Of a DNA stretch of 64,000 nucleotides, positions 1 to 64,000 are shown piece after piece. Position 1 is the first letter of the stretch. Every line of letters begins with the position of its first letter. The stretch lies in assembly GCA_905381055.1 (NCBI GenBank), contig CAJPUR010000011.1, positions 1 to 64,000 on the forward strand, written 5' to 3'. This DNA is from an uncultured Flavobacteriaceae bacterium. GTDB taxonomy: Bacteria; Bacteroidota; Bacteroidia; Flavobacteriales; Flavobacteriaceae. The notes beneath the pieces are model-generated. The model was not told the DNA's origin. It saw only the letters and a list, made by a program, of their open reading frames with translations, and did no database searches. Position numbers and translations under genes: made by a program.

Positions 1-1
1 A

Positions 2-148
2 AATTACATTTCCAAACTTAAAGATAAATTAATTCAAAATAAAGTTGAAATTTCTGGTGAACCAACTGTGCTGGTTTATAATAGTCCCTATAAAGTTTTT
101 AATAGAAGAAATGAGATAATAATACCCATAAATTTTAGAAAAAAATGA
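2..148 (+). CDS. SOUL-family heme-binding protein, C-terminal end (partial)
   Basis: This is an open frame running in from the left edge with 48 visible residues before TGA at 146-148. The visible tail has the pattern YNSPYKVFNRRNEIIIPI, which resembles the end of SOUL/HEBP heme-binding proteins, where a Y-N-x-P-W...RRNE-x-x-x-P/V pattern closes the beta-barrel. The stop overlaps the start of the next gene (ATGA, start at 145), so the two genes are probably co-translated. The start and most of the protein lie outside the window. The family call comes from this short tail only and is moderately secure. Confidence 0.6.
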   Translation, partial: NYISKLKDKLIQNKVEISGEPTVLVYNSPYKVFNRRNEIIIPINFRKK

Positions 149-561
149 AAAATATTTTAATTATAACATTTGTATTTTTTTGCCTCAGTTGTTCTCAGAA
201 TTCAGAGCCATGGAAAAAAAATCAACTTATTGAGCCAAATATATTATCAGAAATGATTTTAAAAAAAACTAAATTACCTCATATAATAAGTATTGGACCT
301 GGTGCAGTCATTGACAAATCTATAAGTGTCGGTGAAACTAGATTAAGTGAAAACTTTGATAAATTAAATGAAATTCTAAAATCAATAGACAAAAAAGATG
401 AAATCGTTCTATATTGTGGTTGTTGTCCTTTTGAAAATTGTCAAAATATAAGGCCTGCCTTTAAACTTTTAAACAAATTAGGGTTTAAAAATCATTATCT
501 TCTTAATATTAAAAATAATATTAAGACTGATTGGATTGATTTAGGATATCCAGCTAAATAG
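145..561 (+). CDS. Rhodanese-like lipoprotein with Cys-rich active-site loop
   Basis: A 138-residue protein with a lipoprotein signal (LSC, Cys16). The mature part resembles a shortened rhodanese fold: an acidic/hydrophobic strand (IVLYCG) leads into the loop CGCCPFENC at residues 91-99, followed by an R-P-A-F helix. Rhodaneses carry their catalytic Cys at exactly this strand-loop-helix junction. Here four cysteines (91, 93, 94, 99) crowd the loop, which could support persulfide transfer, thiol redox chemistry or metal binding. The gene begins inside the stop codon of the SOUL-like gene (4-base overlap), suggesting a coupled pair, possibly heme- or sulfur-linked and facing the periplasm. Fold assignment is good; substrate is unknown. 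Confidence 0.7.
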   Translation: MKNILIITFVFFCLSCSQNSEPWKKNQLIEPNILSEMILKKTKLPHIISIGPGAVIDKSISVGETRLSENFDKLNEILKSIDKKDEIVLYCGCCPFENCQNIRPAFKLLNKLGFKNHYLLNIKNNIKTDWIDLGYPAK

Positions 562-563
562 TA

Positions 564-610
564 AAAAATTAAAATTTTTTAATTTTTATTTTTTAGAATC
601 TTCTAAAAAA
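564..610. repeat. Two adjacent AT-rich inverted repeats between genes
   Basis: The 78-bp gap after the rhodanese-like gene holds two short perfect inverted repeats. The first has arms AAAAATTAAAA (564-574) and TTTTAATTTTT (577-587). The second has arms TTTTTTAGAA (589-598) and TTCTAAAAAA (601-610) around a 2-nt centre. The first may act as a weak AT-only terminator. The second is GC-poor for a terminator and might be an operator for the lipoprotein gene at 640. In DNA this AT-rich such repeats also arise by chance. Confidence 0.3.
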
Positions 611-639
611 ATTAAATTCATATAATAAAATAAATAAAT

Positions 640-1632
640 ATGAAAAATTTTATATCAACTTTCCTGATTTATATACTAATTTTTTCTTGTTCAAAAGATA
701 ACGATGTCCCCGTTGTTACCTCTGATGCAAGGATGAAAAATTCAGTAATCACTGATATTTACGCATCAGGAAAAGTTTCTGAACAATCAGCAGCTGAAGC
801 TAAAAAAACTATTTTTGGCAAATGGAATGTTGGAGGATCTAAAACTTCTACATCAAAAAATATTACAGATTGCATATTTAATTATATTGAATTTACAGAT
901 TCATCTTATATAATGTCGTTGAGTATTTCAAGTGATAGTGGAAGTCCTGAAAGCGGCAGTATTTTTGGAAACTATAATTTAGTTGAAGAAGGAGATTTAG
1001 TCACTGAGGTAGAACTTTTTTTCTCAGTATCAGGAGAGGATATAAAAATTGCTTCTTTAACTAATATTGAAGTTATTGAAACAGCAAGTCGTTTCGATGC
1101 CACTTTTGATATAAATTTCATTATTGATTTCGATGAAATTAATATTATTTGTAGCGATTTAAGCGGAAATTATTCGGCTGACAAAGAGGCTGCTATGGAT
1201 GAAACTATTGGAGCAAGTGCTGATTCAAATCATTTTAAAGTAATTAGAAATTGGAGAATGAGTTCATATTCTGATTCTGAAGGATATGATCTTTCTGCAG
1301 TATTAACTGACTATTGCCAACAAGAAGATTATAACCCAGATACGGGTGAATATGATTTAATAGTTTTAATTCCTGGTTGTACTATTCCCTCTACTTTTCA
1401 GGTGAATTTATCAACTTTTGGAACCTATGTTACTATGACTTTAGACAGCTCTAATTCTCCTTTAGAAATTCAAACTGGAACATGGGAATGGGTAAATGCA
1501 GAACAAACACAATTTAAAGTTGATAATGACTGGATAGGAACTATATCAAGCCTTTCTGTAACTAATTGGCAATTTGATAGTGTAGAAGATGAAGGATTAA
1601 CAGCTTCCTATTCTTTTACTGCTGTTCCCTAA
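640..1632 (+). CDS. Hypothetical lipoprotein, two lipocalin-like halves
   Basis: A 330-residue lipoprotein (signal MKNFISTFLIYILIFSC, Cys17). I do not recognise a named family. Residues about 55-175 begin with a G-K-W-N-V strand followed by alternating polar/hydrophobic strands. Residues about 205-325 begin with a R-N-W-R-M strand and end with W-x-W and beta-rich segments. The two halves look like successive lipocalin-like beta-sandwich units of the type common in Bacteroidetes surface lipoproteins. The composition is acidic and Ser/Thr-rich, as expected for a secreted marine protein. It is flanked upstream by AT-rich inverted repeats and downstream by a strong hairpin terminator, so it is probably its own transcription unit. 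Function is unknown; ligand binding or envelope structure is a guess. Confidence 0.7.
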   Translation: MKNFISTFLIYILIFSCSKDNDVPVVTSDARMKNSVITDIYASGKVSEQSAAEAKKTIFGKWNVGGSKTSTSKNITDCIFNYIEFTDSSYIMSLSISSDSGSPESGSIFGNYNLVEEGDLVTEVELFFSVSGEDIKIASLTNIEVIETASRFDATFDINFIIDFDEINIICSDLSGNYSADKEAAMDETIGASADSNHFKVIRNWRMSSYSDSEGYDLSAVLTDYCQQEDYNPDTGEYDLIVLIPGCTIPSTFQVNLSTFGTYVTMTLDSSNSPLEIQTGTWEWVNAEQTQFKVDNDWIGTISSLSVTNWQFDSVEDEGLTASYSFTAVP

Positions 1633-1657
1633 AATAAATCTTTTATAATAATCAATT

Positions 1658-1684
1658 AAACCCTCGAAAAGTTCGAGGGTTTTT
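1658..1684 (+). terminator. Rho-independent terminator after the 640-1632 lipoprotein
   Basis: A perfect 11-bp stem, AAACCCTCGAA (1658-1668) and TTCGAGGGTTT (1672-1682), closes a 3-nt loop and runs into a T-tract. It sits 26 bp past the lipoprotein stop. The A-tract on the other arm would let it work on the minus strand too, but no minus-strand gene ends here. Confidence 0.9.
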
Positions 1685-1714
1685 AATTTCAATTATTTGA
1701 AATAATTATCGTTT

Positions 1715-1743
1715 TTTGACTAATTAAATTTTACCTACATTTA
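1715..1743 (+). promoter_or_regulatory. Putative Bacteroidetes promoter of the plus-strand sulfatase block
   Basis: TTTG (1715-1718), a 17-bp spacer and TACATTTA (1736-1743) resemble the -33 TTTG / -7 TAnnTTTG sigma-ABfr promoter, with one mismatch in the last -7 base. It lies 15 bp before the GTG start at 1758 and just after the upstream terminator, so a new transcript is expected to start here. Confidence 0.4.
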
Positions 1744-1757
1744 AAAATAAAAAAACC

Positions 1758-3638
1758 GTGAGTGAAATTTTAAATTTTATTAATTCCAAATTAACATTTC
1801 TTTCCTTATTATTTTTTTTATTTATAACATCATGTAATAATGAGGAAAGGCCTAACATTATTTGGTTAGTAAGTGAAGACAACTCTATTCATTTCATGGA
1901 TTTATATTCTGAAGATGGGGCAAAAATGCCGAATATTTCTAACCTCGCAAAAGAGGGAGTAATTTTCAATAATGCCTTCTCTAATGCTCCAGTGTGTTCT
2001 GTTGCAAGAAGTACAATAATCACTGGTGTTTATGGGCCAAGTATTGGTACGCAATACCATAGAAAAGCATCACCAGTTAATTTACCAAAACATATTAAGC
2101 CACTTCCTCTATACCTTAAAGAAGCCGGATATTATACTACAAACAATAATAAAGAAGATTATAATTTTAAAAGGCAAAATAAAATATGGGATGAGTCTTC
2201 ATCTAAAGCTACCTACAAAAATAGAAAAGTTAATCAACCATTTTTTCATGTTCAAAATTTTGGAGATACTCATGAGGGGCGATTACATTTTGACGAAGAA
2301 TATTTTAAAAAAGAAATTGAAAATTTTAATATTGAAAATACTCCTACTTTCCCTTATCATCCTGATACTCCAATTTTTAGATTTACAAGAGAATTACTTT
2401 ACAAGCACCATATGAGTTTAGATTCTAAGATAGGAGAATTCATCAAAGATCTTGAAAAACAAGGATTAATGGATAATACTATTATTTTCTACTACGGTGA
2501 TCATGGTGGTGTTTTACCTAGAAGTAAAGGATATCTTTATGAAAGTGGACTTAATGTTCCTATGGTTGTCTATATCCCTGAAAAATGGAAAAATCTTTCC
2601 CCATTTCATATTGGCACAAAAACTTCCGCATTTGTCGATTTTCTTGATTTAGTTCCAACAGTTTTATCTATAGCTGGAATTAAAATTCCTGATCATCTAG
2701 ATGGGACTCCTTTTTTAGGTCAAAATATAAAAAAAGAAAATATTGAACAACAAAACATCACTTTCGGATATGCTGACAGATTTGATGAAAAATATGACTT
2801 AGTTAGATCTGTTAGAAAAGGAAAATTTAAGTATATAAGAAATTTTCAACCATTTAATGTGGATGGTTTATACAATTATTATAGATATAAAATGCTAGCC
2901 TACAAGCAATGGTATAATCTATTCAATGATGAAAAATTAAATAAATATCAGGCAAATTTTTTTCTACCCAAGAAAGCAGAAGAATTATATGATCTTGAAA
3001 AAGATCCACATGAAATAAATAATTTAGCAAAAAAATCGAATTTTAAAAATGAATTAAATGAATTACGTAGATTATTGATTAAACAAATTATTTCAAAAAA
3101 TGATCTCAGTTTTTTCCCAGAACCATATTTTTTAGAGAAAGGTATTGAAAATCCAATTGAATTTGGTAAGAAAAATAAAGAACTTTTAGTTTCTCTTATT
3201 GAGGTTGCCAACTTAAATATTTTCACTTTCGAAGAGGTTAGAAAGAAAATTAGTGATGCATTAAATGACAATAACCCATGGATAAAATATTGGGGCTTAA
3301 TTGCATGTACATCATTTGGAATGAAAGCGAAAGAAAACATAAATAAAATAAACACTATTTTTAAAGATGAAAATGAAGAAAATATAGTGAGAATTAGAGC
3401 ATTTGAGTTTTTGCTTTTAAATAATTTAAAATTTGATAGTTCAACAATGGAAGTTCTAATAACTAGTCAAATGAATTTAATGGAAGCAACCTTAATGTAT
3501 AATTCTTTGGCTCTAAATAAAACTATAAATCCAGATTTCAAAATTGAAGTAATCAAAAATATTTTTCCAAAAAAGTGGTTTGAAAAAGAAAATAATCTTA
3601 TGAATAGAAGGATAAATTATTTAACGAATAATGAATGA
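1758..3638 (+). CDS. Sulfatase lipoprotein 1 (CSVAR type, with helical C-terminal extension)
   Basis: A 626-residue S1-type sulfatase predicted to hydrolyse sulfate esters after conversion of Cys80 to formylglycine. It starts with GTG; the signal ends in a lipobox (ITSC, Cys26), so it is membrane-anchored. The N-terminal metal site is SEDN (residues 39-42) in place of the usual DDLG. The active-site box is CSVAR (80-84) in place of CxPSR. The second metal pair Asp248-His249 is in GDHGG. As I recall, some planctomycete and Bacteroidetes sulfatases share this CSVARS variant, so it need not be inactive. Residues about 470-626 form a helical, HEAT-like tail not found in ordinary sulfatases. First gene of a three-sulfatase run; its stop overlaps the next start (ATGA). 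Confidence 0.88.
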   Translation: MSEILNFINSKLTFLSLLFFLFITSCNNEERPNIIWLVSEDNSIHFMDLYSEDGAKMPNISNLAKEGVIFNNAFSNAPVCSVARSTIITGVYGPSIGTQYHRKASPVNLPKHIKPLPLYLKEAGYYTTNNNKEDYNFKRQNKIWDESSSKATYKNRKVNQPFFHVQNFGDTHEGRLHFDEEYFKKEIENFNIENTPTFPYHPDTPIFRFTRELLYKHHMSLDSKIGEFIKDLEKQGLMDNTIIFYYGDHGGVLPRSKGYLYESGLNVPMVVYIPEKWKNLSPFHIGTKTSAFVDFLDLVPTVLSIAGIKIPDHLDGTPFLGQNIKKENIEQQNITFGYADRFDEKYDLVRSVRKGKFKYIRNFQPFNVDGLYNYYRYKMLAYKQWYNLFNDEKLNKYQANFFLPKKAEELYDLEKDPHEINNLAKKSNFKNELNELRRLLIKQIISKNDLSFFPEPYFLEKGIENPIEFGKKNKELLVSLIEVANLNIFTFEEVRKKISDALNDNNPWIKYWGLIACTSFGMKAKENINKINTIFKDENEENIVRIRAFEFLLLNNLKFDSSTMEVLITSQMNLMEATLMYNSLALNKTINPDFKIEVIKNIFPKKWFEKENNLMNRRINYLTNNE

Positions 3639-5158
3639 AAATAGTAAATAGGATAACATTATTAATTGTTTTTTTTACTTTATTTTCTTGCTTAAAAATA
3701 GATGATAAAAATAAAAAACCAAATATTATTTTAATTGTTGCTGACGATCTAGGTTGGACGGATGCCTCTTTTATGGGATCAAATTTCTATGAAACCCCCA
3801 ATATTGATAAATTATCAAAAAGCGGAATGACATTTTATAATGGTTATGCATCCTCAGCTAATTGTGCTCCAAGTAGAGCAACAATGCTATCGGGTAAATA
3901 CCAAACGAAACACGGAATATATACTGTTGGGACATCGGAAAGAGGTAATAAAAAAACAAGAAAAATAATACCAATTAAAAACAAAACTATCCTCGATTTA
4001 GATTTTTTTATAATTCCAGAAATGTTAAAAACTAAAGGCTATATTAATGGTCACTTCGGTAAATGGCATATGGGTCCAAAAGGCTTTTATCCTGAACAAA
4101 GAGGTTTTGACCTTAATATTGGAGGAAACGAAAAAGGGGGTCCTGGCAAAGGAGGGTATTTTTCTCCCTATCTAAATCCTAATCTCTCAGATGGTCCTGA
4201 TAATGAATATTTAACTGATAGGCTTGGAAATGAGGTTGTAAATTTTATTGAATCAAATAAAAAAAAATCATTTTTTGCATATGTCCCTTTTTATTCAGTT
4301 CATACTCCTATTCAGTCAAAAAAGTCATATCAATCTAAGTATTGTAAAAAGTTAGGAGACGTAAATCACAGAAGATGCGATTATGCTGGAATGATAGAAT
4401 CTTTAGATGAAAATATTGGAAAAATTATTAGTAAAATAGAAGAATTAAATCTAGCTGAAAATACCTTAATTATATTTACATCTGACAATGGAGGAATTAG
4501 ATCTATATCAAATCAATTTCCACTAAGAGCTGGAAAAGGATCTTACTATGAAGGAGGGATTAAAGTTCCATTAATTTTTTCTTGGAAAGGTAAAATTAAA
4601 GCTGAAAGTGTATCTTATGAAAGGGTAAGTAATATTGATTTTTTTCCTACTGTAAAAACAATTGTAAATTATGAAAATAGTGATCTAAAATTAGATGGTG
4701 TTGACCTAAATCCCATCTTTAAAGGTGAAAAAATAAGAAAAAGATCTTTATTTTTCCATTTCCCAATTTACTTAGAACCCTATAATGTTCATCTAGATGA
4801 TGGAACCGATCCTTTATTTAGAACACGCCCTGGATCGGTAATTATAAAAGATAATTGGAAATTACATTACTATTATGAGAATAATCAAATAGAACTTTAC
4901 AAAATTGACGAAGATGTTTCTGAATCTAATGATTTAAGTGAAATAAATTTTGAGAAAAAAAATGAACTTTTTAATGATTTAAAAAACTGGAAAACTAAAA
5001 ATAAAGCTCCTGTACCATCAATTATTAATCCTCACTTTGATCAAAAATATGTTGACAGTTTAAATTTTTTAATTAAAAATAATAAAGTTAGCGGGAGGGT
5101 AAATAGAAATGAAAAAATAATTAATAATAATCCTTTTTATTCAACACAAAACAATTAA
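3635..5158 (+). CDS. Sulfatase lipoprotein 2 (arylsulfatase-like)
   Basis: A 507-residue S1-family sulfatase with a lipoprotein signal (FSC, Cys19). All core elements are present: metal ligands ADDLG (Asp37, Asp38), formylglycine box CAPSR (Cys77-Arg81), the GKWHMG motif (Lys143, His145), His223 in SVHTP and SDNGG (Asp284, Asn285). The Cys-type active site needs an FGE or anSME maturase, which is not in the window. It begins within the stop codon of sulfatase 1 and is followed after 13 bp by sulfatase 3, so it is part of one plus-strand operon. The exact carbohydrate substrate and linkage cannot be read from the sequence. Confidence 0.93.
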   Translation: MKIVNRITLLIVFFTLFSCLKIDDKNKKPNIILIVADDLGWTDASFMGSNFYETPNIDKLSKSGMTFYNGYASSANCAPSRATMLSGKYQTKHGIYTVGTSERGNKKTRKIIPIKNKTILDLDFFIIPEMLKTKGYINGHFGKWHMGPKGFYPEQRGFDLNIGGNEKGGPGKGGYFSPYLNPNLSDGPDNEYLTDRLGNEVVNFIESNKKKSFFAYVPFYSVHTPIQSKKSYQSKYCKKLGDVNHRRCDYAGMIESLDENIGKIISKIEELNLAENTLIIFTSDNGGIRSISNQFPLRAGKGSYYEGGIKVPLIFSWKGKIKAESVSYERVSNIDFFPTVKTIVNYENSDLKLDGVDLNPIFKGEKIRKRSLFFHFPIYLEPYNVHLDDGTDPLFRTRPGSVIIKDNWKLHYYYENNQIELYKIDEDVSESNDLSEINFEKKNELFNDLKNWKTKNKAPVPSIINPHFDQKYVDSLNFLIKNNKVSGRVNRNEKIINNNPFYSTQNN

Positions 5159-5171
5159 TATAAATAATAAT

Positions 5172-6704
5172 ATGAAAACTAAACTCATCAAATACTTTTT
5201 ATTATTTACTTTTTTAATATGTTGTAAATCTGAAAAGATAGCATCAAAAAAAAATCCAAATATTGTAATTATATATTTAGATGATTTAGGATATGGAGAT
5301 GTCAGCGCCTATAAAAATGGATTATTAAAAACTCCAAATATTGATAAACTAGCAAATGAGGGATTGAAATTTTATAATGGCTATTCTTCCTCAGCTACAT
5401 GTAGCCCAAGCAGATATGCTTTACTTACAGGAACATATCCTTGGAGAAATCCTAGAGCGAAAATAATAACAGGGGGTTCCCTGATAATTGATACTTTAGA
5501 AATGACATTGCCAAAAATGTTAAAAGAAAAGGGCTATAAAACTGGAATTGTCGGAAAATGGCACTTAGGACTTGGAATAGATAAAATAGATTACAACAAA
5601 ATTATTTATCCTGGCCCAAACGAAATTGGTTTTGATTATTCCTATATAATGGCTGATACTCAAGACAGAGTTCCATCCGCATATATTGAAGACGGAAAGG
5701 TAGTAAACCTTGATCCAAACGATCCGATTGAAGTAAATTTTAATAATAATGATTATGGTCTTCCTACTGGATTAAAAAACCCTGAACTCACATCAATGAA
5801 ATGGCATCACGGTCATAATGGATCAATTGTAAATGGTGTTCCTAGAATTGGATTTATGAAAGGTGGAATTAAAGCAAGATGGAGTGATATAGATATGGCT
5901 GATCATTTCCTTAAAAAAGCTGAAGAATACATAGTTAAAAACAAAGAAGAAACGTTTTTTCTATACTATTCTTTACAACAACCTCATGTGCCCAGAACAC
6001 CTCATCCAAGATTTGAAGGTAAATCTGGTATGGGTCCCAGAGGAGACGTTATTATTGAAGCTGACTGGTGCATTGGTGAGCTATATAAAACTCTAGAATC
6101 TCAAGGTATATTAAAGAATACATTGATAATATTGTCTAGTGATAATGGGCCAGTTCTTAATGATGGGTATTTTGATAATGCAGTTGAAATGATTGGTGAT
6201 CATAATCCATCAGGAGGATTAAGAGGAGGGAAATATAGTTTATTTGAAGCAGGAACTAGAGTCCCATTTATTACTTACTGGAAAGGGAAAATAAATTCTG
6301 GTGTTTCAAATGAGATTATATCTCAATTGGATTTATTCAATTCAATATCAGAAATTGTTGATTCTGAATTTAAATCTAATGATGGTTTAAATCTTTCAAA
6401 TTTGATTATAAATAATCAAGGTAAAGGAAGAGATGAACTAATTCTTGAAGCAACAACTAGAACTGCCTACCGAAATAAAAACTGGGTTATGATACCTCCA
6501 TATAATGGTCAAAAAATTAATAAAAATGTTAATATTGAATTAGGTAATTCCAAAAATTTTATGCTTTTCAATTTAGATGAAGACCCTTTTCAAGATAACA
6601 ATCTTGCTAAAAAAGAACCAGAAAAGTTGAAACAAATGCTTTCAGATTTTATTAAAATAAGAGGTGGAAAATTTTCAAATATTAAAGACTTAAAGCTTGA
6701 GTAA
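5172..6704 (+). CDS. Sulfatase lipoprotein 3 (arylsulfatase A-like)
   Basis: A 510-residue S1-family sulfatase. The signal peptide ends in LICC (Cys17/18), probably lipidated. Motifs are LDDLGYGD (Asp37, Asp38), CSPSR (Cys77-Arg81) followed by LLTGTYPWR, GKWHLG, and SSDNGP for the second metal pair. The TYPWR and GGLRGGKYSLFEAGTRVP segments are usual in arylsulfatase A/galactosamine-6-sulfatase-like enzymes of polysaccharide-degrading Bacteroidetes. It is the last gene of the plus-strand trio and ends 20 bp from the convergent sulfatase 4. It probably removes sulfate from an algal glycan at the cell surface or in the periplasm; the substrate is inferred only from context. Confidence 0.93.
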   Translation: MKTKLIKYFLLFTFLICCKSEKIASKKNPNIVIIYLDDLGYGDVSAYKNGLLKTPNIDKLANEGLKFYNGYSSSATCSPSRYALLTGTYPWRNPRAKIITGGSLIIDTLEMTLPKMLKEKGYKTGIVGKWHLGLGIDKIDYNKIIYPGPNEIGFDYSYIMADTQDRVPSAYIEDGKVVNLDPNDPIEVNFNNNDYGLPTGLKNPELTSMKWHHGHNGSIVNGVPRIGFMKGGIKARWSDIDMADHFLKKAEEYIVKNKEETFFLYYSLQQPHVPRTPHPRFEGKSGMGPRGDVIIEADWCIGELYKTLESQGILKNTLIILSSDNGPVLNDGYFDNAVEMIGDHNPSGGLRGGKYSLFEAGTRVPFITYWKGKINSGVSNEIISQLDLFNSISEIVDSEFKSNDGLNLSNLIINNQGKGRDELILEATTRTAYRNKNWVMIPPYNGQKINKNVNIELGNSKNFMLFNLDEDPFQDNNLAKKEPEKLKQMLSDFIKIRGGKFSNIKDLKLE

Positions 6705-6724
6705 AATTAAATTCTGATGCAAAT

Positions 6725-8290
6725 TTATTCATTTGATGGTTTAAAATAAATTCTTTTTCCATTAGCATCGTAAATATCTCCCGGAGTATATTTAATTCTA
6801 TTATAAGTTCTTTGTTCAAATTGTCTTCCAAGTCCACTTGGTTTTAACCTTGCATTTTCTATTCTTAAATCAATTTCCTTTTTGAGGGAATCAAGTATTA
6901 ATAAATATTTAGAATCATTAACAAGATTAATCAATTCATTTTTATCATACATATGATCGTAAAGTTCATAACCTAATTCTCCATTTTCTCCCCATTTAGT
7001 CAATCTATATCTTTCAGATTTTATTGAATACCCGTTACCTGAGTTATCCATTACATTTAATCTTGTTAAAGCTGAATTACGAACTCTAAAATCAGTATCA
7101 TTAAATATTGGCACTAAACTTTTACCAACAACATGATCTGGAGATTTTATCCCAGTTAATTCCATTAATGTTGGATAAATATCAATTAATTCAACCGGTG
7201 ATTTAGTCGTTTTACCTCTCTCTATTCCTGGTCCTGAAAAAATCAAAGGTACTCTAGTTGACTTATCAAAAAGAGTTTGCTTTTGCCAATGACCATGCTC
7301 TCCTAAATGATAACCATGGTCAGATGAAAATACAATGATTGTGTTTTTATCAAGTCCTGTTTTTTTTAATTTATTTAAAACCCTACCTATTTGAACATCC
7401 ATAAAAGAAATTGTTGCGTAGTAAGCTTCTTTAATTTCCTGGGATAGATCTTCATTAGATTTTAAATTTAATTTAATTTGATTTTTCTTAATCCTTATTG
7501 ACCTGGCTGCTGGATATGGAATTGATTTTAAGTATTCTTCTCCGATACCAGTATATGGAATCACCATTTTTTCTTTTTCATACATATCAAAATATTTTTT
7601 TGGAGCCACAAATGGAGTATGGGGTTTATAAAAACCAACTGCTAAGAAAAAATTTTGTCCACTTTTAGAGAATTTATCTAATTGCTCAATTGCCTCACTT
7701 GCAACAATTCCATCGGTTTGTTCTTCATCTTTCCCATCAGCTTGAAGCCAACTTAAAGTTCCCCCATATTGTCTAGGAGTAAGTGTATTAATTTTATATT
7801 CTTCTTCTTTGTCTCTTCCCCATGGGTTTATTGTATAATCCCATGTATATATATCATCTGAGCTTGAACTTCCTATTGATCCAGGATTATCATAATGAAA
7901 AATTTTACCTATTCTTACAGATCTATAATTCTGTTGCCTAAACCTTTGACCAATCGTTACCACATCAGGTATAGTTGTTCTAATATCTACATTAAGTTTT
8001 GTATGCATTGTTTGGTCAGAATACATACCTGTCATAAAAGATGCTCTTGAGGGACCACATAATGGATATTGAATATGTGCATTTTCAAAAACAACGCCTT
8101 GGCTTGCAAGTCTATCTATATTAGGACTTATAACTTGAGGATGCCCATAATAACCCAAATCACAATTAAGATCGTCAGTCATTATGAATAATACATTCAA
8201 CTTATTATTATTTTTATCCTCAATTTCCTTATTACAAGAAAATAAAATCAGAAGTATAACAAGTTTTAATGAAGTTTTTAAATTTTTCAT
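6725..8290 (-). CDS. Sulfatase lipoprotein 4 (iduronate-2-sulfatase-like)
   Basis: A 521-residue lipoprotein sulfatase (FSC, Cys19) of the iduronate-2-sulfatase-like branch. Family marks are TDDLNCDLGYYGHP after the first strand, the active-site box CGPSR (Cys78-Arg82), GFYKPHTPF in the middle, and SSDHGYHLGEHGHW carrying the second metal ligands. In human IDS and its bacterial relatives these segments occur in the same order. Marine relatives are usually assigned to desulfation of uronic acids or fucose rather than to glycosaminoglycans, so the iduronate label describes the fold and not the substrate. Last gene of the minus-strand trio, 23 bp behind sulfatase 5. Confidence 0.92.
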   Translation of the reverse strand: MKNLKTSLKLVILLILFSCNKEIEDKNNNKLNVLFIMTDDLNCDLGYYGHPQVISPNIDRLASQGVVFENAHIQYPLCGPSRASFMTGMYSDQTMHTKLNVDIRTTIPDVVTIGQRFRQQNYRSVRIGKIFHYDNPGSIGSSSSDDIYTWDYTINPWGRDKEEEYKINTLTPRQYGGTLSWLQADGKDEEQTDGIVASEAIEQLDKFSKSGQNFFLAVGFYKPHTPFVAPKKYFDMYEKEKMVIPYTGIGEEYLKSIPYPAARSIRIKKNQIKLNLKSNEDLSQEIKEAYYATISFMDVQIGRVLNKLKKTGLDKNTIIVFSSDHGYHLGEHGHWQKQTLFDKSTRVPLIFSGPGIERGKTTKSPVELIDIYPTLMELTGIKSPDHVVGKSLVPIFNDTDFRVRNSALTRLNVMDNSGNGYSIKSERYRLTKWGENGELGYELYDHMYDKNELINLVNDSKYLLILDSLKKEIDLRIENARLKPSGLGRQFEQRTYNRIKYTPGDIYDANGKRIYFKPSNE

Positions 8291-8313
8291 ATAATTAAAA
8301 TCTCTGTAATAGA

Positions 8314-9831
8314 TTAAAATGGCCCTTTATTATTTATTTTAGCTGCGTTATTGGATTTTCCAGAAAATTCTCCTCTTTTGCCATAAAAAGAGGTAGTTAA
8401 ACTATAAGGACCACCAACGGGTTCATCATTTTTTGTTATAGATTTTTGCTTTTTTGGACCTGGTCTTCTTTCATACCAGTCTTTTGTTATTTCTGATGGC
8501 TCTGAATCTCCAGTATCATTTTTCCATTGGTTTAAAACCAACTTTAATTCTTTAATTTTTTCTATATATTTTTTATTATCAATTAAATTTTCTCTTTGAA
8601 ATAAATCATTTTTAATTTCGTAAAACTCCTCCCTAGGTCTTGGACTTATAAAAATATCCTTTTGAATATCTGTAATATCTCCAGAGTTAAATTTACTTAA
8701 AAGACTTGCATATGTATCACTATTAATAGCATCTAATGGCCCCCTTTGTGCATATTGATTTCTTTTATTTTCAATATACATGAATTCATTACTTCTCACC
8801 ATCCTTCCGTGTGATTCGAAATCGTGCCAATTATGTTCAGCAAAAACAAAATTTCTAAACTCACTTTCAGGATTTTCTAATAATTTTTTAAAACTCTTTC
8901 CTTGATAATTTTCACCAATTTTAAGACCAGCAAAATCAAGAATTGTTGGTGCAATATCAATTGAACTAACCAGACTTTGGGTTTCCCCTTTGAATTTTCC
9001 ATAGTTATAAACAAGAATAAATGGAGTTTTAACTCCTTGATCATTGAGTCTAGTTTTACTATGTGGAAAAGGTCTACCATTATCAGCCATTACAATTATA
9101 AATGTATTTTCATAAATATTTTGTTCTTTCAAAGTCTTTATTACTTGCCCAATAGAATAATCAAACCTTTTGATCTCATCATAATAATCAGCTAAATCTT
9201 TTCTGGTTGGTCCGTCATTTATAAAATATTCTGGTGGAGTTAAATTTTCAGGATTATGAGTTCCAGAAAATTTGTTTTCTCCCCATTCCCTATGTGCATC
9301 ATGAGATGCATACCATAAAAAAAACGGTTTATCTTTTGGCCTTTTTTCAATACTACTTACCCATTTAGCTTCACCTCCTAAACCATTATCTTTTCTCCCT
9401 TCATGAATTATATCAAATGATTTTCTAGCATAATCTCCCATATGAAATTTTCCTGAGGAGACTGTGAAATAACCACTTTCTTTTAACTCGAAAATAAATG
9501 TTTTCATATCCATTGGTGGCTGGCTATGAAGCTCTGGTGCCCCTGTATTATGGGGATATCTACCTGTAATTATTGAATTCCTACTTGGACTACAAGAGCT
9601 AGTGGTTAAATACATATTTTTAAAAATTAAACCCTCCCCTGCAAGTTTATCAATATTCGGTGTTTTAACGTCTTTATTTCCATAACATCCAAAATCATCC
9701 CAACTTATGTCATCAGCTATAAAAATTATAAAATTAGGTTTAGTTCTTTTCTTTTCAATATTTGAGTCACAAGAAATCAAAATAAAAATTGATAAAAAAA
9801 ATAAAACTGATTTAAATAATTTTTTTTTCAT
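8314..9831 (-). CDS. Sulfatase lipoprotein 5 (heparan N-sulfatase/SGSH-like)
   Basis: A 505-residue lipoprotein sulfatase (LISC, Cys21). It has ADDISWDDFGCYG as the first metal site (Asp40, Asp41) and CSPSR at Cys80-Arg84. The downstream motif RYPHNTGAPELHS matches the N-sulfoglucosamine sulfohydrolase-like group, and a short catalytic loop SHDAHREW follows. The second metal site is MADNGRPFPHSK, also typical of that group. It lies between sulfatases 6 and 4 with gaps of 10 and 23 bp, so it is co-transcribed. Environmental members of the group act on varied sulfated sugars, so the glycan is not determined. Confidence 0.92.
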   Translation of the reverse strand: MKKKLFKSVLFFLSIFILISCDSNIEKKRTKPNFIIFIADDISWDDFGCYGNKDVKTPNIDKLAGEGLIFKNMYLTTSSCSPSRNSIITGRYPHNTGAPELHSQPPMDMKTFIFELKESGYFTVSSGKFHMGDYARKSFDIIHEGRKDNGLGGEAKWVSSIEKRPKDKPFFLWYASHDAHREWGENKFSGTHNPENLTPPEYFINDGPTRKDLADYYDEIKRFDYSIGQVIKTLKEQNIYENTFIIVMADNGRPFPHSKTRLNDQGVKTPFILVYNYGKFKGETQSLVSSIDIAPTILDFAGLKIGENYQGKSFKKLLENPESEFRNFVFAEHNWHDFESHGRMVRSNEFMYIENKRNQYAQRGPLDAINSDTYASLLSKFNSGDITDIQKDIFISPRPREEFYEIKNDLFQRENLIDNKKYIEKIKELKLVLNQWKNDTGDSEPSEITKDWYERRPGPKKQKSITKNDEPVGGPYSLTTSFYGKRGEFSGKSNNAAKINNKGPF

Positions 9832-9841
9832 ATCATATTTA

Positions 9842-11359
9842 TTAATTATCCAAAACAGGTATTATAAACTCATTAATTTCAGGCTTAGAATGAGATTCGT
9901 TCATTAATCTTTTCATTTTTTCTATTACCTCTGGATGAGTTTCAGCTAAATCATTCAACTCTTTTGGATCATCCTTAAGATTATAAAGCTGAATTTTTGA
10001 TAGGCCATTAAACAAGTTCTTTCTAATACCTTTCCAATGGTCAATTCTAATTGCTTGTTGCCCCCCTTGCGCAGGAAACTCCCAATAAAGATGACTACTC
10101 ATTTTTTGTTTTTCACCCATTAATGAGGGATAGTAAGAATTACCATCAATTTTGTTTGTTGGAGCTTCACCAAGAATATCTGAGACAGTAGCAAAGTAAT
10201 CATAAAAAGTCATTGGATAATCTGATTTTGATCCTGGTTTAATTTTTTTTGGCCATGATGCAATACTTGGAACCCTAAGTCCTCCCTCATTTAAACTGCC
10301 TTTAACTGTTTTTTTTGAATTTACAAAAAGACCTGTACTATTGAAAAATTCAATGTCAACTTGATCTTTAAAAGTTGGACCGTTATCACTTGTAAAAATT
10401 ATCAAAGTGTTTTCATATTGTCCAATTTCCTTCAACTTAGAAACTATTTCTCCTACCTGTTGATCTAAATATGATATCATCGCTGCATAAGTTGCCATAG
10501 GTGAGATATTTGGATAATATCCGTCATCACCAAGATAGGGTTCCTCTTTACCAAATTTTTCCCTATAATAATTCACCCACTTTAAAGGGGCTTGTAATGG
10601 TAAATGTGGAATCGGACTGGCGTAATAAAGGAAAAAATTATTGTTTTTATTCCTGTCTAAAAATCCTAAAGCTTCGTTATGCATCAGTGTTGGTGCATAA
10701 TCATTTTGATTATAATCTTGATAACTCTCCTCCATATATGGATCAAGTCCCTGTGCTAGCTTTCCTTTATTAACTATTTTATTATTTAAAATATCTCTTT
10801 CACCATTCTTCCATAAATGACTTGGATAAAGAGTGTGGGCCTGTCTTTGACAATTATATCCATAGAAAAAATCAAATCCCATTTTGTTGGGAACACTATT
10901 AGTATTTGGAGCTCCAAGACCCCACTTCCCGATCATTCCAGTCTTATAACCCTGAGATTGTAAAAAACTTGCAACCGTAATTATTGAATCAGGCATTGGT
11001 CTTTGTCCTTCAAGATTAGGGTCGTCAAACATAGCTTTAAAACTCCATACGTCTCCACGTTCTTTCCATTCTCCATTTCCTCTAATTGGAGAATTGCCAG
11101 TATGAAGACCAGTCATTAAAACTGCTCTTGCAGGAGCACAAACTGGAGAACCAGAATAATGATCAGTTAATATCATTCCATCTTTGGCCAACTGATCTAA
11201 AAATGGAGTTTCAATTATTTTTTGTCCAAAAACTCCTAATTCACCATAACCCAAATCATCAGCTAGGATAAAAACAAAATTAGGCTTATTATCCTTATTT
11301 ATAATTTGGCCACAAGAATAAAGGAAAGTAATTAGTATTAATATGATTCTTTTAAACAC
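9842..11359 (-). CDS. Sulfatase lipoprotein 6 (arylsulfatase, CAPAR type)
   Basis: A 505-residue sulfatase with GTG start and lipobox YSC (Cys16). Metal site ADDLGYGELG (Asp34, Asp35); active-site box CAPAR (Cys74-Arg78) followed by LMTGLHTGNSPIRGN, a common variant in one arylsulfatase branch. GKWGLG and TSDNGP complete the core. It contains a large middle insertion with GFDFFYGYNCQRQAH, another mark of that branch. It leads the minus-strand trio and is read from the 180-bp region shared with the divergent Ste24-type gene. A 12-bp direct repeat lies 38-60 bp upstream of its start and could be a regulatory site. Confidence 0.92.
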   Translation of the reverse strand: MFKRIILILITFLYSCGQIINKDNKPNFVFILADDLGYGELGVFGQKIIETPFLDQLAKDGMILTDHYSGSPVCAPARAVLMTGLHTGNSPIRGNGEWKERGDVWSFKAMFDDPNLEGQRPMPDSIITVASFLQSQGYKTGMIGKWGLGAPNTNSVPNKMGFDFFYGYNCQRQAHTLYPSHLWKNGERDILNNKIVNKGKLAQGLDPYMEESYQDYNQNDYAPTLMHNEALGFLDRNKNNNFFLYYASPIPHLPLQAPLKWVNYYREKFGKEEPYLGDDGYYPNISPMATYAAMISYLDQQVGEIVSKLKEIGQYENTLIIFTSDNGPTFKDQVDIEFFNSTGLFVNSKKTVKGSLNEGGLRVPSIASWPKKIKPGSKSDYPMTFYDYFATVSDILGEAPTNKIDGNSYYPSLMGEKQKMSSHLYWEFPAQGGQQAIRIDHWKGIRKNLFNGLSKIQLYNLKDDPKELNDLAETHPEVIEKMKRLMNESHSKPEINEFIIPVLDN

Positions 11360-11396
11360 AATTCTAAGTTTAGTTTTAATTCCTTTTTTTTCATAA

Positions 11397-11420
11397 AAAA
11401 TAACACATAAAATAACACAA
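11397..11420 (-). repeat. 12-bp tandem direct repeat upstream of the minus-strand sulfatase trio
   Basis: Two copies of AAAATAACACA(T/A) stand head to tail with a 12-bp period; on the coding strand they read TGTTATTTT twice. They lie 38-60 bp before the GTG of sulfatase 6. Spacing near one helical turn suggests a possible activator-binding site, but the region is AT-rich and no regulator is encoded next to it. Confidence 0.35.
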
Positions 11421-11512
11421 TATTTTCAACTTTCAATAATCTTATTTTAAAAAAATGTTTAGTTTTAAACAAACAATTTTAAAAAATCAAAATATTAATT
11501 TTCTATTTTTTT

Positions 11513-11520
11513 TAAATTTG
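11513..11520 (+). promoter_or_regulatory. Putative -7 box for the Ste24-type protease gene
   Basis: TAAATTTG is an exact match to TAnnTTTG and stands 20 bp before the ATG at 11540. I do not see a TTTG at the expected -33 position, so only the -7 part is supported. Confidence 0.35.
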
Positions 11521-11539
11521 ATATTAAACTCATAATAAT

Positions 11540-12772
11540 ATGTCTCCAACTTTTTGGTTTAATTTAATATTAATTTTACTTATCTTAAATTTTCTTTTTA
11601 CTTCAATATTAGAATTTATAAATGACAAAAGTTGGAAAGATAAAATCCCTGATTCATTAAAAGACTTTTACACTAAAAAAAAATATAAAAAAGCTAAAAA
11701 TTACAAGATGGAAAATAGCAGAATATCTCTACTTTCTTCAATAATTTCTTTTTTTATAACACTTTTTATTTTGATTTCAGGATTTTATGGTTATTTAAGT
11801 GATTATTTAATTTCTCTTTCAAACTCTGCATTTATTCAATCCAGTATGTTTTTCTTATTTTTCTTTATTTTAAATACATTAATTAGTATACCTATAAAAT
11901 ATTATTCTACATTCATTATTGAAGAAAAATACGGTTTTAATAAATCATCAATTAAACTTTTTTTTATTGATCAAATTAAAGGGTTGCTCATATCAATTTT
12001 AATTGGTGGAATTTTACTTTTCTGTGCAATAAATCTTTATCAAATATTTAGTAATGGCTTTTGGGTATGGTTGTGGATAGGCCTTTCAATATTTATTATA
12101 TTTCTAAATGTATTTTATGCTTCATTAATTGTGCCTATATTCAACAAGCTTACTCCACTTGAAAACGGAAAACTTAAAGAAAAGATTGAAGACTACTCAA
12201 AAAAAATTGGATATTCATTAAAAAATATTTTTATAATTGATGGTTCTAAAAGATCTTCAAAAGCTAATGCCTTTTTTTCAGGTCTGGGTCCAAAAAAAAC
12301 AATTGCTCTTTTTGATACACTAATAGAAAATCATTCTGATGAGGAATTACTTGCTGTTTTGGCTCATGAAGTAGGCCACTATAAAAAAAATCATATCTTG
12401 AAAGGACTATTTTTATCAATTTTACAAGTTGGATTAATGTGTTATCTTTTTGAATTATGTTCACTTCAAAATCAAATTTCATATGCACTTGGTGCAGAAA
12501 TTCCTGCATTTCACCTAGGTCTTATAGGATTTAGCCTGCTGTACAGTCCACTTGGACTAATTACCGGGATTTTAATGAATATTTTAAGTAGAAAAAACGA
12601 ATTTGAAGCTGATAATTTTGCAAAAAAAACATACAATGGAAAACATTTATCATTAGCCCTTAAAAAATTATCTTCTGATAACTTGTCTAACTTATATCCT
12701 CATCCATTTTATGTATTTATTCATTACTCTCATCCACCTTTAATTAAAAGGCTGAATGCATTATCATCCTAA
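11540..12772 (+). CDS. M48 family (Ste24/CAAX-type) membrane metalloprotease
   Basis: A 410-residue multi-spanning zinc protease related to Ste24/CAAX prenyl protease 1. The zinc-binding HEVGH motif is at residues 276-280 within a long hydrophobic context. The third ligand lies in SRKNEFEAD (Glu354), the conserved C-terminal M48 pattern. Membrane segments are predicted near residues 5-22, 65-88, 100-118, 148-170, 175-198, 288-308 and 325-348, the usual seven-helix barrel layout. The length is close to that of yeast Ste24p and bacterial relatives. In bacteria these enzymes are thought to act in membrane-protein quality control rather than prenyl processing. It is divergent from the minus-strand sulfatases and 26 bp ahead of the fucosidase gene; linkage to glycan use is not evident. 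Confidence 0.9.
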   Translation: MSPTFWFNLILILLILNFLFTSILEFINDKSWKDKIPDSLKDFYTKKKYKKAKNYKMENSRISLLSSIISFFITLFILISGFYGYLSDYLISLSNSAFIQSSMFFLFFFILNTLISIPIKYYSTFIIEEKYGFNKSSIKLFFIDQIKGLLISILIGGILLFCAINLYQIFSNGFWVWLWIGLSIFIIFLNVFYASLIVPIFNKLTPLENGKLKEKIEDYSKKIGYSLKNIFIIDGSKRSSKANAFFSGLGPKKTIALFDTLIENHSDEELLAVLAHEVGHYKKNHILKGLFLSILQVGLMCYLFELCSLQNQISYALGAEIPAFHLGLIGFSLLYSPLGLITGILMNILSRKNEFEADNFAKKTYNGKHLSLALKKLSSDNLSNLYPHPFYVFIHYSHPPLIKRLNALSS

Positions 12773-12798
12773 ATTATTACTAAAAAAAATCAAAAATC

Positions 12799-14289
12799 AT
12801 GTCAAATAAAATTCCGCTTATTATTTTCAGTCTTATTTTTTTTTCTTGCCAACAAAAAAAAATTGAACCAGAAAAATACAAACCTGAATGGAGTTCTTTA
12901 AGTAAACACAATGAGTCTCCTAAGTGGTTTGAAGATGCAAAATTTGGAATTTATTTCCATTGGGGTGTTTATACTGTTCCTGAATTCAGTAGTGAGTGGT
13001 ATCCAAGAAACATGCACTTAAAAGATCATAAAGTATATGATTATCATGCAGAAAATTACGGTCACCCAAGTAAATTTGGATATCACGATTTCGTTCCATT
13101 ATTTAAAGCTGAGGAGTTTGATAGTGATGAATGGGCAAAACTATTTAAAAAGGCAGGAGCAAAGTTTGCAGGTCCTGTTGCTGAACATCATGATGGCTTT
13201 TCAATGTGGGCAAGTAAAGTTTCACCTTGGAATGTTATGGATAAAGGACCAAAAAGGGATATCATGATGGAACTAAAAAATTCAATTAATAAAAATGGTA
13301 TGAAATTTATAACTACTTTTCATCATGCAAAACATCTTCAAAGAAGTAAAGTTTTAGGAAAAGAAAATCAATTAAGTCATTATCCTTTTTTTAAAGATAT
13401 GCCTACAAGTTCAAATGACCCTGAACTATCTCTTTTATATGGGAATATTGATGATAAAGTATGGTATGAAAAAATTTGGTTAGGCAAATTAAAAGAGGTC
13501 ATTAATAATTATAAGCCAGATATTATTTGGTTTGATTATGTTCTGGATGCAATTCCTGAAAAGTACAGAAAACAATTTGCATCTTATTACTTAAATGAAT
13601 CAACAGATAAAGAAGTTGTAATTGTAAGAAAACAGCATGACCTGCCTCAGTCTATTAGTATTGAAGATTTAGAACAATCAAGAAAAAATGAAATTGGAGT
13701 AAAGACTTGGATGACAGATGCAACAGTAAGTGATGGAAGTTGGTCTTACACAAAAAATCTCAAAGTAAAATCCGCTAATAAAATATTACATATGTTAATC
13801 GATATAGTTAGTAAAAATGGTGTTTTACTTTTGAATGTTTCTCCAATGGCTAATGGTAAGATTCCAGAAAATCAAAAAAAAGTATTAATATCAATTGGTG
13901 ATTGGTTAAAAAAATATGGTGAATCAATTTATGAAACTGAGGCCTGGTATAAATATGGGGAGGGACCAACTGTTCAACCCAAAGGTCATTTTAAAAACAG
14001 AGATGTTTTTCATAAATTGGAGTACAGCGCCAATGATGTTAGGTACACAGTTAAAGATTATGATATATATGCCATTTTCTTAGGAAGAATTAAAGGTGGT
14101 AATAAAATATTATTAAAATCTTTTTCTAAAGAAACAATTATTGATGAAATAAGAATAAAAGATATTGAAATACTAGGTTCTGAAAATACTGTTAATTGGG
14201 AATATAATCCTGAGGGTCTTTATATTGAATTACCAGACGATAATTATGATGAATTAGCATCTGTATTAAAAATTAAAACTGATGGATAA
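12799..14289 (+). CDS. Alpha-L-fucosidase lipoprotein (GH29)
   Basis: A 496-residue lipoprotein (FSC, Cys17) with a GH29 catalytic barrel. It has the N-terminal WFEDAKFGIYFHWG with His54, the substrate-binding AEHHDGFSMW (His130, His131) and the nucleophile region KPDIIWFD (Asp246). LLLNVSPMANG near residue 345 is also typical of the family. The last ~110 residues are a beta-sandwich-like domain, as in other GH29 proteins. The enzyme releases terminal alpha-L-fucose by a retaining mechanism; membrane anchoring suggests work at the outer membrane or in the periplasm. With six sulfatases next door it suggests a sulfated fucose-containing glycan. The acid/base residue cannot be assigned by eye. 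A GH29 subfamily is not claimed. Confidence 0.95.
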   Translation: MSNKIPLIIFSLIFFSCQQKKIEPEKYKPEWSSLSKHNESPKWFEDAKFGIYFHWGVYTVPEFSSEWYPRNMHLKDHKVYDYHAENYGHPSKFGYHDFVPLFKAEEFDSDEWAKLFKKAGAKFAGPVAEHHDGFSMWASKVSPWNVMDKGPKRDIMMELKNSINKNGMKFITTFHHAKHLQRSKVLGKENQLSHYPFFKDMPTSSNDPELSLLYGNIDDKVWYEKIWLGKLKEVINNYKPDIIWFDYVLDAIPEKYRKQFASYYLNESTDKEVVIVRKQHDLPQSISIEDLEQSRKNEIGVKTWMTDATVSDGSWSYTKNLKVKSANKILHMLIDIVSKNGVLLLNVSPMANGKIPENQKKVLISIGDWLKKYGESIYETEAWYKYGEGPTVQPKGHFKNRDVFHKLEYSANDVRYTVKDYDIYAIFLGRIKGGNKILLKSFSKETIIDEIRIKDIEILGSENTVNWEYNPEGLYIELPDDNYDELASVLKIKTDG

Positions 14290-14323
14290 ATAATTTTTAT
14301 GAATACAGAGAATAAATACTCAT

Positions 14324-15313
14324 ATGAAATTGTCTCGTAAACTAATACTTATATTTTTTTATTTTTTATACTTGGATATATATTGTCAATATAAAATTGA
14401 AAAAATCGATTTTATTAGCGCAAACCCATATACATTTAATGATATTATTACAAATATAGATAATCAAGAAAAACAAAAGGTCTATGGAAAACTTATCATA
14501 CCAAAAGATTCAATAGATTATGACAAAAAATATCCATTAGTAATTGGTGTAGCAGGAAGTCTTGGATGGGCAGAACACCATTATAAATATCTTGAGATGT
14601 ATCAAGAAATGGGCATAGCTACTTTTGAATTAAATAGTTTTAAAAGTAGAGGTATTACCTCAACTGTTGGTACTCAAAATGAAATAACTATGGCAGCAAT
14701 GATATTTGACGCGTATAAAGCTCTTGAAGAACTTTCTAAACATCCAAATATTGATCAAAATAGAGTTTCAATAACAGGATGGAGTTTAGGAGGAGGCGTG
14801 ACTTTATTTTCAGCATGGTTACCACTTAAAGAAGCTATAAACAAAGAATTATCTTTTGCTTCACATTTAGCATTTTACCCCCCATGTTTTATAAATCCAG
14901 ATAACACAAATTTTTCTAATTCTCCAATACATATTTTAATTGGAGAATTAGATGACTGGACCCCATCTGCTCCATGTCATGATTTGGTAAAGAAATTAAA
15001 AAAAAAATCAAATATTAATTTGACTGTTTATAAGAACTCATACCACTCATTTGATCGTGAAAGTCCTGTTACAAGAAACGAGAGTGCCTATAATTTTTCT
15101 GATTGTATTTTTAGATTAGACGAAAAAGGAAATGTATTAATGAATTACTTTAATATTCCTATGTCAAATCCATTTCTTCAAAAAATTGGATTTATGATGT
15201 GTATTAGCCGAGGAGTATCTATTGGGGGTAATACTGAAGCTAGAGAAAAATCTTTTAATTTTAGTAAAGATTTTATGAGCAAAACTATTTTAAATCCTAG
15301 AGAGTTACCCTAA
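14324..15313 (+). CDS. Secreted alpha/beta hydrolase (dienelactone hydrolase-like)
   Basis: A 329-residue protein with an N-terminal signal peptide (hydrophobic 6-20, cut near Cys21/Gln22). It has an alpha/beta-hydrolase core: oxyanion region GVAGSLGW (75-82), nucleophile elbow GWSLGGG with Ser154, an acidic residue in GELDDWTP (Asp210/211), and His241 in SYHSFDRES. This order and spacing are those of the dienelactone hydrolase/acetyl xylan esterase-like group. Placement 34 bp after the fucosidase suggests a carbohydrate esterase removing acyl groups, but small-molecule hydrolysis is equally possible. Ends before a TAAATTTG box and a 119-bp gap. Confidence 0.8.
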   Translation: MKLSRKLILIFFYFLYLDIYCQYKIEKIDFISANPYTFNDIITNIDNQEKQKVYGKLIIPKDSIDYDKKYPLVIGVAGSLGWAEHHYKYLEMYQEMGIATFELNSFKSRGITSTVGTQNEITMAAMIFDAYKALEELSKHPNIDQNRVSITGWSLGGGVTLFSAWLPLKEAINKELSFASHLAFYPPCFINPDNTNFSNSPIHILIGELDDWTPSAPCHDLVKKLKKKSNINLTVYKNSYHSFDRESPVTRNESAYNFSDCIFRLDEKGNVLMNYFNIPMSNPFLQKIGFMMCISRGVSIGGNTEAREKSFNFSKDFMSKTILNPRELP

Positions 15314-15332
15314 AAAAATCTTTAAATTTTTT

Positions 15333-15340
15333 TAAATTTG
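15333..15340 (+). promoter_or_regulatory. Possible -7 box ahead of the amidase gene
   Basis: TAAATTTG matches TAnnTTTG exactly in the gap between the hydrolase stop (15313) and the amidase start (15433). A transcript from here would have an untranslated leader of about 85 nt. No clear -33 TTTG is seen. Confidence 0.3.
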
Positions 15341-15432
15341 TGCCATCTTTAAAATTAGTAATTCAAAGTTTTCCCTATTTCTAAATTATAATTTAATTAT
15401 ATTCAAGTATATTAAAATAAATATAAAATATT

Positions 15433-17043
15433 ATGCTTAATCTAAAAATAATTTTTGCTTTCTTACTTATTTTAAAAATATCTATTTCTTGTGAAGGTGA
15501 TTTAGAATTAAAAAAATCAAATGATTTTATCTATCAAGAGATTTCTGTTAATCAATTAATTGAGAAATATAAAAATGAAGATCTTAAAGCGGTTGATGTT
15601 ACTAAAGAATATATCAAAAGAATTAATGAAATTGATATAAATGGTCCTAACCTCAGGTCAATAATTCAAATTAATCCTGATGCAATTGAAATTGCTAAAG
15701 GTCTAGATGAATATTTAAAAAATGGCAAATTAAAAGGTCCCCTTCATGGAATACCTGTCGTTTTAAAAGATAATATTGATACTAAGGACAAAATGAATAC
15801 TACTGCAGGGTCAAGAGCCCTTGCAAATTCAAAAGCAAATGAGGATAGCCATCTTGTAAAAAATTTGAGAGAATCTGGTGCTATAATATTAGGTAAAGCA
15901 AATCTAAGCGAGTGGGCCAATTTTAGAGGTGAAAATTCTACTAGTGGGTGGAGTGGAATTAATGGACAAACCAAAAGTCCATATATTCTGACCAGAAATC
16001 CATGTGGATCTAGCTCTGGATCAGGCGTAGCGGTATCTGCTAACCTAACTGTTATAGGTATTGGAACTGAAACAAATGGATCTATCGTTTGTCCCTCAAG
16101 TGCTAACGGTATAGTTGGAATAAAACCAACTGTTGGTATGATTAGTAGATCTGGAATTATTCCAATTTCATATACTCAAGATACTGCGGGACCAATGGCT
16201 AGAACACTAACAGATGCAGTAATAACATTAAATGTGCTAAAGGGTTCAGATGAAAAAGATCCAAAAACAAATTTAGGAGTAAAATATCTGAAAAGAGACT
16301 ATACTAAATTCTTGAAACTAGGGGGGCTTAAAAATAAAAGAATAGGAGTTTATTCACTTCCTCTTAGAAATAAATTAGATGGGAGTGCAAAAAATGCCGA
16401 AGTAGACAGTTTATTCAAAAAAGCTATAGGGCTAATTAAATCGTTAGGTGCTGAAATTATTGAGATAGATTTTATTAACGATAAATCTGCAATAGAACAC
16501 TCATTCACAGTTATGATCCACGAATACAAAGATGGTTTAAATAACTATTTTAAAAATTTAAGCGAAAATGTAAAAATTAAATCAATAGACGATTTAATTG
16601 ATTTTAATCAAAAAGACTCATTGGAATTAAAATTTTTTAATCAATACTACTTAGAAATTGCAAACCAAACTGAGGGTATGAAAAGTAAAAAATATGCTGA
16701 ATCCCTTATTAGTTTGAATAAACTTTCGAAAGAGCAAGGAATTGATAGAGTTATGAATAACCTAAATTTAGATGCAATTATTTCTCCTACTGGAAGTCCA
16801 GCCTGGAGTACTGATTTATTAAATGGAGATAATTATTATATAGGAAGTTCATCTCCCGCAGCAATGGCAGGATATCCAAATATTTCAATTCCAATGGGAA
16901 ATATTCATGGTCTTCCAGTCGGTATTTCATTTTTTGGGAAAGCTTGGAGCGAACCGACTTTGATTCAAATTGCATTTGATTTTGAGCAAAAATCTAAAGC
17001 TAGGATAATTCCTGAATTTAAATTAAATGATGATGAACTTTGA
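15433..17043 (+). CDS. Amidase lipoprotein (amidase signature family)
   Basis: A 536-residue amidase-signature hydrolase with a lipoprotein signal (SISC, Cys20). The Ser-cisSer-Lys triad is visible: Lys112 in PVVLKDNID, the cis-Ser within GSSSGSG (Ser193-195), and the nucleophile Ser217 in GTETNGSIVCP. The C-terminal GYPNISIPMG...GLPVGISFFG segment completes the fold. GatA is cytoplasmic and sits with gatB/gatC; this protein is exported and has neither partner here. It therefore more likely hydrolyses amides or peptide amides in the envelope, perhaps during nitrogen scavenging. It has its own upstream gap and is followed by a small membrane-protein gene. Confidence 0.88.
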   Translation: MLNLKIIFAFLLILKISISCEGDLELKKSNDFIYQEISVNQLIEKYKNEDLKAVDVTKEYIKRINEIDINGPNLRSIIQINPDAIEIAKGLDEYLKNGKLKGPLHGIPVVLKDNIDTKDKMNTTAGSRALANSKANEDSHLVKNLRESGAIILGKANLSEWANFRGENSTSGWSGINGQTKSPYILTRNPCGSSSGSGVAVSANLTVIGIGTETNGSIVCPSSANGIVGIKPTVGMISRSGIIPISYTQDTAGPMARTLTDAVITLNVLKGSDEKDPKTNLGVKYLKRDYTKFLKLGGLKNKRIGVYSLPLRNKLDGSAKNAEVDSLFKKAIGLIKSLGAEIIEIDFINDKSAIEHSFTVMIHEYKDGLNNYFKNLSENVKIKSIDDLIDFNQKDSLELKFFNQYYLEIANQTEGMKSKKYAESLISLNKLSKEQGIDRVMNNLNLDAIISPTGSPAWSTDLLNGDNYYIGSSSPAAMAGYPNISIPMGNIHGLPVGISFFGKAWSEPTLIQIAFDFEQKSKARIIPEFKLNDDEL

Positions 17044-17085
17044 AATACACTTATTTCAATTTTATTAAAAAATAAGATTTAATAT

Positions 17086-17253
17086 ATGAACAATAAAAAA
17101 AAATGGCTTTCAATAGCTGTTATTAGTTTTTCAATCTCTGCTTTGATTTATGGAATTGTGAATTTTTATAATGAAAATGAAAATTGGGAGTTAATTCTTT
17201 GGCCAATCTTAACAATATTGTTATGGCTTTCTATATATCTAAATAATAAATAA
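17086..17253 (+). CDS. Small two-helix membrane protein (55 aa)
   Basis: A 55-residue ORF begins with ATG 42 bp after the amidase stop. The sequence has a basic start (MNNKKKW), a hydrophobic segment at about 8-26, a polar hairpin NENENWE, and a second hydrophobic segment at about 36-52, then NNK. This is a clean two-transmembrane hairpin with both ends on the same side. I do not recognise the family. Its frame, composition and position between two well-defined genes favour a real gene, but there is no homology evidence. Confidence 0.5.
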   Translation: MNNKKKWLSIAVISFSISALIYGIVNFYNENENWELILWPILTILLWLSIYLNNK

Positions 17254-17298
17254 AAATTTCATTTAGTATTGTATTTAAAACTATACAAATCTTGATTG

Positions 17299-17372
17299 CG
17301 GTCTGGACGGGACTCGAACCCGCGACCCCATGCGTGACAGGCATGTATTCTAACCAACTGAACTACCAGACC
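17299..17372 (-). tRNA. tRNA-Asp (GTC)
   Basis: A complete cloverleaf reads on the minus strand. The acceptor stem is GGTCTGG/CCAGACC with discriminator G. The anticodon stem is CATGC/GCATG around loop CTGTCAC (anticodon GTC). The T arm is GCGGG-TTCGAGT-CCCGT. No CCA is encoded. A good promoter lies just upstream. Confidence 0.97.
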
Positions 17373-17390
17373 TATTAATTTAGTTGATGG

Positions 17391-17421
17391 CAAATATACA
17401 TTGCATTTTTTAACTTACAAA
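17391..17421 (-). promoter_or_regulatory. Consensus promoter of tRNA-Asp
   Basis: On the minus strand TTTG (17421-17418), a 19-bp spacer and TATATTTG (17398-17391) match both boxes of the Bacteroidetes sigma-ABfr consensus. The -7 box ends 18 bp before the tRNA 5' end. Confidence 0.7.
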
Positions 17422-17444
17422 GTAATTAAAAGAAGATACGATAT

Positions 17445-17762
17445 CTATAAAAGAGTATCAATTGCTTCCTTATATGCCGCCTTTGGAGCAACACCAACTT
17501 GGCGCCCAACAACTTCTCCATTTTGAAAAACTAAAACAGTTGGTATGTTTCTAACACCATATTTTGCAGCATATTCTTGACTAGCATCTACATCAAGCTT
17601 ACATACTATAGCCTTTCCCTCATACTCGGAACTTATTTCCTCGATGACAGGACCAACCATTCTACATGGACCACACCATGCTGCCCAAAAATCAACCATT
17701 ACAGGGATTTCAGATTTAAGAACTATTTCTTCAAAATTTGAATCGGTTATCTCTAATGCCAT
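17445..17762 (-). CDS. trxA: Thioredoxin
   Basis: A 105-residue cytoplasmic thioredoxin with the redox motif WCGPC (Cys30, Cys33) after VDFWAAW, a buried-acid and cis-proline pattern (NIPTVLVF), and the usual length. It reduces protein disulfides with electrons from thioredoxin reductase, which is not encoded here. It sits between tRNA-Asp and dnaE on the same strand, 73 bp downstream of dnaE. Confidence 0.97.
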   Translation of the reverse strand: MALEITDSNFEEIVLKSEIPVMVDFWAAWCGPCRMVGPVIEEISSEYEGKAIVCKLDVDASQEYAAKYGVRNIPTVLVFQNGEVVGRQVGVAPKAAYKEAIDTLL

Positions 17763-17835
17763 TTTTTACAATTTTAGTTTATAAAATTAATTTTTTTTTC
17801 TTAAGCTAACTATTTTTAAACAAATAACTTATAAA

Positions 17836-20800
17836 TTAATTAATCTTATAAAAGATTTGATTTCTCTCTAAATTGTCAAGTAAATCGTTATTTATCTTTA
17901 TTTTTTGTTTTCTGCTAGGTAATGTTAATTTAAATTCCCCGTTGGATTCAAACAAATCAAATTCTAAAGATTTTTTACCTTTAAATTTTTTAAAAATTGA
18001 GCTTAATTTTGATATTTTTTCTTCATTTACCTCATCAACCTTTAATTGTAAAGTTAATTTCTTTGAATTTAAATCTAATGAATCTTGTAATTGTTCAAAA
18101 TCGTTAAATTGTATTCTTGGTTCAGATTTGATTCCAGTTTCTCTATTTGTCCATCCTTCTTTAACCAAGACTTTAATCCTAATAAATTGATTAATCACAA
18201 GAAAATGTTTAAATTTCAAATACTCCTCTCCGAATATTTTGAATTCATAATGATCTTTGTAGTCCTCAACTATAAATTTTCCCCATCCCTTTCCATTTCT
18301 TGATAAAAGATGGGATACATCACTTATAATTCCAACAAAACTAAGCTCCTTATTAACTAAATTATCAAGATTTTTAAGTTCATTTAGTCCAGTGGAAGAA
18401 AAATATTTCATTTCTCTTTTAAAGTCATCTAAGGGATGAGCTGAAATGTAAATACCTACAACTTCTTTTTCTTTTTTTAATTTTTCCAAATTTGTCCATT
18501 CTTCACAAAATGGTAGACTTATTTCTGCTATTTGTATTTCACTTTCCTCTCCAAATAAATTGATTTGAGAAGAATTCATATTTTCTTGATATTTTGATCC
18601 GTATCTTATGGCTTTTTCAATGAAAATTAGTCCATCACTATCAGTAGAAAAATATTGTGCTCTATGGGATTTTTCAAAAGAATCTAAGGCACCAGCTAAA
18701 GTTAAATTTTCTAATGTTTTTTTATTTGCCGCTCTTAAATCAATTTTTTTAGTTAAATCAAAAATTGATTTATAAGTTGTTTTTTTTCTTTTTTCGATTA
18801 TGGTTTCAACCGCTCCTCTTCCAACTCCTTTTATAGCACCCATTCCAAATCTAATTGCCTGATTATCGTTAACCGTGAATTTGTAAAAGGACTCATTAAC
18901 ATCAGGACCTAGAACAGTTAAACCCATCCTTCTACACTCCTCCATAAAAAAAGTAACTTGCTTTATATCATTCATATTATTTGACAATACTGCAGCCATG
19001 TATTCTGCTGGATAATGAGCTTTAAGATATGCTGTTTGATAACCGATCCAAGCGTAACATGTAGAATGAGATTTATTAAAAGCATATGAAGCAAAAGCTT
19101 CCCAGTCTTTCCAAATTTTTTCTAGAATATTTTCATTATGACCATTATCTTTTCCTCCATTAATAAATTTGGGTTTTAATCTTTCTAATAAATTAAATAT
19201 TTTTTTTCCCATCGCTTTTCTCAATAAATCTGCTTCACCTTTTGAAAAGCCTGCTAATTCTTGAGACAAAATCATAACTTGTTCCTGATAAACAGTAATT
19301 CCATAGGTTTCTTTAAGAAATTCTTCCATAATAGGAAGATCATATTTGATCTCTTCTTTTCCATTTTTCCTTGAAACAAAACTTGGTATATATTCTAAAG
19401 GACCTGGCCTATATAGAGCATTCATAGCAATAAGATCATCAAAAATATTTGGTTTTAGTTCTTTTAGATATTTTTGCATTCCTGCTGATTCATATTGAAA
19501 AATTCCAACTGTTTCACCCTTTTGAAATAATTCATAAGTTTTAATATCGTCAAGAGGAAAACTGTCCGGATCCAAATCCAAATTATATTTATATTTGACT
19601 AGTTTAACAGTATCTTTAATTAAAGTCAAGGTTTTTAATCCTAAGAAGTCCATTTTTAATAATCCAGCGTCTTCAACAACTGCATTATCAAATTGTGTAA
19701 CATAAAGTTCCGATTCTTTTCCTCTTGTAACTGGGACAAAATCTGTTATGTCACTGGGTGTAATTATAACACCACATGCATGAATACCTGTATTTCTTAG
19801 TGAACCTTCTAGAATCTTTGCCTGTTGTATTGTTTCCCCTGCTAACCCTTTATCTTTTGATAATTGTTTAAATTCTTTTACATTATTGTATTCTTCATTT
19901 CTAAGAAACTCTTTTAATTCATTATCGGTTGAATTAAATATTTTTGAAAGCTTGATGTTTGGAAGTAATTTTGAAATTCTATCAGCTTCACTTAAATGTA
20001 AATCCAATACCCTTGCAGTATCTCTAATCGAGGATTTTGCAGCCATTTTACCATAAGTTATAATTTGTGCAACTTGATTAGATCCATATTTATTTATAAC
20101 ATAATCCATTACTTTACCTCTTCCTTCATCATCAAAATCAATATCAATATCTGGTAAACTAACTCTATCTGGATTTAAAAAACGTTCAAATAATAAATTA
20201 TATTTGATTGGATCCAAATTTACTATACCTAATGAATAAGCTACTACGGAACCAGCAGCAGAACCTCTTCCAGGACCAACAGAAACATCCATATTTCTTG
20301 CAGCTTCAATTAAATCTTGAATAATTAAAAAATATCCAGGATATCCAGAATTAGAAATTACTTCTAACTCAAAATCAATTCTTCTTTTTATTTCACTATT
20401 AATTTCCCCATATCTTTTTTCAGCTCCAATGTATGTTAAGTGTCTTAAATATTTATTCTCTCCAACTTTATGATCAGAATCATTTTTATCAATAAATTCT
20501 GATGGAATTTTAAACTCAGGTAATACTACTTCTCTAGATAAATCAAATGATTCTATTTTATTGACAATTTTTTTAATTTCAAATATAGCTTCAGGTATAT
20601 CCTTAAATAAATCAAACATTTCCTCTTGAGATTTAAAATAGTATTCCTGATTAGGTAAACCATATCTAAAACCTCTTCCCTTTCCAATAGGAGTAACTTG
20701 TTTTTCTCCCTCTTTTAAACATAATAATATATCATGTGCATTGGCTTCTTCTTTTTTTACGTAATAATTATTATTAGTTGCAACAAGAGGTATTTTGTGT

Positions 20801-22152
20801 TTTTTTGAAAATTTGATAAGTATCTCATTAGCTCTATCTTCATCTTCTTGGTTATGACGCATTATCTCTATGTAAAAGTCTTTTTTAAATATTTCTTTCC
20901 ACCATTCTAAAGCTTTCTCTGCCTGATTTTCTCCAATATTTAATATTTTTGATGGTATCTCACCAAATAAATTTCCTGAAAGAACAATTAAATCGTCTTT
21001 ATACTTTTCTACTATTTGCCTATCAATTCTTGGAACATAGTAAAAGCCTTGAATATTGGCAATTGAACTCATTTTAGCTAGATTATGATAACCATTTTTA
21101 TTTTTTGCTAAAAATAATATTTGGAACCCATCATCTCTTCTAGTTTTATCTTTATGATCATCACAAACATTAAATTCACATCCAATAATTGGTTTTATTT
21201 TTTTATCATCTTCTAAATCTTGATTTCTAAATTTTATTAGCTTTAAAAATGAAAAAACTCCCATTAAATTTCCATGGTCAGTCAATGCAACTGCCTTCAT
21301 GTTATTTTTAATTGTTATATCAACAATTTGATTTATGTTTGATGTTGATTGTAAAACGGAAAACTGAGAATGATTATGAAGGTGAACAAAAAATGAATTT
21401 TTAAAATTTATTTTTTTTAAATCATAAGTAGATGTTTTTTTTCTATTTAAATCATTTAAAATTGAATTTGATTTTTCTTTTAAATTTGAATGCTTTAATC
21501 CTAAAAGGGGTACTCCACCTATGAAATTATCTTTAAAAATCTTAAGTAAATTTTGCTTTTCAAGCTTTTTTGGAAAAATCTTTTCTGTTCTTATTAACTC
21601 TAAAAGACATCTTGCGGTTGCCTCAACATCAGCAGAGGCATTATGTGCTTCTTGAAATTTTTCTTTAAAAATATGAAAATATAATTCTGTTAAAGTTGGT
21701 AATTTAAATCTTCCTCCTTTGCCTCCAGAGAGTTTACATATCAATGCTGTGTTTTCAGAACATGTGTCAATAATTTCAATATTTTCTAAAGGATTTTCTT
21801 GATTTAATCTCAAAAATTCAGCACCTAAAATTTTCAAATCAAAAGAAACATTGTGACCACATAAATATTGTGTTTTAGATAATATTTTTTGAAAAATTGA
21901 TAAAACATTTGATATATTTTTACCTTCTTTTTTTCCTAATTCAGTTGAAATTCCGTGAATTTTCTCTGCATCAAAAGGAATTGTAAAGTCATTAGGATAA
22001 ATAATAAAACTTTCTTGTGAAATACATTCCCCTTTTTCATCATGAAGTTGCCAGGCTAATTGAACACATCTTGGCCAGTTCTCAAGATCACTTAATGGTG
22101 AATCCCATCTTTTTGGTAAACCAGTAGTTTCAGTGTCAAAAATTAAAAACAT
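17836..22152 (-). CDS. dnaE: DNA polymerase III alpha subunit with fused N-terminal 3'-5' exonuclease
   Basis: A 1438-residue replicative polymerase. Residues 1-190 are a DEDDh exonuclease (Asp6, Glu8, Asp105, His170, Asp175), homologous to the DnaQ/epsilon proofreading subunit. A linker leads to the PHP domain (from about residue 255, His257/His259 in FVHLHNH). It continues with the C-family polymerase core, including the LPDIDIDFDD catalytic motif, the fingers with SHSTCYAWIGYQTAYLKAHYPAEY, tandem HhH and an OB-fold region near the C-terminus. The arrangement differs from PolC, in which the exonuclease is inserted inside PHP. I recall the same fusion in other flavobacteria. It puts polymerase and proofreader in one chain. 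Divergent from mfd. Confidence 0.96.
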   Translation of the reverse strand: MFLIFDTETTGLPKRWDSPLSDLENWPRCVQLAWQLHDEKGECISQESFIIYPNDFTIPFDAEKIHGISTELGKKEGKNISNVLSIFQKILSKTQYLCGHNVSFDLKILGAEFLRLNQENPLENIEIIDTCSENTALICKLSGGKGGRFKLPTLTELYFHIFKEKFQEAHNASADVEATARCLLELIRTEKIFPKKLEKQNLLKIFKDNFIGGVPLLGLKHSNLKEKSNSILNDLNRKKTSTYDLKKINFKNSFFVHLHNHSQFSVLQSTSNINQIVDITIKNNMKAVALTDHGNLMGVFSFLKLIKFRNQDLEDDKKIKPIIGCEFNVCDDHKDKTRRDDGFQILFLAKNKNGYHNLAKMSSIANIQGFYYVPRIDRQIVEKYKDDLIVLSGNLFGEIPSKILNIGENQAEKALEWWKEIFKKDFYIEIMRHNQEDEDRANEILIKFSKKHKIPLVATNNNYYVKKEEANAHDILLCLKEGEKQVTPIGKGRGFRYGLPNQEYYFKSQEEMFDLFKDIPEAIFEIKKIVNKIESFDLSREVVLPEFKIPSEFIDKNDSDHKVGENKYLRHLTYIGAEKRYGEINSEIKRRIDFELEVISNSGYPGYFLIIQDLIEAARNMDVSVGPGRGSAAGSVVAYSLGIVNLDPIKYNLLFERFLNPDRVSLPDIDIDFDDEGRGKVMDYVINKYGSNQVAQIITYGKMAAKSSIRDTARVLDLHLSEADRISKLLPNIKLSKIFNSTDNELKEFLRNEEYNNVKEFKQLSKDKGLAGETIQQAKILEGSLRNTGIHACGVIITPSDITDFVPVTRGKESELYVTQFDNAVVEDAGLLKMDFLGLKTLTLIKDTVKLVKYKYNLDLDPDSFPLDDIKTYELFQKGETVGIFQYESAGMQKYLKELKPNIFDDLIAMNALYRPGPLEYIPSFVSRKNGKEEIKYDLPIMEEFLKETYGITVYQEQVMILSQELAGFSKGEADLLRKAMGKKIFNLLERLKPKFINGGKDNGHNENILEKIWKDWEAFASYAFNKSHSTCYAWIGYQTAYLKAHYPAEYMAAVLSNNMNDIKQVTFFMEECRRMGLTVLGPDVNESFYKFTVNDNQAIRFGMGAIKGVGRGAVETIIEKRKKTTYKSIFDLTKKIDLRAANKKTLENLTLAGALDSFEKSHRAQYFSTDSDGLIFIEKAIRYGSKYQENMNSSQINLFGEESEIQIAEISLPFCEEWTNLEKLKKEKEVVGIYISAHPLDDFKREMKYFSSTGLNELKNLDNLVNKELSFVGIISDVSHLLSRNGKGWGKFIVEDYKDHYEFKIFGEEYLKFKHFLVINQFIRIKVLVKEGWTNRETGIKSEPRIQFNDFEQLQDSLDLNSKKLTLQLKVDEVNEEKISKLSSIFKKFKGKKSLEFDLFESNGEFKLTLPSRKQKIKINNDLLDNLERNQIFYKIN

Positions 22153-22280
22153 TCTATTATTTATCCTTAAACTAAAATAAAGAAATAAGTCATTAATAAT
22201 AATTTTAATTTAAGTATTTATTAACCAATTAATTTAAAAAAGAATAAATGCAAAATTTATCTATATAATTCAATTCGTAT

Positions 22281-22288
22281 TATATTTG
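22281..22288 (+). promoter_or_regulatory. Putative -7 box for mfd
   Basis: TATATTTG matches TAnnTTTG and would start a transcript near 22294. No TTTG at -33 is visible. This matters for the start of mfd, since only the codons from 22303 on are in frame and transcribed. Confidence 0.35.
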
Positions 22289-22365
22289 TTAAAAACAATT
22301 AGATCAAATCTCTAATTAAATCTTTTTCTAATTCATCTTCACAAAATACTTTAGAAAAGTTTATT

Positions 22366-25300
22366 TTGGAAGAATTCAACTGTCTTCTTCTAAGAGGTTT
22401 AGTCGGTTCGGGAATAAGTTTTCGATTTGCAAACATTTTTAACAAAATCAATAAGAATCTCTTATTCATTTTAGAAAATAAAGAAAAAGCTGCATACTTT
22501 TTAAATGATTTTGAAAAAATATTAGGAGAAAGAAATGTTTTATATTTCCCATCAAGTTCAAATAATTATAAAAATTATTCTGTAGATAATGCAAACGTTT
22601 TGATGCGATCACAAGTCCTTTCAAAAATAAATAATTCTTCAAAAAAATTTGTAATTATTTCTTATTCTGAGGGGATTTTTGAAAAAGTAATATCAGAATC
22701 AACCTTAAAAAAAACAATTAAAACAATAAAAATAGGTGATTTGATTTCTATTGAAAATATTAATAATTTACTTTTTAAATTCAATTTTGAAAAAGTTGAT
22801 TTTGTTTCTCAACCTGGTGAATTTTCAATTAGAGGAGGAATTCTTGACGTTTTTTCATTTGCTGATAATCATCCTTACAGAATTGAATTTAATGATAATA
22901 CAATTGAGAGTTTAAGGAGCTTCACTATTAATTCTCAGTTATCTATCGAAAATCTTGATGAAATTAAATTAATGCCTAATTCAACCAAAGAATTTAAATT
23001 ATCCAAAAGAAAAAATATAATTGAATTATTTGAAAAAGATGGGGTTTTATTATTTGAAAATATTGATGAGTTAATTAATATCTTTGATAAAGAATTTAAA
23101 AATTTAATTAATACTTTTAATGAAATAGATAAAGAAAAAAATTTATCTCCTAATTCCCTATTTACTTCTAAAGAATATTTTTTAAATAAAATCTCCTCGT
23201 TACCTAAAATATTTTTACAAAAATCCTTTATGTTCAAACATCATGATGTTATTCAAATAAAACAAGATCCCCAACCAGCTTTTAACAAAAAATTCAATTT
23301 ACTGATTGATCATTTAATAAAAAACAATAATGATGGTTTTAAAAATTATATTTTTTGTTCTTCAGAAAAACAAGCTGAAAGATTTAACGAAATTTTAATT
23401 ACATATAAGCAAAAAGTTGAATATAAAACTTTAGTTAGTTCAATTCATGAAGGGTTTGAGGATTTGGAGGAAAAAATATGTTGTTTTACTGACCATCAAA
23501 TTTTTGAAAGATATCATAAGTATAAGATCAAATCTTTTTTTACAAAAAAAAATGCAATCTCATTTAAAGAGCTAACTTATCTTGAGTTTGGGGATTATGT
23601 AACTCATATTGACCATGGAATTGGGATTTTTGGTGGACTAAAAAAAATTGAAATTGATGGATCCAAACAGGAAGCAATAAAACTTATATATGCTGATAGA
23701 GATGTTTTATATTTAAGCATTCACTCACTTCATAAAATTTCAAAATTCAATGGTAAAGATGGAAAAATACCAAAAATATATAAACTTGGCTCAGCAGCCT
23801 GGAAAAATTTAAAATTAAAAACAAAATCTAAAGTAAAGAAAATAGCATTTGATTTAATTGAGCTTTACGCCAAAAGAAAAGCAAAAAAAGGTTTTGCATT
23901 TGAATTAGATAGTTTTTTACAGATTGAATTAGAAGCCTCTTTTCTCTTTGAAGATACTCCCGATCAAGTAAAGGTTACTGAAGCAATAAAGAAAGATATG
24001 GAAAGTGAAACTCCCATGGATAGGTTAGTTTGTGGTGATGTAGGATTTGGGAAAACTGAAATTGCAATAAGAGCTGCATTTAAAGCTGTTGATAACAGTA
24101 AACAAGTAGCTATATTAGTTCCTACAACAATTCTTGCATTTCAACATTTTAAGACTATTTCAAAAAGATTAAAGGACTTCCCAGTAAACATTGACTATAT
24201 TAATAGATTCAGAAGTACAAGCGATAGAAAAAAAATTATTAAAAAACTTAAAGAAGGTCAAATTGATATAATTATTGGAACTCATCAATTGGTAAGTAAA
24301 AATATATTATATAAAGATTTAGGATTATTAATTGTTGACGAAGAACAAAAATTTGGGGTTTCAATAAAAGAAAAATTACGAACTCTTAAATCAAATATTG
24401 ATGTTTTAACTTTGACAGCTACTCCAATACCAAGAACTCTTCAATTTAGTCTAATGTCAGCGAGAGATCTTTCAATAATATCTACTCCCCCTCCCAACAG
24501 ACATCCAATTGAAAGTCAATTAATTAAGTTTAATAACAATATTATAAGAGAGAGTATTTTATATGAAATTCAAAGGGGAGGTCAAATATATTTTATAAAT
24601 AATAGGGTAGAAAATATTAATGAAGTTGCAGATTACATTCAAAGACTTGTCCCTGAGGCCAAAATTAGAATAGGTCATGGCCAAATGAAAGGAGAAGTTT
24701 TAGAAAAAAATTTATTAGACTTTATGAATGCTGAATATGATATTCTTATTGCTACAACAATTGTGGAAAACGGTCTTGATGTCCCAAATGCAAATACAAT
24801 TTTTATTAACAATGCCAACAATTTTGGATTAAGTGATTTGCACCAAATGAGAGGGAGAGTTGGAAGGAGTAATAAAAAAGCTTTTTGCTATTTTATAATT
24901 CCCAGTATTGAATCTATATCAAGTGATGCTAAAAAAAGGATACGAGCAATAGAACAATATTCAGGACTTGGAGCAGGAATTAAAATAGCAATGAAAGATT
25001 TAGAAATAAGGGGAGCAGGAGATTTACTTGGAGGTGAGCAAAGCGGTTTTATAAACGAAATTGGATTTGAAACTTATCATAAAATTCTCGATGAAGCTAT
25101 AAATGAATTAAAAGAAAATGAATTTAAAAATATTTATTCTGAAAATTCTAATGAAAAAAATTTTAATAATGATATTATAATTGAAACTGATTTAGAATTA
25201 TTTATCCCTGATGATTATATTAAAAATGTAACTGAAAGGATGAATATTTATAACAAAATTTCAAAATTCAAAAACGAAAATCAACTAATTAACTTTCAAT

Positions 25301-25620
25301 ATGAACTTGAAGATAGGTTTGGAAAAGTCCCAAAAAAATTAAATGAATTATTTGATTCTTTGAGGCTAAGATGGAAAATATCTAAATATGGTATCGAAAA
25401 AATTACTTTAAAAAAGAATAAATGTATTGCGTTTTTTATTTCTGATCAAAATAATGAATTTTATAGAGGAAAGGAATTTAGTGAGATTTTAAATTGGGTT
25501 AAAATAAATGGAGATAAAATAAAATTAAAAGAAAAAAAGAAAAACAATTTAACTAAACTAATAATGGTTATTAATGATGTAAAATCAATTGCAGATGCTA
25601 AAAATATTTTTTCATTCTAA
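22366..25620 (+). CDS. mfd: Transcription-repair coupling factor Mfd
   Basis: A protein of 1084 residues from TTG, slightly short for Mfd. It displaces RNA polymerase stalled at lesions and recruits UvrA. Seen in order are the UvrB-like N-terminal part (GEFSIRGGILDVFSF), the RNA-polymerase-interaction domain (GDYVTHIDHGIGIFGGL), and an SF2 translocase. The translocase has Walker A GDVGFGKTE near residue 558, DEEQ box and TATPIPRTL. A TRG motif and a C-terminal TRCF domain follow. There is no ATG or GTG in frame upstream. The open frame extends back to 22303 and the extra residues fit the expected Mfd N-terminus, so the true start may be a rare codon (ATT/ATC) 5' of the TTG used here. Confidence 0.93.
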   Translation: MEEFNCLLLRGLVGSGISFRFANIFNKINKNLLFILENKEKAAYFLNDFEKILGERNVLYFPSSSNNYKNYSVDNANVLMRSQVLSKINNSSKKFVIISYSEGIFEKVISESTLKKTIKTIKIGDLISIENINNLLFKFNFEKVDFVSQPGEFSIRGGILDVFSFADNHPYRIEFNDNTIESLRSFTINSQLSIENLDEIKLMPNSTKEFKLSKRKNIIELFEKDGVLLFENIDELINIFDKEFKNLINTFNEIDKEKNLSPNSLFTSKEYFLNKISSLPKIFLQKSFMFKHHDVIQIKQDPQPAFNKKFNLLIDHLIKNNNDGFKNYIFCSSEKQAERFNEILITYKQKVEYKTLVSSIHEGFEDLEEKICCFTDHQIFERYHKYKIKSFFTKKNAISFKELTYLEFGDYVTHIDHGIGIFGGLKKIEIDGSKQEAIKLIYADRDVLYLSIHSLHKISKFNGKDGKIPKIYKLGSAAWKNLKLKTKSKVKKIAFDLIELYAKRKAKKGFAFELDSFLQIELEASFLFEDTPDQVKVTEAIKKDMESETPMDRLVCGDVGFGKTEIAIRAAFKAVDNSKQVAILVPTTILAFQHFKTISKRLKDFPVNIDYINRFRSTSDRKKIIKKLKEGQIDIIIGTHQLVSKNILYKDLGLLIVDEEQKFGVSIKEKLRTLKSNIDVLTLTATPIPRTLQFSLMSARDLSIISTPPPNRHPIESQLIKFNNNIIRESILYEIQRGGQIYFINNRVENINEVADYIQRLVPEAKIRIGHGQMKGEVLEKNLLDFMNAEYDILIATTIVENGLDVPNANTIFINNANNFGLSDLHQMRGRVGRSNKKAFCYFIIPSIESISSDAKKRIRAIEQYSGLGAGIKIAMKDLEIRGAGDLLGGEQSGFINEIGFETYHKILDEAINELKENEFKNIYSENSNEKNFNNDIIIETDLELFIPDDYIKNVTERMNIYNKISKFKNENQLINFQYELEDRFGKVPKKLNELFDSLRLRWKISKYGIEKITLKKNKCIAFFISDQNNEFYRGKEFSEILNWVKINGDKIKLKEKKKNNLTKLIMVINDVKSIADAKNIFSF

Positions 25621-26276
25621 AGTGACTTCAAATCTTTGATAACTTTAAAAGCAGTATTTACGTAATCCTCATCTACTAGGATTGTAAATTCATTAGACGT
25701 TGAAATCACTTCAATAATATTTACTCCTTCCCAAGATAATCTTTGAAAAATAAAATAATATATCCCTGGTATTGAGATATTTTCATTTGGAAGTTTTATC
25801 GAAACAGAAGATAAATTCTCTAATTTTTTTACTAAAAATTCATTTTTAAAATATTTATCAATTAATAAAGATAAATTGTTACTTATCACAATGTTACATT
25901 CAGATACTCCCCTCGAGGAGGTATAAAATGAATCCTTTTTTTGATTAATTTCAGAGAGGAATAAGGATTGAGCTCCAAATAAAGAATCAGAAATCATAAA
26001 ACTATAGTCAATTAATGAAGATCTGACTGTAATATCGCCTATACCTTTTAAAACCTTTACAATTTTATGTGTTGAAACGAATTCCATATTATCTGATATT
26101 CTTTTGAGTGCCATAACAATAGCTCCACTTTTAGCTCTTTTCTTTATTATAATTTCAATATCAGGTTGAATTTGTCTAGAAAGAGATGTTAAATTAATTA
26201 TTCCTTGAGATAATGCTGTTGAAAGAAATGGTTTAGTTTTTATATATTCTTCAACAACTGAAGCAATTGTCTTCAT
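25617..26276 (-). CDS. Conserved ACT-like protein (often labelled aspartate kinase-like)
   Basis: A 219-residue cytoplasmic protein. Its N-terminal half begins MKTIASVVEEYIK and contains SLSRQIQPDIE and GAIVMALKR; the C-terminal half has two beta-alpha-beta stretches resembling ACT domains (around residues 70-130 and 155-219). Similar short proteins in flavobacteria are named aspartate kinase, but the kinase catalytic motifs are absent here, so it is at most a regulatory relative. It may bind a small ligand such as an amino acid. It ends in a 4-bp tail-to-tail overlap with mfd. Function is not established. Confidence 0.65.
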   Translation of the reverse strand: MKTIASVVEEYIKTKPFLSTALSQGIINLTSLSRQIQPDIEIIIKKRAKSGAIVMALKRISDNMEFVSTHKIVKVLKGIGDITVRSSLIDYSFMISDSLFGAQSLFLSEINQKKDSFYTSSRGVSECNIVISNNLSLLIDKYFKNEFLVKKLENLSSVSIKLPNENISIPGIYYFIFQRLSWEGVNIIEVISTSNEFTILVDEDYVNTAFKVIKDLKSL

Positions 26277-26398
26277 AATAAAGTTATTTATTTAACAAAA
26301 ATAAAAAATATAATACAAATTGTTATTTTTTTAAAATTTACTTTTATAAGATTTATTCATAATTTTTAAAAAATCATAATAACATTATTTTAAAAAAC

Positions 26399-26406
26399 TA
26401 CTTTTG
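26399..26406 (+). promoter_or_regulatory. Putative -7 box for metG
   Basis: TACTTTTG matches TAnnTTTG and ends 13 bp before the TTG start of metG. The short distance implies a very short leader. A -33 TTTG is not seen. Confidence 0.35.
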
Positions 26407-26419
26407 TAAAAAAAATATT

Positions 26420-28102
26420 TTGAATTCAAAACGTTACACAGTAACTGCTGCACTTCCATATACTAATGGCCCTATTCATATCGGCCATCTAGCCGGTGTA
26501 TATATTCCTTCAGATATATACGTTAGGTATCTTAGGTTAGTAAACAGAGATGTTATATATATTTGTGGAAGTGATGAACATGGTGTAGCAATATCAATTA
26601 AAGCTAAAAATGAGGGTCTATCACCAAAAGATATAATTGATAAATATCATTTAAATATTAAAAATTCATTTCAAGAATTTGGTATATCTTTTGATAATTA
26701 CTCTAGAACTTCAAATAAAATTCATCATGAAACAGCATCGGAGTTTTTTTCATTACTTCACGGCAAAAAAAAATTAATCGAAAAGACATCTGATCAACTT
26801 TATGATCCTAAAATGAATCAATTTCTTGCAGACAGATTTGTTGTTGGAGAATGTCCTGAATGTTCAAGTAAAGATGCATATGGAGATCAATGTGAGAAAT
26901 GTGGAACTTCGCTTAATGCAATTGATTTGATTAATCCTAAATCAACCATTTCAGGAAGTGATCCAATTTTAAAAAAAACTAAACACTGGTTTTTACCTTT
27001 AAATAATTATGAAGATTTTATTAAAGAATTTATATTGGTTAATCATAAATATGATTGGAAATCAAATGTATATGGACAGGTAAAATCATGGATTGAAAAT
27101 GGATTAAAACCTAGAGCGATTACGAGAGACTTAGATTGGGGGATAAAAGTCCCTTTAAAAAATGCCAAAGGTAAAGTACTCTATGTATGGTTTGATGCTC
27201 CTATTGGCTATATTTCTTCAACAAAGGAATGGGGTGAAATAAATAACAAAGATTGGAAACCTTACTGGCAAGATAAAAAAACTACTTTAGTTCATTTTAT
27301 TGGTAAAGATAACATTGTTTTTCATTGTATTATTTTTCCAAGTATTCTCAAGGCAATAGGAAGCTATATTTTACCCACAAATGTACCTGCAAACGAATTT
27401 TTAAATCTTGAAGGTGAAAAAATTTCTACTTCTAAAAATTGGGCAGTATGGTTACCAAATTATTTGAAGGATTTTAAGGATAAACAAGATGTACTAAGGT
27501 ATGTTCTTACAGTTAATCTTCCAGAAAATAAAGATAGTGACTTTACTTGGGATGATTTCCAAAATAAAAATAACAATGAACTTGTAGCTATATTTGGAAA
27601 CTTTATTAACAGAGTTACTGTATTAACACACAAATACTTTAAAGGTAAAGTACCAAAGCAGGATGAATTAACTGAAAATGATAAAAAAATTATCACTAGA
27701 CTTAATAAATTCCCAAAAAGCATAGGATTAAATATTGAAAATTTTAAATTTAGAGATGGTTGTTTTGAAATGATGAATCTTGCAAGAATGGGTAATAAAT
27801 ACCTTGCGGACGAAGAACCTTGGAAGAAAATAAAGTCTGATCCTCAAAGAGTAAAAACAATCATAAATTTATCACTTCAAATTGCAGCCTCATTGTCAAT
27901 TTTATGTGAACCTTTTTTACCATTTACATCTAAAAAACTTAAATCAATATTGAAAATTGAAAAAAATATTAGATGGAATGAACTCTCCAAAAACCATATT
28001 TTATTAAAAATAAATCATAAAATAAATGATTCTGAGTTATTATTTGATAAAATTGAAGATAAAGAAATAGAATTACAGGTTAGGAAGTTAAGAAAAGATT
28101 AG
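26420..28102 (+). CDS. metG: Methionyl-tRNA synthetase, without C-terminal tRNA-binding domain
   Basis: A 560-residue class I synthetase charging tRNA-Met. TTG start; the HIGH motif is intact (20-23, in [12 protein letters not shown]). The connective peptide carries a four-Cys zinc knuckle (CPEC...CEKC). The KMSKS-type loop is KISTS near residue 334. The anticodon-binding helical domain follows. Flavobacterial MetRS proteins are usually about 690 residues and end in an EMAP/Trbp111-like OB fold. This one stops right after the helical domain ([12 protein letters not shown]), so that domain is missing. The E. coli enzyme is active without its C-terminal domain, so the protein should work as a monomer. 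The stop overlaps the convergent CBS gene by 4 bp. Confidence 0.95.
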
Positions 28103-28566
28103 GATCTCCAAGTTTGACTTTTCATATTAATCACTGCCTTCACAATATCCTTTCTACTAATTTGACCTACAAGATTAGAGTTTTCAACAACAGGAAATCT
28201 TCTTCGACTTGTTTTGTGGAATAAGGATGCTGCCTCAAAAATACTAAATGATGACTGAATTGTTTGAACATTTTTATTCATGAAATGCCTTACAGTTTTA
28301 TCTAAAATAGGCATATTAAAATATCTACTATCAGATATCTCTTTCATTAAGTCAGCTTCCGAAATTATACCAATGATTGCTCCCCTTTTATCAACGACAG
28401 GGCCACCTGAAATTTTATGCCTTATAAATTTTCTCATTACTTCAAAAATTGAATCCTCAGGAGAAAAAACTACTAAATTTTTGGTCATAATATCTTTAAC
28501 AAACAAAGTCGAAACCTTTTTTTTAGATTCATTTTCCCTAACTCCTTGAAAACTTTTGACAGCCAT
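28099..28566 (-). CDS. CBS-domain pair protein
   Basis: A 155-residue cytoplasmic protein made almost only of two CBS domains (about residues 22-82 and 90-150). Motifs are [29 protein letters not shown], and [21 protein letters not shown]. Such Bateman modules bind adenosyl nucleotides and control partner proteins. The partner is not evident: the neighbours are metG (convergent) and an epimerase-like gene (divergent). The start ATG is followed by a short basic leader. Confidence 0.85.
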
Positions 28567-28658
28567 ATTTCTATATTTGATTTCTATCTAATATATAAAA
28601 AAATAAATAAATAATTTATAAATAACTAAAATTCAGTTAATTTCGAGTAAAATTTTAA

Positions 28659-29465
28659 ATGGAATCAATTGGTATTTTAGGTTGTGGATGGTTAGGTTTT
28701 CCATTAGCTAAATTTCTTAAGAAAAAAGAATACTCAGTAAAGGTAAGTTCAACAAGTAAAAATAAAAATTCTATTTTTAAAGAGTTTAAACTAGATCCAT
28801 TTGTAATTAAAATTCATGATAATAAAATAGAAGGGGATTTAGAATTTTTCAATAATTTAAAAATTCTAATTATTTCGTTCCCTCCAAATATAAAAAAGAA
28901 CGATAAATCTGAATTTGATAAAAAAATCAAATTGTGTCTAAAACAAATTCAAAAAAATAAAATTAAAAAAGTTTTATTTATTAGTAGTATTTCAGTTTAT
29001 CGACAATTGACTGGCGTAGTTAACGAAAATACTTATATTAAACCTACAAAAAATTTAAATAACCAATTAATTGATTCTGAAAAAATATTAATTGGTAATT
29101 CAAAATTCAAAACTACTATTCTTAGAATGGGAGGGTTAATAGGACCAGGAAGACATCCTGTTTATAGTTTAGTTAATAAAAAGAAAATATTAAACCCTGA
29201 GGGAAAAATTAATCTAATTCATTTAGATGATTGTATAAAAATTATTTATAATTTGATATTAAATTTTCCTAAGAATGAAATATTTAATTGTGTTGCTCCC
29301 TTTCATCCATCAAAGAAAGAATATTACTCTTCGATTGCTTTAGATAAAAAATTAAAATTACCCGATTTTGATTACTCTAAATCCATATCAAGAACTGTAT
29401 CATCAAAAAAAATCGTAAATTATTTGCACTATAATTTTACTAGAAAAAAACTTTTATTAAAATAA
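28659..29465 (+). CDS. NAD(P)-binding epimerase-like protein (YeeZ-type)
   Basis: A 268-residue Rossmann protein of the extended short-chain/NAD-dependent epimerase type. The dinucleotide motif is GILGCGWLGFPLA at the N-terminus, followed by VLFISSISVYR and ILRMGGLIGPGRHP. LIHLDDCIKII in the C-terminal half is typical of atypical SDRs. The usual YxxxK catalytic pair is not obvious, as in the YeeZ group. Substrate unknown. It stands alone, divergent from the CBS gene and convergent with a lipoprotein gene. Confidence 0.8.
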   Translation: MESIGILGCGWLGFPLAKFLKKKEYSVKVSSTSKNKNSIFKEFKLDPFVIKIHDNKIEGDLEFFNNLKILIISFPPNIKKNDKSEFDKKIKLCLKQIQKNKIKKVLFISSISVYRQLTGVVNENTYIKPTKNLNNQLIDSEKILIGNSKFKTTILRMGGLIGPGRHPVYSLVNKKKILNPEGKINLIHLDDCIKIIYNLILNFPKNEIFNCVAPFHPSKKEYYSSIALDKKLKLPDFDYSKSISRTVSSKKIVNYLHYNFTRKKLLLK

Positions 29466-29476
29466 GTGCTTATAAC

Positions 29477-29977
29477 TTAAATTTTTTCATTAGTTATTGT
29501 TTCATATACCATTTTTAAAAAGGCATTGTAAGAAATAAACATTTCTTCCATGGCAATATTCAACTTATTAATTTCATTTTTAGAACTATGAAATTTACAA
29601 ATTAAAATATTGGTCTTTACTACTTTTAATCTGCTTTTAACTTGAGGTATATCAATAATATTGGGAAATTCTGAATCAAGCAATTCGTCTGACTTAACTA
29701 TTGCATCCATTAAAAAAACTTCAATCCCATTGATATCTAATTTTTTTAAATTTAATATTGTTTTTGAAAATGAATTAAATTTTTTAAAATTGATAAAAAT
29801 ACTGTCAATCTTTTTCTCTGCTGGGATTTTAAAAAATTCAAAATCTTTAATCAACAATGAATCAAATTGACTTTTTTTATTAATTTTAGAAGAAGCATTC
29901 TTATTAATCAATTGCTTTTCACTGCACCCAATTATTATAAGAATAAATAAAATATTGAAGAGATTATTTTTTTTCAT
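29477..29977 (-). CDS. Hypothetical lipoprotein downstream of the carotenoid gene
   Basis: A 166-residue protein with a lipoprotein signal (IIGC, Cys18). The mature part is rich in Lys, Ile and Asn and probably all-helical; there are no recognisable motifs. Its start overlaps the stop of the CruF-like gene by 4 bp (ATGA on the minus strand), so the two are translationally coupled. I do not recognise the family. Confidence 0.6.
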   Translation of the reverse strand: MKKNNLFNILFILIIIGCSEKQLINKNASSKINKKSQFDSLLIKDFEFFKIPAEKKIDSIFINFKKFNSFSKTILNLKKLDINGIEVFLMDAIVKSDELLDSEFPNIIDIPQVKSRLKVVKTNILICKFHSSKNEINKLNIAMEEMFISYNAFLKMVYETITNEKI

Positions 29978-30627
29978 CCTATTGCACTTTCTAAATCTTT
30001 AATTTTCAATAATAAAATCATAAAAAATACCAATTGTAAAATAAATAAATGGTGAGTAAAATAAGAATTAATTTCAATTTTCCAATAATGATAAAAAAAA
30101 TGAATAGGAAGAGAAACTATAAACCACCCAAAATAATTTTGAAGTGGGGCAACATTATTATCAAAGCTCCAAAAGTCTAAAATAGGAGCGACTGGTTCAA
30201 TTAATAAATCTAGTATCAGAGCCAACGCTATTCCAATTAAAATTTTCAACCAAAAATTATTACTAAATTTATTTGAAATTGAAGCAGAACATATAGATAC
30301 AATTGACCAATTTGCGGCAATTAAAATAGGAACCCCCTGAAATTTAATCCCTAGAGAATTACCATAACTATAATTACCAAAAATTAAACCATGATTAGCA
30401 CCCAAATACTCTGAAAAAAAACCAATTAAAAAACTTAAAACAAGAATATATAAAAATCTTGGGGTTTGCCAGCAGACAATTATCAGTAAAAGAAAACTAA
30501 TTAATAAATTTATTGGAGTTGCTGATAAGAACCACTTCGAATCAAAATATAAAATACCTACAACTCCTGTTAAATGAAAAAGCCAAATTACAAAGATTGA
30601 TAAATTTATAATCGATACCTTTACCAT
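29974..30627 (-). CDS. Carotenoid biosynthesis membrane protein (CruF-like)
   Basis: A 217-residue protein with six to seven hydrophobic helices. The family pattern seen in CruF/DUF422 carotenoid 1,2-hydratases is present: EYLGANHGLIFGNYSYG, followed by GVPILIAANWS, LILDLLIEPVAP and a WFIVSLPIHF segment. In related bacteria the enzyme hydrates the psi-end of an acyclic or monocyclic carotenoid, giving a tertiary 1'-hydroxyl (myxol/saproxanthin type pigments). A phytoene desaturase gene lies about 1 kb away on the other strand, which supports a carotenoid role. It is coupled to a lipoprotein gene at its 3' end. Confidence 0.82.
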   Translation of the reverse strand: MVKVSIINLSIFVIWLFHLTGVVGILYFDSKWFLSATPINLLISFLLLIIVCWQTPRFLYILVLSFLIGFFSEYLGANHGLIFGNYSYGNSLGIKFQGVPILIAANWSIVSICSASISNKFSNNFWLKILIGIALALILDLLIEPVAPILDFWSFDNNVAPLQNYFGWFIVSLPIHFFYHYWKIEINSYFTHHLFILQLVFFMILLLKIKDLESAIG

Positions 30628-30755
30628 TGAGAATTATTTATTAAAATAAAATTAATTCATTTAAACGTTAAACCTAATTTTAATAAAAATAATTTAAAAG
30701 GTTAATTAATTTATGACAATTATTCTCAAATTTATTAATTTTAAAAAAAAATGAG

Positions 30756-30845
30756 ATGACTCCAACCTTTGTAGCAAATACTGTAATTATTACTACCATT
30801 ATTGTAATAATTTTTATTGTTAGAGACCTTTATAAAAATAAATGA
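30756..30845 (+). CDS. 29-aa single-helix membrane peptide coupled to the K+ channel gene
   Basis: An ORF of 29 codons begins with ATG 11 bp after a poly-A run and ends TGA at 30843-30845, overlapping the channel start (ATG at 30842) by 4 bp. The product is a short polar N-terminus (MTPTFVAN), one hydrophobic stretch of about 16 residues (VIITTIIVIIFIV) and a charged tail RDLYKNK. It looks like a single-pass peptide with a positive-inside C-terminus. Two bases before it, ATG AGA TGA forms a two-codon ORF whose stop overlaps this start. The tight coupling suggests an accessory peptide of the channel or a translation-control leader. No homologue is known to me. Confidence 0.5.
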   Translation: MTPTFVANTVIITTIIVIIFIVRDLYKNK

Positions 30846-31537
30846 AAGTCCATAAATTTATTGACCAATTTATTCTTGTTTTAATTGTATTAAATGTTAT
30901 TGCAATGGTTTTAGAATCTCACCAAAGTTTAAGAATTAGACATCAAACTTTTTTTAATACATTTGAATTGGTTTCTATTTCAATCTTCTCTGTAGAATAT
31001 GTTTATAGAATTTTACATAATTTTAATAAAAAAAGGATTAAAGGCCTATTTTCTTATGTTTTCAGTTTTTTTGGTATAATTGATTTAATTTCTATTTTAC
31101 CTTTTTACCTTGGTAATTTAATGCCACTTGATGGTCGATTTATTAGAATATTAAGGCTATTTAGAATTGTAAGGATATTTAAATTAGGAAGAAACAATCC
31201 TTCATTAAGGTTATTTGGTAAAGCAATTTATGCTGTTAAAAGTGAACTTTATTTTACATTATTTTTAGCAACATTATTGATACTATTTTCAGCCTCAGCT
31301 ATATATTATTTGGAAAACGATGCGCAACCCGAAAAATATTCAAGTATAACTGAATCAATATGGTGGGCTACAATATCATTAACTACAGTTGGCTATGGAG
31401 ATGTATATCCTGTGACTCTTGGTGGAAAGATTTTTGCAACTTTAATTTCATTAGTTGGTATTGGAATAGTAGCAATACCAACCGGAATAATTAGCGCTTC
31501 TTTTGTAGAGCAAATTAACAAGAAGAAAAAAAAATAA
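30842..31537 (+). CDS. Voltage-gated potassium channel
   Basis: A 231-residue six-helix ion channel (S1-S6) of the bacterial Kv type. S4 is clear: arginines every third residue from Arg99 to Arg117 (GRFIRILRLFRIVRIFKLGR). The pore carries the K+ selectivity filter TVGYGD (182-187) after the pore helix ESIWWATISLT. S6 (GIGIVAIPTGIISASF) ends in a short KKKKK tail without an RCK/TrkA-N domain, so gating is probably by voltage alone. Its start overlaps the stop of the 29-residue membrane peptide. It probably assembles as a tetramer in the inner membrane. Confidence 0.95.
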   Translation: MKVHKFIDQFILVLIVLNVIAMVLESHQSLRIRHQTFFNTFELVSISIFSVEYVYRILHNFNKKRIKGLFSYVFSFFGIIDLISILPFYLGNLMPLDGRFIRILRLFRIVRIFKLGRNNPSLRLFGKAIYAVKSELYFTLFLATLLILFSASAIYYLENDAQPEKYSSITESIWWATISLTTVGYGDVYPVTLGGKIFATLISLVGIGIVAIPTGIISASFVEQINKKKKK

Positions 31538-31579
31538 AAATAAACTCTGAATTCTATATTTACATAAATCAGACAGATA

Positions 31580-33052
31580 ATGAAAAAGAAAGTTGTAATA
31601 ATTGGATCAGGATTTTCATCTCTTTCTGCATCATGCTATTTAGCAAAATATGGATTCGAGGTAACCGTCTTTGAAAAGAATGAAACTTTTGGAGGTAGAG
31701 CTAGTCAATATAAAAAAGATGGTTTTACTTTTGATATTGGTCCTTCCTGGTATTGGATGCCTGACGTTTTTGAAAAATTTTTTAATGATTTTAATAAAGT
31801 TGTCTCTGATTATTATTTTTTAAAAAAATTAGATCCTGCATATGAAGTTTACTTCTCAGACGGAAAAAGTATTAAAATAGGAGATACACTCGAAAAAATT
31901 TATTCCGCATTTGAAAAAGAAGAAAAAGGGAGTTCAACTAAACTTAAAAGATTCATTAAAAATGCTGAAGAAAACTATAATATCGCTGTAAAAGATTTAG
32001 TATACAATATGCCTGGCATTTCTCCTCTAGAATTAGTCACTCTTGATACCATTAAAAAAATAGGTTATTTTCTGAGTACTATCAAAAAAGAAGTAAATCG
32101 AGAGTTTAATAATCCAAAATTATCTCAAATACTCCAGTTTCCAGTTCTCTTCCTTGGTGCAAAACCCGGTGCTACTCCAGCATTTTATAACTTTATGAAT
32201 TTTGCAGATTTTGGTCTTGGAACATGGCATCCAAACAAAGGAATGTATAGTGTAGTTAAGGGGATTGTTGATTTAGCAATAGAACTTGGAGTTAAATTTC
32301 ATAATAATAAAAACGTTGAAAAAATTATTGTTGAAAATAGTAAGATCAAAGGTGTTAAAGCTAATGGGAAAATTTATAATTTTGATATTGTTCTTTCTGG
32401 GGCTGACTATAATCACAGCGAAAAACTTCTTGATAAAAAATATAGAGTTTATTCTGAAAAATTTTGGTCTAAAAAAGTATTTGCTCCTTCTAGTCTTTTA
32501 TTTTTTGTTGGAATAAATAAAAAAGTTAAAAATGTTTCACATCATACTTTATTTTTTGATGTGAATTTTGATAAACATGCAAACAGTATTTACGACACCC
32601 CCGAATGGCCAAAAGAACCTCTATTCTATGGAAACTTCCCTTCGATCACTGATAAAACTATGGCTCCAAAAGGGAAAGAGTCCTGTTTTTTCTTGATCCC
32701 AATTGCTTCAGGGATTGAAGATAACAAAGAAATAAGAGAAAAATATTTTAAAATTATAATCGAAAGATTAGAAAAATTAACTGGGCAGTCCCTGAAAAAT
32801 GATATCCTTTTCAATAAATCATATTGTTTGAATGATTTTGTTAAAGATTATAACTCTTACAAGGGTAATGCCTATGGACTAGCAAATACTTTAATGCAAA
32901 CTGCTTTTCTAAGACCTAAACTAATAAGTAAAAAAGTCAAAAATCTTTTTTTTTCTGGACAATTAACAGTTCCAGGGCCAGGAGTACCACCAGCACTTAT
33001 TTCAGGTAAATTAGTGTCTGAAATTATTAAAAACCATAATCCTGAGGTCTAA
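31580..33052 (+). CDS. crtI: Phytoene desaturase
   Basis: A 490-residue FAD-dependent amine-oxidase-fold enzyme that converts phytoene to lycopene by successive desaturations. The FAD-binding motif VIIGSGFSSLSAS lies at the N-terminus with GGRAS following. The segment FDIGPSWYWMPDVFEKFF is characteristic of flavobacterial CrtI and separates it from CrtD-type hydroxycarotenoid desaturases. The C-terminal bacterial-type signature LFFSGQLTVPGPGVPPALISG is intact. No phytoene synthase (crtB) or cyclase is adjacent, although crtB commonly follows crtI. The 3' end overlaps the convergent unknown gene by 26 bp. Confidence 0.94.
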   Translation: MKKKVVIIGSGFSSLSASCYLAKYGFEVTVFEKNETFGGRASQYKKDGFTFDIGPSWYWMPDVFEKFFNDFNKVVSDYYFLKKLDPAYEVYFSDGKSIKIGDTLEKIYSAFEKEEKGSSTKLKRFIKNAEENYNIAVKDLVYNMPGISPLELVTLDTIKKIGYFLSTIKKEVNREFNNPKLSQILQFPVLFLGAKPGATPAFYNFMNFADFGLGTWHPNKGMYSVVKGIVDLAIELGVKFHNNKNVEKIIVENSKIKGVKANGKIYNFDIVLSGADYNHSEKLLDKKYRVYSEKFWSKKVFAPSSLLFFVGINKKVKNVSHHTLFFDVNFDKHANSIYDTPEWPKEPLFYGNFPSITDKTMAPKGKESCFFLIPIASGIEDNKEIREKYFKIIIERLEKLTGQSLKNDILFNKSYCLNDFVKDYNSYKGNAYGLANTLMQTAFLRPKLISKKVKNLFFSGQLTVPGPGVPPALISGKLVSEIIKNHNPEV

Positions 33053-33881
33053 AAACCCAATAAACTATTGTAAGTTCTTTTTCTTTGTCTACAACTACAG
33101 AATCAATATATGATATATTTTCATCAAGAGTTTTGGCATAATCATCCAGTTGACCCATAATTTGATCCCATAATTCAATCCTTTTAAGTAGATTATATTT
33201 AACGTACTTGTCTTTTTGAACATATTCCCTGTTGTCTATCCAAAATTGAGATTTTTCAGTTTCAATCCTTTTTATATCAAAAACCCACCTATTTTTAATT
33301 CTATTCTCAAAATCAGCAATATATGTTTTTTCCTCTTGAGCAGTATTTTCAATTATATATTTTAAATCAGTACCATCATAAGTTTTGTTAACTCTCCTAC
33401 CTAATTCTGGTCCTAAAAAACGAAAAGTCCCATCAAGCTTAATTGCATCATAAACAACTCTTGGAGGGTCAAATGGATCTCTTTGAGTATAAAAAGTTAA
33501 TGGAGCATATCTTCCGTCTTCATCAAAAACAACAAAAATACTATCATTATCCACTTCCCACCTTAAATATTGTTTTTTATACATGTCACTTACCCATTCC
33601 ACCTGATCTAAATATTCCATTGTATAAGTCTTCATACTATTTAACTCATCTCTTAATCCTTCCAAATTTTCAATATTTTTAGATCTATCCTCAAAGTTGG
33701 CTCCTTTTTGTTCAACTCCAAATGAAACAAGAACACCAAAAAAAACAATGAAAAAGTTTACTATCCCCTCTTTTAATCTATCATAAAAATCTTTCCATGA
33801 AAATCTATCCCCTAAAGTTATTAATCTTAAAAACCAATTTAACTTTTCGGCTTTGACTCCCCTTTCTTTTTTATCTGGCAT
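33027..33881 (-). CDS. Unknown single-pass membrane protein (284 aa)
   Basis: A 284-residue protein with a basic N-terminus, one membrane helix at about residues 38-55 (GIVNFFIVFFGVLVSFGVEQ) and a large, charged, mostly helical C-terminal part. The helix followed by an E/R/N-rich start of a long helix and an LRDEL stretch recalls a family of Bacteroidetes unknowns (DUF6090-like). I am not certain of that. The C-terminal part should lie in the periplasm if the basic end stays inside. It overlaps crtI tail-to-tail by 26 bp and starts 34 bp upstream of nothing else on its strand; addB follows at 33916 to the right. Function unknown. Confidence 0.6.
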   Translation of the reverse strand: MPDKKERGVKAEKLNWFLRLITLGDRFSWKDFYDRLKEGIVNFFIVFFGVLVSFGVEQKGANFEDRSKNIENLEGLRDELNSMKTYTMEYLDQVEWVSDMYKKQYLRWEVDNDSIFVVFDEDGRYAPLTFYTQRDPFDPPRVVYDAIKLDGTFRFLGPELGRRVNKTYDGTDLKYIIENTAQEEKTYIADFENRIKNRWVFDIKRIETEKSQFWIDNREYVQKDKYVKYNLLKRIELWDQIMGQLDDYAKTLDENISYIDSVVVDKEKELTIVYWVFRPQDYGF

Positions 33882-33915
33882 AACAAAGTTTTACTCCACA
33901 AAATTATTATTTTTA

Positions 33916-36609
33916 TTAAATAAAGGGTCTATTTAAGTCAAAAAGTTCAGTCAGTACTTTTTTTAAAAATTCTTCAAACCCTTTTAAAATATAACTCTTT
34001 GAAAAATTTTTTTCTTGATTTTCCATAATAAATTTTAATTCTTTAAATGGATCTTTTTGATCTCTTAATGAAATTATTCCAGCTTTAACATTTAAGCCTT
34101 GCTGAAATAAACCTTTACTAACTAAAGAATATAATAATAATTGAAACATAGGAGCCATATGAAAATTTTCTCGTAATTGATCAAAATTTTTCAAAACCAT
34201 ATTTTGTGATTTAACCAATCCAGTTTTATAATCAATTATCCGTAGTTCTCCATCGAATATGTCAATTCTATCTATTTTACCAACTAATCTAACTTGTGGT
34301 AAAGATTCTGAAATTTTTAAATCATAATCGAATGATTTTTCGATTTCTATTATCTTAATTTTATGACCAGAATTAATTAAAATTAGTTCATTTTTGAGAT
34401 GATCTTTAACTAATTTTTGTAATGTTTTAATTACTAATATATTTTGGCCATTATTATTATTAGAAATATCAGTAATTTTTTTTAATAAAGTAGATTCTAC
34501 TTTTAACATCATACTTTTAATATTTTCAATCTTTAACTGTTTTTTTAAATAAGGGCGATATAAATCTTCTAAAGTATTATGAACTATATTACCCTTATCA
34601 ATTGCATTGATTGATTGTTCAAATTTATCTGAAGCCTTAATTTTTAAAATTCTTTCATAATAAAAATTTATTGGATCATACAAATATTGGGAAATAGATG
34701 AAACTGAAAATCCTTTTTTAGAGATTTGTTTTAAGGAATTTAAAATTTCTTTTGACTTTTTAATTTCCTTTTTAAATTCATTATGGAAATTAACTTTTGG
34801 AGATTTCTCATCTTTAATTAATCTGTGAGATTCAAGCCCATCATGCTCTAATTGGTATAGGAAACGACTTTTTTCACCGCCTTTAATTCCAATATTATTT
34901 GAATTAAAAGTCAAAATAATATTTTTTGCTCTATGGAGTAAACGATAGAAATGATAAGTATAAATTAAATCATTTTCATAAAAAGTAGGTATTTTATAAT
35001 ATTTTTTTAACTCATAAGGTATGAAGCTAAATTCATTTTTACCTACAGGTAAAATCCCTTCATTAAGATTTGTTATTATGACATTTTCAAAATCTAAAAC
35101 TCTTGTCTCAAGTAATCCCATTATTTGAATTCCATTAAAACCCGAGCCTTTAATGTGAATTTTTGAATCAGACAACAAATCTTCAAAAAAATATTTAAAA
35201 GCTATAATTGATTCTAATTTATTATTTATTTTAAATAAATTCTTTAATCTATCAAAAATTGACTCTAACTCGTAGAGATGTGAAAAATTAGAATTGATTA
35301 GAGAAGAAACTAGATTAATTATTTTTAAACACCTTTGAATAAATAAATTTGATTTTTCAAATGGCATGAACAACAGACATGAAATAAAATACTCTTTTTC
35401 AGTACTTTCTAAAAGTAATTTCTTAAAATTTACAAATTCATTATTATTTTTTTTAATATCATCAATAAGTTTTTCATAATAATTAGAATTTTTCTTAAAT
35501 ATTTGTTTGATCAAGTTAGATTTTAATAGATCTATAGTATTAGAAAAATAATAAGTACCATTTTTGAAACTTGACTGAAAATTTATGAAAGTCTGAAAAA
35601 AAATCACTAATGGAGTCTTAGAAAAAGGTATGCCCATCGAGACATTTATCTCATTATCATTTATGTTTAATCCAGAAAGTAAAGGGACTAGAAGATTTTG
35701 ATTACCTAAAACAATAACAGTATCTGATATTTTTTTTTTATAATTTTCCGATATTTTTTTACCGATGAATTTTACTTGAGCTATATCTTGAGGTAAACCT
35801 ACTATATTAATTTTTTTTTGATTACTATAATTGTTTGAAAAAAAGTCATACCCATTTTCCCTATAATATTTCCAATTTTTCAAATAAGATTTAATAAAAT
35901 AAGATGAAGAATGATTTTTGTCCTCATAAAAATAACTGTCTATGTCCCAATATATTTCACATTTTTTTGACTCAAGAAATTCTTGGAAAATTATATTTTC
36001 AGCTTCATTTAAATAATTGAAACCAATAAAAAAGTGGATCATTTCAGTTGATTCCAGATATATACTTAAATCATTTATAACTTCTCTATATAAAAATCCA
36101 ATACTCCCAAAACCAATTTCTTTATATTTTCTGTTTAAAACATTATAATATTTTGGTAATCTTTTCCAAAAATTTTCAGAAAATTTTTTATTTAAGTGAT
36201 TTTCCTTATCCCAATTTCCTAGCTCTTCAAATGAAACTAGACTATTAAATATTTCATCTGAATTAATTAAGTTTAAATCAATATCATCGAAATCCTTCAA
36301 TAAAAATGGAGCCCATGAAATAAAGTTTTCAAAAGAATCAAGTTCATCAAAAGGTGTATTTAATTTGTATATGTTATAAAATTCGAAAACCAATCTTTGT
36401 TTTGAAATCTTTAACTTACCTGAAAGTTTTATTATAAAATCTTCTATACTTAATATCTCTGGAAGAATTGAAGGCTTTTTTAATTGCTTGGATATTACAT
36501 CAGAAATATATAACCCTGCCCTTTTATTAGGAAGAATTAAAATAGTATCTTCTAGCAAATAATTTGATTTAATTATTTTTTTTGATACCTCCTTTAAAAA
36601 AGTTTCCAA
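33916..36609 (-). CDS. addB: AddB-like PD-(D/E)XK nuclease/helicase subunit
   Basis: An 897-residue protein, TTG start (the only possible one: a stop lies two codons upstream). It begins like Bacteroidetes AddB/RexB proteins (ILPNKRAGLYISDVI) and lacks a Walker A motif, as expected for the inactive helicase fold of this subunit. The C-terminal RecB-type nuclease domain is intact: GNIVHNTLEDLY and the catalytic LRIIDYKTG near residue 792. Cysteines that form the Fe-S staple in B. subtilis AddB are absent in the corresponding region (YLYDPINFYYERIL). With the AddA-like protein at 38137 it should form the end-resecting helicase-nuclease for double-strand break repair. OmpA sits between them. Confidence 0.85.
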   Translation of the reverse strand: METFLKEVSKKIIKSNYLLEDTILILPNKRAGLYISDVISKQLKKPSILPEILSIEDFIIKLSGKLKISKQRLVFEFYNIYKLNTPFDELDSFENFISWAPFLLKDFDDIDLNLINSDEIFNSLVSFEELGNWDKENHLNKKFSENFWKRLPKYYNVLNRKYKEIGFGSIGFLYREVINDLSIYLESTEMIHFFIGFNYLNEAENIIFQEFLESKKCEIYWDIDSYFYEDKNHSSSYFIKSYLKNWKYYRENGYDFFSNNYSNQKKINIVGLPQDIAQVKFIGKKISENYKKKISDTVIVLGNQNLLVPLLSGLNINDNEINVSMGIPFSKTPLVIFFQTFINFQSSFKNGTYYFSNTIDLLKSNLIKQIFKKNSNYYEKLIDDIKKNNNEFVNFKKLLLESTEKEYFISCLLFMPFEKSNLFIQRCLKIINLVSSLINSNFSHLYELESIFDRLKNLFKINNKLESIIAFKYFFEDLLSDSKIHIKGSGFNGIQIMGLLETRVLDFENVIITNLNEGILPVGKNEFSFIPYELKKYYKIPTFYENDLIYTYHFYRLLHRAKNIILTFNSNNIGIKGGEKSRFLYQLEHDGLESHRLIKDEKSPKVNFHNEFKKEIKKSKEILNSLKQISKKGFSVSSISQYLYDPINFYYERILKIKASDKFEQSINAIDKGNIVHNTLEDLYRPYLKKQLKIENIKSMMLKVESTLLKKITDISNNNNGQNILVIKTLQKLVKDHLKNELILINSGHKIKIIEIEKSFDYDLKISESLPQVRLVGKIDRIDIFDGELRIIDYKTGLVKSQNMVLKNFDQLRENFHMAPMFQLLLYSLVSKGLFQQGLNVKAGIISLRDQKDPFKELKFIMENQEKNFSKSYILKGFEEFLKKVLTELFDLNRPFI

Positions 36610-36681
36610 ACTTTATGGTTTCATTAGTTCAAAAATAAATGTATAGAAAAAGATTAAATTCAAATAAAAAGAATTTTAATA

Positions 36682-36707
36682 AAAAAGCACCTAAAAAGGT
36701 GCTTTTT
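36682..36707 (-). terminator. Rho-independent terminator after ompA
   Basis: An 11-bp stem, AAAAAGCACCT (36682-36692) and AGGTGCTTTTT (36697-36707), with a 4-nt loop and A/T tracts on both sides. It stands 9 bp after the ompA stop on the minus strand, and separates it from the TTG start of addB. Confidence 0.85.
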
Positions 36708-36715
36708 ATCAAACT

Positions 36716-38032
36716 TTATTTGAGAGAAAATTGAACTCTACGATTACTTTTTCTACCCTCTCGGCTAGTGTTATCTTTTAATGGTTTGTCTTCACCATAA
36801 CCAATAGTCTCTAATCGATCAGAATCTGCACCTTTATCAACTAATGCATTTTTTACTGAATTAGCTCTATCTTCAGATAACTTTTGATTAAATGATTTAC
36901 TTCCATCACTTGAAGCATGACCTTCAATCATGATGATTGTAGATGGATAATTATCTAAAATAGATTTAATCTTATTGAGACATTCATCTGAATCCTCACC
37001 TATTAAAGAACTTGAGGCCTTGAATCTGATCATGGAACCTTCATCATTTAATTCATCAATTACAGAATCTGTAATAACTGGACATCCATTAGTTTCTTCA
37101 CTACCAGCTTTATTTGGACACTGATCGTCTTTATCAGCAATTCCGTCTCCATCCGAATCAGGACAACCATTAGCCTCTGGACTTCCAACTAAATCTGGAC
37201 ACTGATCATCTTTATCAGCTACTCCGTCTCCGTCCGAATCAGGACAACCATTAGTTTCTGAACCACCAGCTGAATTAGGACATTCATCATCTTTGTCAGC
37301 AATTCCGTCTCCATCCGAATCAGGACAGCCCATCATATCCTTAGAACCAGCTTCATCTGGACATTGATCATCTTTGTCAGCTATTCCGTCTCCGTCAGTA
37401 TCAGGACATCCTGCAAATTCTTCCAAGCCTGGTATTTCAGGACATTCATCATTTTTATCAGAAATACCATCACCATCCGAATCAAGGCTACCTAATTTAA
37501 AGGTTACACCAATAACATGTTGAAAATGTTTAAAAGCTTTAGATTCATCAGCATTTCTGTAAGAACTACTGACATTTATTCCCATTTTATCAGAAATACC
37601 AATATTTACTCCAATACCAGCCAAAGAAGTTTCTGAAACATCAGATGAAGGGAATAGACCATTTCTATCCACTCCATCTTGAAAAGCAGAAAAGCCGTAT
37701 CCAGCAAATAAATAAGGTTGAAAGCTTTCACTATTTGAAAGATTATATTTTAAAATTCCATCTAATGAATAATATTTTAGATCCTTAGGAAGACTATACC
37801 CAGATATTTTATTGAGAGAATATTGAGCACCAATTGAAAGACCTCCCATGATATGTCTAGAAATTCCAATTGATGGAATCCCAAGTGCAGTATTTGCGTC
37901 AACATTATCCCCCTGAAGGCTTACAACATTGATTCCTAAATTAACAGCCCAGGGATTACTTTTGTCTTGTCCAAAAGTAAAAGACAAGACAAACAACATG
38001 GCTGTAAACAAGATATTTTTGAAAAGTTTCAT
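36716..38032 (-). CDS. OmpA-family outer membrane protein with thrombospondin-3 repeats
   Basis: A 438-residue outer membrane protein. It has a signal peptide (1-21, cut before QDKSNPW), an eight-strand beta-barrel-like domain (about 22-182), five calcium-binding thrombospondin type 3 repeats (184-318) and an OmpA peptidoglycan-binding domain (about 330-438). Seen in the last domain are IEGHASSDGS, the NQKLSEDRANSVKNALV helix and IGYGEDKP...NRRVQF. The repeats are DxDGDGxxDKxDxCP units. The protein ties the outer membrane to the wall. It has its own terminator. It lies between addB and addA, which is a genomic neighbourhood rather than a functional link. Confidence 0.95.
   Translation of the reverse strand: MKLFKNILFTAMLFVLSFTFGQDKSNPWAVNLGINVVSLQGDNVDANTALGIPSIGISRHIMGGLSIGAQYSLNKISGYSLPKDLKYYSLDGILKYNLSNSESFQPYLFAGYGFSAFQDGVDRNGLFPSSDVSETSLAGIGVNIGISDKMGINVSSSYRNADESKAFKHFQHVIGVTFKLGSLDSDGDGISDKNDECPEIPGLEEFAGCPDTDGDGIADKDDQCPDEAGSKDMMGCPDSDGDGIADKDDECPNSAGGSETNGCPDSDGDGVADKDDQCPDLVGSPEANGCPDSDGDGIADKDDQCPNKAGSEETNGCPVITDSVIDELNDEGSMIRFKASSSLIGEDSDECLNKIKSILDNYPSTIIMIEGHASSDGSKSFNQKLSEDRANSVKNALVDKGADSDRLETIGYGEDKPLKDNTSREGRKSNRRVQFSLK
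37079..37483 (-). repeat. Five tandem TSP3-coding repeats (78-81 bp) within ompA
   Basis: Each unit encodes D-x-D-G-D-G-x-x-D-K-x-D-x-C-P followed by a variable linker ending in G-C-P. Four units are 27 codons (81 bp) and the first is 26 codons. Stretches such as CCGTCTCCATCCGAATCAGG recur almost unchanged, so copy number could vary by slippage or recombination. Confidence 0.9.
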
Positions 38033-38136
38033 TATTTTAAAATATTGATGATTACACTAAAATAAGCCGATTATATGAGCTTACAAAAAGTTTAATTGTT
38101 TTTTTTTTAATTAACTTAAAAAACTATTGTATAAGT

Positions 38137-41100
38137 TTAAACAAAATTAATTTTAATTTCGTCTTCCTTTATATATACTAATATTTTTTTTATGACATCT
38201 AAACCAGTATTTTTTACAAATTCACCATATTTATTTATTTGTTCAATATCTTTAATTTTTTCAATTCCTGTTTTATAGTCGATAATTATTGCATTATTTT
38301 TTTTGACCATTAATCTATCAATTCTTATTTTTTCACCAGATGAATTTACTATCTCTCTCTCTTTATAGATCTTAAACTCATGAGAAAAATAATCAATAAT
38401 CTCAGGTTTATTTATTAAACTGTTTAAAAAAATAATTATTTTATTTTTATCCAAAATATCAATTTTTCCTTTTTCAAAAAATTCATTAACTACATTATCT
38501 ATATCAAACTTTGTGTCAATCTTACTTAATAACTCATGAATAATAATTCCTTTTTTTTTAGATTGATTATTCTTTGGGGAAAAAAATTCTGAATCAGAAT
38601 TAAAACCATTTAGATACCAAGGATACATTTTTTTATTAATAAAAAGTTTATTTTCAAATTCAGTCAATTTTATTTTATTTTTAATCCCTAAACTATTCCC
38701 AAATTCAACAATACCCTTTTTAAATAAAAAATTATTGTTTTTTAAAAAATCTTCAATTAATTTACTATAAGAATCATTTTTAGCATTTTGTGTTTTTGTA
38801 ATTATATACATCTCGTTTATGGCCCTTGTTAATGAAACATATAAAACGGCAATGGAATCAAATTGATTTAAATTAAATTCATTTTTAAAGATTTTTTCCC
38901 CTTCATCACCAAACATTTTTAAGTTTTCTGAAAAATTCAATAAAGTAAATGGAAAGTTTTTTCCGATAATTTTTTCTGTACTAAACCATATATGATCTCT
39001 AACTTTTGGCTGTAAAGATTCATCCATAAATGGTAAAATAACGACTGGAAATTCAAGACCCTTCGATTTGTGTATAGTTAATACTTTTATTGCATTAACA
39101 TTTTCAGGTAAAGAAATAAATAAATCTTCTTTTTCCTTAATCCAGGAATTTAAAAAATCATTTTTACTATCACTTCTCTCTAAAGAAAATTTATAAACAA
39201 AATCAAGAAAAGTATTCATGCTTGCATCGATTTCATCAGAAAAGTCAAATGAATAAAAAGCATAATCTACAGCATCATATAAAGAAAAATTTTTAAATCT
39301 ACTAAAATCAAAGCCTTCCCTTAATTTTTTAAAAAAAATTTCAATTGGAGAATTAATCATATCAAAAACATATTGATGACAAGACTTATCAGTATAATTA
39401 TCTGACATATTATAATCCATTAATATTATTCTACTAGATGAGGAATTCTCATCTATTGCCAATTCTAAAAGAGCTATAATAACTTTAACTTGACTAGATG
39501 AAGAAACAAGAAGGGATTCAGAAGAAATAAATGGCAGATTATTTAAAGTTAAAATTTCAGAAATAATTGAGACTTGGTCTTTTCTTCTTACCAAAATTGC
39601 TATATCATTTAAAACATAATTTTGATTTAAGACCTTTTTAATTTTTTCTATTGTTTTATCAGCATAAATTTGATCAATATTTTTTTTTGATTCACTTTCC
39701 TCTATTTTTTCAATTTGAACATACCCACCATTTTTAGTTGAAGACTGATTAATTGACGACTTGAAAATATTTTTATTTACATCACTTATGGATGAATTTA
39801 AAATTGAATCAAAAAAAGAATTATTAAAATCTGTAATAACAGAATAACTTCTGAAATTTTTTTTAAGATCTATAATTTGACTTTGAATTTGAAAAGGGCT
39901 AATATTATTTAATAGCTTAATAAATTGATTAACATCTCCCCCCCTCCATCTGTAAATTGATTGCTTGGGATCTCCTACTAAAATTAAAGAACCAGATTCA
40001 TTATTTAAATCTATATTCTCAAGTGAATTGGAAATTAAAGGGATTAAATTTTCCCATTGTAAACTTGAAGTATCTTGAAATTCGTCTATGAAAAAATGCT
40101 TATATCTGCCTCCTAATTTTTCGTATATATAAGGCGCGGAAAATCCTAATATTTTTTTATTTATTATTTGATTAAATTTTGAAATTAAAATTATTCCTTT
40201 TTCCTTTTCAACCAGATCAATCTCATTTTTAATTAATTTAATTAGTGAAATTGGTATCCAATGCTTTCTAATTTCTTTTAGTAATAAAAATTTTCCAAAT
40301 TTTTCTTTTGAGATTTTAAATAATTTTAAAAATTCTGGAATCAGATTATCTATTTTTTCTTTTTTACTTTGATCAAGGGATTTATTATAAATATCAATAT
40401 TTTCAATTAAATTTTGTTCTAATTTATTTTTAAAAATTCTTGAAAACTTTAATTGTTTCAAATTTTCAAAATGGATTGGAAGCTGACTCCTTTTAAAATC
40501 TTTATACATAAGATCATTAGAAGAAATAAGTTCTAATGCTTGATCACAAATAATCGAAAAATCTGAAAAATATTTGTCTTGTTTTTTTTTTAATTTTAAA
40601 TCAATTAAGTAGTAATTCTGAAGAGAATTATTCTCAATTTTAGTGATATATTTTAAATTCTGCTCCTTTAAAACTAAATCACCAATTGTTAGTAAATTCA
40701 CATTTAAATCAGAACTTAAAAGATCATCCATTTTGCTGTAGGAAAATCTTTCAAGTAATTTTGTTAAAAATTCATCTATTCCAACTTTATTTAAAATTCT
40801 ATTTACTACTTCCTCTAATACAATTTTAGAATTTAATTGAACTTGAAATCTTGACGAGATATTTAAATCTTTTGAAAAACTTCTTATAATTCTTAAAGTA
40901 AACTTATCAAGCGTTTCAATATCAAAATAAGAAAATTGATGAATTATTTTCTTTAATATTAATTTTGATTTGGCCTGCATTTTTTCATCTGTATAACCTA
41001 ACTCTTTTTTAATTATTTTATATAATAGATGAGAATCTTTAATTTCATTTTTACCTGAAAAGGAAGACAAGTTTAAAATAATTCTGTACTTCATCTCATA

Positions 41101-41241
41101 GACAGCTTTATTTGTAAATGTCAAAGCAATCATACTTTTAAAAACTTCAGTATTATCATTCGATAAAAGCTTAATCAAATATTCCTTAACAAGGATAAAA
41201 GTTTTTCCAGTACCAGCTGACGCATTAATTATTTTAAACAT
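38137..41241 (-). CDS. addA: AddA-like UvrD-family helicase/nuclease
   Basis: A 1034-residue SF1 helicase-nuclease. Walker A ASAGTGKT is at residues 7-14; DEFQDTSS, LVGDPKQSIYRWRGG, and AIKVLTIHKSKGLEFPVVIL follow as helicase motifs. The C-terminal RecB nuclease domain has GIIIHELLS, KIRIDRLMV and AIIIDYKTG. This is the organisation of AddA, which loads at DNA ends, resects and prepares 3' overhangs for RecA. Its partner is the AddB-like gene at 33916, separated by ompA. It is divergent from the superoxide dismutase gene, with 75 bp between them. Confidence 0.9.
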   Translation of the reverse strand: MFKIINASAGTGKTFILVKEYLIKLLSNDNTEVFKSMIALTFTNKAVYEMKYRIILNLSSFSGKNEIKDSHLLYKIIKKELGYTDEKMQAKSKLILKKIIHQFSYFDIETLDKFTLRIIRSFSKDLNISSRFQVQLNSKIVLEEVVNRILNKVGIDEFLTKLLERFSYSKMDDLLSSDLNVNLLTIGDLVLKEQNLKYITKIENNSLQNYYLIDLKLKKKQDKYFSDFSIICDQALELISSNDLMYKDFKRSQLPIHFENLKQLKFSRIFKNKLEQNLIENIDIYNKSLDQSKKEKIDNLIPEFLKLFKISKEKFGKFLLLKEIRKHWIPISLIKLIKNEIDLVEKEKGIILISKFNQIINKKILGFSAPYIYEKLGGRYKHFFIDEFQDTSSLQWENLIPLISNSLENIDLNNESGSLILVGDPKQSIYRWRGGDVNQFIKLLNNISPFQIQSQIIDLKKNFRSYSVITDFNNSFFDSILNSSISDVNKNIFKSSINQSSTKNGGYVQIEKIEESESKKNIDQIYADKTIEKIKKVLNQNYVLNDIAILVRRKDQVSIISEILTLNNLPFISSESLLVSSSSQVKVIIALLELAIDENSSSSRIILMDYNMSDNYTDKSCHQYVFDMINSPIEIFFKKLREGFDFSRFKNFSLYDAVDYAFYSFDFSDEIDASMNTFLDFVYKFSLERSDSKNDFLNSWIKEKEDLFISLPENVNAIKVLTIHKSKGLEFPVVILPFMDESLQPKVRDHIWFSTEKIIGKNFPFTLLNFSENLKMFGDEGEKIFKNEFNLNQFDSIAVLYVSLTRAINEMYIITKTQNAKNDSYSKLIEDFLKNNNFLFKKGIVEFGNSLGIKNKIKLTEFENKLFINKKMYPWYLNGFNSDSEFFSPKNNQSKKKGIIIHELLSKIDTKFDIDNVVNEFFEKGKIDILDKNKIIIFLNSLINKPEIIDYFSHEFKIYKEREIVNSSGEKIRIDRLMVKKNNAIIIDYKTGIEKIKDIEQINKYGEFVKNTGLDVIKKILVYIKEDEIKINFV

Positions 41242-41262
41242 AAAAATTTAATACATGTTAAG

Positions 41263-41295
41263 TTTGGGTATAAATGTAAAGAATCTTTAACTTTG
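41263..41295 (+). promoter_or_regulatory. Promoter of the superoxide dismutase gene
   Basis: TTTG (41263-41266), a 21-bp spacer and TAACTTTG (41288-41295) fit the -33/-7 consensus of Bacteroidetes. The -7 box ends 21 bp before the ATG at 41317, which implies a short, A-rich leader. Confidence 0.6.
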
Positions 41296-41316
41296 TAAAA
41301 ATTAAAAAAAAAAAAT

Positions 41317-41925
41317 ATGTCATTTGAATTACCAAAACTAAGCTACGGGTATGATGAACTTGAACCTCACATTGACTCAAAGACAATGGAGATTCACCAT
41401 ACCAAACATCATAATGGTTATACTTCAAACCTAAATAATGCAATTTCTGGTTCAAAATTTGAAAATGCTGAAATAGTAGAAATTTTAATAAATTTAGACA
41501 TGAGTAACTCAGCTTTAAGAAATAACTCTGGGGGATATTTTAATCATTGTCTTTTTTGGGAAACAATTAAACCTAATAGTTCAGGTAAACCATCAGGTAA
41601 TATTTCTCTAGCAATAGAAAAATCATTTGGATCATTTAATGAATTTAAAGAAATTTTTTCCAAGGCAGCTGCTACAAGATTTGGCTCAGGGTGGGCATGG
41701 CTTTGTGTTAAAAAGGGAGGTGCCCTAGAAGTTTGCTCAAGTTCAAATCAAGATAATCCTTTAATGCCAGGAATTGGGTGCGAAGGCTTTCCTATTTTGG
41801 GGCTTGATGTATGGGAGCATGCCTATTATTTAAATTATCAAAATAGAAGACCCGAATATATAAAAGCTTTTTTTGATATAATTAATTGGGAAAAAGTTAA
41901 TAAGTATTACGTTGAAAATTCATAA
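41317..41925 (+). CDS. Superoxide dismutase (Mn/Fe family)
   Basis: A 202-residue cytoplasmic superoxide dismutase. Metal ligands are His27 (EIHHTKHH), His77 (GGYFNHCLFW), Asp164 and His168 (DVWEHAYYLNYQNRR). The second-shell Gln in SSNQDNPLMPG (Gln145) and GGY before NHCLFW are more like Mn-type than Fe-type enzymes, but cambialistic use is possible. It has its own promoter. It lies tail-to-tail with the purF-like operon with a gap of 15 bp. Confidence 0.96.
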   Translation: MSFELPKLSYGYDELEPHIDSKTMEIHHTKHHNGYTSNLNNAISGSKFENAEIVEILINLDMSNSALRNNSGGYFNHCLFWETIKPNSSGKPSGNISLAIEKSFGSFNEFKEIFSKAAATRFGSGWAWLCVKKGGALEVCSSSNQDNPLMPGIGCEGFPILGLDVWEHAYYLNYQNRRPEYIKAFFDIINWEKVNKYYVENS

Positions 41926-41940
41926 AGTCTTAGTTCAATT

Positions 41941-43836
41941 TCAATAAGCTCTTTGTGATTTACCCTCGTAATAATTTATAAATGCGTTATTAGCAATTCT
42001 ACTCCCACCAGGTGTAGGATAGTCTCCTGTAAAATACCAATCGCCTTTATGATAAGGACATGCTTTATGAAGGCCTTCAATACTTTGAAAAATAATTTTA
42101 ACTTTAGATGAAATCTTATGACCCTTTAATATTGTGGCAATCTTATCTGAAATTTGCTCTTGAGTAAAATCTGAGTACAACATTTTTACATAATTTATAA
42201 CTTCACCTTCTTTAGATTTTTTAGAACTTAAACATTTATTATATATTTTTTTAGTGATAGTTTGTTTTGTTCCATTTTCCTCGTGAAGTTTAAGAGCAGC
42301 TTTAAAAGCAATAAAATCATCAAGCTTTGCCATGTCAATTCCATAACAATCTGGGTATCTTATTTGTGGAGCACTTGATAAAATAATAATTTTTTTAGGA
42401 GATAATCTATCCAACATTGTTAATATACTTTTTTTTAATGTTGTACCTCTAACAATACTATCGTCAATTACAACTAAATTATCTTCTTTATTCACTACTC
42501 CGTAAGTGACGTCGTAGACATGGGCTACAAGATCGTCTCTTGCATTATCAGAAGTAATAAATGTCCTCAATTTTGCATCTTTAATTGCAATTTTTTCAAT
42601 TCTTGGTCTTAAATTAAATATATTTTTAATGTATTTTTTATCTATAATGTCCTTTTCTAATTCATTATTGATTTTATTTTTTAAGTGATCTTGAACAGCT
42701 CCAATCAAACCATAAAAGGATGTCTCAGCTGTGTTAGGTATATATGAAAATACAGTGTTTTTTAGGTCACTTTTTATAGACTTTAATACCTTTGGAAAAA
42801 GAAAACTTCCAAGTTTTTTTCTTTCTTTGTATATTTCCGCATCACTACCTCTAGAAAAATAAATTCTTTCGAATGAGCATGCTTTTTTTTCAGCAGGGAC
42901 AAAAACTTCTTTAATAAAAATATCACCTGATTTTTTTACAACTATTACATTTCCAGGTGGAACCTCTTTGATTTTATCAAAGGGAATATTAAAAACCGTT
43001 TGTATAACAGGCCTTTCAGATGCAACAACAACAATTTCTTCATTCTCAGTGTAAAATGCAGGTCTGATCCCAGCAGGATCTCTCATAACAAAAGAATCTC
43101 CATGACCTAACATTCCTGCAATAGCGTATCCCCCATCCCAATTTTTTGCGGCTTTTCTTAGAATCTTTGAAATTTTCATTCTCTCAGCAATTAAAGGAGA
43201 TGCATCTCTTTTATTATATCCTTCCTTTTTTAAATTCTTGTATATTTTTGCAACTGCATCGTCTAAAAAGTGTCCAATGTTTTCCATTACAGTGATCGTA
43301 TCAGCTTTTTCTTTTGGATGTTGCCCAAGAGAAATTAAATTTTTAAAAAGCAAACTTACATTGGTCATATTAAAATTACCAGCAACAATAAGATTTCTGT
43401 GCATCCAATTATTTTGTCTTAGAAATGGATGTACACTCTCTATTCCATTTTTTCCAAAAGTACCATACCTAACATGACCTAACATTAATTCCCCTAGATA
43501 TGGTATGTCACTTTTTATAAATTCTTCATTATTTAATTTTTTAGGATTTTTTTCAAATACAGTTTCAATTCTTGAGTTAATTTGTTGAAATATATCTTGA
43601 ATAGGCTGAGGCTCAATAGATCTGACTCTACTTATATATCTTTGCCCTGGATCTACATCTAATTTAATACTTGCAAAACCAGCACCATCTTGACCTCGAT
43701 TGTGCTGCTTTTCCATCATCAAATACATTTTATTTATTCCATATAAGAGGGAACCATATTTTTTTTTATAAAATTTAAGGGGTTTTTTTAGTCTAATTAA
43801 AGCAATTCCACATTCATGTTTAATAGATTCACTCAT
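41941..43836 (-). CDS. PurF-like class II glutamine amidotransferase / phosphoribosyltransferase (631 aa)
   Basis: A 631-residue protein of the amidophosphoribosyltransferase superfamily. The N-terminal Ntn glutaminase domain has the nucleophile Cys9 (HECGIA) after an eight-residue leader, with NRGQDGAG and GHVRYGTFG following. The C-terminal part carries a PRPP-binding loop (LVVIDDSIVRGTTLKKSI, near residue 456). Canonical PurF is about 470-510 residues, so this form has over 100 extra residues, mainly in the middle and C-terminus (GDYPTPGG). I believe flavobacteria keep it in addition to a normal PurF; whether it is a second PurF or acts on another amine acceptor is open. Its start overlaps the pfkB stop by 4 bp. 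Confidence 0.85.
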   Translation of the reverse strand: MSESIKHECGIALIRLKKPLKFYKKKYGSLLYGINKMYLMMEKQHNRGQDGAGFASIKLDVDPGQRYISRVRSIEPQPIQDIFQQINSRIETVFEKNPKKLNNEEFIKSDIPYLGELMLGHVRYGTFGKNGIESVHPFLRQNNWMHRNLIVAGNFNMTNVSLLFKNLISLGQHPKEKADTITVMENIGHFLDDAVAKIYKNLKKEGYNKRDASPLIAERMKISKILRKAAKNWDGGYAIAGMLGHGDSFVMRDPAGIRPAFYTENEEIVVVASERPVIQTVFNIPFDKIKEVPPGNVIVVKKSGDIFIKEVFVPAEKKACSFERIYFSRGSDAEIYKERKKLGSFLFPKVLKSIKSDLKNTVFSYIPNTAETSFYGLIGAVQDHLKNKINNELEKDIIDKKYIKNIFNLRPRIEKIAIKDAKLRTFITSDNARDDLVAHVYDVTYGVVNKEDNLVVIDDSIVRGTTLKKSILTMLDRLSPKKIIILSSAPQIRYPDCYGIDMAKLDDFIAFKAALKLHEENGTKQTITKKIYNKCLSSKKSKEGEVINYVKMLYSDFTQEQISDKIATILKGHKISSKVKIIFQSIEGLHKACPYHKGDWYFTGDYPTPGGSRIANNAFINYYEGKSQRAY

Positions 43837-44771
43837 AATTTATATTTATTAAGATCTAATTTAAATGAAGTCAAATTTTTAAATTCCTTTAGTCTTTCAA
43901 AGATATCATTTTTTGTAATCTTTTCAAGAGAATCAATACCGAAGGATTCAACTGTGAAGGATGAAAATATTGTACCATAAACAATTGCATTTTTAATGTT
44001 TTCAAAGTTTATTTTATGGTTAGTCAAATAACCAGCAATACCGCCTGCAAAACTATCGCCAGCTCCAGTTGGATCAACCACTTTTTTAACAGGGAAAGCA
44101 GGAATTACAAATAATTTATTCTTAGAAAAAAGAATAGAACCATGTTCACCCTTTTTAATAATAACATATTTAGGGCCCATTTTCAATATTTTAATGGCAG
44201 CTTCAAATAATGAATATTCATCTGTTAACAGTCTTGCCTCTTCGTCATTAACTGAGATAAGATTAGATTCAGAAATTACCTTTTCAAGTATATCGCGAAA
44301 GTTCTCAATCCATATATTCATAGTATCAAGAATTACAAATTTTTTTTTATTTATTGATTGATTTAAAGTTTCTAATTGCACTTTGGGATGAAGATTACCA
44401 ATCATTATTAATTCAGAATTAATATAATTTTTTGGGATTTTTGGGACAAAATTTTCAAGAACATTTAATTCAGTTTTAATTGTAGTTCTTGAGTTCATAT
44501 TTTGATGATATTTCCCAGACCAAAAAAATGTTTTATCATTTTTTATTAATTCAACACCATCACAATTTATTTTATTAAGTTTCAGAAGATAAATGTATTC
44601 TTTTTTAAAATCCTTCCCAATAACTGAAACTAAAGCACAGTCAATACTAAATTTTGAAGCAGCTAAAGCGATATAAGTGGATGCCCCCCCAAGAATTTTT
44701 GATACTTTACTGTAAGGAGTCTCAATTGAATCATAAGCCAAAGTCCCAACAACTAATAACTTTTTTTTCAT
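43833..44771 (-). CDS. PfkB-family sugar/nucleoside kinase
   Basis: A 312-residue ribokinase-fold kinase. I place the start at the ATG at 44771 rather than the TTG one codon earlier. The N-terminal GGASTYIALAASKF binds the sugar; the C-terminal signature DPTGAGDSFAGGIAGYL contains the catalytic Asp in the anion hole. Substrate cannot be read; adenosine, ribose or fructose-type sugars are all possible. It lies between rnhA and the PurF-like gene in what looks like a nucleotide-salvage or purine operon, which slightly favours a (deoxy)ribose or nucleoside substrate. Confidence 0.9.
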   Translation of the reverse strand: MKKKLLVVGTLAYDSIETPYSKVSKILGGASTYIALAASKFSIDCALVSVIGKDFKKEYIYLLKLNKINCDGVELIKNDKTFFWSGKYHQNMNSRTTIKTELNVLENFVPKIPKNYINSELIMIGNLHPKVQLETLNQSINKKKFVILDTMNIWIENFRDILEKVISESNLISVNDEEARLLTDEYSLFEAAIKILKMGPKYVIIKKGEHGSILFSKNKLFVIPAFPVKKVVDPTGAGDSFAGGIAGYLTNHKINFENIKNAIVYGTIFSSFTVESFGIDSLEKITKNDIFERLKEFKNLTSFKLDLNKYKL

Positions 44772-44819
44772 CAAACAAATATATAACTTCTTTTATGCAA
44801 AAAAATTAAGTTCTCAGAT

Positions 44820-45290
44820 TTATTGTTTGCTTTTTAATTCATTCTCAAAAAAATAATCATTAAAAAGGTTATTTGATTTTGCTGCTTCGGCAGCAATTTT
44901 GTCGCAATATTCATTTTGAGGATGATTATTGTGCCCTTTAATCCACTTAAAATTTACATTATGTTTTCTATAAACTAATAAAAATCTTTGCCATAAATCT
45001 GTATTTTTTTTACCCTTAAATTTATTTTTTTCCCATTTGAATAACCATTTTTTTTGAACAGAATCAATTACATATTTTGAATCGGAAAAAACAGTAACAT
45101 TCGAAGGTGTTTTTTTTAAAAACTCTAATGATTCTATAACTGCTAGTAGTTCCATCCTATTATTAGTAGTGATTTTAAATCCTTTAGAAAAATTTTTAGT
45201 GTAACCTTTACCTTCCCATTCAAGAATAACTCCAAAACCCCCTGGGCCAGGATTCCCAATAGATGATCCATCAGTATATATGTTAATCAT
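44820..45290 (-). CDS. rnhA: Ribonuclease HI
   Basis: A 156-residue RNase H1 that degrades RNA in RNA-DNA hybrids. The catalytic acids are visible: Asp7 (IYTDGSSIGNPGPGG), the Glu in NNRMELLAVIESL, the Asp in VFSDSKYV, and the final Asp after GHNNHPQNEYCD. The length is that of the E. coli enzyme. The start overlaps the purN stop by 4 bp (ATGA), so it is coupled to purN. Confidence 0.96.
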   Translation of the reverse strand: MINIYTDGSSIGNPGPGGFGVILEWEGKGYTKNFSKGFKITTNNRMELLAVIESLEFLKKTPSNVTVFSDSKYVIDSVQKKWLFKWEKNKFKGKKNTDLWQRFLLVYRKHNVNFKWIKGHNNHPQNEYCDKIAAEAAKSNNLFNDYFFENELKSKQ

Positions 45291-45844
45291 AGTAAATTTT
45301 CAATTACTCTCGGATAATGATAGTGCTCAAGCTTTTGTACCTTTTTAGAAATCATTTCAATTGAATCGGAATTTTCTATTTTAACTTTTTCTTGAAAAAT
45401 TATTAATCCCTTATCATATTCATTATTTACAAAATGAATTGTTATTCCTGAAAATTTATCTCTATTTTTTTTTACCAACTCATGAATTTTAAAACCATAC
45501 ATTCCCTTACCTCCATATAAAGGAAGAATTGATGGATGGATATTAATTATTTTTTTTTCAAAACTTTCAATTATGGTAATTGGAATTTTCAATAAAAAAC
45601 CAGCTAATACAATTAAGTCTGGTTGAATACTTTTTAATAATACCAGTAAATAGTTATTATTATAGGTTTCATTATTAATCCATAAACTAGGAATTTTAAA
45701 TTTTTGAACTTTATCAAAAACACCTGCATTTCTTTTATTAGAAATAATCATAGAGATTTGAATACTTGGGTTATTTTTAAAGTATTCTATAAGGTTTTTA
45801 GTATTACTTCCAGATCCGGAGGCTAAGATTACAATTTTTTTCAT
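45287..45844 (-). CDS. purN: Phosphoribosylglycinamide formyltransferase
   Basis: A 185-residue GART transformylase that transfers a formyl group from 10-formyl-THF to GAR, the third step of purine synthesis. Motifs are VILASGSGSNTKNLIEYF, the catalytic NIHPSILPLYGGKGMYG (Asn-His) and GITIHFVNNEYDKGLIIFQ, which holds the catalytic Asp. First gene of the purN-rnhA-pfkB-purF-like operon; divergent from acpP with a 154-bp gap. Confidence 0.96.
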   Translation of the reverse strand: MKKIVILASGSGSNTKNLIEYFKNNPSIQISMIISNKRNAGVFDKVQKFKIPSLWINNETYNNNYLLVLLKSIQPDLIVLAGFLLKIPITIIESFEKKIINIHPSILPLYGGKGMYGFKIHELVKKNRDKFSGITIHFVNNEYDKGLIIFQEKVKIENSDSIEMISKKVQKLEHYHYPRVIENLL

Positions 45845-45959
45845 AAATATCTGTTAACAAAAGAACATATATTTATCTAAAATTCAAACAGATATAATAG
45901 ATTCTATTAAAAAATTTATATTTAGTTGAACTACTTTACATAAAGTGTTGAAGTTTTTA

Positions 45960-45967
45960 TATTTTTG
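45960..45967 (+). promoter_or_regulatory. Putative -7 box for the acpP operon
   Basis: TATTTTTG matches TAnnTTTG and ends 31 bp before the acpP ATG. The -33 box is not convincing at the right distance. Confidence 0.35.
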
Positions 45968-45998
45968 AACATAACAAAATCTTTAAAAATTATTTTTT

Positions 45999-46232
45999 AT
46001 GTCAGACATTTCATCAAGAGTCAAAGCCATAATAATCGATAAATTAGGTGTTGACGAGAACGAGGTAGTACCAGAAGCAAACTTTACTAATGATTTAGGA
46101 GCAGATTCTTTAGATACAGTCGAATTAATAATGGAATTTGAAAAAGAATTTGATATACAAATCCCTGATGATCAGGCTGAAACCATTTCAACTGTTAAGC
46201 AAGCTATTCAATTTATTGAAAAATCAAATTAA
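45999..46232 (+). CDS. acpP: Acyl carrier protein
   Basis: A 77-residue acidic carrier protein. Ser37 in [10 protein letters not shown] receives 4'-phosphopantetheine and carries the growing acyl chain in type II fatty acid synthesis. The four-helix pattern and length are standard. First gene of the acpP-fabF-rnc-IPExxVDY-pyk run; only 11 bp separate it from fabF. Confidence 0.98.
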
Positions 46233-46243
46233 TCTGAATTTTT

Positions 46244-47494
46244 ATGGCCTCAAGAAGAGTTGTCGTTACAGGATTGGGCGCACTAACTCCTTTAGGAAAT
46301 TCCCTCCCGAAATTTTGGGAGGGCTTGATTTCAGGTAAAAGTGGAGCCGCGCCTATAACATATTTTGATACATCAGAATTCAAGACAAAATTTGCATGTG
46401 AGTTAAAAAATTACGATCCCTTAAATTATTTTGATAGAAAGGATGCTAGAAAACAAGACAAGTTTTGTCAATATGCTATGATTAGCTCTGACGAAGCAAT
46501 TAATGATTCTAAAATTAACCTTAAAAAAATTGATTTGGACCGATCAGGTGTTATATGGGGTGCAGGAATTGGTGGTTTAGAGACTTTTCAAAATGAAATA
46601 ATTAATTTTACTGAAAACAACAAAATTCCAAAGTTCAATCCTTTCTTTATTCCTAAAATGATTTCTGATATTGCCCCAGGTATGATATCAATAAAATATG
46701 GTTTCCGTGGTCCCAACTTTACTACAGTCTCAGCTTGTGCATCATCTTCAAATGCAATAATTGATGCTTTAAATTATATAAGGATGGATTATGCAGATGT
46801 TATTCTAACTGGTGGATCTGAAGCTGCCGTAACTTTTGCTGGGATTGGAGGATTTAACTCAATGCATGCCTTATCAACAAGGAATGATGATCCAAAAACT
46901 GCCTCAAGACCTTTTGATAAAAATAGAGATGGATTTGTTTTAGGTGAAGGCTCTGGAGCAATAATTCTTGAAGAATTAGAACATGCTAAAAGAAGAGGAG
47001 CTAGGATTTATGCGGAAATAATAGGAGGAGGGCTATCAGCGGATGCTTTTCACATGACTGCGCCTCATCCTGATGGAAATGGTGCTGAAAAAGTTATGCT
47101 AAATTGTTTAAAAAATGCTAAGCTTAAATTAGATGAAGTTGATACAATTAACATGCATGGTACTTCAACTCCTCTAGGGGATATTGCTGAAGTTTCTGCT
47201 GTAAAGAATGTTTTTAAAAATCACGCATATAAGTTAAATATTAATTCAACTAAATCTATGACAGGTCATCTTTTAGGAGCTGCTGGGGCAATTGAAGCTA
47301 TAGCATCAATAATGTCTATTGTCCACAAAAAAGTACCTCCAACAATTAATCACTTTGATGATGATGAAAAAATAGATTCAAAATTAAATTTTACTTTTGG
47401 AAAAGCTCAAAAAAGAAATATTAAAGTTGCTATGTCAAATACCTTTGGTTTTGGAGGTCATAATGCTTGCATCGTTTTTAAAGAATTTTCTTAA
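46244..47494 (+). CDS. fabF: 3-oxoacyl-ACP synthase II
   Basis: A 416-residue elongating beta-ketoacyl-ACP synthase. The nucleophile is the Cys in SACASSSNA (near residue 164); the two histidines are in NMHGTSTPLGD and KSMTGHLLGAAGA; the end GFGGHNACIVF is typical. It condenses malonyl-ACP with acyl-ACP carried by the neighbouring acpP product. The start MASRRVVVTGLGALTPLG needs no adjustment. Confidence 0.98.
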   Translation: MASRRVVVTGLGALTPLGNSLPKFWEGLISGKSGAAPITYFDTSEFKTKFACELKNYDPLNYFDRKDARKQDKFCQYAMISSDEAINDSKINLKKIDLDRSGVIWGAGIGGLETFQNEIINFTENNKIPKFNPFFIPKMISDIAPGMISIKYGFRGPNFTTVSACASSSNAIIDALNYIRMDYADVILTGGSEAAVTFAGIGGFNSMHALSTRNDDPKTASRPFDKNRDGFVLGEGSGAIILEELEHAKRRGARIYAEIIGGGLSADAFHMTAPHPDGNGAEKVMLNCLKNAKLKLDEVDTINMHGTSTPLGDIAEVSAVKNVFKNHAYKLNINSTKSMTGHLLGAAGAIEAIASIMSIVHKKVPPTINHFDDDEKIDSKLNFTFGKAQKRNIKVAMSNTFGFGGHNACIVFKEFS

Positions 47495-47502
47495 ATTTCA
47501 AA

Positions 47503-48225
47503 GTGGGTTTATTTGATTTTTTTTTAGCAAAAAAAAATGATGAAGATGTTTTTTATCATAAAATAAGTAACATTATTGGCTATCTTCCAAGAAATAAAAC
47601 ACTTTTTAAAAAAGTTTTTACCCATAGCTCAATGAATATTAAAAATTCAGATGGAGAATCATATAACTTTGAAAGGCTTGAATATCTTGGGGATTCAGTA
47701 CTCAATTCAATTATTGCCAGTTATCTTTTCTCCAAACTTCCTAAATCAAATGAAGGTCAATTAACTGAAATGAAATCAAAAATTGTAAGTAGGAAAAATC
47801 TAAATAAAATAGGTAGAGAAATGAAATTATTAGATTTACTTAATTGTTCAGTTAATAAAAATAAATTTGGAGATGACATTAACGGAAACATATTAGAGGC
47901 AATTATTGGTGCCGTTTATAAAGATAAAGGCTATAATTATTCTAAAAAACTAGTGGAAAAAATTATTATTTATCCATATGTAAAACTAAATTTACTTTCT
48001 AATAAAATTATAAGTTTTAAAAAGTCATTATTAGAATGGAGTCATAAGAATAATCAAAATATAACATTCAAAACAATGTCTAAAATAGAAAATTCAAATA
48101 AAAATTTTTACTGTAACCTTTTTTTAGATGATAAAAAACTTGTTTCAGTAAGTGATATATCAAAAAAAAAGTCGGAAGAAAAAGCTTCAAAAATGGCTTT
48201 CAAAATTCTAAAAATTAAATCATAG
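47503..48225 (+). CDS. rnc: Ribonuclease III
   Basis: A 240-residue dsRNA endonuclease, GTG start 8 bp after fabF. The RNase III signature NFERLEYLGDSVLNS is at residues 55-69, with the second metal-binding Glu in GNILEAIIGAVY. The C-terminal dsRNA-binding domain ends KKKSEEKASKMAFKILK. It processes rRNA precursors and structured mRNA. Directly followed, without gap, by the IPExxVDY gene. Confidence 0.95.
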   Translation: MGLFDFFLAKKNDEDVFYHKISNIIGYLPRNKTLFKKVFTHSSMNIKNSDGESYNFERLEYLGDSVLNSIIASYLFSKLPKSNEGQLTEMKSKIVSRKNLNKIGREMKLLDLLNCSVNKNKFGDDINGNILEAIIGAVYKDKGYNYSKKLVEKIIIYPYVKLNLLSNKIISFKKSLLEWSHKNNQNITFKTMSKIENSNKNFYCNLFLDDKKLVSVSDISKKKSEEKASKMAFKILKIKS

Positions 48226-48678
48226 ATGATAATACATAAATTAAATCCAATCACAAACTATGAGGACTTTGATTTAATTGCAATTCATTCATCTATTGAA
48301 ATTTATCAAATTGCTTATTTGATCAATTCCAAATTTAATTCTAAATTTATCAAATCAAAAAAAGACATTATTTTGTCAAAAGAAGAAGCTATTTTTGATA
48401 AATATGAATGGAAAACTAGCCAAAATGAAAATATTTGGTTTTTATTTTCTAATAAATATATGTCCGAAACAAAAATGTTTGAAAATAATCTTTTATTTAA
48501 TTCAACTAATATTTTCCAACTATTTTTAATTAATGAGCACAAAAATGTTGATTTTTTAATTAGAAAAAACAAAGACAACTTAACTGCTTTATTTATTGAC
48601 TCAATTAATTTAATTCCTGAAATAAATACTGCTTATAAAATATCTGATAAATTAAAAAACCCTTTAATTTTAGATTGA
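48226..48678 (+). CDS. IPExxVDY family protein
   Basis: A 150-residue protein that starts immediately after the rnc stop and ends overlapping pyk by one base. In flavobacteria a small protein with a C-terminal IPExxVDY motif occupies exactly this place between rnc and pyk. Here the motif is degenerate: LIPEINTAYKI keeps I-P-E but has A-Y in place of V-D-Y. The rest is a mixed alpha/beta sequence without known catalytic motifs. The family's function is unknown; the identification relies on gene order as well as the partial motif. Confidence 0.75.
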   Translation: MIIHKLNPITNYEDFDLIAIHSSIEIYQIAYLINSKFNSKFIKSKKDIILSKEEAIFDKYEWKTSQNENIWFLFSNKYMSETKMFENNLLFNSTNIFQLFLINEHKNVDFLIRKNKDNLTALFIDSINLIPEINTAYKISDKLKNPLILD

Positions 48679-50105
48679 TGAAATTAAATAAAAAAACAAA
48701 AATTGTTGCGACTTTAGGACCTTCTTGCTCCAAAAAAAATATTATTAAACAAATGATTAATAATGGTGTTGATGTATTTAGAATTAATTTTTCTCATGCC
48801 TCACACCAAGAAATAATTGATCAAATCAAGCTTATCAGATCTTTAAGTGAAGAATCCTATAAAAATATATCAATTCTTGCTGATCTTCAGGGACCAAAAC
48901 TAAGAATTGGAATTGTAAAACCTGATTCAAAAGTCAAAAAAGGTGATATTTTAGAATTTTTAACTGAAACACCTTTTGAAGGCGACAGTGGTAAGGTATA
49001 TATGACTTATTCCAAATTTCCTAAAGATGTTAAAAAAGGAGAAAGAGTTTTATTAGATGATGGTAAACTTATATTTAAAGTGATTTCATCAGATAAAAAA
49101 ACCAGGGTAGTAACTCAAGTTATTCAGGGTGGAACTCTAAAATCCAAAAAAGGAGTAAACCTACCTAATACTAAAATTTCACTACCTGCTTTAACAAAAA
49201 AAGATATTTTGGATGCAACTTTTGCAATTAAACAAAATGTTGATTGGATTGCATTATCTTTTGTGAGAAATGAAAAAGACTTAACTGATTTAAAAAAGTT
49301 AATTGAAACCAATTCAAAACACAAAATTCCAATTATTGCTAAAATAGAAAAACCAGAGGCAATAAGAAATATTGATAATATTTTAAAAAACTGTGACGGT
49401 CTGATGGTGGCAAGAGGAGACCTAGGAGTTGAAATTCCAGCAGCAGAGGTACCATTAATTCAGAAACAACTTGTTTTAGACGCTAAAAATGCAAGAATTC
49501 CTGTAATTATTGCCACTCAAATGATGGAGACTATGACTACTAGCCTTACTGCTACCCGAGCAGAAGTAAATGATGTCGCCAATTCAGTTATGGATGGAGC
49601 TGACGCTGTAATGCTATCAGGTGAAACTTCTGTTGGTCAATACCCAGTTGAGGTTATTAAAACAATCACCTCAATAATTCAAAAAGTTGAAAATTCTCCT
49701 TTAATAATTGTCCCAGATAAACCTCCAAAAATTAGAGGTAATAGATATATTACAAAATCAATTTGTTATCATGCAGCTATAATGGCTAATGAAATCGATG
49801 CTAAATCAATTTGTACACTAACTAATAGTGGATATACTGCTTTTCAAATTTCTGCATGGCGCCCATCTGCAAATATTCTTGTATTTACTTCAAATAAAAG
49901 GATTCTAACTCAATTAAGTCTTCTATGGGGTGTAAAGACTTTTTTTTATGATAAGTTTGAAAGTACTGATAATACAATTGAAGAGGTAAACAAAATTGCA
50001 AAAAATAATGGTTATGCAAAACTAGGAGATATGATAATTAATTTAGCTTCAATGCCCATTTCCGATAAAGGCATGGTAAATACACTTAGAGTTTCAGTTA
50101 TTTAA
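48678..50105 (+). CDS. pyk: Pyruvate kinase
   Basis: A 475-residue glycolytic enzyme converting phosphoenolpyruvate and ADP to pyruvate and ATP. I use the ATG at 48678 (TGATG overlap with the preceding stop) rather than the TTG one codon earlier. Motifs are KIVATLGPSC, FRINFSHAS, the catalytic IIAKIEKPEA and MVARGDLGVEIP, and the MDGADAVMLSGETS segment. A and C domains are complete. Last gene of the acpP operon. Confidence 0.97.
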   Translation: MKLNKKTKIVATLGPSCSKKNIIKQMINNGVDVFRINFSHASHQEIIDQIKLIRSLSEESYKNISILADLQGPKLRIGIVKPDSKVKKGDILEFLTETPFEGDSGKVYMTYSKFPKDVKKGERVLLDDGKLIFKVISSDKKTRVVTQVIQGGTLKSKKGVNLPNTKISLPALTKKDILDATFAIKQNVDWIALSFVRNEKDLTDLKKLIETNSKHKIPIIAKIEKPEAIRNIDNILKNCDGLMVARGDLGVEIPAAEVPLIQKQLVLDAKNARIPVIIATQMMETMTTSLTATRAEVNDVANSVMDGADAVMLSGETSVGQYPVEVIKTITSIIQKVENSPLIIVPDKPPKIRGNRYITKSICYHAAIMANEIDAKSICTLTNSGYTAFQISAWRPSANILVFTSNKRILTQLSLLWGVKTFFYDKFESTDNTIEEVNKIAKNNGYAKLGDMIINLASMPISDKGMVNTLRVSVI

Positions 50106-50129
50106 ATTTTAAAATTTTGAGAGAATTCC

Positions 50130-50372
50130 TTAGTTAATATTTTTAATAGAAACAAAAAAATCTGCAATTCCTACATTGTGTATTTTTAAAACCTTATGCA
50201 GACTCTTTATTGTACAATTTGTCCCTTTCTCCATTTTCCAATATTGAATTCTACTTATTTTATTATCCCAAGCAAATACTTCATAACTTTTATATCCAGC
50301 ATCTACCCTTAGTTTTTTAACCTTTAATCCGATGAGTTTTTTTATATTTTCAAAGTTTTGGTCCTCAACCAT
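50130..50372 (-). CDS. Small XRE-type HTH regulator
   Basis: An 80-residue protein made of a single Cro/CI-like helix-turn-helix: KLIGLKVKKLRVDAGYKSYEVFAWDNKISRIQYWKMEKG, then SLHKVLKIHNVGIADFF. The five-helix order of the fold is visible. No partner domain. It could be an autoregulator, the antitoxin of a small system or a relict phage repressor. A perfect inverted repeat lies 31-57 bp upstream of its start, a natural place for an operator. Confidence 0.8.
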   Translation of the reverse strand: MVEDQNFENIKKLIGLKVKKLRVDAGYKSYEVFAWDNKISRIQYWKMEKGTNCTIKSLHKVLKIHNVGIADFFVSIKNIN

Positions 50373-50402
50373 TAGATGTTTTTTTTCTTAAATAATTTAT
50401 AT

Positions 50403-50429
50403 CATATAAGCATTTTAAATGCTTATATG
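50403..50429. promoter_or_regulatory. 12-bp perfect inverted repeat, candidate operator for the XRE regulator
   Basis: Arms CATATAAGCATT (50403-50414) and AATGCTTATATG (50418-50429) flank a 3-nt centre TTA. It is the only perfect inverted repeat this long that I noticed in the 267-bp region between the divergent XRE and membrane-protein genes. There is no T-tract on either side, so a terminator is unlikely; a dimeric repressor site is more plausible. Confidence 0.55.
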
Positions 50430-50639
50430 TCAACATATCGATTGTTTTTGTATCAGATTCTCAAAAAGACTGACTTTTAAATATATAAAAAATAGTTTAA
50501 TTATTTTCGCAAATATTTGTATTAACAGTTAAAAAAAAAGGATTTTTTATAAATACTTTACTTAAATATGTTTTAAATAATATACATATTTAATTAACGT
50601 ATTAAATAATACTATTTTAATACTGCATTTTAGTAATTT

Positions 50640-51041
50640 ATGATTGAAAATATTTATTCATTTTGGGAACTCTTTGTCATTTTAATTTTTATAATACTAC
50701 TGATTAGCTTACTTAAAAATCTTTTTGATAATAACCCATATAATATAACAAATTTTAGATTATCTATTTTTGTTCTAATAATTACAATATTTCAACTTTC
50801 AATTGAATTAGTTTTTATTATTTTAATCTATTTTGAAAATATAATTTTTAATAATGAAAAATATTTATTTGAAAATTTTACTTTAAATATTCTTAATACC
50901 TTTATTTCAATATTATTAGTATCTGTTGGCTGGTCAATTCAATTAAGAACTAAAATTAAAAAGAAAAAAATTTTAATAATTTTTTTCTTTTATCTAATGG
51001 CAGCTATAATTTTATTTTCAAAATATAATTTTAAAAAATGA
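50640..51041 (+). CDS. Unknown four-helix membrane protein (133 aa)
   Basis: A 133-residue, very hydrophobic protein with four predicted membrane helices (about 8-27, 42-65, 82-100, 109-127) and a basic KIKKKK loop before the last. No family is recognised. It is divergent from the XRE regulator and its upstream region includes the inverted repeat (about 210 bp away). It ends 1 bp before the convergent pheS gene. Toxin, channel or structural roles are all guesses. Confidence 0.55.
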   Translation: MIENIYSFWELFVILIFIILLISLLKNLFDNNPYNITNFRLSIFVLIITIFQLSIELVFIILIYFENIIFNNEKYLFENFTLNILNTFISILLVSVGWSIQLRTKIKKKKILIIFFFYLMAAIILFSKYNFKK

Positions 51042-51042
51042 A

Positions 51043-52053
51043 TTAAATTGATTTAAATTGGTCCAAAAATCTAATATCATTTTCATAAAAAACTCTAATG
51101 TCGTCAATCTGATATAACAACATTGCTATTCTTTCTATTCCCATTCCAAAAGCATATCCAGAAAACTCATCTGGATCAATATTACAATTTTTTAATACAT
51201 TTGGATCTACCATTCCACAGCCCATAATTTCCAGCCATCCAGTCCCTTTAGTTATCTTGTGATCAATTTCATTATCCAATCCCCAATAAATATCGACTTC
51301 TGCACTAGGTTCAGTAAATGGAAAATATGAAGGTCTTAAACGAATTTTAGATTTACCAAATAAAGACTCTGCAAAATAAATTAGTGTTTGTTTAAGATCT
51401 GCAAAAGAGACTTTTCTATCAATATATAAACCCTCTACTTGATGAAATAAACAATGTGCTCTTGCAGAAATTGCTTCATTCCTGTATACCCTCCCAGGTG
51501 AAACTATTCTTAATGGAGGATTATTTTCTTCCATATATCTGACTTGAACAGAGGAAGTATGTGTTCTTAATAAAATATCTGGATTTGTTTGAACAAAAAA
51601 CGTATCCTGCATATCACGCGCAGGATGAAATTCTGGTAAGTTTAAAGCAGTAAAGTTGTGCCAATCATCTTCAATTTCTGGACCCTCAGAAATTATAAAA
51701 CCTATTTTTGAAAAAATATCTAAAATTTTATTTTCAACTATTGATAATGGATGAAAAGATCCTAACTTATAAGGAAACCCTGGCTTTGACAAATCATTAT
51801 TAACAGATGAAACTTTTTTAATTAATTTGTTTTGAAGATTGAGAATTTTATTATTAATCTCCTTCTTTAGTTCATTTAAAACTTTTCCAAACTCCTTTTT
51901 TTCTTTTTCAGGTACATCTCTAAAAGACTTAAATAATTTATTTAAAACTCCTTTTTTTCCATTGTATTTAATTCGAAATTCTTCAATTTTTAGATCATTT
52001 TCAGAATAAAAAGATTTAACCTCTTTTAAATGTTTTTTTACAATCTTTAGCAT
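51043..52053 (-). CDS. pheS: Phenylalanyl-tRNA synthetase alpha subunit
   Basis: A 336-residue class II synthetase subunit; ATG at 52053 preferred over the TTG one codon upstream. It has the N-terminal coiled-coil (tRNA-binding), then [14 protein letters not shown], motif 2 ([20 protein letters not shown] with [10 protein letters not shown]), and motif 3 [14 protein letters not shown]. It forms an alpha2-beta2 enzyme with PheT, which is not in the window (it is often distant in Bacteroidetes). The 3' end abuts the unknown membrane-protein gene. Confidence 0.97.
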
Positions 52054-52192
52054 CAAGTAAAAATAATAAATTACTTCTTAATTATATTAATTATTAGATT
52101 TTTAATAAAAATTAACATTTATAAAAAAATAACTTTAAAAATTAATTGAATATATAAAATACTAAATCACTTTAAAATTTTATATTGTATTA

Positions 52193-52711
52193 ATGAATTA
52201 TCTAGATTTAATCTTTGGAGGTTTAATGTCCTACGGTGCAATTAGGGGCTTTTCTAAAGGCCTTATAATTGAAGCTACTTCATTAATCGCCTTAATCTTT
52301 GGACTAATTGGGTCTCTTTTGTTTGTTGATGTAATTGCTGATTTTTTAAAATTATTTTTAAGTTTAGAAATTATACCCCCCAAATGGATTATTTTTTTAA
52401 TACTATTTATTTCGATTCTGGTTGTTAGTTCAATATTAGCTAAATTTTTAACCAAATTAATCAAAATGGTATTTCTTGGAACTTTAAATAAATTTCTAGG
52501 TGCTTTATTTGGGCTTATTAAAATTTCATTAATATTAAGTCTAATAGTAATAATACTTGACCAATTTGTATTTTTATTTGATTTTATGGAAAAAAACGTA
52601 ATAAAAGATTCTTTTCTTTTTAGTCACTTAAAAAACTTTGGAATTCAAGTAATATCTTGGTTTTCAAAAAATAAAGATATTTTACCGAATGAAGGTTACG
52701 ACCTATTATAA
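52193..52711 (+). CDS. CvpA family membrane protein
   Basis: A 172-residue inner membrane protein with four hydrophobic segments and the CvpA opening LDLIFGGLMSYGAIRGFSKGLIIEA. The pattern GFxKG and the central KFLTKLIKMVFLGTLNKFLGALFGLIK are typical of the family. Named after colicin V production in E. coli; in flavobacteria the role is unclear, perhaps in envelope homeostasis. Overlaps batE tail-to-tail by 16 bp. Confidence 0.87.
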   Translation: MNYLDLIFGGLMSYGAIRGFSKGLIIEATSLIALIFGLIGSLLFVDVIADFLKLFLSLEIIPPKWIIFLILFISILVVSSILAKFLTKLIKMVFLGTLNKFLGALFGLIKISLILSLIVIILDQFVFLFDFMEKNVIKDSFLFSHLKNFGIQVISWFSKNKDILPNEGYDLL

Positions 52712-53463
52712 TTTAAAAATCTAATATTTTTATTTTCAATCCATCCTTCAGAACCATTAGCAATTTTTATTCTCAACCAACCGTCTAATTTTTCTATGAC
52801 TTCTATCATAGTACCTTCATGAAGATTGAATAGTAATGTAGACCTATTATTTGGTTCACTATTGACATTTATTTTATTTTCAAAAATAACAGCAGAATTA
52901 TTTTGTTTTTTAGAATTATCAATATTGTAAATCACTAAAATTGATGTCAATAAAAAGATCAAAATCAATGAACTAAGAACAAAAAATGCTCTTTTAATTT
53001 TTGAATTTTGACTCCAAACATAAACCCCAAACAGAATACAAAAACTCCAGGAAAATAATAAAGAAGATATAGTCCAGGCATCTATACTTATAATATTTAA
53101 AACTTTTTTTTGAGCCACATCAATCTGGGATTTTGGAAGTTCCTCTATAGAGTCTAAACCCATATTTTTTGCAAATTTAATATTGTTTTTTATATCAATC
53201 TGACCAGGAGATAACCTATTGGCTAATTCAAGATAAAAAATACTTTCGGCAATTTCTCCAATTTTATAATATGAATTTCCAAGGTTAAAATATAACTCAG
53301 CGCTATGAAGATTATCATCTAATACTTTTAAATAAAAATTTTTAGCCTTTACATACGACCCTTTATTATAAGCTTCATTCCCCATATCAAATAGTTCCAT
53401 AGGACTCTGGGCATGAATTAGTAAACAAAAAAATAAATAAAAAAATAATATTAAATCTTTCAT
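52696..53463 (-). CDS. batE: BatE-like TPR and SH3-domain protein
   Basis: A 255-residue exported protein: signal peptide (cut after IHAQ), two to three TPR motifs (AYNKGSYVKAKNFYLKVL, ELYFNLGNSYYKIGEIAESI), two membrane helices near 125-175 and a C-terminal bacterial SH3 domain (about 195-250, DGWLRIKIANGSEGWI). Last gene of the bat operon. The TPR part probably docks other Bat proteins and the SH3 part may touch peptidoglycan. Confidence 0.85.
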   Translation of the reverse strand: MKDLILFFYLFFCLLIHAQSPMELFDMGNEAYNKGSYVKAKNFYLKVLDDNLHSAELYFNLGNSYYKIGEIAESIFYLELANRLSPGQIDIKNNIKFAKNMGLDSIEELPKSQIDVAQKKVLNIISIDAWTISSLLFSWSFCILFGVYVWSQNSKIKRAFFVLSSLILIFLLTSILVIYNIDNSKKQNNSAVIFENKINVNSEPNNRSTLLFNLHEGTMIEVIEKLDGWLRIKIANGSEGWIENKNIRFLNYNRS

Positions 53464-53468
53464 TAAAA

Positions 53469-55247
53469 TTAAAATTGTTTATCCATGGATGATATTATTT
53501 TTAAGGCACTTTCAAAATCTTCATTCATTCTTACCAAAGTTAGTGGGGAATACCTTGCAGCTTCACAATCTTTTATTAATTGAACAAATCCTTTTACTGA
53601 TTTATTATCTATAGATTTTTCATCCAATAATTTAATGATCTTTTCTTTATTAAAATCAGTAGTTTCAATATTTAATTTAGCTTTTAAATAATTATGTAAT
53701 GCCCTTTCTAATGCAATATAAAATAAATCTTTGTTACCAATAGTTTTTTTAGCAGAACTTAAGTATTTCTTAGATAGAGTTTTTGCTTGTATTGATTTAC
53801 TATTTGAATTATTTTCTCTTCTTTTATTTTTTATTGCTAAAAACAATACAAATAGAATCAATATTAGGAAAGGAATAATTAAAACCAAAAAATATGTTTT
53901 AGTTTTCCAAAATTTTAATTTATCAATTAATTCAAGCTCAGTATTTAGTCTAATAAAACTAAATGAATTATCCTTATTAAGTTTTATATTATTTTGAAAA
54001 TTAATATTGGAATTATTTAAATTATTTTCATTTGGAGAATCAAATACTTCAATAAAATTTTCTTTTGAATTTAGTGTAATATATTTTTCTGTTTTAGGAT
54101 TAAAAAATGAAAAACTAACATTAGGAATTAGAAACTTACCCTTATTTTGAGGAATAACTGTATAAATGTCTTCAATTGATCCTTTCATCCCATTAATATC
54201 AGTAGTAATTGACTGTTTTCGCTCAGGGTCATAAATTTCCAATGAATTTGGAGCGATAAGTTTTGGTAATTTAAATAGTTTTAGATTACCTTTTCCGTAA
54301 ATCTTAATTTTAGCTTGTAAAGATTCTGAGGCTTTTAATTCTAACTTGCTTAAAGAAACATCTAAGTCAAATTCCCCAACAGCTCCATTAAATCCTTCTG
54401 GTATACTGGATTCTGGTAGTTTTTTTACATTTATTGTTCTTTTTCCAGCAGTTACAACTTTTGGAACTTGCTGATATATTCTATTACCAAAAAAATCCCT
54501 TCTATTAGTAGGTATATCCACAGAAATATTTAGTGTTAGTGGAGCTAATTCCAATTTTCCTATTTTTTGTGGATAAAGAACAACCTTATGCCAAGTGACA
54601 TATAAGTAATTACTCCCTTTATATGACTCTTGTTTAACCTCAAGCCTAGGAATTTTAAGGGTTTGACTCCAAAAGTCAGGAAATTTAGGTCTATCTAATT
54701 CACTTACATTAGATATACCAATTTTATCAGAATAATATAATTTATAAACAACAGTAAATGATTCATTCAAATAAGGATTTTGATTGGAAACTTCAGCAAC
54801 TAAATGAATATTGTTATCAGCAATATAATCTGGATTATTTTCACTTAGCTCTGAATTAACTGCGCTTGTTACTTCAATCTCTAAAGGAATGGTTTTATAT
54901 AATTGTCCATTAATTTCTACTTTTGCCTGAGAAATATTGATTTTACCTTTTATCTTTGGAGCTAAAAAGTAGGTGATTTTTTTTGAAAAAGTCCTTTTAC
55001 CATTTATCCATGAATTACTAACTGACTGATTTGGTCCACCAATAATATTAAATCCTGAAAAATTAGGAGGAACAAAATTATCTCCATTTTCATTCATCTC
55101 AAAAGTAATTTTAAGTCGCTCATTTATACCTAACTTTTTTTTACTTACTGAGGCTTCAAAAGATATTTGAGAATATATCCCTGAAATTGATATAAAAAAT
55201 AAAAAAAATAATTTATTTCTTATTTTGTTATTTTTAAACATAATCAC
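53469..55247 (-). CDS. batD: BatD family protein
   Basis: A 592-residue exported protein of the BatD (oxygen tolerance) family. It has a signal peptide (cut after IYSQ), then beta-rich domains (SFEASVSKKKLGINERLKITFEM..., PNFSGFNIIGGPNQS), one membrane helix near 445-465 and a helical cytoplasmic tail. The GTG at 55247 overlaps the batC stop (GTGA), while an ATG two codons further (55241) would give 590 residues; either may be used. It contributes the large periplasmic part of the complex. Confidence 0.9.
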   Translation of the reverse strand: MIMFKNNKIRNKLFFLFFISISGIYSQISFEASVSKKKLGINERLKITFEMNENGDNFVPPNFSGFNIIGGPNQSVSNSWINGKRTFSKKITYFLAPKIKGKINISQAKVEINGQLYKTIPLEIEVTSAVNSELSENNPDYIADNNIHLVAEVSNQNPYLNESFTVVYKLYYSDKIGISNVSELDRPKFPDFWSQTLKIPRLEVKQESYKGSNYLYVTWHKVVLYPQKIGKLELAPLTLNISVDIPTNRRDFFGNRIYQQVPKVVTAGKRTINVKKLPESSIPEGFNGAVGEFDLDVSLSKLELKASESLQAKIKIYGKGNLKLFKLPKLIAPNSLEIYDPERKQSITTDINGMKGSIEDIYTVIPQNKGKFLIPNVSFSFFNPKTEKYITLNSKENFIEVFDSPNENNLNNSNINFQNNIKLNKDNSFSFIRLNTELELIDKLKFWKTKTYFLVLIIPFLILILFVLFLAIKNKRRENNSNSKSIQAKTLSKKYLSSAKKTIGNKDLFYIALERALHNYLKAKLNIETTDFNKEKIIKLLDEKSIDNKSVKGFVQLIKDCEAARYSPLTLVRMNEDFESALKIISSMDKQF

Positions 55248-56047
55248 CAGTCCTTTTCATTTTTTATTTGAACTCCTTTAATCTTAGATTTATTAACTTT
55301 TTCTTGCACGTCCTTTTCTTGATTTGACATTGCCTCCAAAATACTTTTTACTTGTTCATTTGATAGTTTTCCTTCTTTAAATTCAGGTTCCTCTCTCTTG
55401 CTTTCTTTATCTTTCGCTTTTTCAGATTTTTCATTTTCATTATCGGGATTTGAATTATCATTTTTTTCAGAAGTTTCATCTTTCTCAGAATTTCTTTTTT
55501 TGTCATTATTTTTTTTATCCTCAGAATCAGAATCTTTATCACCCTCGTTTTCTTTTTTATCATTCTTATTTTCAGAATCTGAATTTTTATTTTTCTGCTT
55601 CTCTTTTTCCAATAATTCTTTTGCTAAAGCAAAATTATATCTTGTTTCATCATCCATAGAATTATTTCTTAATGCATTTTTATATGATTCTACGGCTTTG
55701 GCATATTCCTTTTTTTTCATATAAATATTACCCATATTATGAAATGCTTTATGCTTTTCTGATTTAGATTTAGATGCCTTTTGACTTTGAAAATAACGTC
55801 TTAATGCAGGGTCAAAATCACTAGATTTAAAATGGGTATTGCCCAAATTAAAATGCCCAATTGATTTTTGATTATCTATTGATATAGCTTCCCTAAATTT
55901 TGACTCGGATTGAATATATTCTTTTTTTGAATGAAATTTATTTCCATCAAATAATCTGTTTTCTTTGTTATATTCTTGACTTTTTAAAGAAATCGAATAT
56001 AAAAATACATTTATCAAAAGAATAAATATGAATCTATTTTTTTTCAT
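55244..56047 (-). CDS. batC: BatC-like TPR protein with charged tail
   Basis: A 267-residue exported protein with a signal peptide (cut after LKSQ), three TPR repeats (about residues 35-150, including IGHFNLGNTHFKSSDFDPALRRYFQ) and a long low-complexity stretch (about 150-235) of Glu, Lys, Asp, Asn and Ser. A short ordered end (LSNEQVKSILEAMSNQEKDVQEKV) follows; this is the conserved C-terminal motif of the BatC group. The charged stretch probably is a flexible linker. Start overlaps batB by 14 bp. Confidence 0.88.
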   Translation of the reverse strand: MKKNRFIFILLINVFLYSISLKSQEYNKENRLFDGNKFHSKKEYIQSESKFREAISIDNQKSIGHFNLGNTHFKSSDFDPALRRYFQSQKASKSKSEKHKAFHNMGNIYMKKKEYAKAVESYKNALRNNSMDDETRYNFALAKELLEKEKQKNKNSDSENKNDKKENEGDKDSDSEDKKNNDKKRNSEKDETSEKNDNSNPDNENEKSEKAKDKESKREEPEFKEGKLSNEQVKSILEAMSNQEKDVQEKVNKSKIKGVQIKNEKDW

Positions 56048-57071
56048 TGAATAAATTTAAATTTTGAATCCATGAAGTCCTTTTTTCAAATAAAAAAATA
56101 TCTAAAATAATTAATACCAAACCAATAATTAAAAAAAGCTGAAATTGATCTTTATAAGTTATAAATTTTTTTGCTTCAAATTCCTTTTTATCGATTTCAT
56201 TTAATTCGGTTTTAATAAAATCTAAGACAATTTGAGTGTCATTTGCATTTGAATATTTCCCATCTGTTAAAGAAGCTATTTCATTTAAAATTTCAGCATT
56301 TCTTTTTGTAATAACTACTTCATTGTTTTTGTTTTTCTTATAACTTTCAACAACTCCATTAACCCTAATTGGAATGGGAGAACCTTTATCAGACCCAACT
56401 CCTAAAGTAAAAATTTTCACTCCCAAATCTTTAGCTTTTTTTGCAGATCCAAACGCAAGTTGATTATGATCTTCACCATCTGAAATAATTATTAATACTT
56501 TATTTGTTTTATCATCCATATCAAAAAAAGATAGTGACATGTCGATAGCTAAATCAATTACTGTACCATGAGAACTTAACATATTCGTATTCATTGATTG
56601 TAAAAACATTTTGGCTGCTGAATAATCTGTAGTTATAGGTAGTTGTGGAATGGCATTCCCCGCATATGCAACTATTCCTACACGATCACTAACTAACTGG
56701 TCAATAATTGTATTAACTAATCTTTTAGATTTTTCCAATCTATTAGGAGCAACATCCTCAGCAAGCATACTTTTTGATACATCAACAGCAAAAACAATAT
56801 CAATACCCTCTCTTTTGACAGATTCTAACTCAGTCCCAATTTTTGGATTTACTAACCCAAGAGTTAAAAAAACAATTGAAAAACAAAAAACTATCAATTT
56901 TAAAAAAGGCTTAAAACTTGATCTGGTTGGGCTTAAAAATTCAAGCATTTGATTTGAAGCAAACTTTTTTTGAGTAGTAAATTTCCATCTTAAAACAATT
57001 ATATATACCAAAATAAAAACTAGTATTATAAACATTAAATAAAAATATTCAGGTGAATCAATTTGATACAT
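56034..57071 (-). CDS. batB: BatB von Willebrand factor A protein
   Basis: A 345-residue membrane protein with two N-terminal helices (10-28, 56-74), a VWA domain with intact MIDAS (Asp97-Ser99-Ser101 in FAVDVSKSM) and a C-terminal helix near 312-330. The domain faces the periplasm. It should form part of the Bat envelope complex with BatA, one base pair upstream. Confidence 0.92.
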   Translation of the reverse strand: MYQIDSPEYFYLMFIILVFILVYIIVLRWKFTTQKKFASNQMLEFLSPTRSSFKPFLKLIVFCFSIVFLTLGLVNPKIGTELESVKREGIDIVFAVDVSKSMLAEDVAPNRLEKSKRLVNTIIDQLVSDRVGIVAYAGNAIPQLPITTDYSAAKMFLQSMNTNMLSSHGTVIDLAIDMSLSFFDMDDKTNKVLIIISDGEDHNQLAFGSAKKAKDLGVKIFTLGVGSDKGSPIPIRVNGVVESYKKNKNNEVVITKRNAEILNEIASLTDGKYSNANDTQIVLDFIKTELNEIDKKEFEAKKFITYKDQFQLFLIIGLVLIILDIFLFEKRTSWIQNLNLFNEKK

Positions 57072-57072
57072 T

Positions 57073-58086
57073 CTATATAAAACTTTTAAAAATTGAATTT
57101 TTTAATGTCCATTCTGAAAATAAAAAGAAAAGAGATATTAAAACTAAAATTCGATATTTTTCACTGTAATTAAAAAATTTTATCTCCTCAATTTCTGTTT
57201 TTTCAAGCTTATTAATTTCCTCATAAATTTCTTCTAATTTTTTAATGTCCGTGGCTCTAAAGTAAAGACCCCCAGTCATATTTGCAATCCTTTTAAGCAA
57301 CTCCTCGTCAATTTCAACTTTGGTTATTCCATACTGGAATTTTCCATTAGGCAAAACACCAATTGGAGCTCTTGCATTTCCATTACTTCCTAATCCTATT
57401 GTATAGGTTTTAATATTATACTCAACTGCTAATTCTGTTGCTATTTTAGGATCAATAAAACCAGAATTATTTACACCGTCAGTAAGTAAAATAATCACTT
57501 TACTTTTTGCTTTACTATCTTTTAATCGATTAACTGACGTAGCTAGGCCCATTCCAATTGCAGTTCCATCCTCAATAACTTCGTCATAAGTGATTTTTGA
57601 TAATGAATTTTGAATAATTGATTTATCACTTGTTATAGGAGTTTTAGTATAACTTTCCCCTGCATAAACTACGATTCCTATTCTATCATTTGTTCTATTT
57701 CTTATAAAGTTTGAAGCAACTTTTTTTAAGGCAATTAATCTGTTCGGCTTTAGATCTTGAGCTAACATACTTGAGGAAACATCAATAGCCATAATTATAT
57801 CAATTCCCTTGTTCATTTTTTTCTGAGAGCTCATATCAACTGTTTGAGGTCTTGCAATAGCAATTATTAAAAAAATGATAGCTATAATTCTTAAGAAAAT
57901 TAAAGAATGTCTTAATTTACTCCAAATCTGAGAACTACCTTTAAAGGTATCGATTGATGAAATAATTAAAGTTGGATAAGATTTATTATTTGTAAAATAG
58001 TACCAAATAAGACATGGTATTATTAATATTAGTAACCAGAAAAAGTTTGGGTCTGCAAAAAAAATATCTTTATCTTCAAATATCAT
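57073..58086 (-). CDS. batA: BatA von Willebrand factor A protein
   Basis: A 337-residue paralogue of BatB: helices near 15-32 and 62-79, VWA domain with MIDAS Asp102-Ser104-Ser106 (AIDVSSSM), further ligands in TPITSDKS and LLTDGVNNSG, and a C-terminal helix. Its start overlaps the upstream BatD-like gene by 4 bp. MoxR and VWA proteins occur together widely; the chaperone is thought to load metal or partner proteins onto VWA domains. Confidence 0.92.
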   Translation of the reverse strand: MIFEDKDIFFADPNFFWLLILIIPCLIWYYFTNNKSYPTLIISSIDTFKGSSQIWSKLRHSLIFLRIIAIIFLIIAIARPQTVDMSSQKKMNKGIDIIMAIDVSSSMLAQDLKPNRLIALKKVASNFIRNRTNDRIGIVVYAGESYTKTPITSDKSIIQNSLSKITYDEVIEDGTAIGMGLATSVNRLKDSKAKSKVIILLTDGVNNSGFIDPKIATELAVEYNIKTYTIGLGSNGNARAPIGVLPNGKFQYGITKVEIDEELLKRIANMTGGLYFRATDIKKLEEIYEEINKLEKTEIEEIKFFNYSEKYRILVLISLFFLFSEWTLKNSIFKSFI

Positions 58087-59669
58087 AACTCTTCTATAAT
58101 TTCAATTGAATCTATTATCCTGTCTTCAATTTTCTTGCCATACCTGTCTTCTTTATCATAAATCATTTTAAGCTCAATAAAAACTTCTTTGAATACAAAT
58201 ACAATAGAAAAAAAACTAGACCTTACGTTTTTTAAATCAAGAGATCCATAAAATTTAATTCCTTCAATTCCTGAGTTAGTAATAAACTCCTCGTTTTTAG
58301 GTAAAATATTTACTGCACCTTCATTCTCAAAATCGTTAATAATCCTTTCAAGAATATTTTGGCCAATAAGTCCTTTTTCTTCTGATGAGTATTCTTCTTT
58401 AATTTCATTTATTATTGGTGGAGCAAACTTTAATTGAATTAAAAATGGTCTGTCCCATTTACCCTCATAGCTAAAAACTTTTATTGAATCATTATTACTA
58501 TTATTTCTTACAAGAACACTTGGTGTTTCTATTTCAACAGGTGGTGTACCATATTGGCTAAGTATCCAATTACCACTTAATAATTTTTTTGTAGGATATT
58601 GTAACAATTCATCTCTTACAGGGTAATAACCATAGAAAATCATTGATATCCCAGTAATTAATATAATTGAAGAAAATATTACTATAATACCTAATTTAAA
58701 CTGATTTTTCCTTTTTTTAATCATCTGATCCCTCCTGTATGATTCTTTTAATTCAAGTTCTTCTTTTGTTGGTTCAGGAAGAGACTCTTTCGTTTTTATT
58801 ACCACTTTTTTAACTAAAACTCTATCTTCACTAGCAACAAAAAATTCTGGTGATGATTTAGCAAATTTCACTAAATCAGCATTAATTAAAACTTTTTTTA
58901 AATCTTTAATTGTATCTGATTTTAATTGCATTTTACCATCTCTTTTTAGTTTTTCAAGTTTTTTTAATAATTCTTCAGATGTGCTTTCAAGAGCTGATAC
59001 ATTTGCTTCTTCCTCAAAATAACGTCTTACAACGTCAGTCAATCTGGAATAATACAGTTTGTATTGACTTTGATTAGATAAATCAATATTTTCGAGTTGA
59101 TCAAGTTCTCTTATTGCTTTATCAAATGGATGAATTAATTCCTTTTTATCAGTTTTAAGCCTTCTAATTTTTTTTAATATTATCCATGTCAAAATAATTA
59201 TTAGAATTAAACCTAATATAGTTATAGAAATACTAAAAAGTTGATCATAATTTTTATCAACCACTATGATAGGTTTAATATCAAATAAAGGTTGCTTTAA
59301 AGTATCAACTTTTACATTTAAAATCTCAATTAAAATTGAATCAGTAGTTTTGATTTTTTTATCCAAATACAACTTTTGCGGAGGGATCCAGAATTTACCA
59401 GAATCAAAACTTATCAAAGAATATTTTTTTTGATATAAATAATTACTTTTTTTTCTAATAGTATCAATTAATGATTCACCAATAACTTCAAATGGATAAA
59501 AAATTGGATTTTTTTCCGTTTGAATTTCAATAATACTGTCTGACTCTATTAAAATTTCATATTCCAGTTGCTTTCCAATTATCTTTTCAGTTGAATCAAT
59601 ACTTACCTCAATTTTTTGAGTCCATGATAAAGATGAATAAAAGAAAAAAATTAATAGAAAATATTTCAT
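58083..59669 (-). CDS. BatD-like/DUF4381-type membrane protein in the bat operon
   Basis: A 528-residue protein with a signal peptide (cut after LSWT/Q), a beta-rich periplasmic part (20-130), a membrane helix at about 150-168 and a cytoplasmic helical segment HPFDKAIRELDQLEN...YYSRLTDVVRRYFEEEANV. That segment is like the DUF4381/BatD-tail module. A second helix near 325-348 is followed by a C-terminal domain resembling a gliding or lipoprotein fold. Its position between the DUF58 gene and batA is usual for this operon. Specific role unknown. Confidence 0.8.
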   Translation of the reverse strand: MKYFLLIFFFYSSLSWTQKIEVSIDSTEKIIGKQLEYEILIESDSIIEIQTEKNPIFYPFEVIGESLIDTIRKKSNYLYQKKYSLISFDSGKFWIPPQKLYLDKKIKTTDSILIEILNVKVDTLKQPLFDIKPIIVVDKNYDQLFSISITILGLILIIILTWIILKKIRRLKTDKKELIHPFDKAIRELDQLENIDLSNQSQYKLYYSRLTDVVRRYFEEEANVSALESTSEELLKKLEKLKRDGKMQLKSDTIKDLKKVLINADLVKFAKSSPEFFVASEDRVLVKKVVIKTKESLPEPTKEELELKESYRRDQMIKKRKNQFKLGIIVIFSSIILITGISMIFYGYYPVRDELLQYPTKKLLSGNWILSQYGTPPVEIETPSVLVRNNSNNDSIKVFSYEGKWDRPFLIQLKFAPPIINEIKEEYSSEEKGLIGQNILERIINDFENEGAVNILPKNEEFITNSGIEGIKFYGSLDLKNVRSSFFSIVFVFKEVFIELKMIYDKEDRYGKKIEDRIIDSIEIIEEL

Positions 59670-60535
59670 TAAATTCTTGCTTTAAAATATCCTAACAGTT
59701 TTTTTACATAACTCTCATCAATACAACAATCAATTATACCACCGCCATTTTTTTTGAATATTTCTTTAAAATTATAAACAAGCTCTTCATAATTTTTTTT
59801 GTAATTGTTCCTTACACTAATTAAACTTGTATTTATCCAATTGATTTTCTTTGATTCATTATCAATTAGGGGAACCATCCCAATATTTGGAAATGATGTT
59901 TCAATCTTATCATAAATTCTTATTCCTGTGAAATCGTGTTTTTTAATTGCAATTTGAAGTGTTTTTTCATAATTATTATCAATAAAATCTGACAATAAAA
60001 ACACAATAGCTTTTTTTTTCAATACCCCTAGCAAAAATTCCAGTGCAACATTAATTGAAGTTTTAGAACTAGTAGCTTTGAATTCTAATAACTCACGGAT
60101 AATTCTTAGAATATGAAATTTCCCTTTTTTTGGGGGTATATAAAGTTCAACTTGATCAGAAAATAAAATAACTCCAACTTTATCATTATTTTGCAAAGCG
60201 GAAAAAGATAAAGTTGCTGCAATCTCAGTTATTACATCTCTCTTAAGTTTTTTATTTGTTCCAAAAAATTCAGAACCACTTATGTCAACTAATAGCATTA
60301 AAGTAAGCTCTCTTTCCTCCTCAAAAACTTTAATAAAAGGTTCGTTATATCTGGCAGTTACATTCCAATCAATTGCCCTAACATCGTCTCCATATTGATA
60401 TTGTCGAACTTCGCTAAAAGTCATTCCTCTACCTTTAAAAGTCGAATGATACTCACCTCCAAAAACGTTATCGCTAAGACGTCTAGTTTTGATTTCAATT
60501 TTACGTACTTTTTTTAAAAGGTCTTTAGTTTCCAT
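59669..60535 (-). CDS. DUF58 domain protein
   Basis: A 288-residue cytoplasmic DUF58 protein with the family signature GRGMTFSEVRQYQYGDDVRAIDWNVTARY cut across residues 35-63 and a VWA-like MIDAS (Asp84-Ser86-Ser88, VDISGSE). DUF58 proteins nearly always accompany MoxR ATPases. Overlaps the next gene by a single base (TAATG). Confidence 0.93.
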   Translation of the reverse strand: METKDLLKKVRKIEIKTRRLSDNVFGGEYHSTFKGRGMTFSEVRQYQYGDDVRAIDWNVTARYNEPFIKVFEEERELTLMLLVDISGSEFFGTNKKLKRDVITEIAATLSFSALQNNDKVGVILFSDQVELYIPPKKGKFHILRIIRELLEFKATSSKTSINVALEFLLGVLKKKAIVFLLSDFIDNNYEKTLQIAIKKHDFTGIRIYDKIETSFPNIGMVPLIDNESKKINWINTSLISVRNNYKKNYEELVYNFKEIFKKNGGGIIDCCIDESYVKKLLGYFKARI

Positions 60536-60568
60536 GACTTAATGAATCCAGAAATTAAAAATTAAATT

Positions 60569-61570
60569 CTATGGTACCTCAATTTGATTTATAATTTGAC
60601 TTATCAAATCTTCAGTTTTAATATTTTCTGCTTCTGCTTCATATGTTAGTCCAATTCTATGTCTTAACACATCAAAAATTATGGATCTAACATCTTCAGG
60701 TATTACAAATCCTCTGTGCTTCAAAAAAGCGTAGCATTTTGCAGCAGTAGCAAGATTAATAGTCCCCCTCGGAGAAGACCCAAAACTTATATGTGGTTTA
60801 ATTTCTGACAATTTATATCTTTCAGGGTATCTGGTTGCAAATATTAAATCTAATATGTATTTTTCAATTTTTTCATCCATATAAACTGACATTACAGCTT
60901 CTTGTGCAGACAAAATTTGTTTAGTGGTTACAATGCTTTTAATATCAGTATTATTAGAATTTAAATTTAATTGAACAATTTTTTGTTCATCTTCAATTGA
61001 AGGGTAATCTATTATGGTTTTTAACATAAACCTGTCAATTTGAGCTTCAGGTAAAGGATAAGTTCCTTCTTGCTCAACTGGATTTTGAGTAGCCATAACC
61101 AAAAAAGGATGTTTTAATTCAAATGAAGTATCACCAATTGTAACTTGTTTTTCTTGCATTGCTTCAAGTAATGCAGACTGCACTTTGGCAGGAGCTCTGT
61201 TAATTTCATCAGCAAGAATAAAATTTGCAAAAACAGGTCCCTTTTTTATAGAGAAATCATTTTCCTTTATGTTATAAATCATTGTCCCAATTACATCAGC
61301 AGGAAGTAAATCAGGAGTAAATTGTATCCTACTAAAACTTGCTTTAATAGACTTACTTAGAGTATTGATTGCTAGTGTCTTTGCCAAGCCAGGCACCCCC
61401 TCTAATAGAATATGTCCTTTGCCTAAAAGACCAATAAGTAGCCTTTCAACCATTTCTTTTTGACCAACAATTATTTTATTTATTTCATTAGTTAAAGGAT
61501 CAATAAAAGCACTCTCTTTTTCTATCTTTTCATTTATTAATTTTATATCACTATCCCCACTGTTATTCAT
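60569..61570 (-). CDS. MoxR family AAA+ ATPase
   Basis: A 333-residue AAA+ chaperone; I place the start at ATG 61570 rather than the TTG seven codons earlier. Walker A GVPGLAKT follows GHILLE, Walker B LADEINRAPAKVQSALLEAMQE, sensor ATQNPVEQEGTYPLPEAQIDRF, all as in MoxR. First gene of the bat operon (at least eight genes, 52696-61570). It is thought to remodel or activate the VWA proteins encoded downstream. Confidence 0.95.
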   Translation of the reverse strand: MNNSGDSDIKLINEKIEKESAFIDPLTNEINKIIVGQKEMVERLLIGLLGKGHILLEGVPGLAKTLAINTLSKSIKASFSRIQFTPDLLPADVIGTMIYNIKENDFSIKKGPVFANFILADEINRAPAKVQSALLEAMQEKQVTIGDTSFELKHPFLVMATQNPVEQEGTYPLPEAQIDRFMLKTIIDYPSIEDEQKIVQLNLNSNNTDIKSIVTTKQILSAQEAVMSVYMDEKIEKYILDLIFATRYPERYKLSEIKPHISFGSSPRGTINLATAAKCYAFLKHRGFVIPEDVRSIIFDVLRHRIGLTYEAEAENIKTEDLISQIINQIEVP

Positions 61571-61687
61571 AATATTTTTTTTGGAACACAAAAATGAATA
61601 AATATTTTGTTAAAAGTTGTTAATAATTGGTTAAAACTTGACTGATATTATTTTTAAATTATAAATTTAGATTTCAATTTTTTAAAA

Positions 61688-62554
61688 ATGAAAAACTATT
61701 CAAAAATAGTTTCTGGTACAATGACTTGGGGGGATTGGGGTAAAAATCTTAATGTCAAAGAAATGACAAAGTTAATTGAAAATTGCTTTGAGATTGGAAT
61801 AAATTGTTTTGATCATGCTGATATTTATGGAGGATATACTACTGAATTTTCATTCGGTAAAAGTTTTAAAGAAAGTCAAATTTCAAGGGAAAAAGCTAAA
61901 TTTATAACTAAATGTGGGATACAATATATTTGTGAAAAATCTAATTATAAAGTTAAACACTATGAATACTCAAAAAAACATATAATTGATTCAACTGAAA
62001 AATCATTAAAAAATTTGAAAACAGATTATATTGATTTACTTCTACTTCATAGACCTAGTCCGCTTTTAAACCCAGACGATATTGCTGAAGTTATCGAAAA
62101 ATTTAAAAAAGAAGGTAAAGTTATATCATTTGGTGTTTCAAACTTCAATTCTAATCAAGTTGATCTTCTTTCAACTAAAAATTTAATTGAATGGAATCAA
62201 ATTGAATGTTCTTTAACTGAACCTAAATACATGTTTGATGGATTATTAGATTATTCAATTAAAAATAAAATTAAAATAATGGCATGGTCACCATTGGGAT
62301 CGTATTTTAAATTAAAAAACAAGGCTAATTACAGAATAAAAAAAACTTTACAACCTCTAATGGAAAAATATCAAGCGTCTGAAAGTCAAATTCTACTTGC
62401 ATGGATAACTAAGCATCCAAGTAAAATTACACCTATTGTTGGGTCTACCTCAATTGAAAGATTAAAAAGCTCTGTCAATTCATTCAAAATAGAAATGTCT
62501 ACTGAAGATTGGTTCTCGCTTTTAGAGGCTAGAAATGGATTTAAAATACCCTAA
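61688..62554 (+). CDS. Aldo/keto reductase
   Basis: A 288-residue NADPH-dependent oxidoreductase of the YdhF-like AKR group. The catalytic tetrad is visible: Asp45, Tyr47 (DHADIYGGY), Lys75 (FITKCGIQ), and His119 (LLLLHRPS). GVSNFN and the NADPH-binding TPIVGSTSIERL follow at the C-terminal end. Reduces an aldehyde or ketone; substrate unknown. A weak TTG-N21-TAAATTTA promoter candidate lies at 61638-61669. Two bases separate its stop from the SDR gene. Confidence 0.93.
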   Translation: MKNYSKIVSGTMTWGDWGKNLNVKEMTKLIENCFEIGINCFDHADIYGGYTTEFSFGKSFKESQISREKAKFITKCGIQYICEKSNYKVKHYEYSKKHIIDSTEKSLKNLKTDYIDLLLLHRPSPLLNPDDIAEVIEKFKKEGKVISFGVSNFNSNQVDLLSTKNLIEWNQIECSLTEPKYMFDGLLDYSIKNKIKIMAWSPLGSYFKLKNKANYRIKKTLQPLMEKYQASESQILLAWITKHPSKITPIVGSTSIERLKSSVNSFKIEMSTEDWFSLLEARNGFKIP

Positions 62555-62556
62555 TC

Positions 62557-63321
62557 ATGAAAAAAATAAATAATACTACTACTCTAATTACTGGAGCAAC
62601 CAGTGGAATTGGATTTGCTACTGCAAAACTATTATCTCAAAATGGATCAAAATTGATTTTATGTGGTAGGAGGCACAAAATTTTAAATGAAATGAAAAAA
62701 AAATTAAAAAATGTCATTTTCACCTTATGCTTTGATGTTTCAAATAAAGAAGAAGTCGAAAAAAGCTTAAACTCAATTCCTGATTCATGCAAGCCTATTG
62801 ATTTCCTGATCAATAATGCTGGAAATGCTCATGGCTTAGATAACGTAATTAATGCCAAATTAAATGACTGGGATAAAATGATAGATACAAATCTCAAAGG
62901 GTTAATTTACGTTACTAAGTTTCTGATTCCAAATTTTATAAAACAAAAAAAAGGTACAATTATCAATATTGGCTCTATAGCAGGTCTTGAAGTATACCCT
63001 AAAGGAAGTGTCTATTGTGCAAGTAAGCACGGTGTTGATGCCTTTTCAAAAGGTCTAAGAATTGATTTAAATTCGTTTGGAGTTAGAGTTGGAACTATAA
63101 ATCCAGGAATGGTTAATACTGAATTTTCTAAAATAAGATTTAAAGGTGACATAAAAAAAGCTAAAAAAGTATACGAAGGAATCATTCCCCTTGTTGCAAA
63201 AGACATAGCAAATGCAATATTATTCATGATTTCTGTTCCAGAACATGTAACAATAGCTGATCTTACAATTCTACCAACTGCACAAGCCAATAGCTCTATA
63301 GTTAATAGGAAAACAATATAA
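62557..63321 (+). CDS. Short-chain dehydrogenase (YdfG/serine dehydrogenase-like)
   Basis: A 254-residue classical SDR. Coenzyme motif TGATSGIG (12-19); NNAG; catalytic Ser140, Tyr153 and Lys157 (SVYCASKHG). Arg38/Arg39 after the second strand favours NADP. The FLINNAGNAHGLD segment resembles the 3-hydroxy acid (serine/threonine) dehydrogenases of the YdfG group. Forms a two-gene operon with the aldo/keto reductase. Confidence 0.93.
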   Translation: MKKINNTTTLITGATSGIGFATAKLLSQNGSKLILCGRRHKILNEMKKKLKNVIFTLCFDVSNKEEVEKSLNSIPDSCKPIDFLINNAGNAHGLDNVINAKLNDWDKMIDTNLKGLIYVTKFLIPNFIKQKKGTIINIGSIAGLEVYPKGSVYCASKHGVDAFSKGLRIDLNSFGVRVGTINPGMVNTEFSKIRFKGDIKKAKKVYEGIIPLVAKDIANAILFMISVPEHVTIADLTILPTAQANSSIVNRKTI

Positions 63322-63323
63322 AT

Positions 63324-64000
63324 TTATTCATGAAGTATTTCAGGATACAAATAATGATTATAAGGGAATCTATTTAAGTATAATCCCCTAATTTTTTCAT
63401 ATACTTTTTGCTTAAAATAAGGGATATTTTCCTTTGTTTTTGCTGATATAAATACGGTTTCTCCATTCATTCTTGACATCCAAGTCTTTTCCCATTCTTT
63501 TATTGAAAAATGAACAGAACTTCTTTTAACTATCAAATCAGTTTCATCTAAATTTTGAGGTCTATAAGAGTCTATTTTATTAAATATCATTATTAAAGGC
63601 TTATTTAAACAACCTATTTCCAACAAAATGTTATTAACAGAATCTATATGATCTTGAAAGTTTTTATGGGATATATCTACTACATGAATTAATAAATCAG
63701 CTTCTTTTACTTCATCAAGAGTACCCTTGAATGAGTCAATTAATTGAGTAGGAAGTTTCCTAATAAATCCAACAGTATCACTTAATAAAAAAGGTAAGTT
63801 CCCAATTACCACTTTTCTTACAGTTGTATCAAGGGTCGCAAATAATTTATTTTCTGCAAACACCTTACTCTTAGAAATTAAATTCATAAGTGTAGATTTT
63901 CCTACATTAGTATACCCAACTATAGAAACTCTAATTAATCTACCTCTATTTCCTCTTTGAGTTTTCATTTGCTTGTCAATCAATTTTATTTTATTTTTTA
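63324..64000 (-). CDS. hflX: GTPase HflX, C-terminal part (partial)
   Basis: The frame is open to the right edge, so the start lies outside. The visible 225 residues hold the G domain of HflX: TQRGNRGRLIRVSIVGYTNVGKSTLMN (cut: G1 GYTNVGKS), G3 DTVGFIRKLP, G4 NKID and a C-terminal tail. The DxQMxTQRGNRG linker before G1 is the HflX signature. It is a ribosome-associated GTPase. The apparent ATG/TTG codons at 63968-63983 are internal; the protein is not truly truncated. Confidence 0.9.
   Translation of the reverse strand, partial: KNKIKLIDKQMKTQRGNRGRLIRVSIVGYTNVGKSTLMNLISKSKVFAENKLFATLDTTVRKVVIGNLPFLLSDTVGFIRKLPTQLIDSFKGTLDEVKEADLLIHVVDISHKNFQDHIDSVNNILLEIGCLNKPLIMIFNKIDSYRPQNLDETDLIVKRSSVHFSIKEWEKTWMSRMNGETVFISAKTKENIPYFKQKVYEKIRGLYLNRFPYNHYLYPEILHE

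Follow-up and report, generated by a model that had tools for sequence, protein, structure and literature searches.

A 29-codon open reading frame (ORF) lying just upstream of a voltage-gated K+ channel gene, in a stretch of 64,000 nucleotides from an uncultured Flavobacteriaceae bacterium (contig CAJPUR010000011.1; the whole stretch is called the window below), is a real and conserved gene. It belongs to a family of single-pass membrane microproteins which is confined, as found here, to one clade of marine Flavobacteriaceae, and in most genomes it stands first in a tight gene row (peptide, K+ channel, crtI), often behind a promoter element. The peptide very probably acts in trans, as a docking microprotein; that the Kv-type channel (or another Kv channel) is its main client is a proposal to which we give somewhat less than even weight. 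Annotation readily overlooks small membrane proteins; the present family, which has no database model, nevertheless turned up in almost all of the clade's genomes that were examined. The locus in the window is laid out as follows.

30736–30743, forward strand: TAATTTTA, a copy, with one mismatch, of TAnnTTTG, the −7 promoter element of Bacteroidota
30751–30759, forward strand: two-codon ORF ATG AGA TGA, present, not conserved
30756–30759, forward strand: ATGA common to the two-codon ORF and the peptide start
30756–30845 (stop included), forward strand: 29-codon peptide ORF MTPTFVANTVIITTIIVIIFIVRDLYKNK, a 29-aa single-helix membrane microprotein of a conserved family
30842–30845, forward strand: ATGA overlap of the peptide stop with the channel start (−4, also in G001 and G003)
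30842–31537, forward strand: voltage-gated K+ channel ORF, 231 aa, with S1–S6, a basic S4 and a TVGYGD filter
31580–33052, forward strand: phytoene desaturase CrtI/CrtID (NF058655 above cut-off), the next gene of the operon

A previous, sequence-only reading of this DNA had described a peptide whose stop overlaps the channel start by ATGA, and an ATG AGA TGA overlapping the peptide start in the same way; the coordinates confirm the former and the latter is indeed present in the window. Upstream of the peptide lies a divergent gene of the carotenoid family PF04240, for which the CruF models score below cut-off. Downstream, a 284-aa protein (33027–33881) is encoded convergently with crtI and overlaps its end; it has no match in Pfam or NCBIfam, and its cluster is present in 20 of the 30 stretches compared. 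An Rfam scan of 29500–33500 returned zero matches to RNA families. Elsewhere in the window, six consecutive large ORFs (1758–11359) resemble sulfatases, the first and the last being PF00884 and the middle four judged by eye.

By its sequence and its modelled fold, the downstream gene is a Kv-type voltage-gated K+ channel. It matches PF00520 (E 1.3e-37), and its nearest solved chains by sequence are Kv channels, namely Kv4. The fold of its AF2 model (pLDDT 84.6) comes closest to Kv4.2 (TM 0.73, by query length), and the basic S4 residues R105, R108, R111, K114 and R117 as well as the filter V183-G-Y-G-D187 are invariant in 24 aligned channels.

We identified this channel clade in 22 of the 397 family genomes of a drawn sample (E 4.6e-98 or better) and, among the 80 loci listed, in at least 10 further named genomes; with these 10, the set comprises 32 channel-clade genomes. 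L033 was dropped as the same record as G003. The peptide adjoins the channel in 20 of the 32 genomes (16 from the family sample and 4 named) and lies away from it, still intact and at several unrelated sites, in 10 (5 and 5). One of these ten, G107, has its channel cut by a contig end, and its non-adjacency is inferred from its congener G315 and from the peptide lying on another contig. A relative of the peptide was found somewhere in 30 of the 32 genomes; it was not found in the channel genomes G210 and G427, absences which are weak, many of the genomes being incomplete MAGs. The family search retrieved the peptide in 21 of the 22 channel genomes versus 2 of the 375 others; not counted are matches weaker than E 0.01 and one in G157 (E 0.0014) that falls within a frame of 463 codons. 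Each carrier genome has one copy at E ≤ 0.01, except G125. The carrier clade includes the NS5 genus Ca. Arcticimaribacter, two MAGs of which carry the peptide (L031 and L032). Beyond the window, an order-wide search of 395 genomes gave only four matches (E 0.002–0.008), all within frames of 456–471 codons, which we set aside as chance transmembrane segments rather than distant relatives. Searches of Pfam, NCBIfam and PHROG yielded only weak and inconsistent matches to the peptide family, and no consistent Pfam family.

No internal gaps are needed to align the 32 sequenced copies, three of which are two residues shorter at the N-end. With a profile built from the 20 adjacent peptides only, all 12 non-adjacent sequenced copies score 21–55 bits. 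The highest score among 5,200 background ORFs is 19.2 bits, from the G315 copy that contains unknown bases, and among 2,400 shuffles it is 16.1 bits. Selection acts on the protein. Pooling 13 close pairs, in several of which synonymous sites are near saturation, we obtained pS 0.562 and pN 0.127 (pN/pS 0.23), that is a dN/dS of about 0.13 after JC correction, and the other two frames of the same pairs gave pN/pS of 1.05 and 1.88, revealing selection in the peptide frame only. Purifying selection on the peptide, whose absence the sequence-only reading had named as a ground for refutation, is present. Every copy has V6 and D24 and nearly every copy V10, and the conserved residues V6, V10, T13, V17, I21 and D24 form one face of a helix. 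Computed on related sequences, the entropy of positions 5–24 follows a 100-degree period (moment 8.34 versus a permutation mean of 3.09, p 0.0004), which holds without D24 (p 0.0011) and when the maximum over 90–110 degrees is taken (p 0.0026). Net charge averages +0.97 for the C-end and +0.22 for the N-end; since the C-end is the more positive, the positive-inside rule places it (D24, K/R) probably in the cytoplasm.

The tightness of the junction is general, its exact form is not. The peptide stop lies −14 to +7 from the channel start in 20 of 20 adjacent loci (the gaps of G091, G306, G325 and G274 among them, as well as that of G428, were read by eye, with in-frame starts); the exact −4 ATGA junction is restricted to three species of the window's genus, the other 17 spanning −14 to +7. 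In the congeners G001 and G003 the peptide is retained and still overlaps the channel by ATGA, so that neither frame nor overlap is lost in these two relatives; no channel was found in the third congener, G002 (63% complete). The conservation to be looked for in other flavobacteria is borne out for the peptide and a tight junction, since 20 of the 32 genomes have both ahead of this channel, but not for the exact ATGA, which is limited to the genus. As for the two-codon ORF, ATG-NNN-TGA occurs in the window alone (1 of 28 loci) and is absent from G001 and G003, and TTG-NNN-TGA stands at its place in G078 and G429. This ORF is probably incidental; as it is private to that genome, the "three-step coupled series" that had been read from the window is not supported.

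Flavobacterial promoters are described as carrying TAnnTTTG at −12 to −5 (PMC6847099; PMC9723704). Of 32 loci, 18 have an exact TAnnTTTG in the 80 nt that precede the peptide, where 2.4 would be expected, and in 16 of those 18 it sits at −24 to −31, pointing to a leader of some 15 nt. In the window there is no exact TAnnTTTG within 80 nt of the peptide, only TAATTTTA with its one mismatch, from which, applying the spacing given in PMC6847099, we infer an mRNA start near 30748. An own promoter element precedes three of the nine sequenced orphan copies, those away from the channel (G107, G428 and G430). A sigma-70 scan, whose model does not cover Bacteroidota promoters, gave 6 sites versus a shuffle mean of 9.2.

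We then compared the gene contexts. The common block, with gains and losses, runs from a cruF-like gene (with genes that we take to be crtD and crtA-like) through peptide, channel and crtI to a DUF284 gene, crtI coming after the peptide-channel pair in 19 of the 20 adjacent cases. The exception, G125a, is a peptide-channel pair outside the crt locus and without crtI, whose channel does not group with that of its congener. The other copy of this genome, G125b, precedes crtI without a channel, at a gap of 86 nt. The two G125 genes lie at L150 1501–1587 and near L161 1498–1581, one of them by crtI without channel, and the copy paired with the channel outside the crt locus starts with GTG. Genus g206 (G382 and G212) also has the peptide before crtI without channel, here with an 8-nt overlap (−8). 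The orphans are scattered: before an arsR-family gene (PF01022) in G350, and in G424 and G429 by likeness; before a gene for a 145-aa putative lipoprotein, which matches no Pfam family, in G430 (ATGA overlap, −4) and G428 (6 nt); after a glycoside hydrolase family 3 gene in G107, and in G315 by cluster; after a prolyl oligopeptidase gene in G352; at yet another site in G163; and near a contig end in G426. A ThuA-family gene (PF06283) sits between channel and crtI in G350 (L198 6398–7123), and its cluster also follows the channel in G163, G107 and G315, all four genomes having orphan peptides. Six genomes have crtI but no detected peptide, namely G007, G357, G415, G264 (where crtI is split in two), G149 and G210; no peptide was found upstream of crtI in them, G007 being covered over 223 nt only. 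In G007, G357, G415 and G264 (L253–L256), crtI comes after tRNA-Lys and tRNA-Leu genes. A TAA inside crtI of G091 and G306 is at most the gene's own end.

These contexts were set on a DnaE tree of 29 genomes (20 of 24 carriers and 10 others; G107 gave no DnaE), midpoint-rooted and including 5 rows of odd composition, that of G212 among them. Carriers of peptide or channel form one clade of 19 rows (support 84/99), which is adjoined by G007 and G357, both lacking peptide as well as channel, and within which g206 is nested (92/97). Because g206 sits inside the carrier clade, it has probably lost the channel, and since its locus is contiguous the absence is not an assembly gap; G382 has a different channel (E 1.5e-55), and the only channel match of G212 (E 9.4e-34) lies at a contig end. 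The g206 peptide has nonetheless remained under constraint, with 12 synonymous differences over 20.3 sites and 3 nonsynonymous differences over 72.7 sites between the two genomes, and retains V6, V10, V17, I21 and D24, T13 being replaced by S. In the channel tree (35 rows), nine of the ten orphan-type genomes and G427 fall in one subclade (100/100), with G352 apart. The channel of G210, which lies outside the crt locus in a genome where no peptide was found, sits on a longer end branch (0.79) than any other of its clade (median 0.12), as if its constraint had changed.

The helix face is conserved in every gene context, which argues for docking on a protein partner. We propose that the microprotein would cross the membrane once, with its charged C-end in the cytoplasm, and would act in trans, the face V6-V10-T13-V17-I21-D24 docking on a membrane protein as an accessory subunit. 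Coupled synthesis may let the helix enter the membrane beside the nascent channel, where it could stabilise the channel tetramer or tune its gating. Since g206 keeps the peptide, the microprotein must be capable of functioning without the clade channel as well. As judged from the genes, the channel is the leading, though unproven, client, and we name it tentatively: the tight adjacency is frequent (20 of 32), both genes are restricted to the same clade, and the G125a pair stays together outside the crt locus. The candidacy is weakened by the purifying selection on the g206 peptide with the channel gone, by the second G125 copy beside crtI without channel, by the coupling of the peptide to crtI in g206 (−8) and to the lipoprotein gene in G430 (−4), by the ten channel genomes in which the peptide lies at several unrelated sites away from the channel, and by the nearest out-of-clade channels (G349, G337 and G149; 52–55%), which have no peptide alongside and in whose genomes none was found. 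The single-helix membrane peptide tightly coupled to a voltage-gated K+ channel gene, as first read from the window, therefore stands, and under selection. Its casting as a channel subunit is possible, though the case is weakened: the coupling and a conserved face fit for docking agree with it, but g206 keeps peptide and face without the channel.

Several of the points that weaken the channel favour another reading, in which the microprotein belongs, as a small subunit, to a different membrane complex present throughout the clade, g206 included (respiratory or transport, for example), and the channel is merely its commonest operon neighbour. Intact orphans at several sites, three of nine sequenced with their own promoter element, and a peptide coupled to three different downstream genes suit this reading, which we regard as plausible without expecting it to be right; the frequent channel adjacency and the joint displacement of the G125 pair speak against it, as does the failure to find a candidate partner. 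Cytochrome bd, the complex of CydH, was ruled out: CydA (PF01654) was found in 0 of 24 genomes, including 0 of the 12 at least 90% complete, in a search that covered genomes other than the 10 named-record ones and whose control was found in 10 of 14. Rhodopsin (PF01036) does not discriminate, being found in 32 of 42 genomes, the peptide-free G007, G357, G264, G415 and G149 included; none was found in the two Ca. Arcticimaribacter MAGs that carry the peptide (G421 and G422). This genus is NS5_F of the NS5 marine group, in which proteorhodopsin is called a unifying feature (PMC9122927). A part played in making carotenoids, such as anchoring CrtI to the membrane or partnering it, would account for crtI coming next in 19 of 20 adjacent cases and directly after the peptide in g206 and G125b. 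The six genomes with crtI and no detected peptide rule out CrtI as obligate partner, and with the ten genomes whose peptide is off the crt locus, and G125a where it accompanies the channel only, they make such a role improbable.

The peptide might also act alone, as a homo-oligomer or as a type I toxin-like hydrophobic peptide, its size and hydrophobicity being suitable and a one-sided face fitting self-association as well; weak matches to a holin model appear in 3 of 27 members (best E 0.0078). Against this, carrier genomes other than G125 hold one copy, in tight gene rows, and no Pfam family is matched consistently, and we give this possibility little credence. A cis-acting leader or coupler, for which only translation through 30756–30845 matters and sets channel synthesis, would explain why stop and start overlap or nearly do so in 20 of 20 adjacent cases. 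A leader of this kind should always precede the gene that it regulates, and 10 of the 32 channel genomes carry the peptide elsewhere; moreover, one helix face shows conserved amino acids, and the protein persists without a following channel in those ten genomes, g206 and G125b. Because copies persist away from any channel, a purely cis-acting coupler is excluded, and with it the "device setting channel synthesis" suggested at the outset; we consider the cis reading as a whole very improbable. A chance ORF, conceivable for a short frame in an AT-rich region, is rejected by the selection, helix-face and profile tests, leaving a negligible probability.

Returning to the docking microprotein with the channel as leading client, a bolder version would make it the first case in bacteria of a single-helix auxiliary subunit for a Kv-type channel, supplying a "missing S0/KCNE" helix with a V-V-T-V-I-D docking face. 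It would be encoded by its own 29-codon gene and translated just before the channel, in marine flavobacteria that mostly have rhodopsin and pair the channel with a carotenoid gene. We put this forward as speculation, possible but doubtful. No bacterial Kv auxiliary microprotein appeared in the open-access literature searched, by titles and abstract openings among the matches listed. As the gene occurs beside the channel, away from it and in its absence, the clade itself supplies natural controls for a search for the partner.

Several known systems resemble this one. KdpF, of about 30 aa, from the KdpFABC K+ pump, is likewise a single hydrophobic helix and first cistron before a K+-conducting membrane protein, and is proposed to stabilise the complex without being essential for the transporter (PMC3618439). 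Here, in contrast, the candidate partner is a Kv-type channel, and the peptide gene moves away and survives without it; rather than kdpA, it precedes the Kv-type channel, crtI or other genes. The KdpF family was absent among the matches of 27 members at E up to 1, in Pfam and NCBIfam libraries that presumably contain KdpF models. CydH (YnhF), the 29-aa subunit of E. coli cytochrome bd-I, has the same length and a matching TTIIVL core, and was the only PDB chain matched by the peptide profile at E up to 10; however, the match is not significant (E 1.3), its alignment stops before D24 and cytochrome bd was found in none of the 24 genomes tested. MgtS and other small membrane regulators stabilise or tune a transporter with one helix; the peptide shares the single helix, but only 1 of 27 members matches the MgtS model (E 0.25). 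The single-span beta subunits KCNE/MinK of Kv channels in animals offer a parallel in presumed mode of action, a lone helix that modulates a Kv tetramer, the channel here being Kv-like, but the microprotein has only 29 aa; the KCNE/MinK papers among the matches listed concern, by title, animal channels, and no such family occurs among the Pfam matches of peptide members. Closest in its presumed way of working to KdpF or KCNE while belonging to neither by the tests made, the microprotein would, if the channel is its client, provide a minimal model of a single helix tuning a Kv channel.
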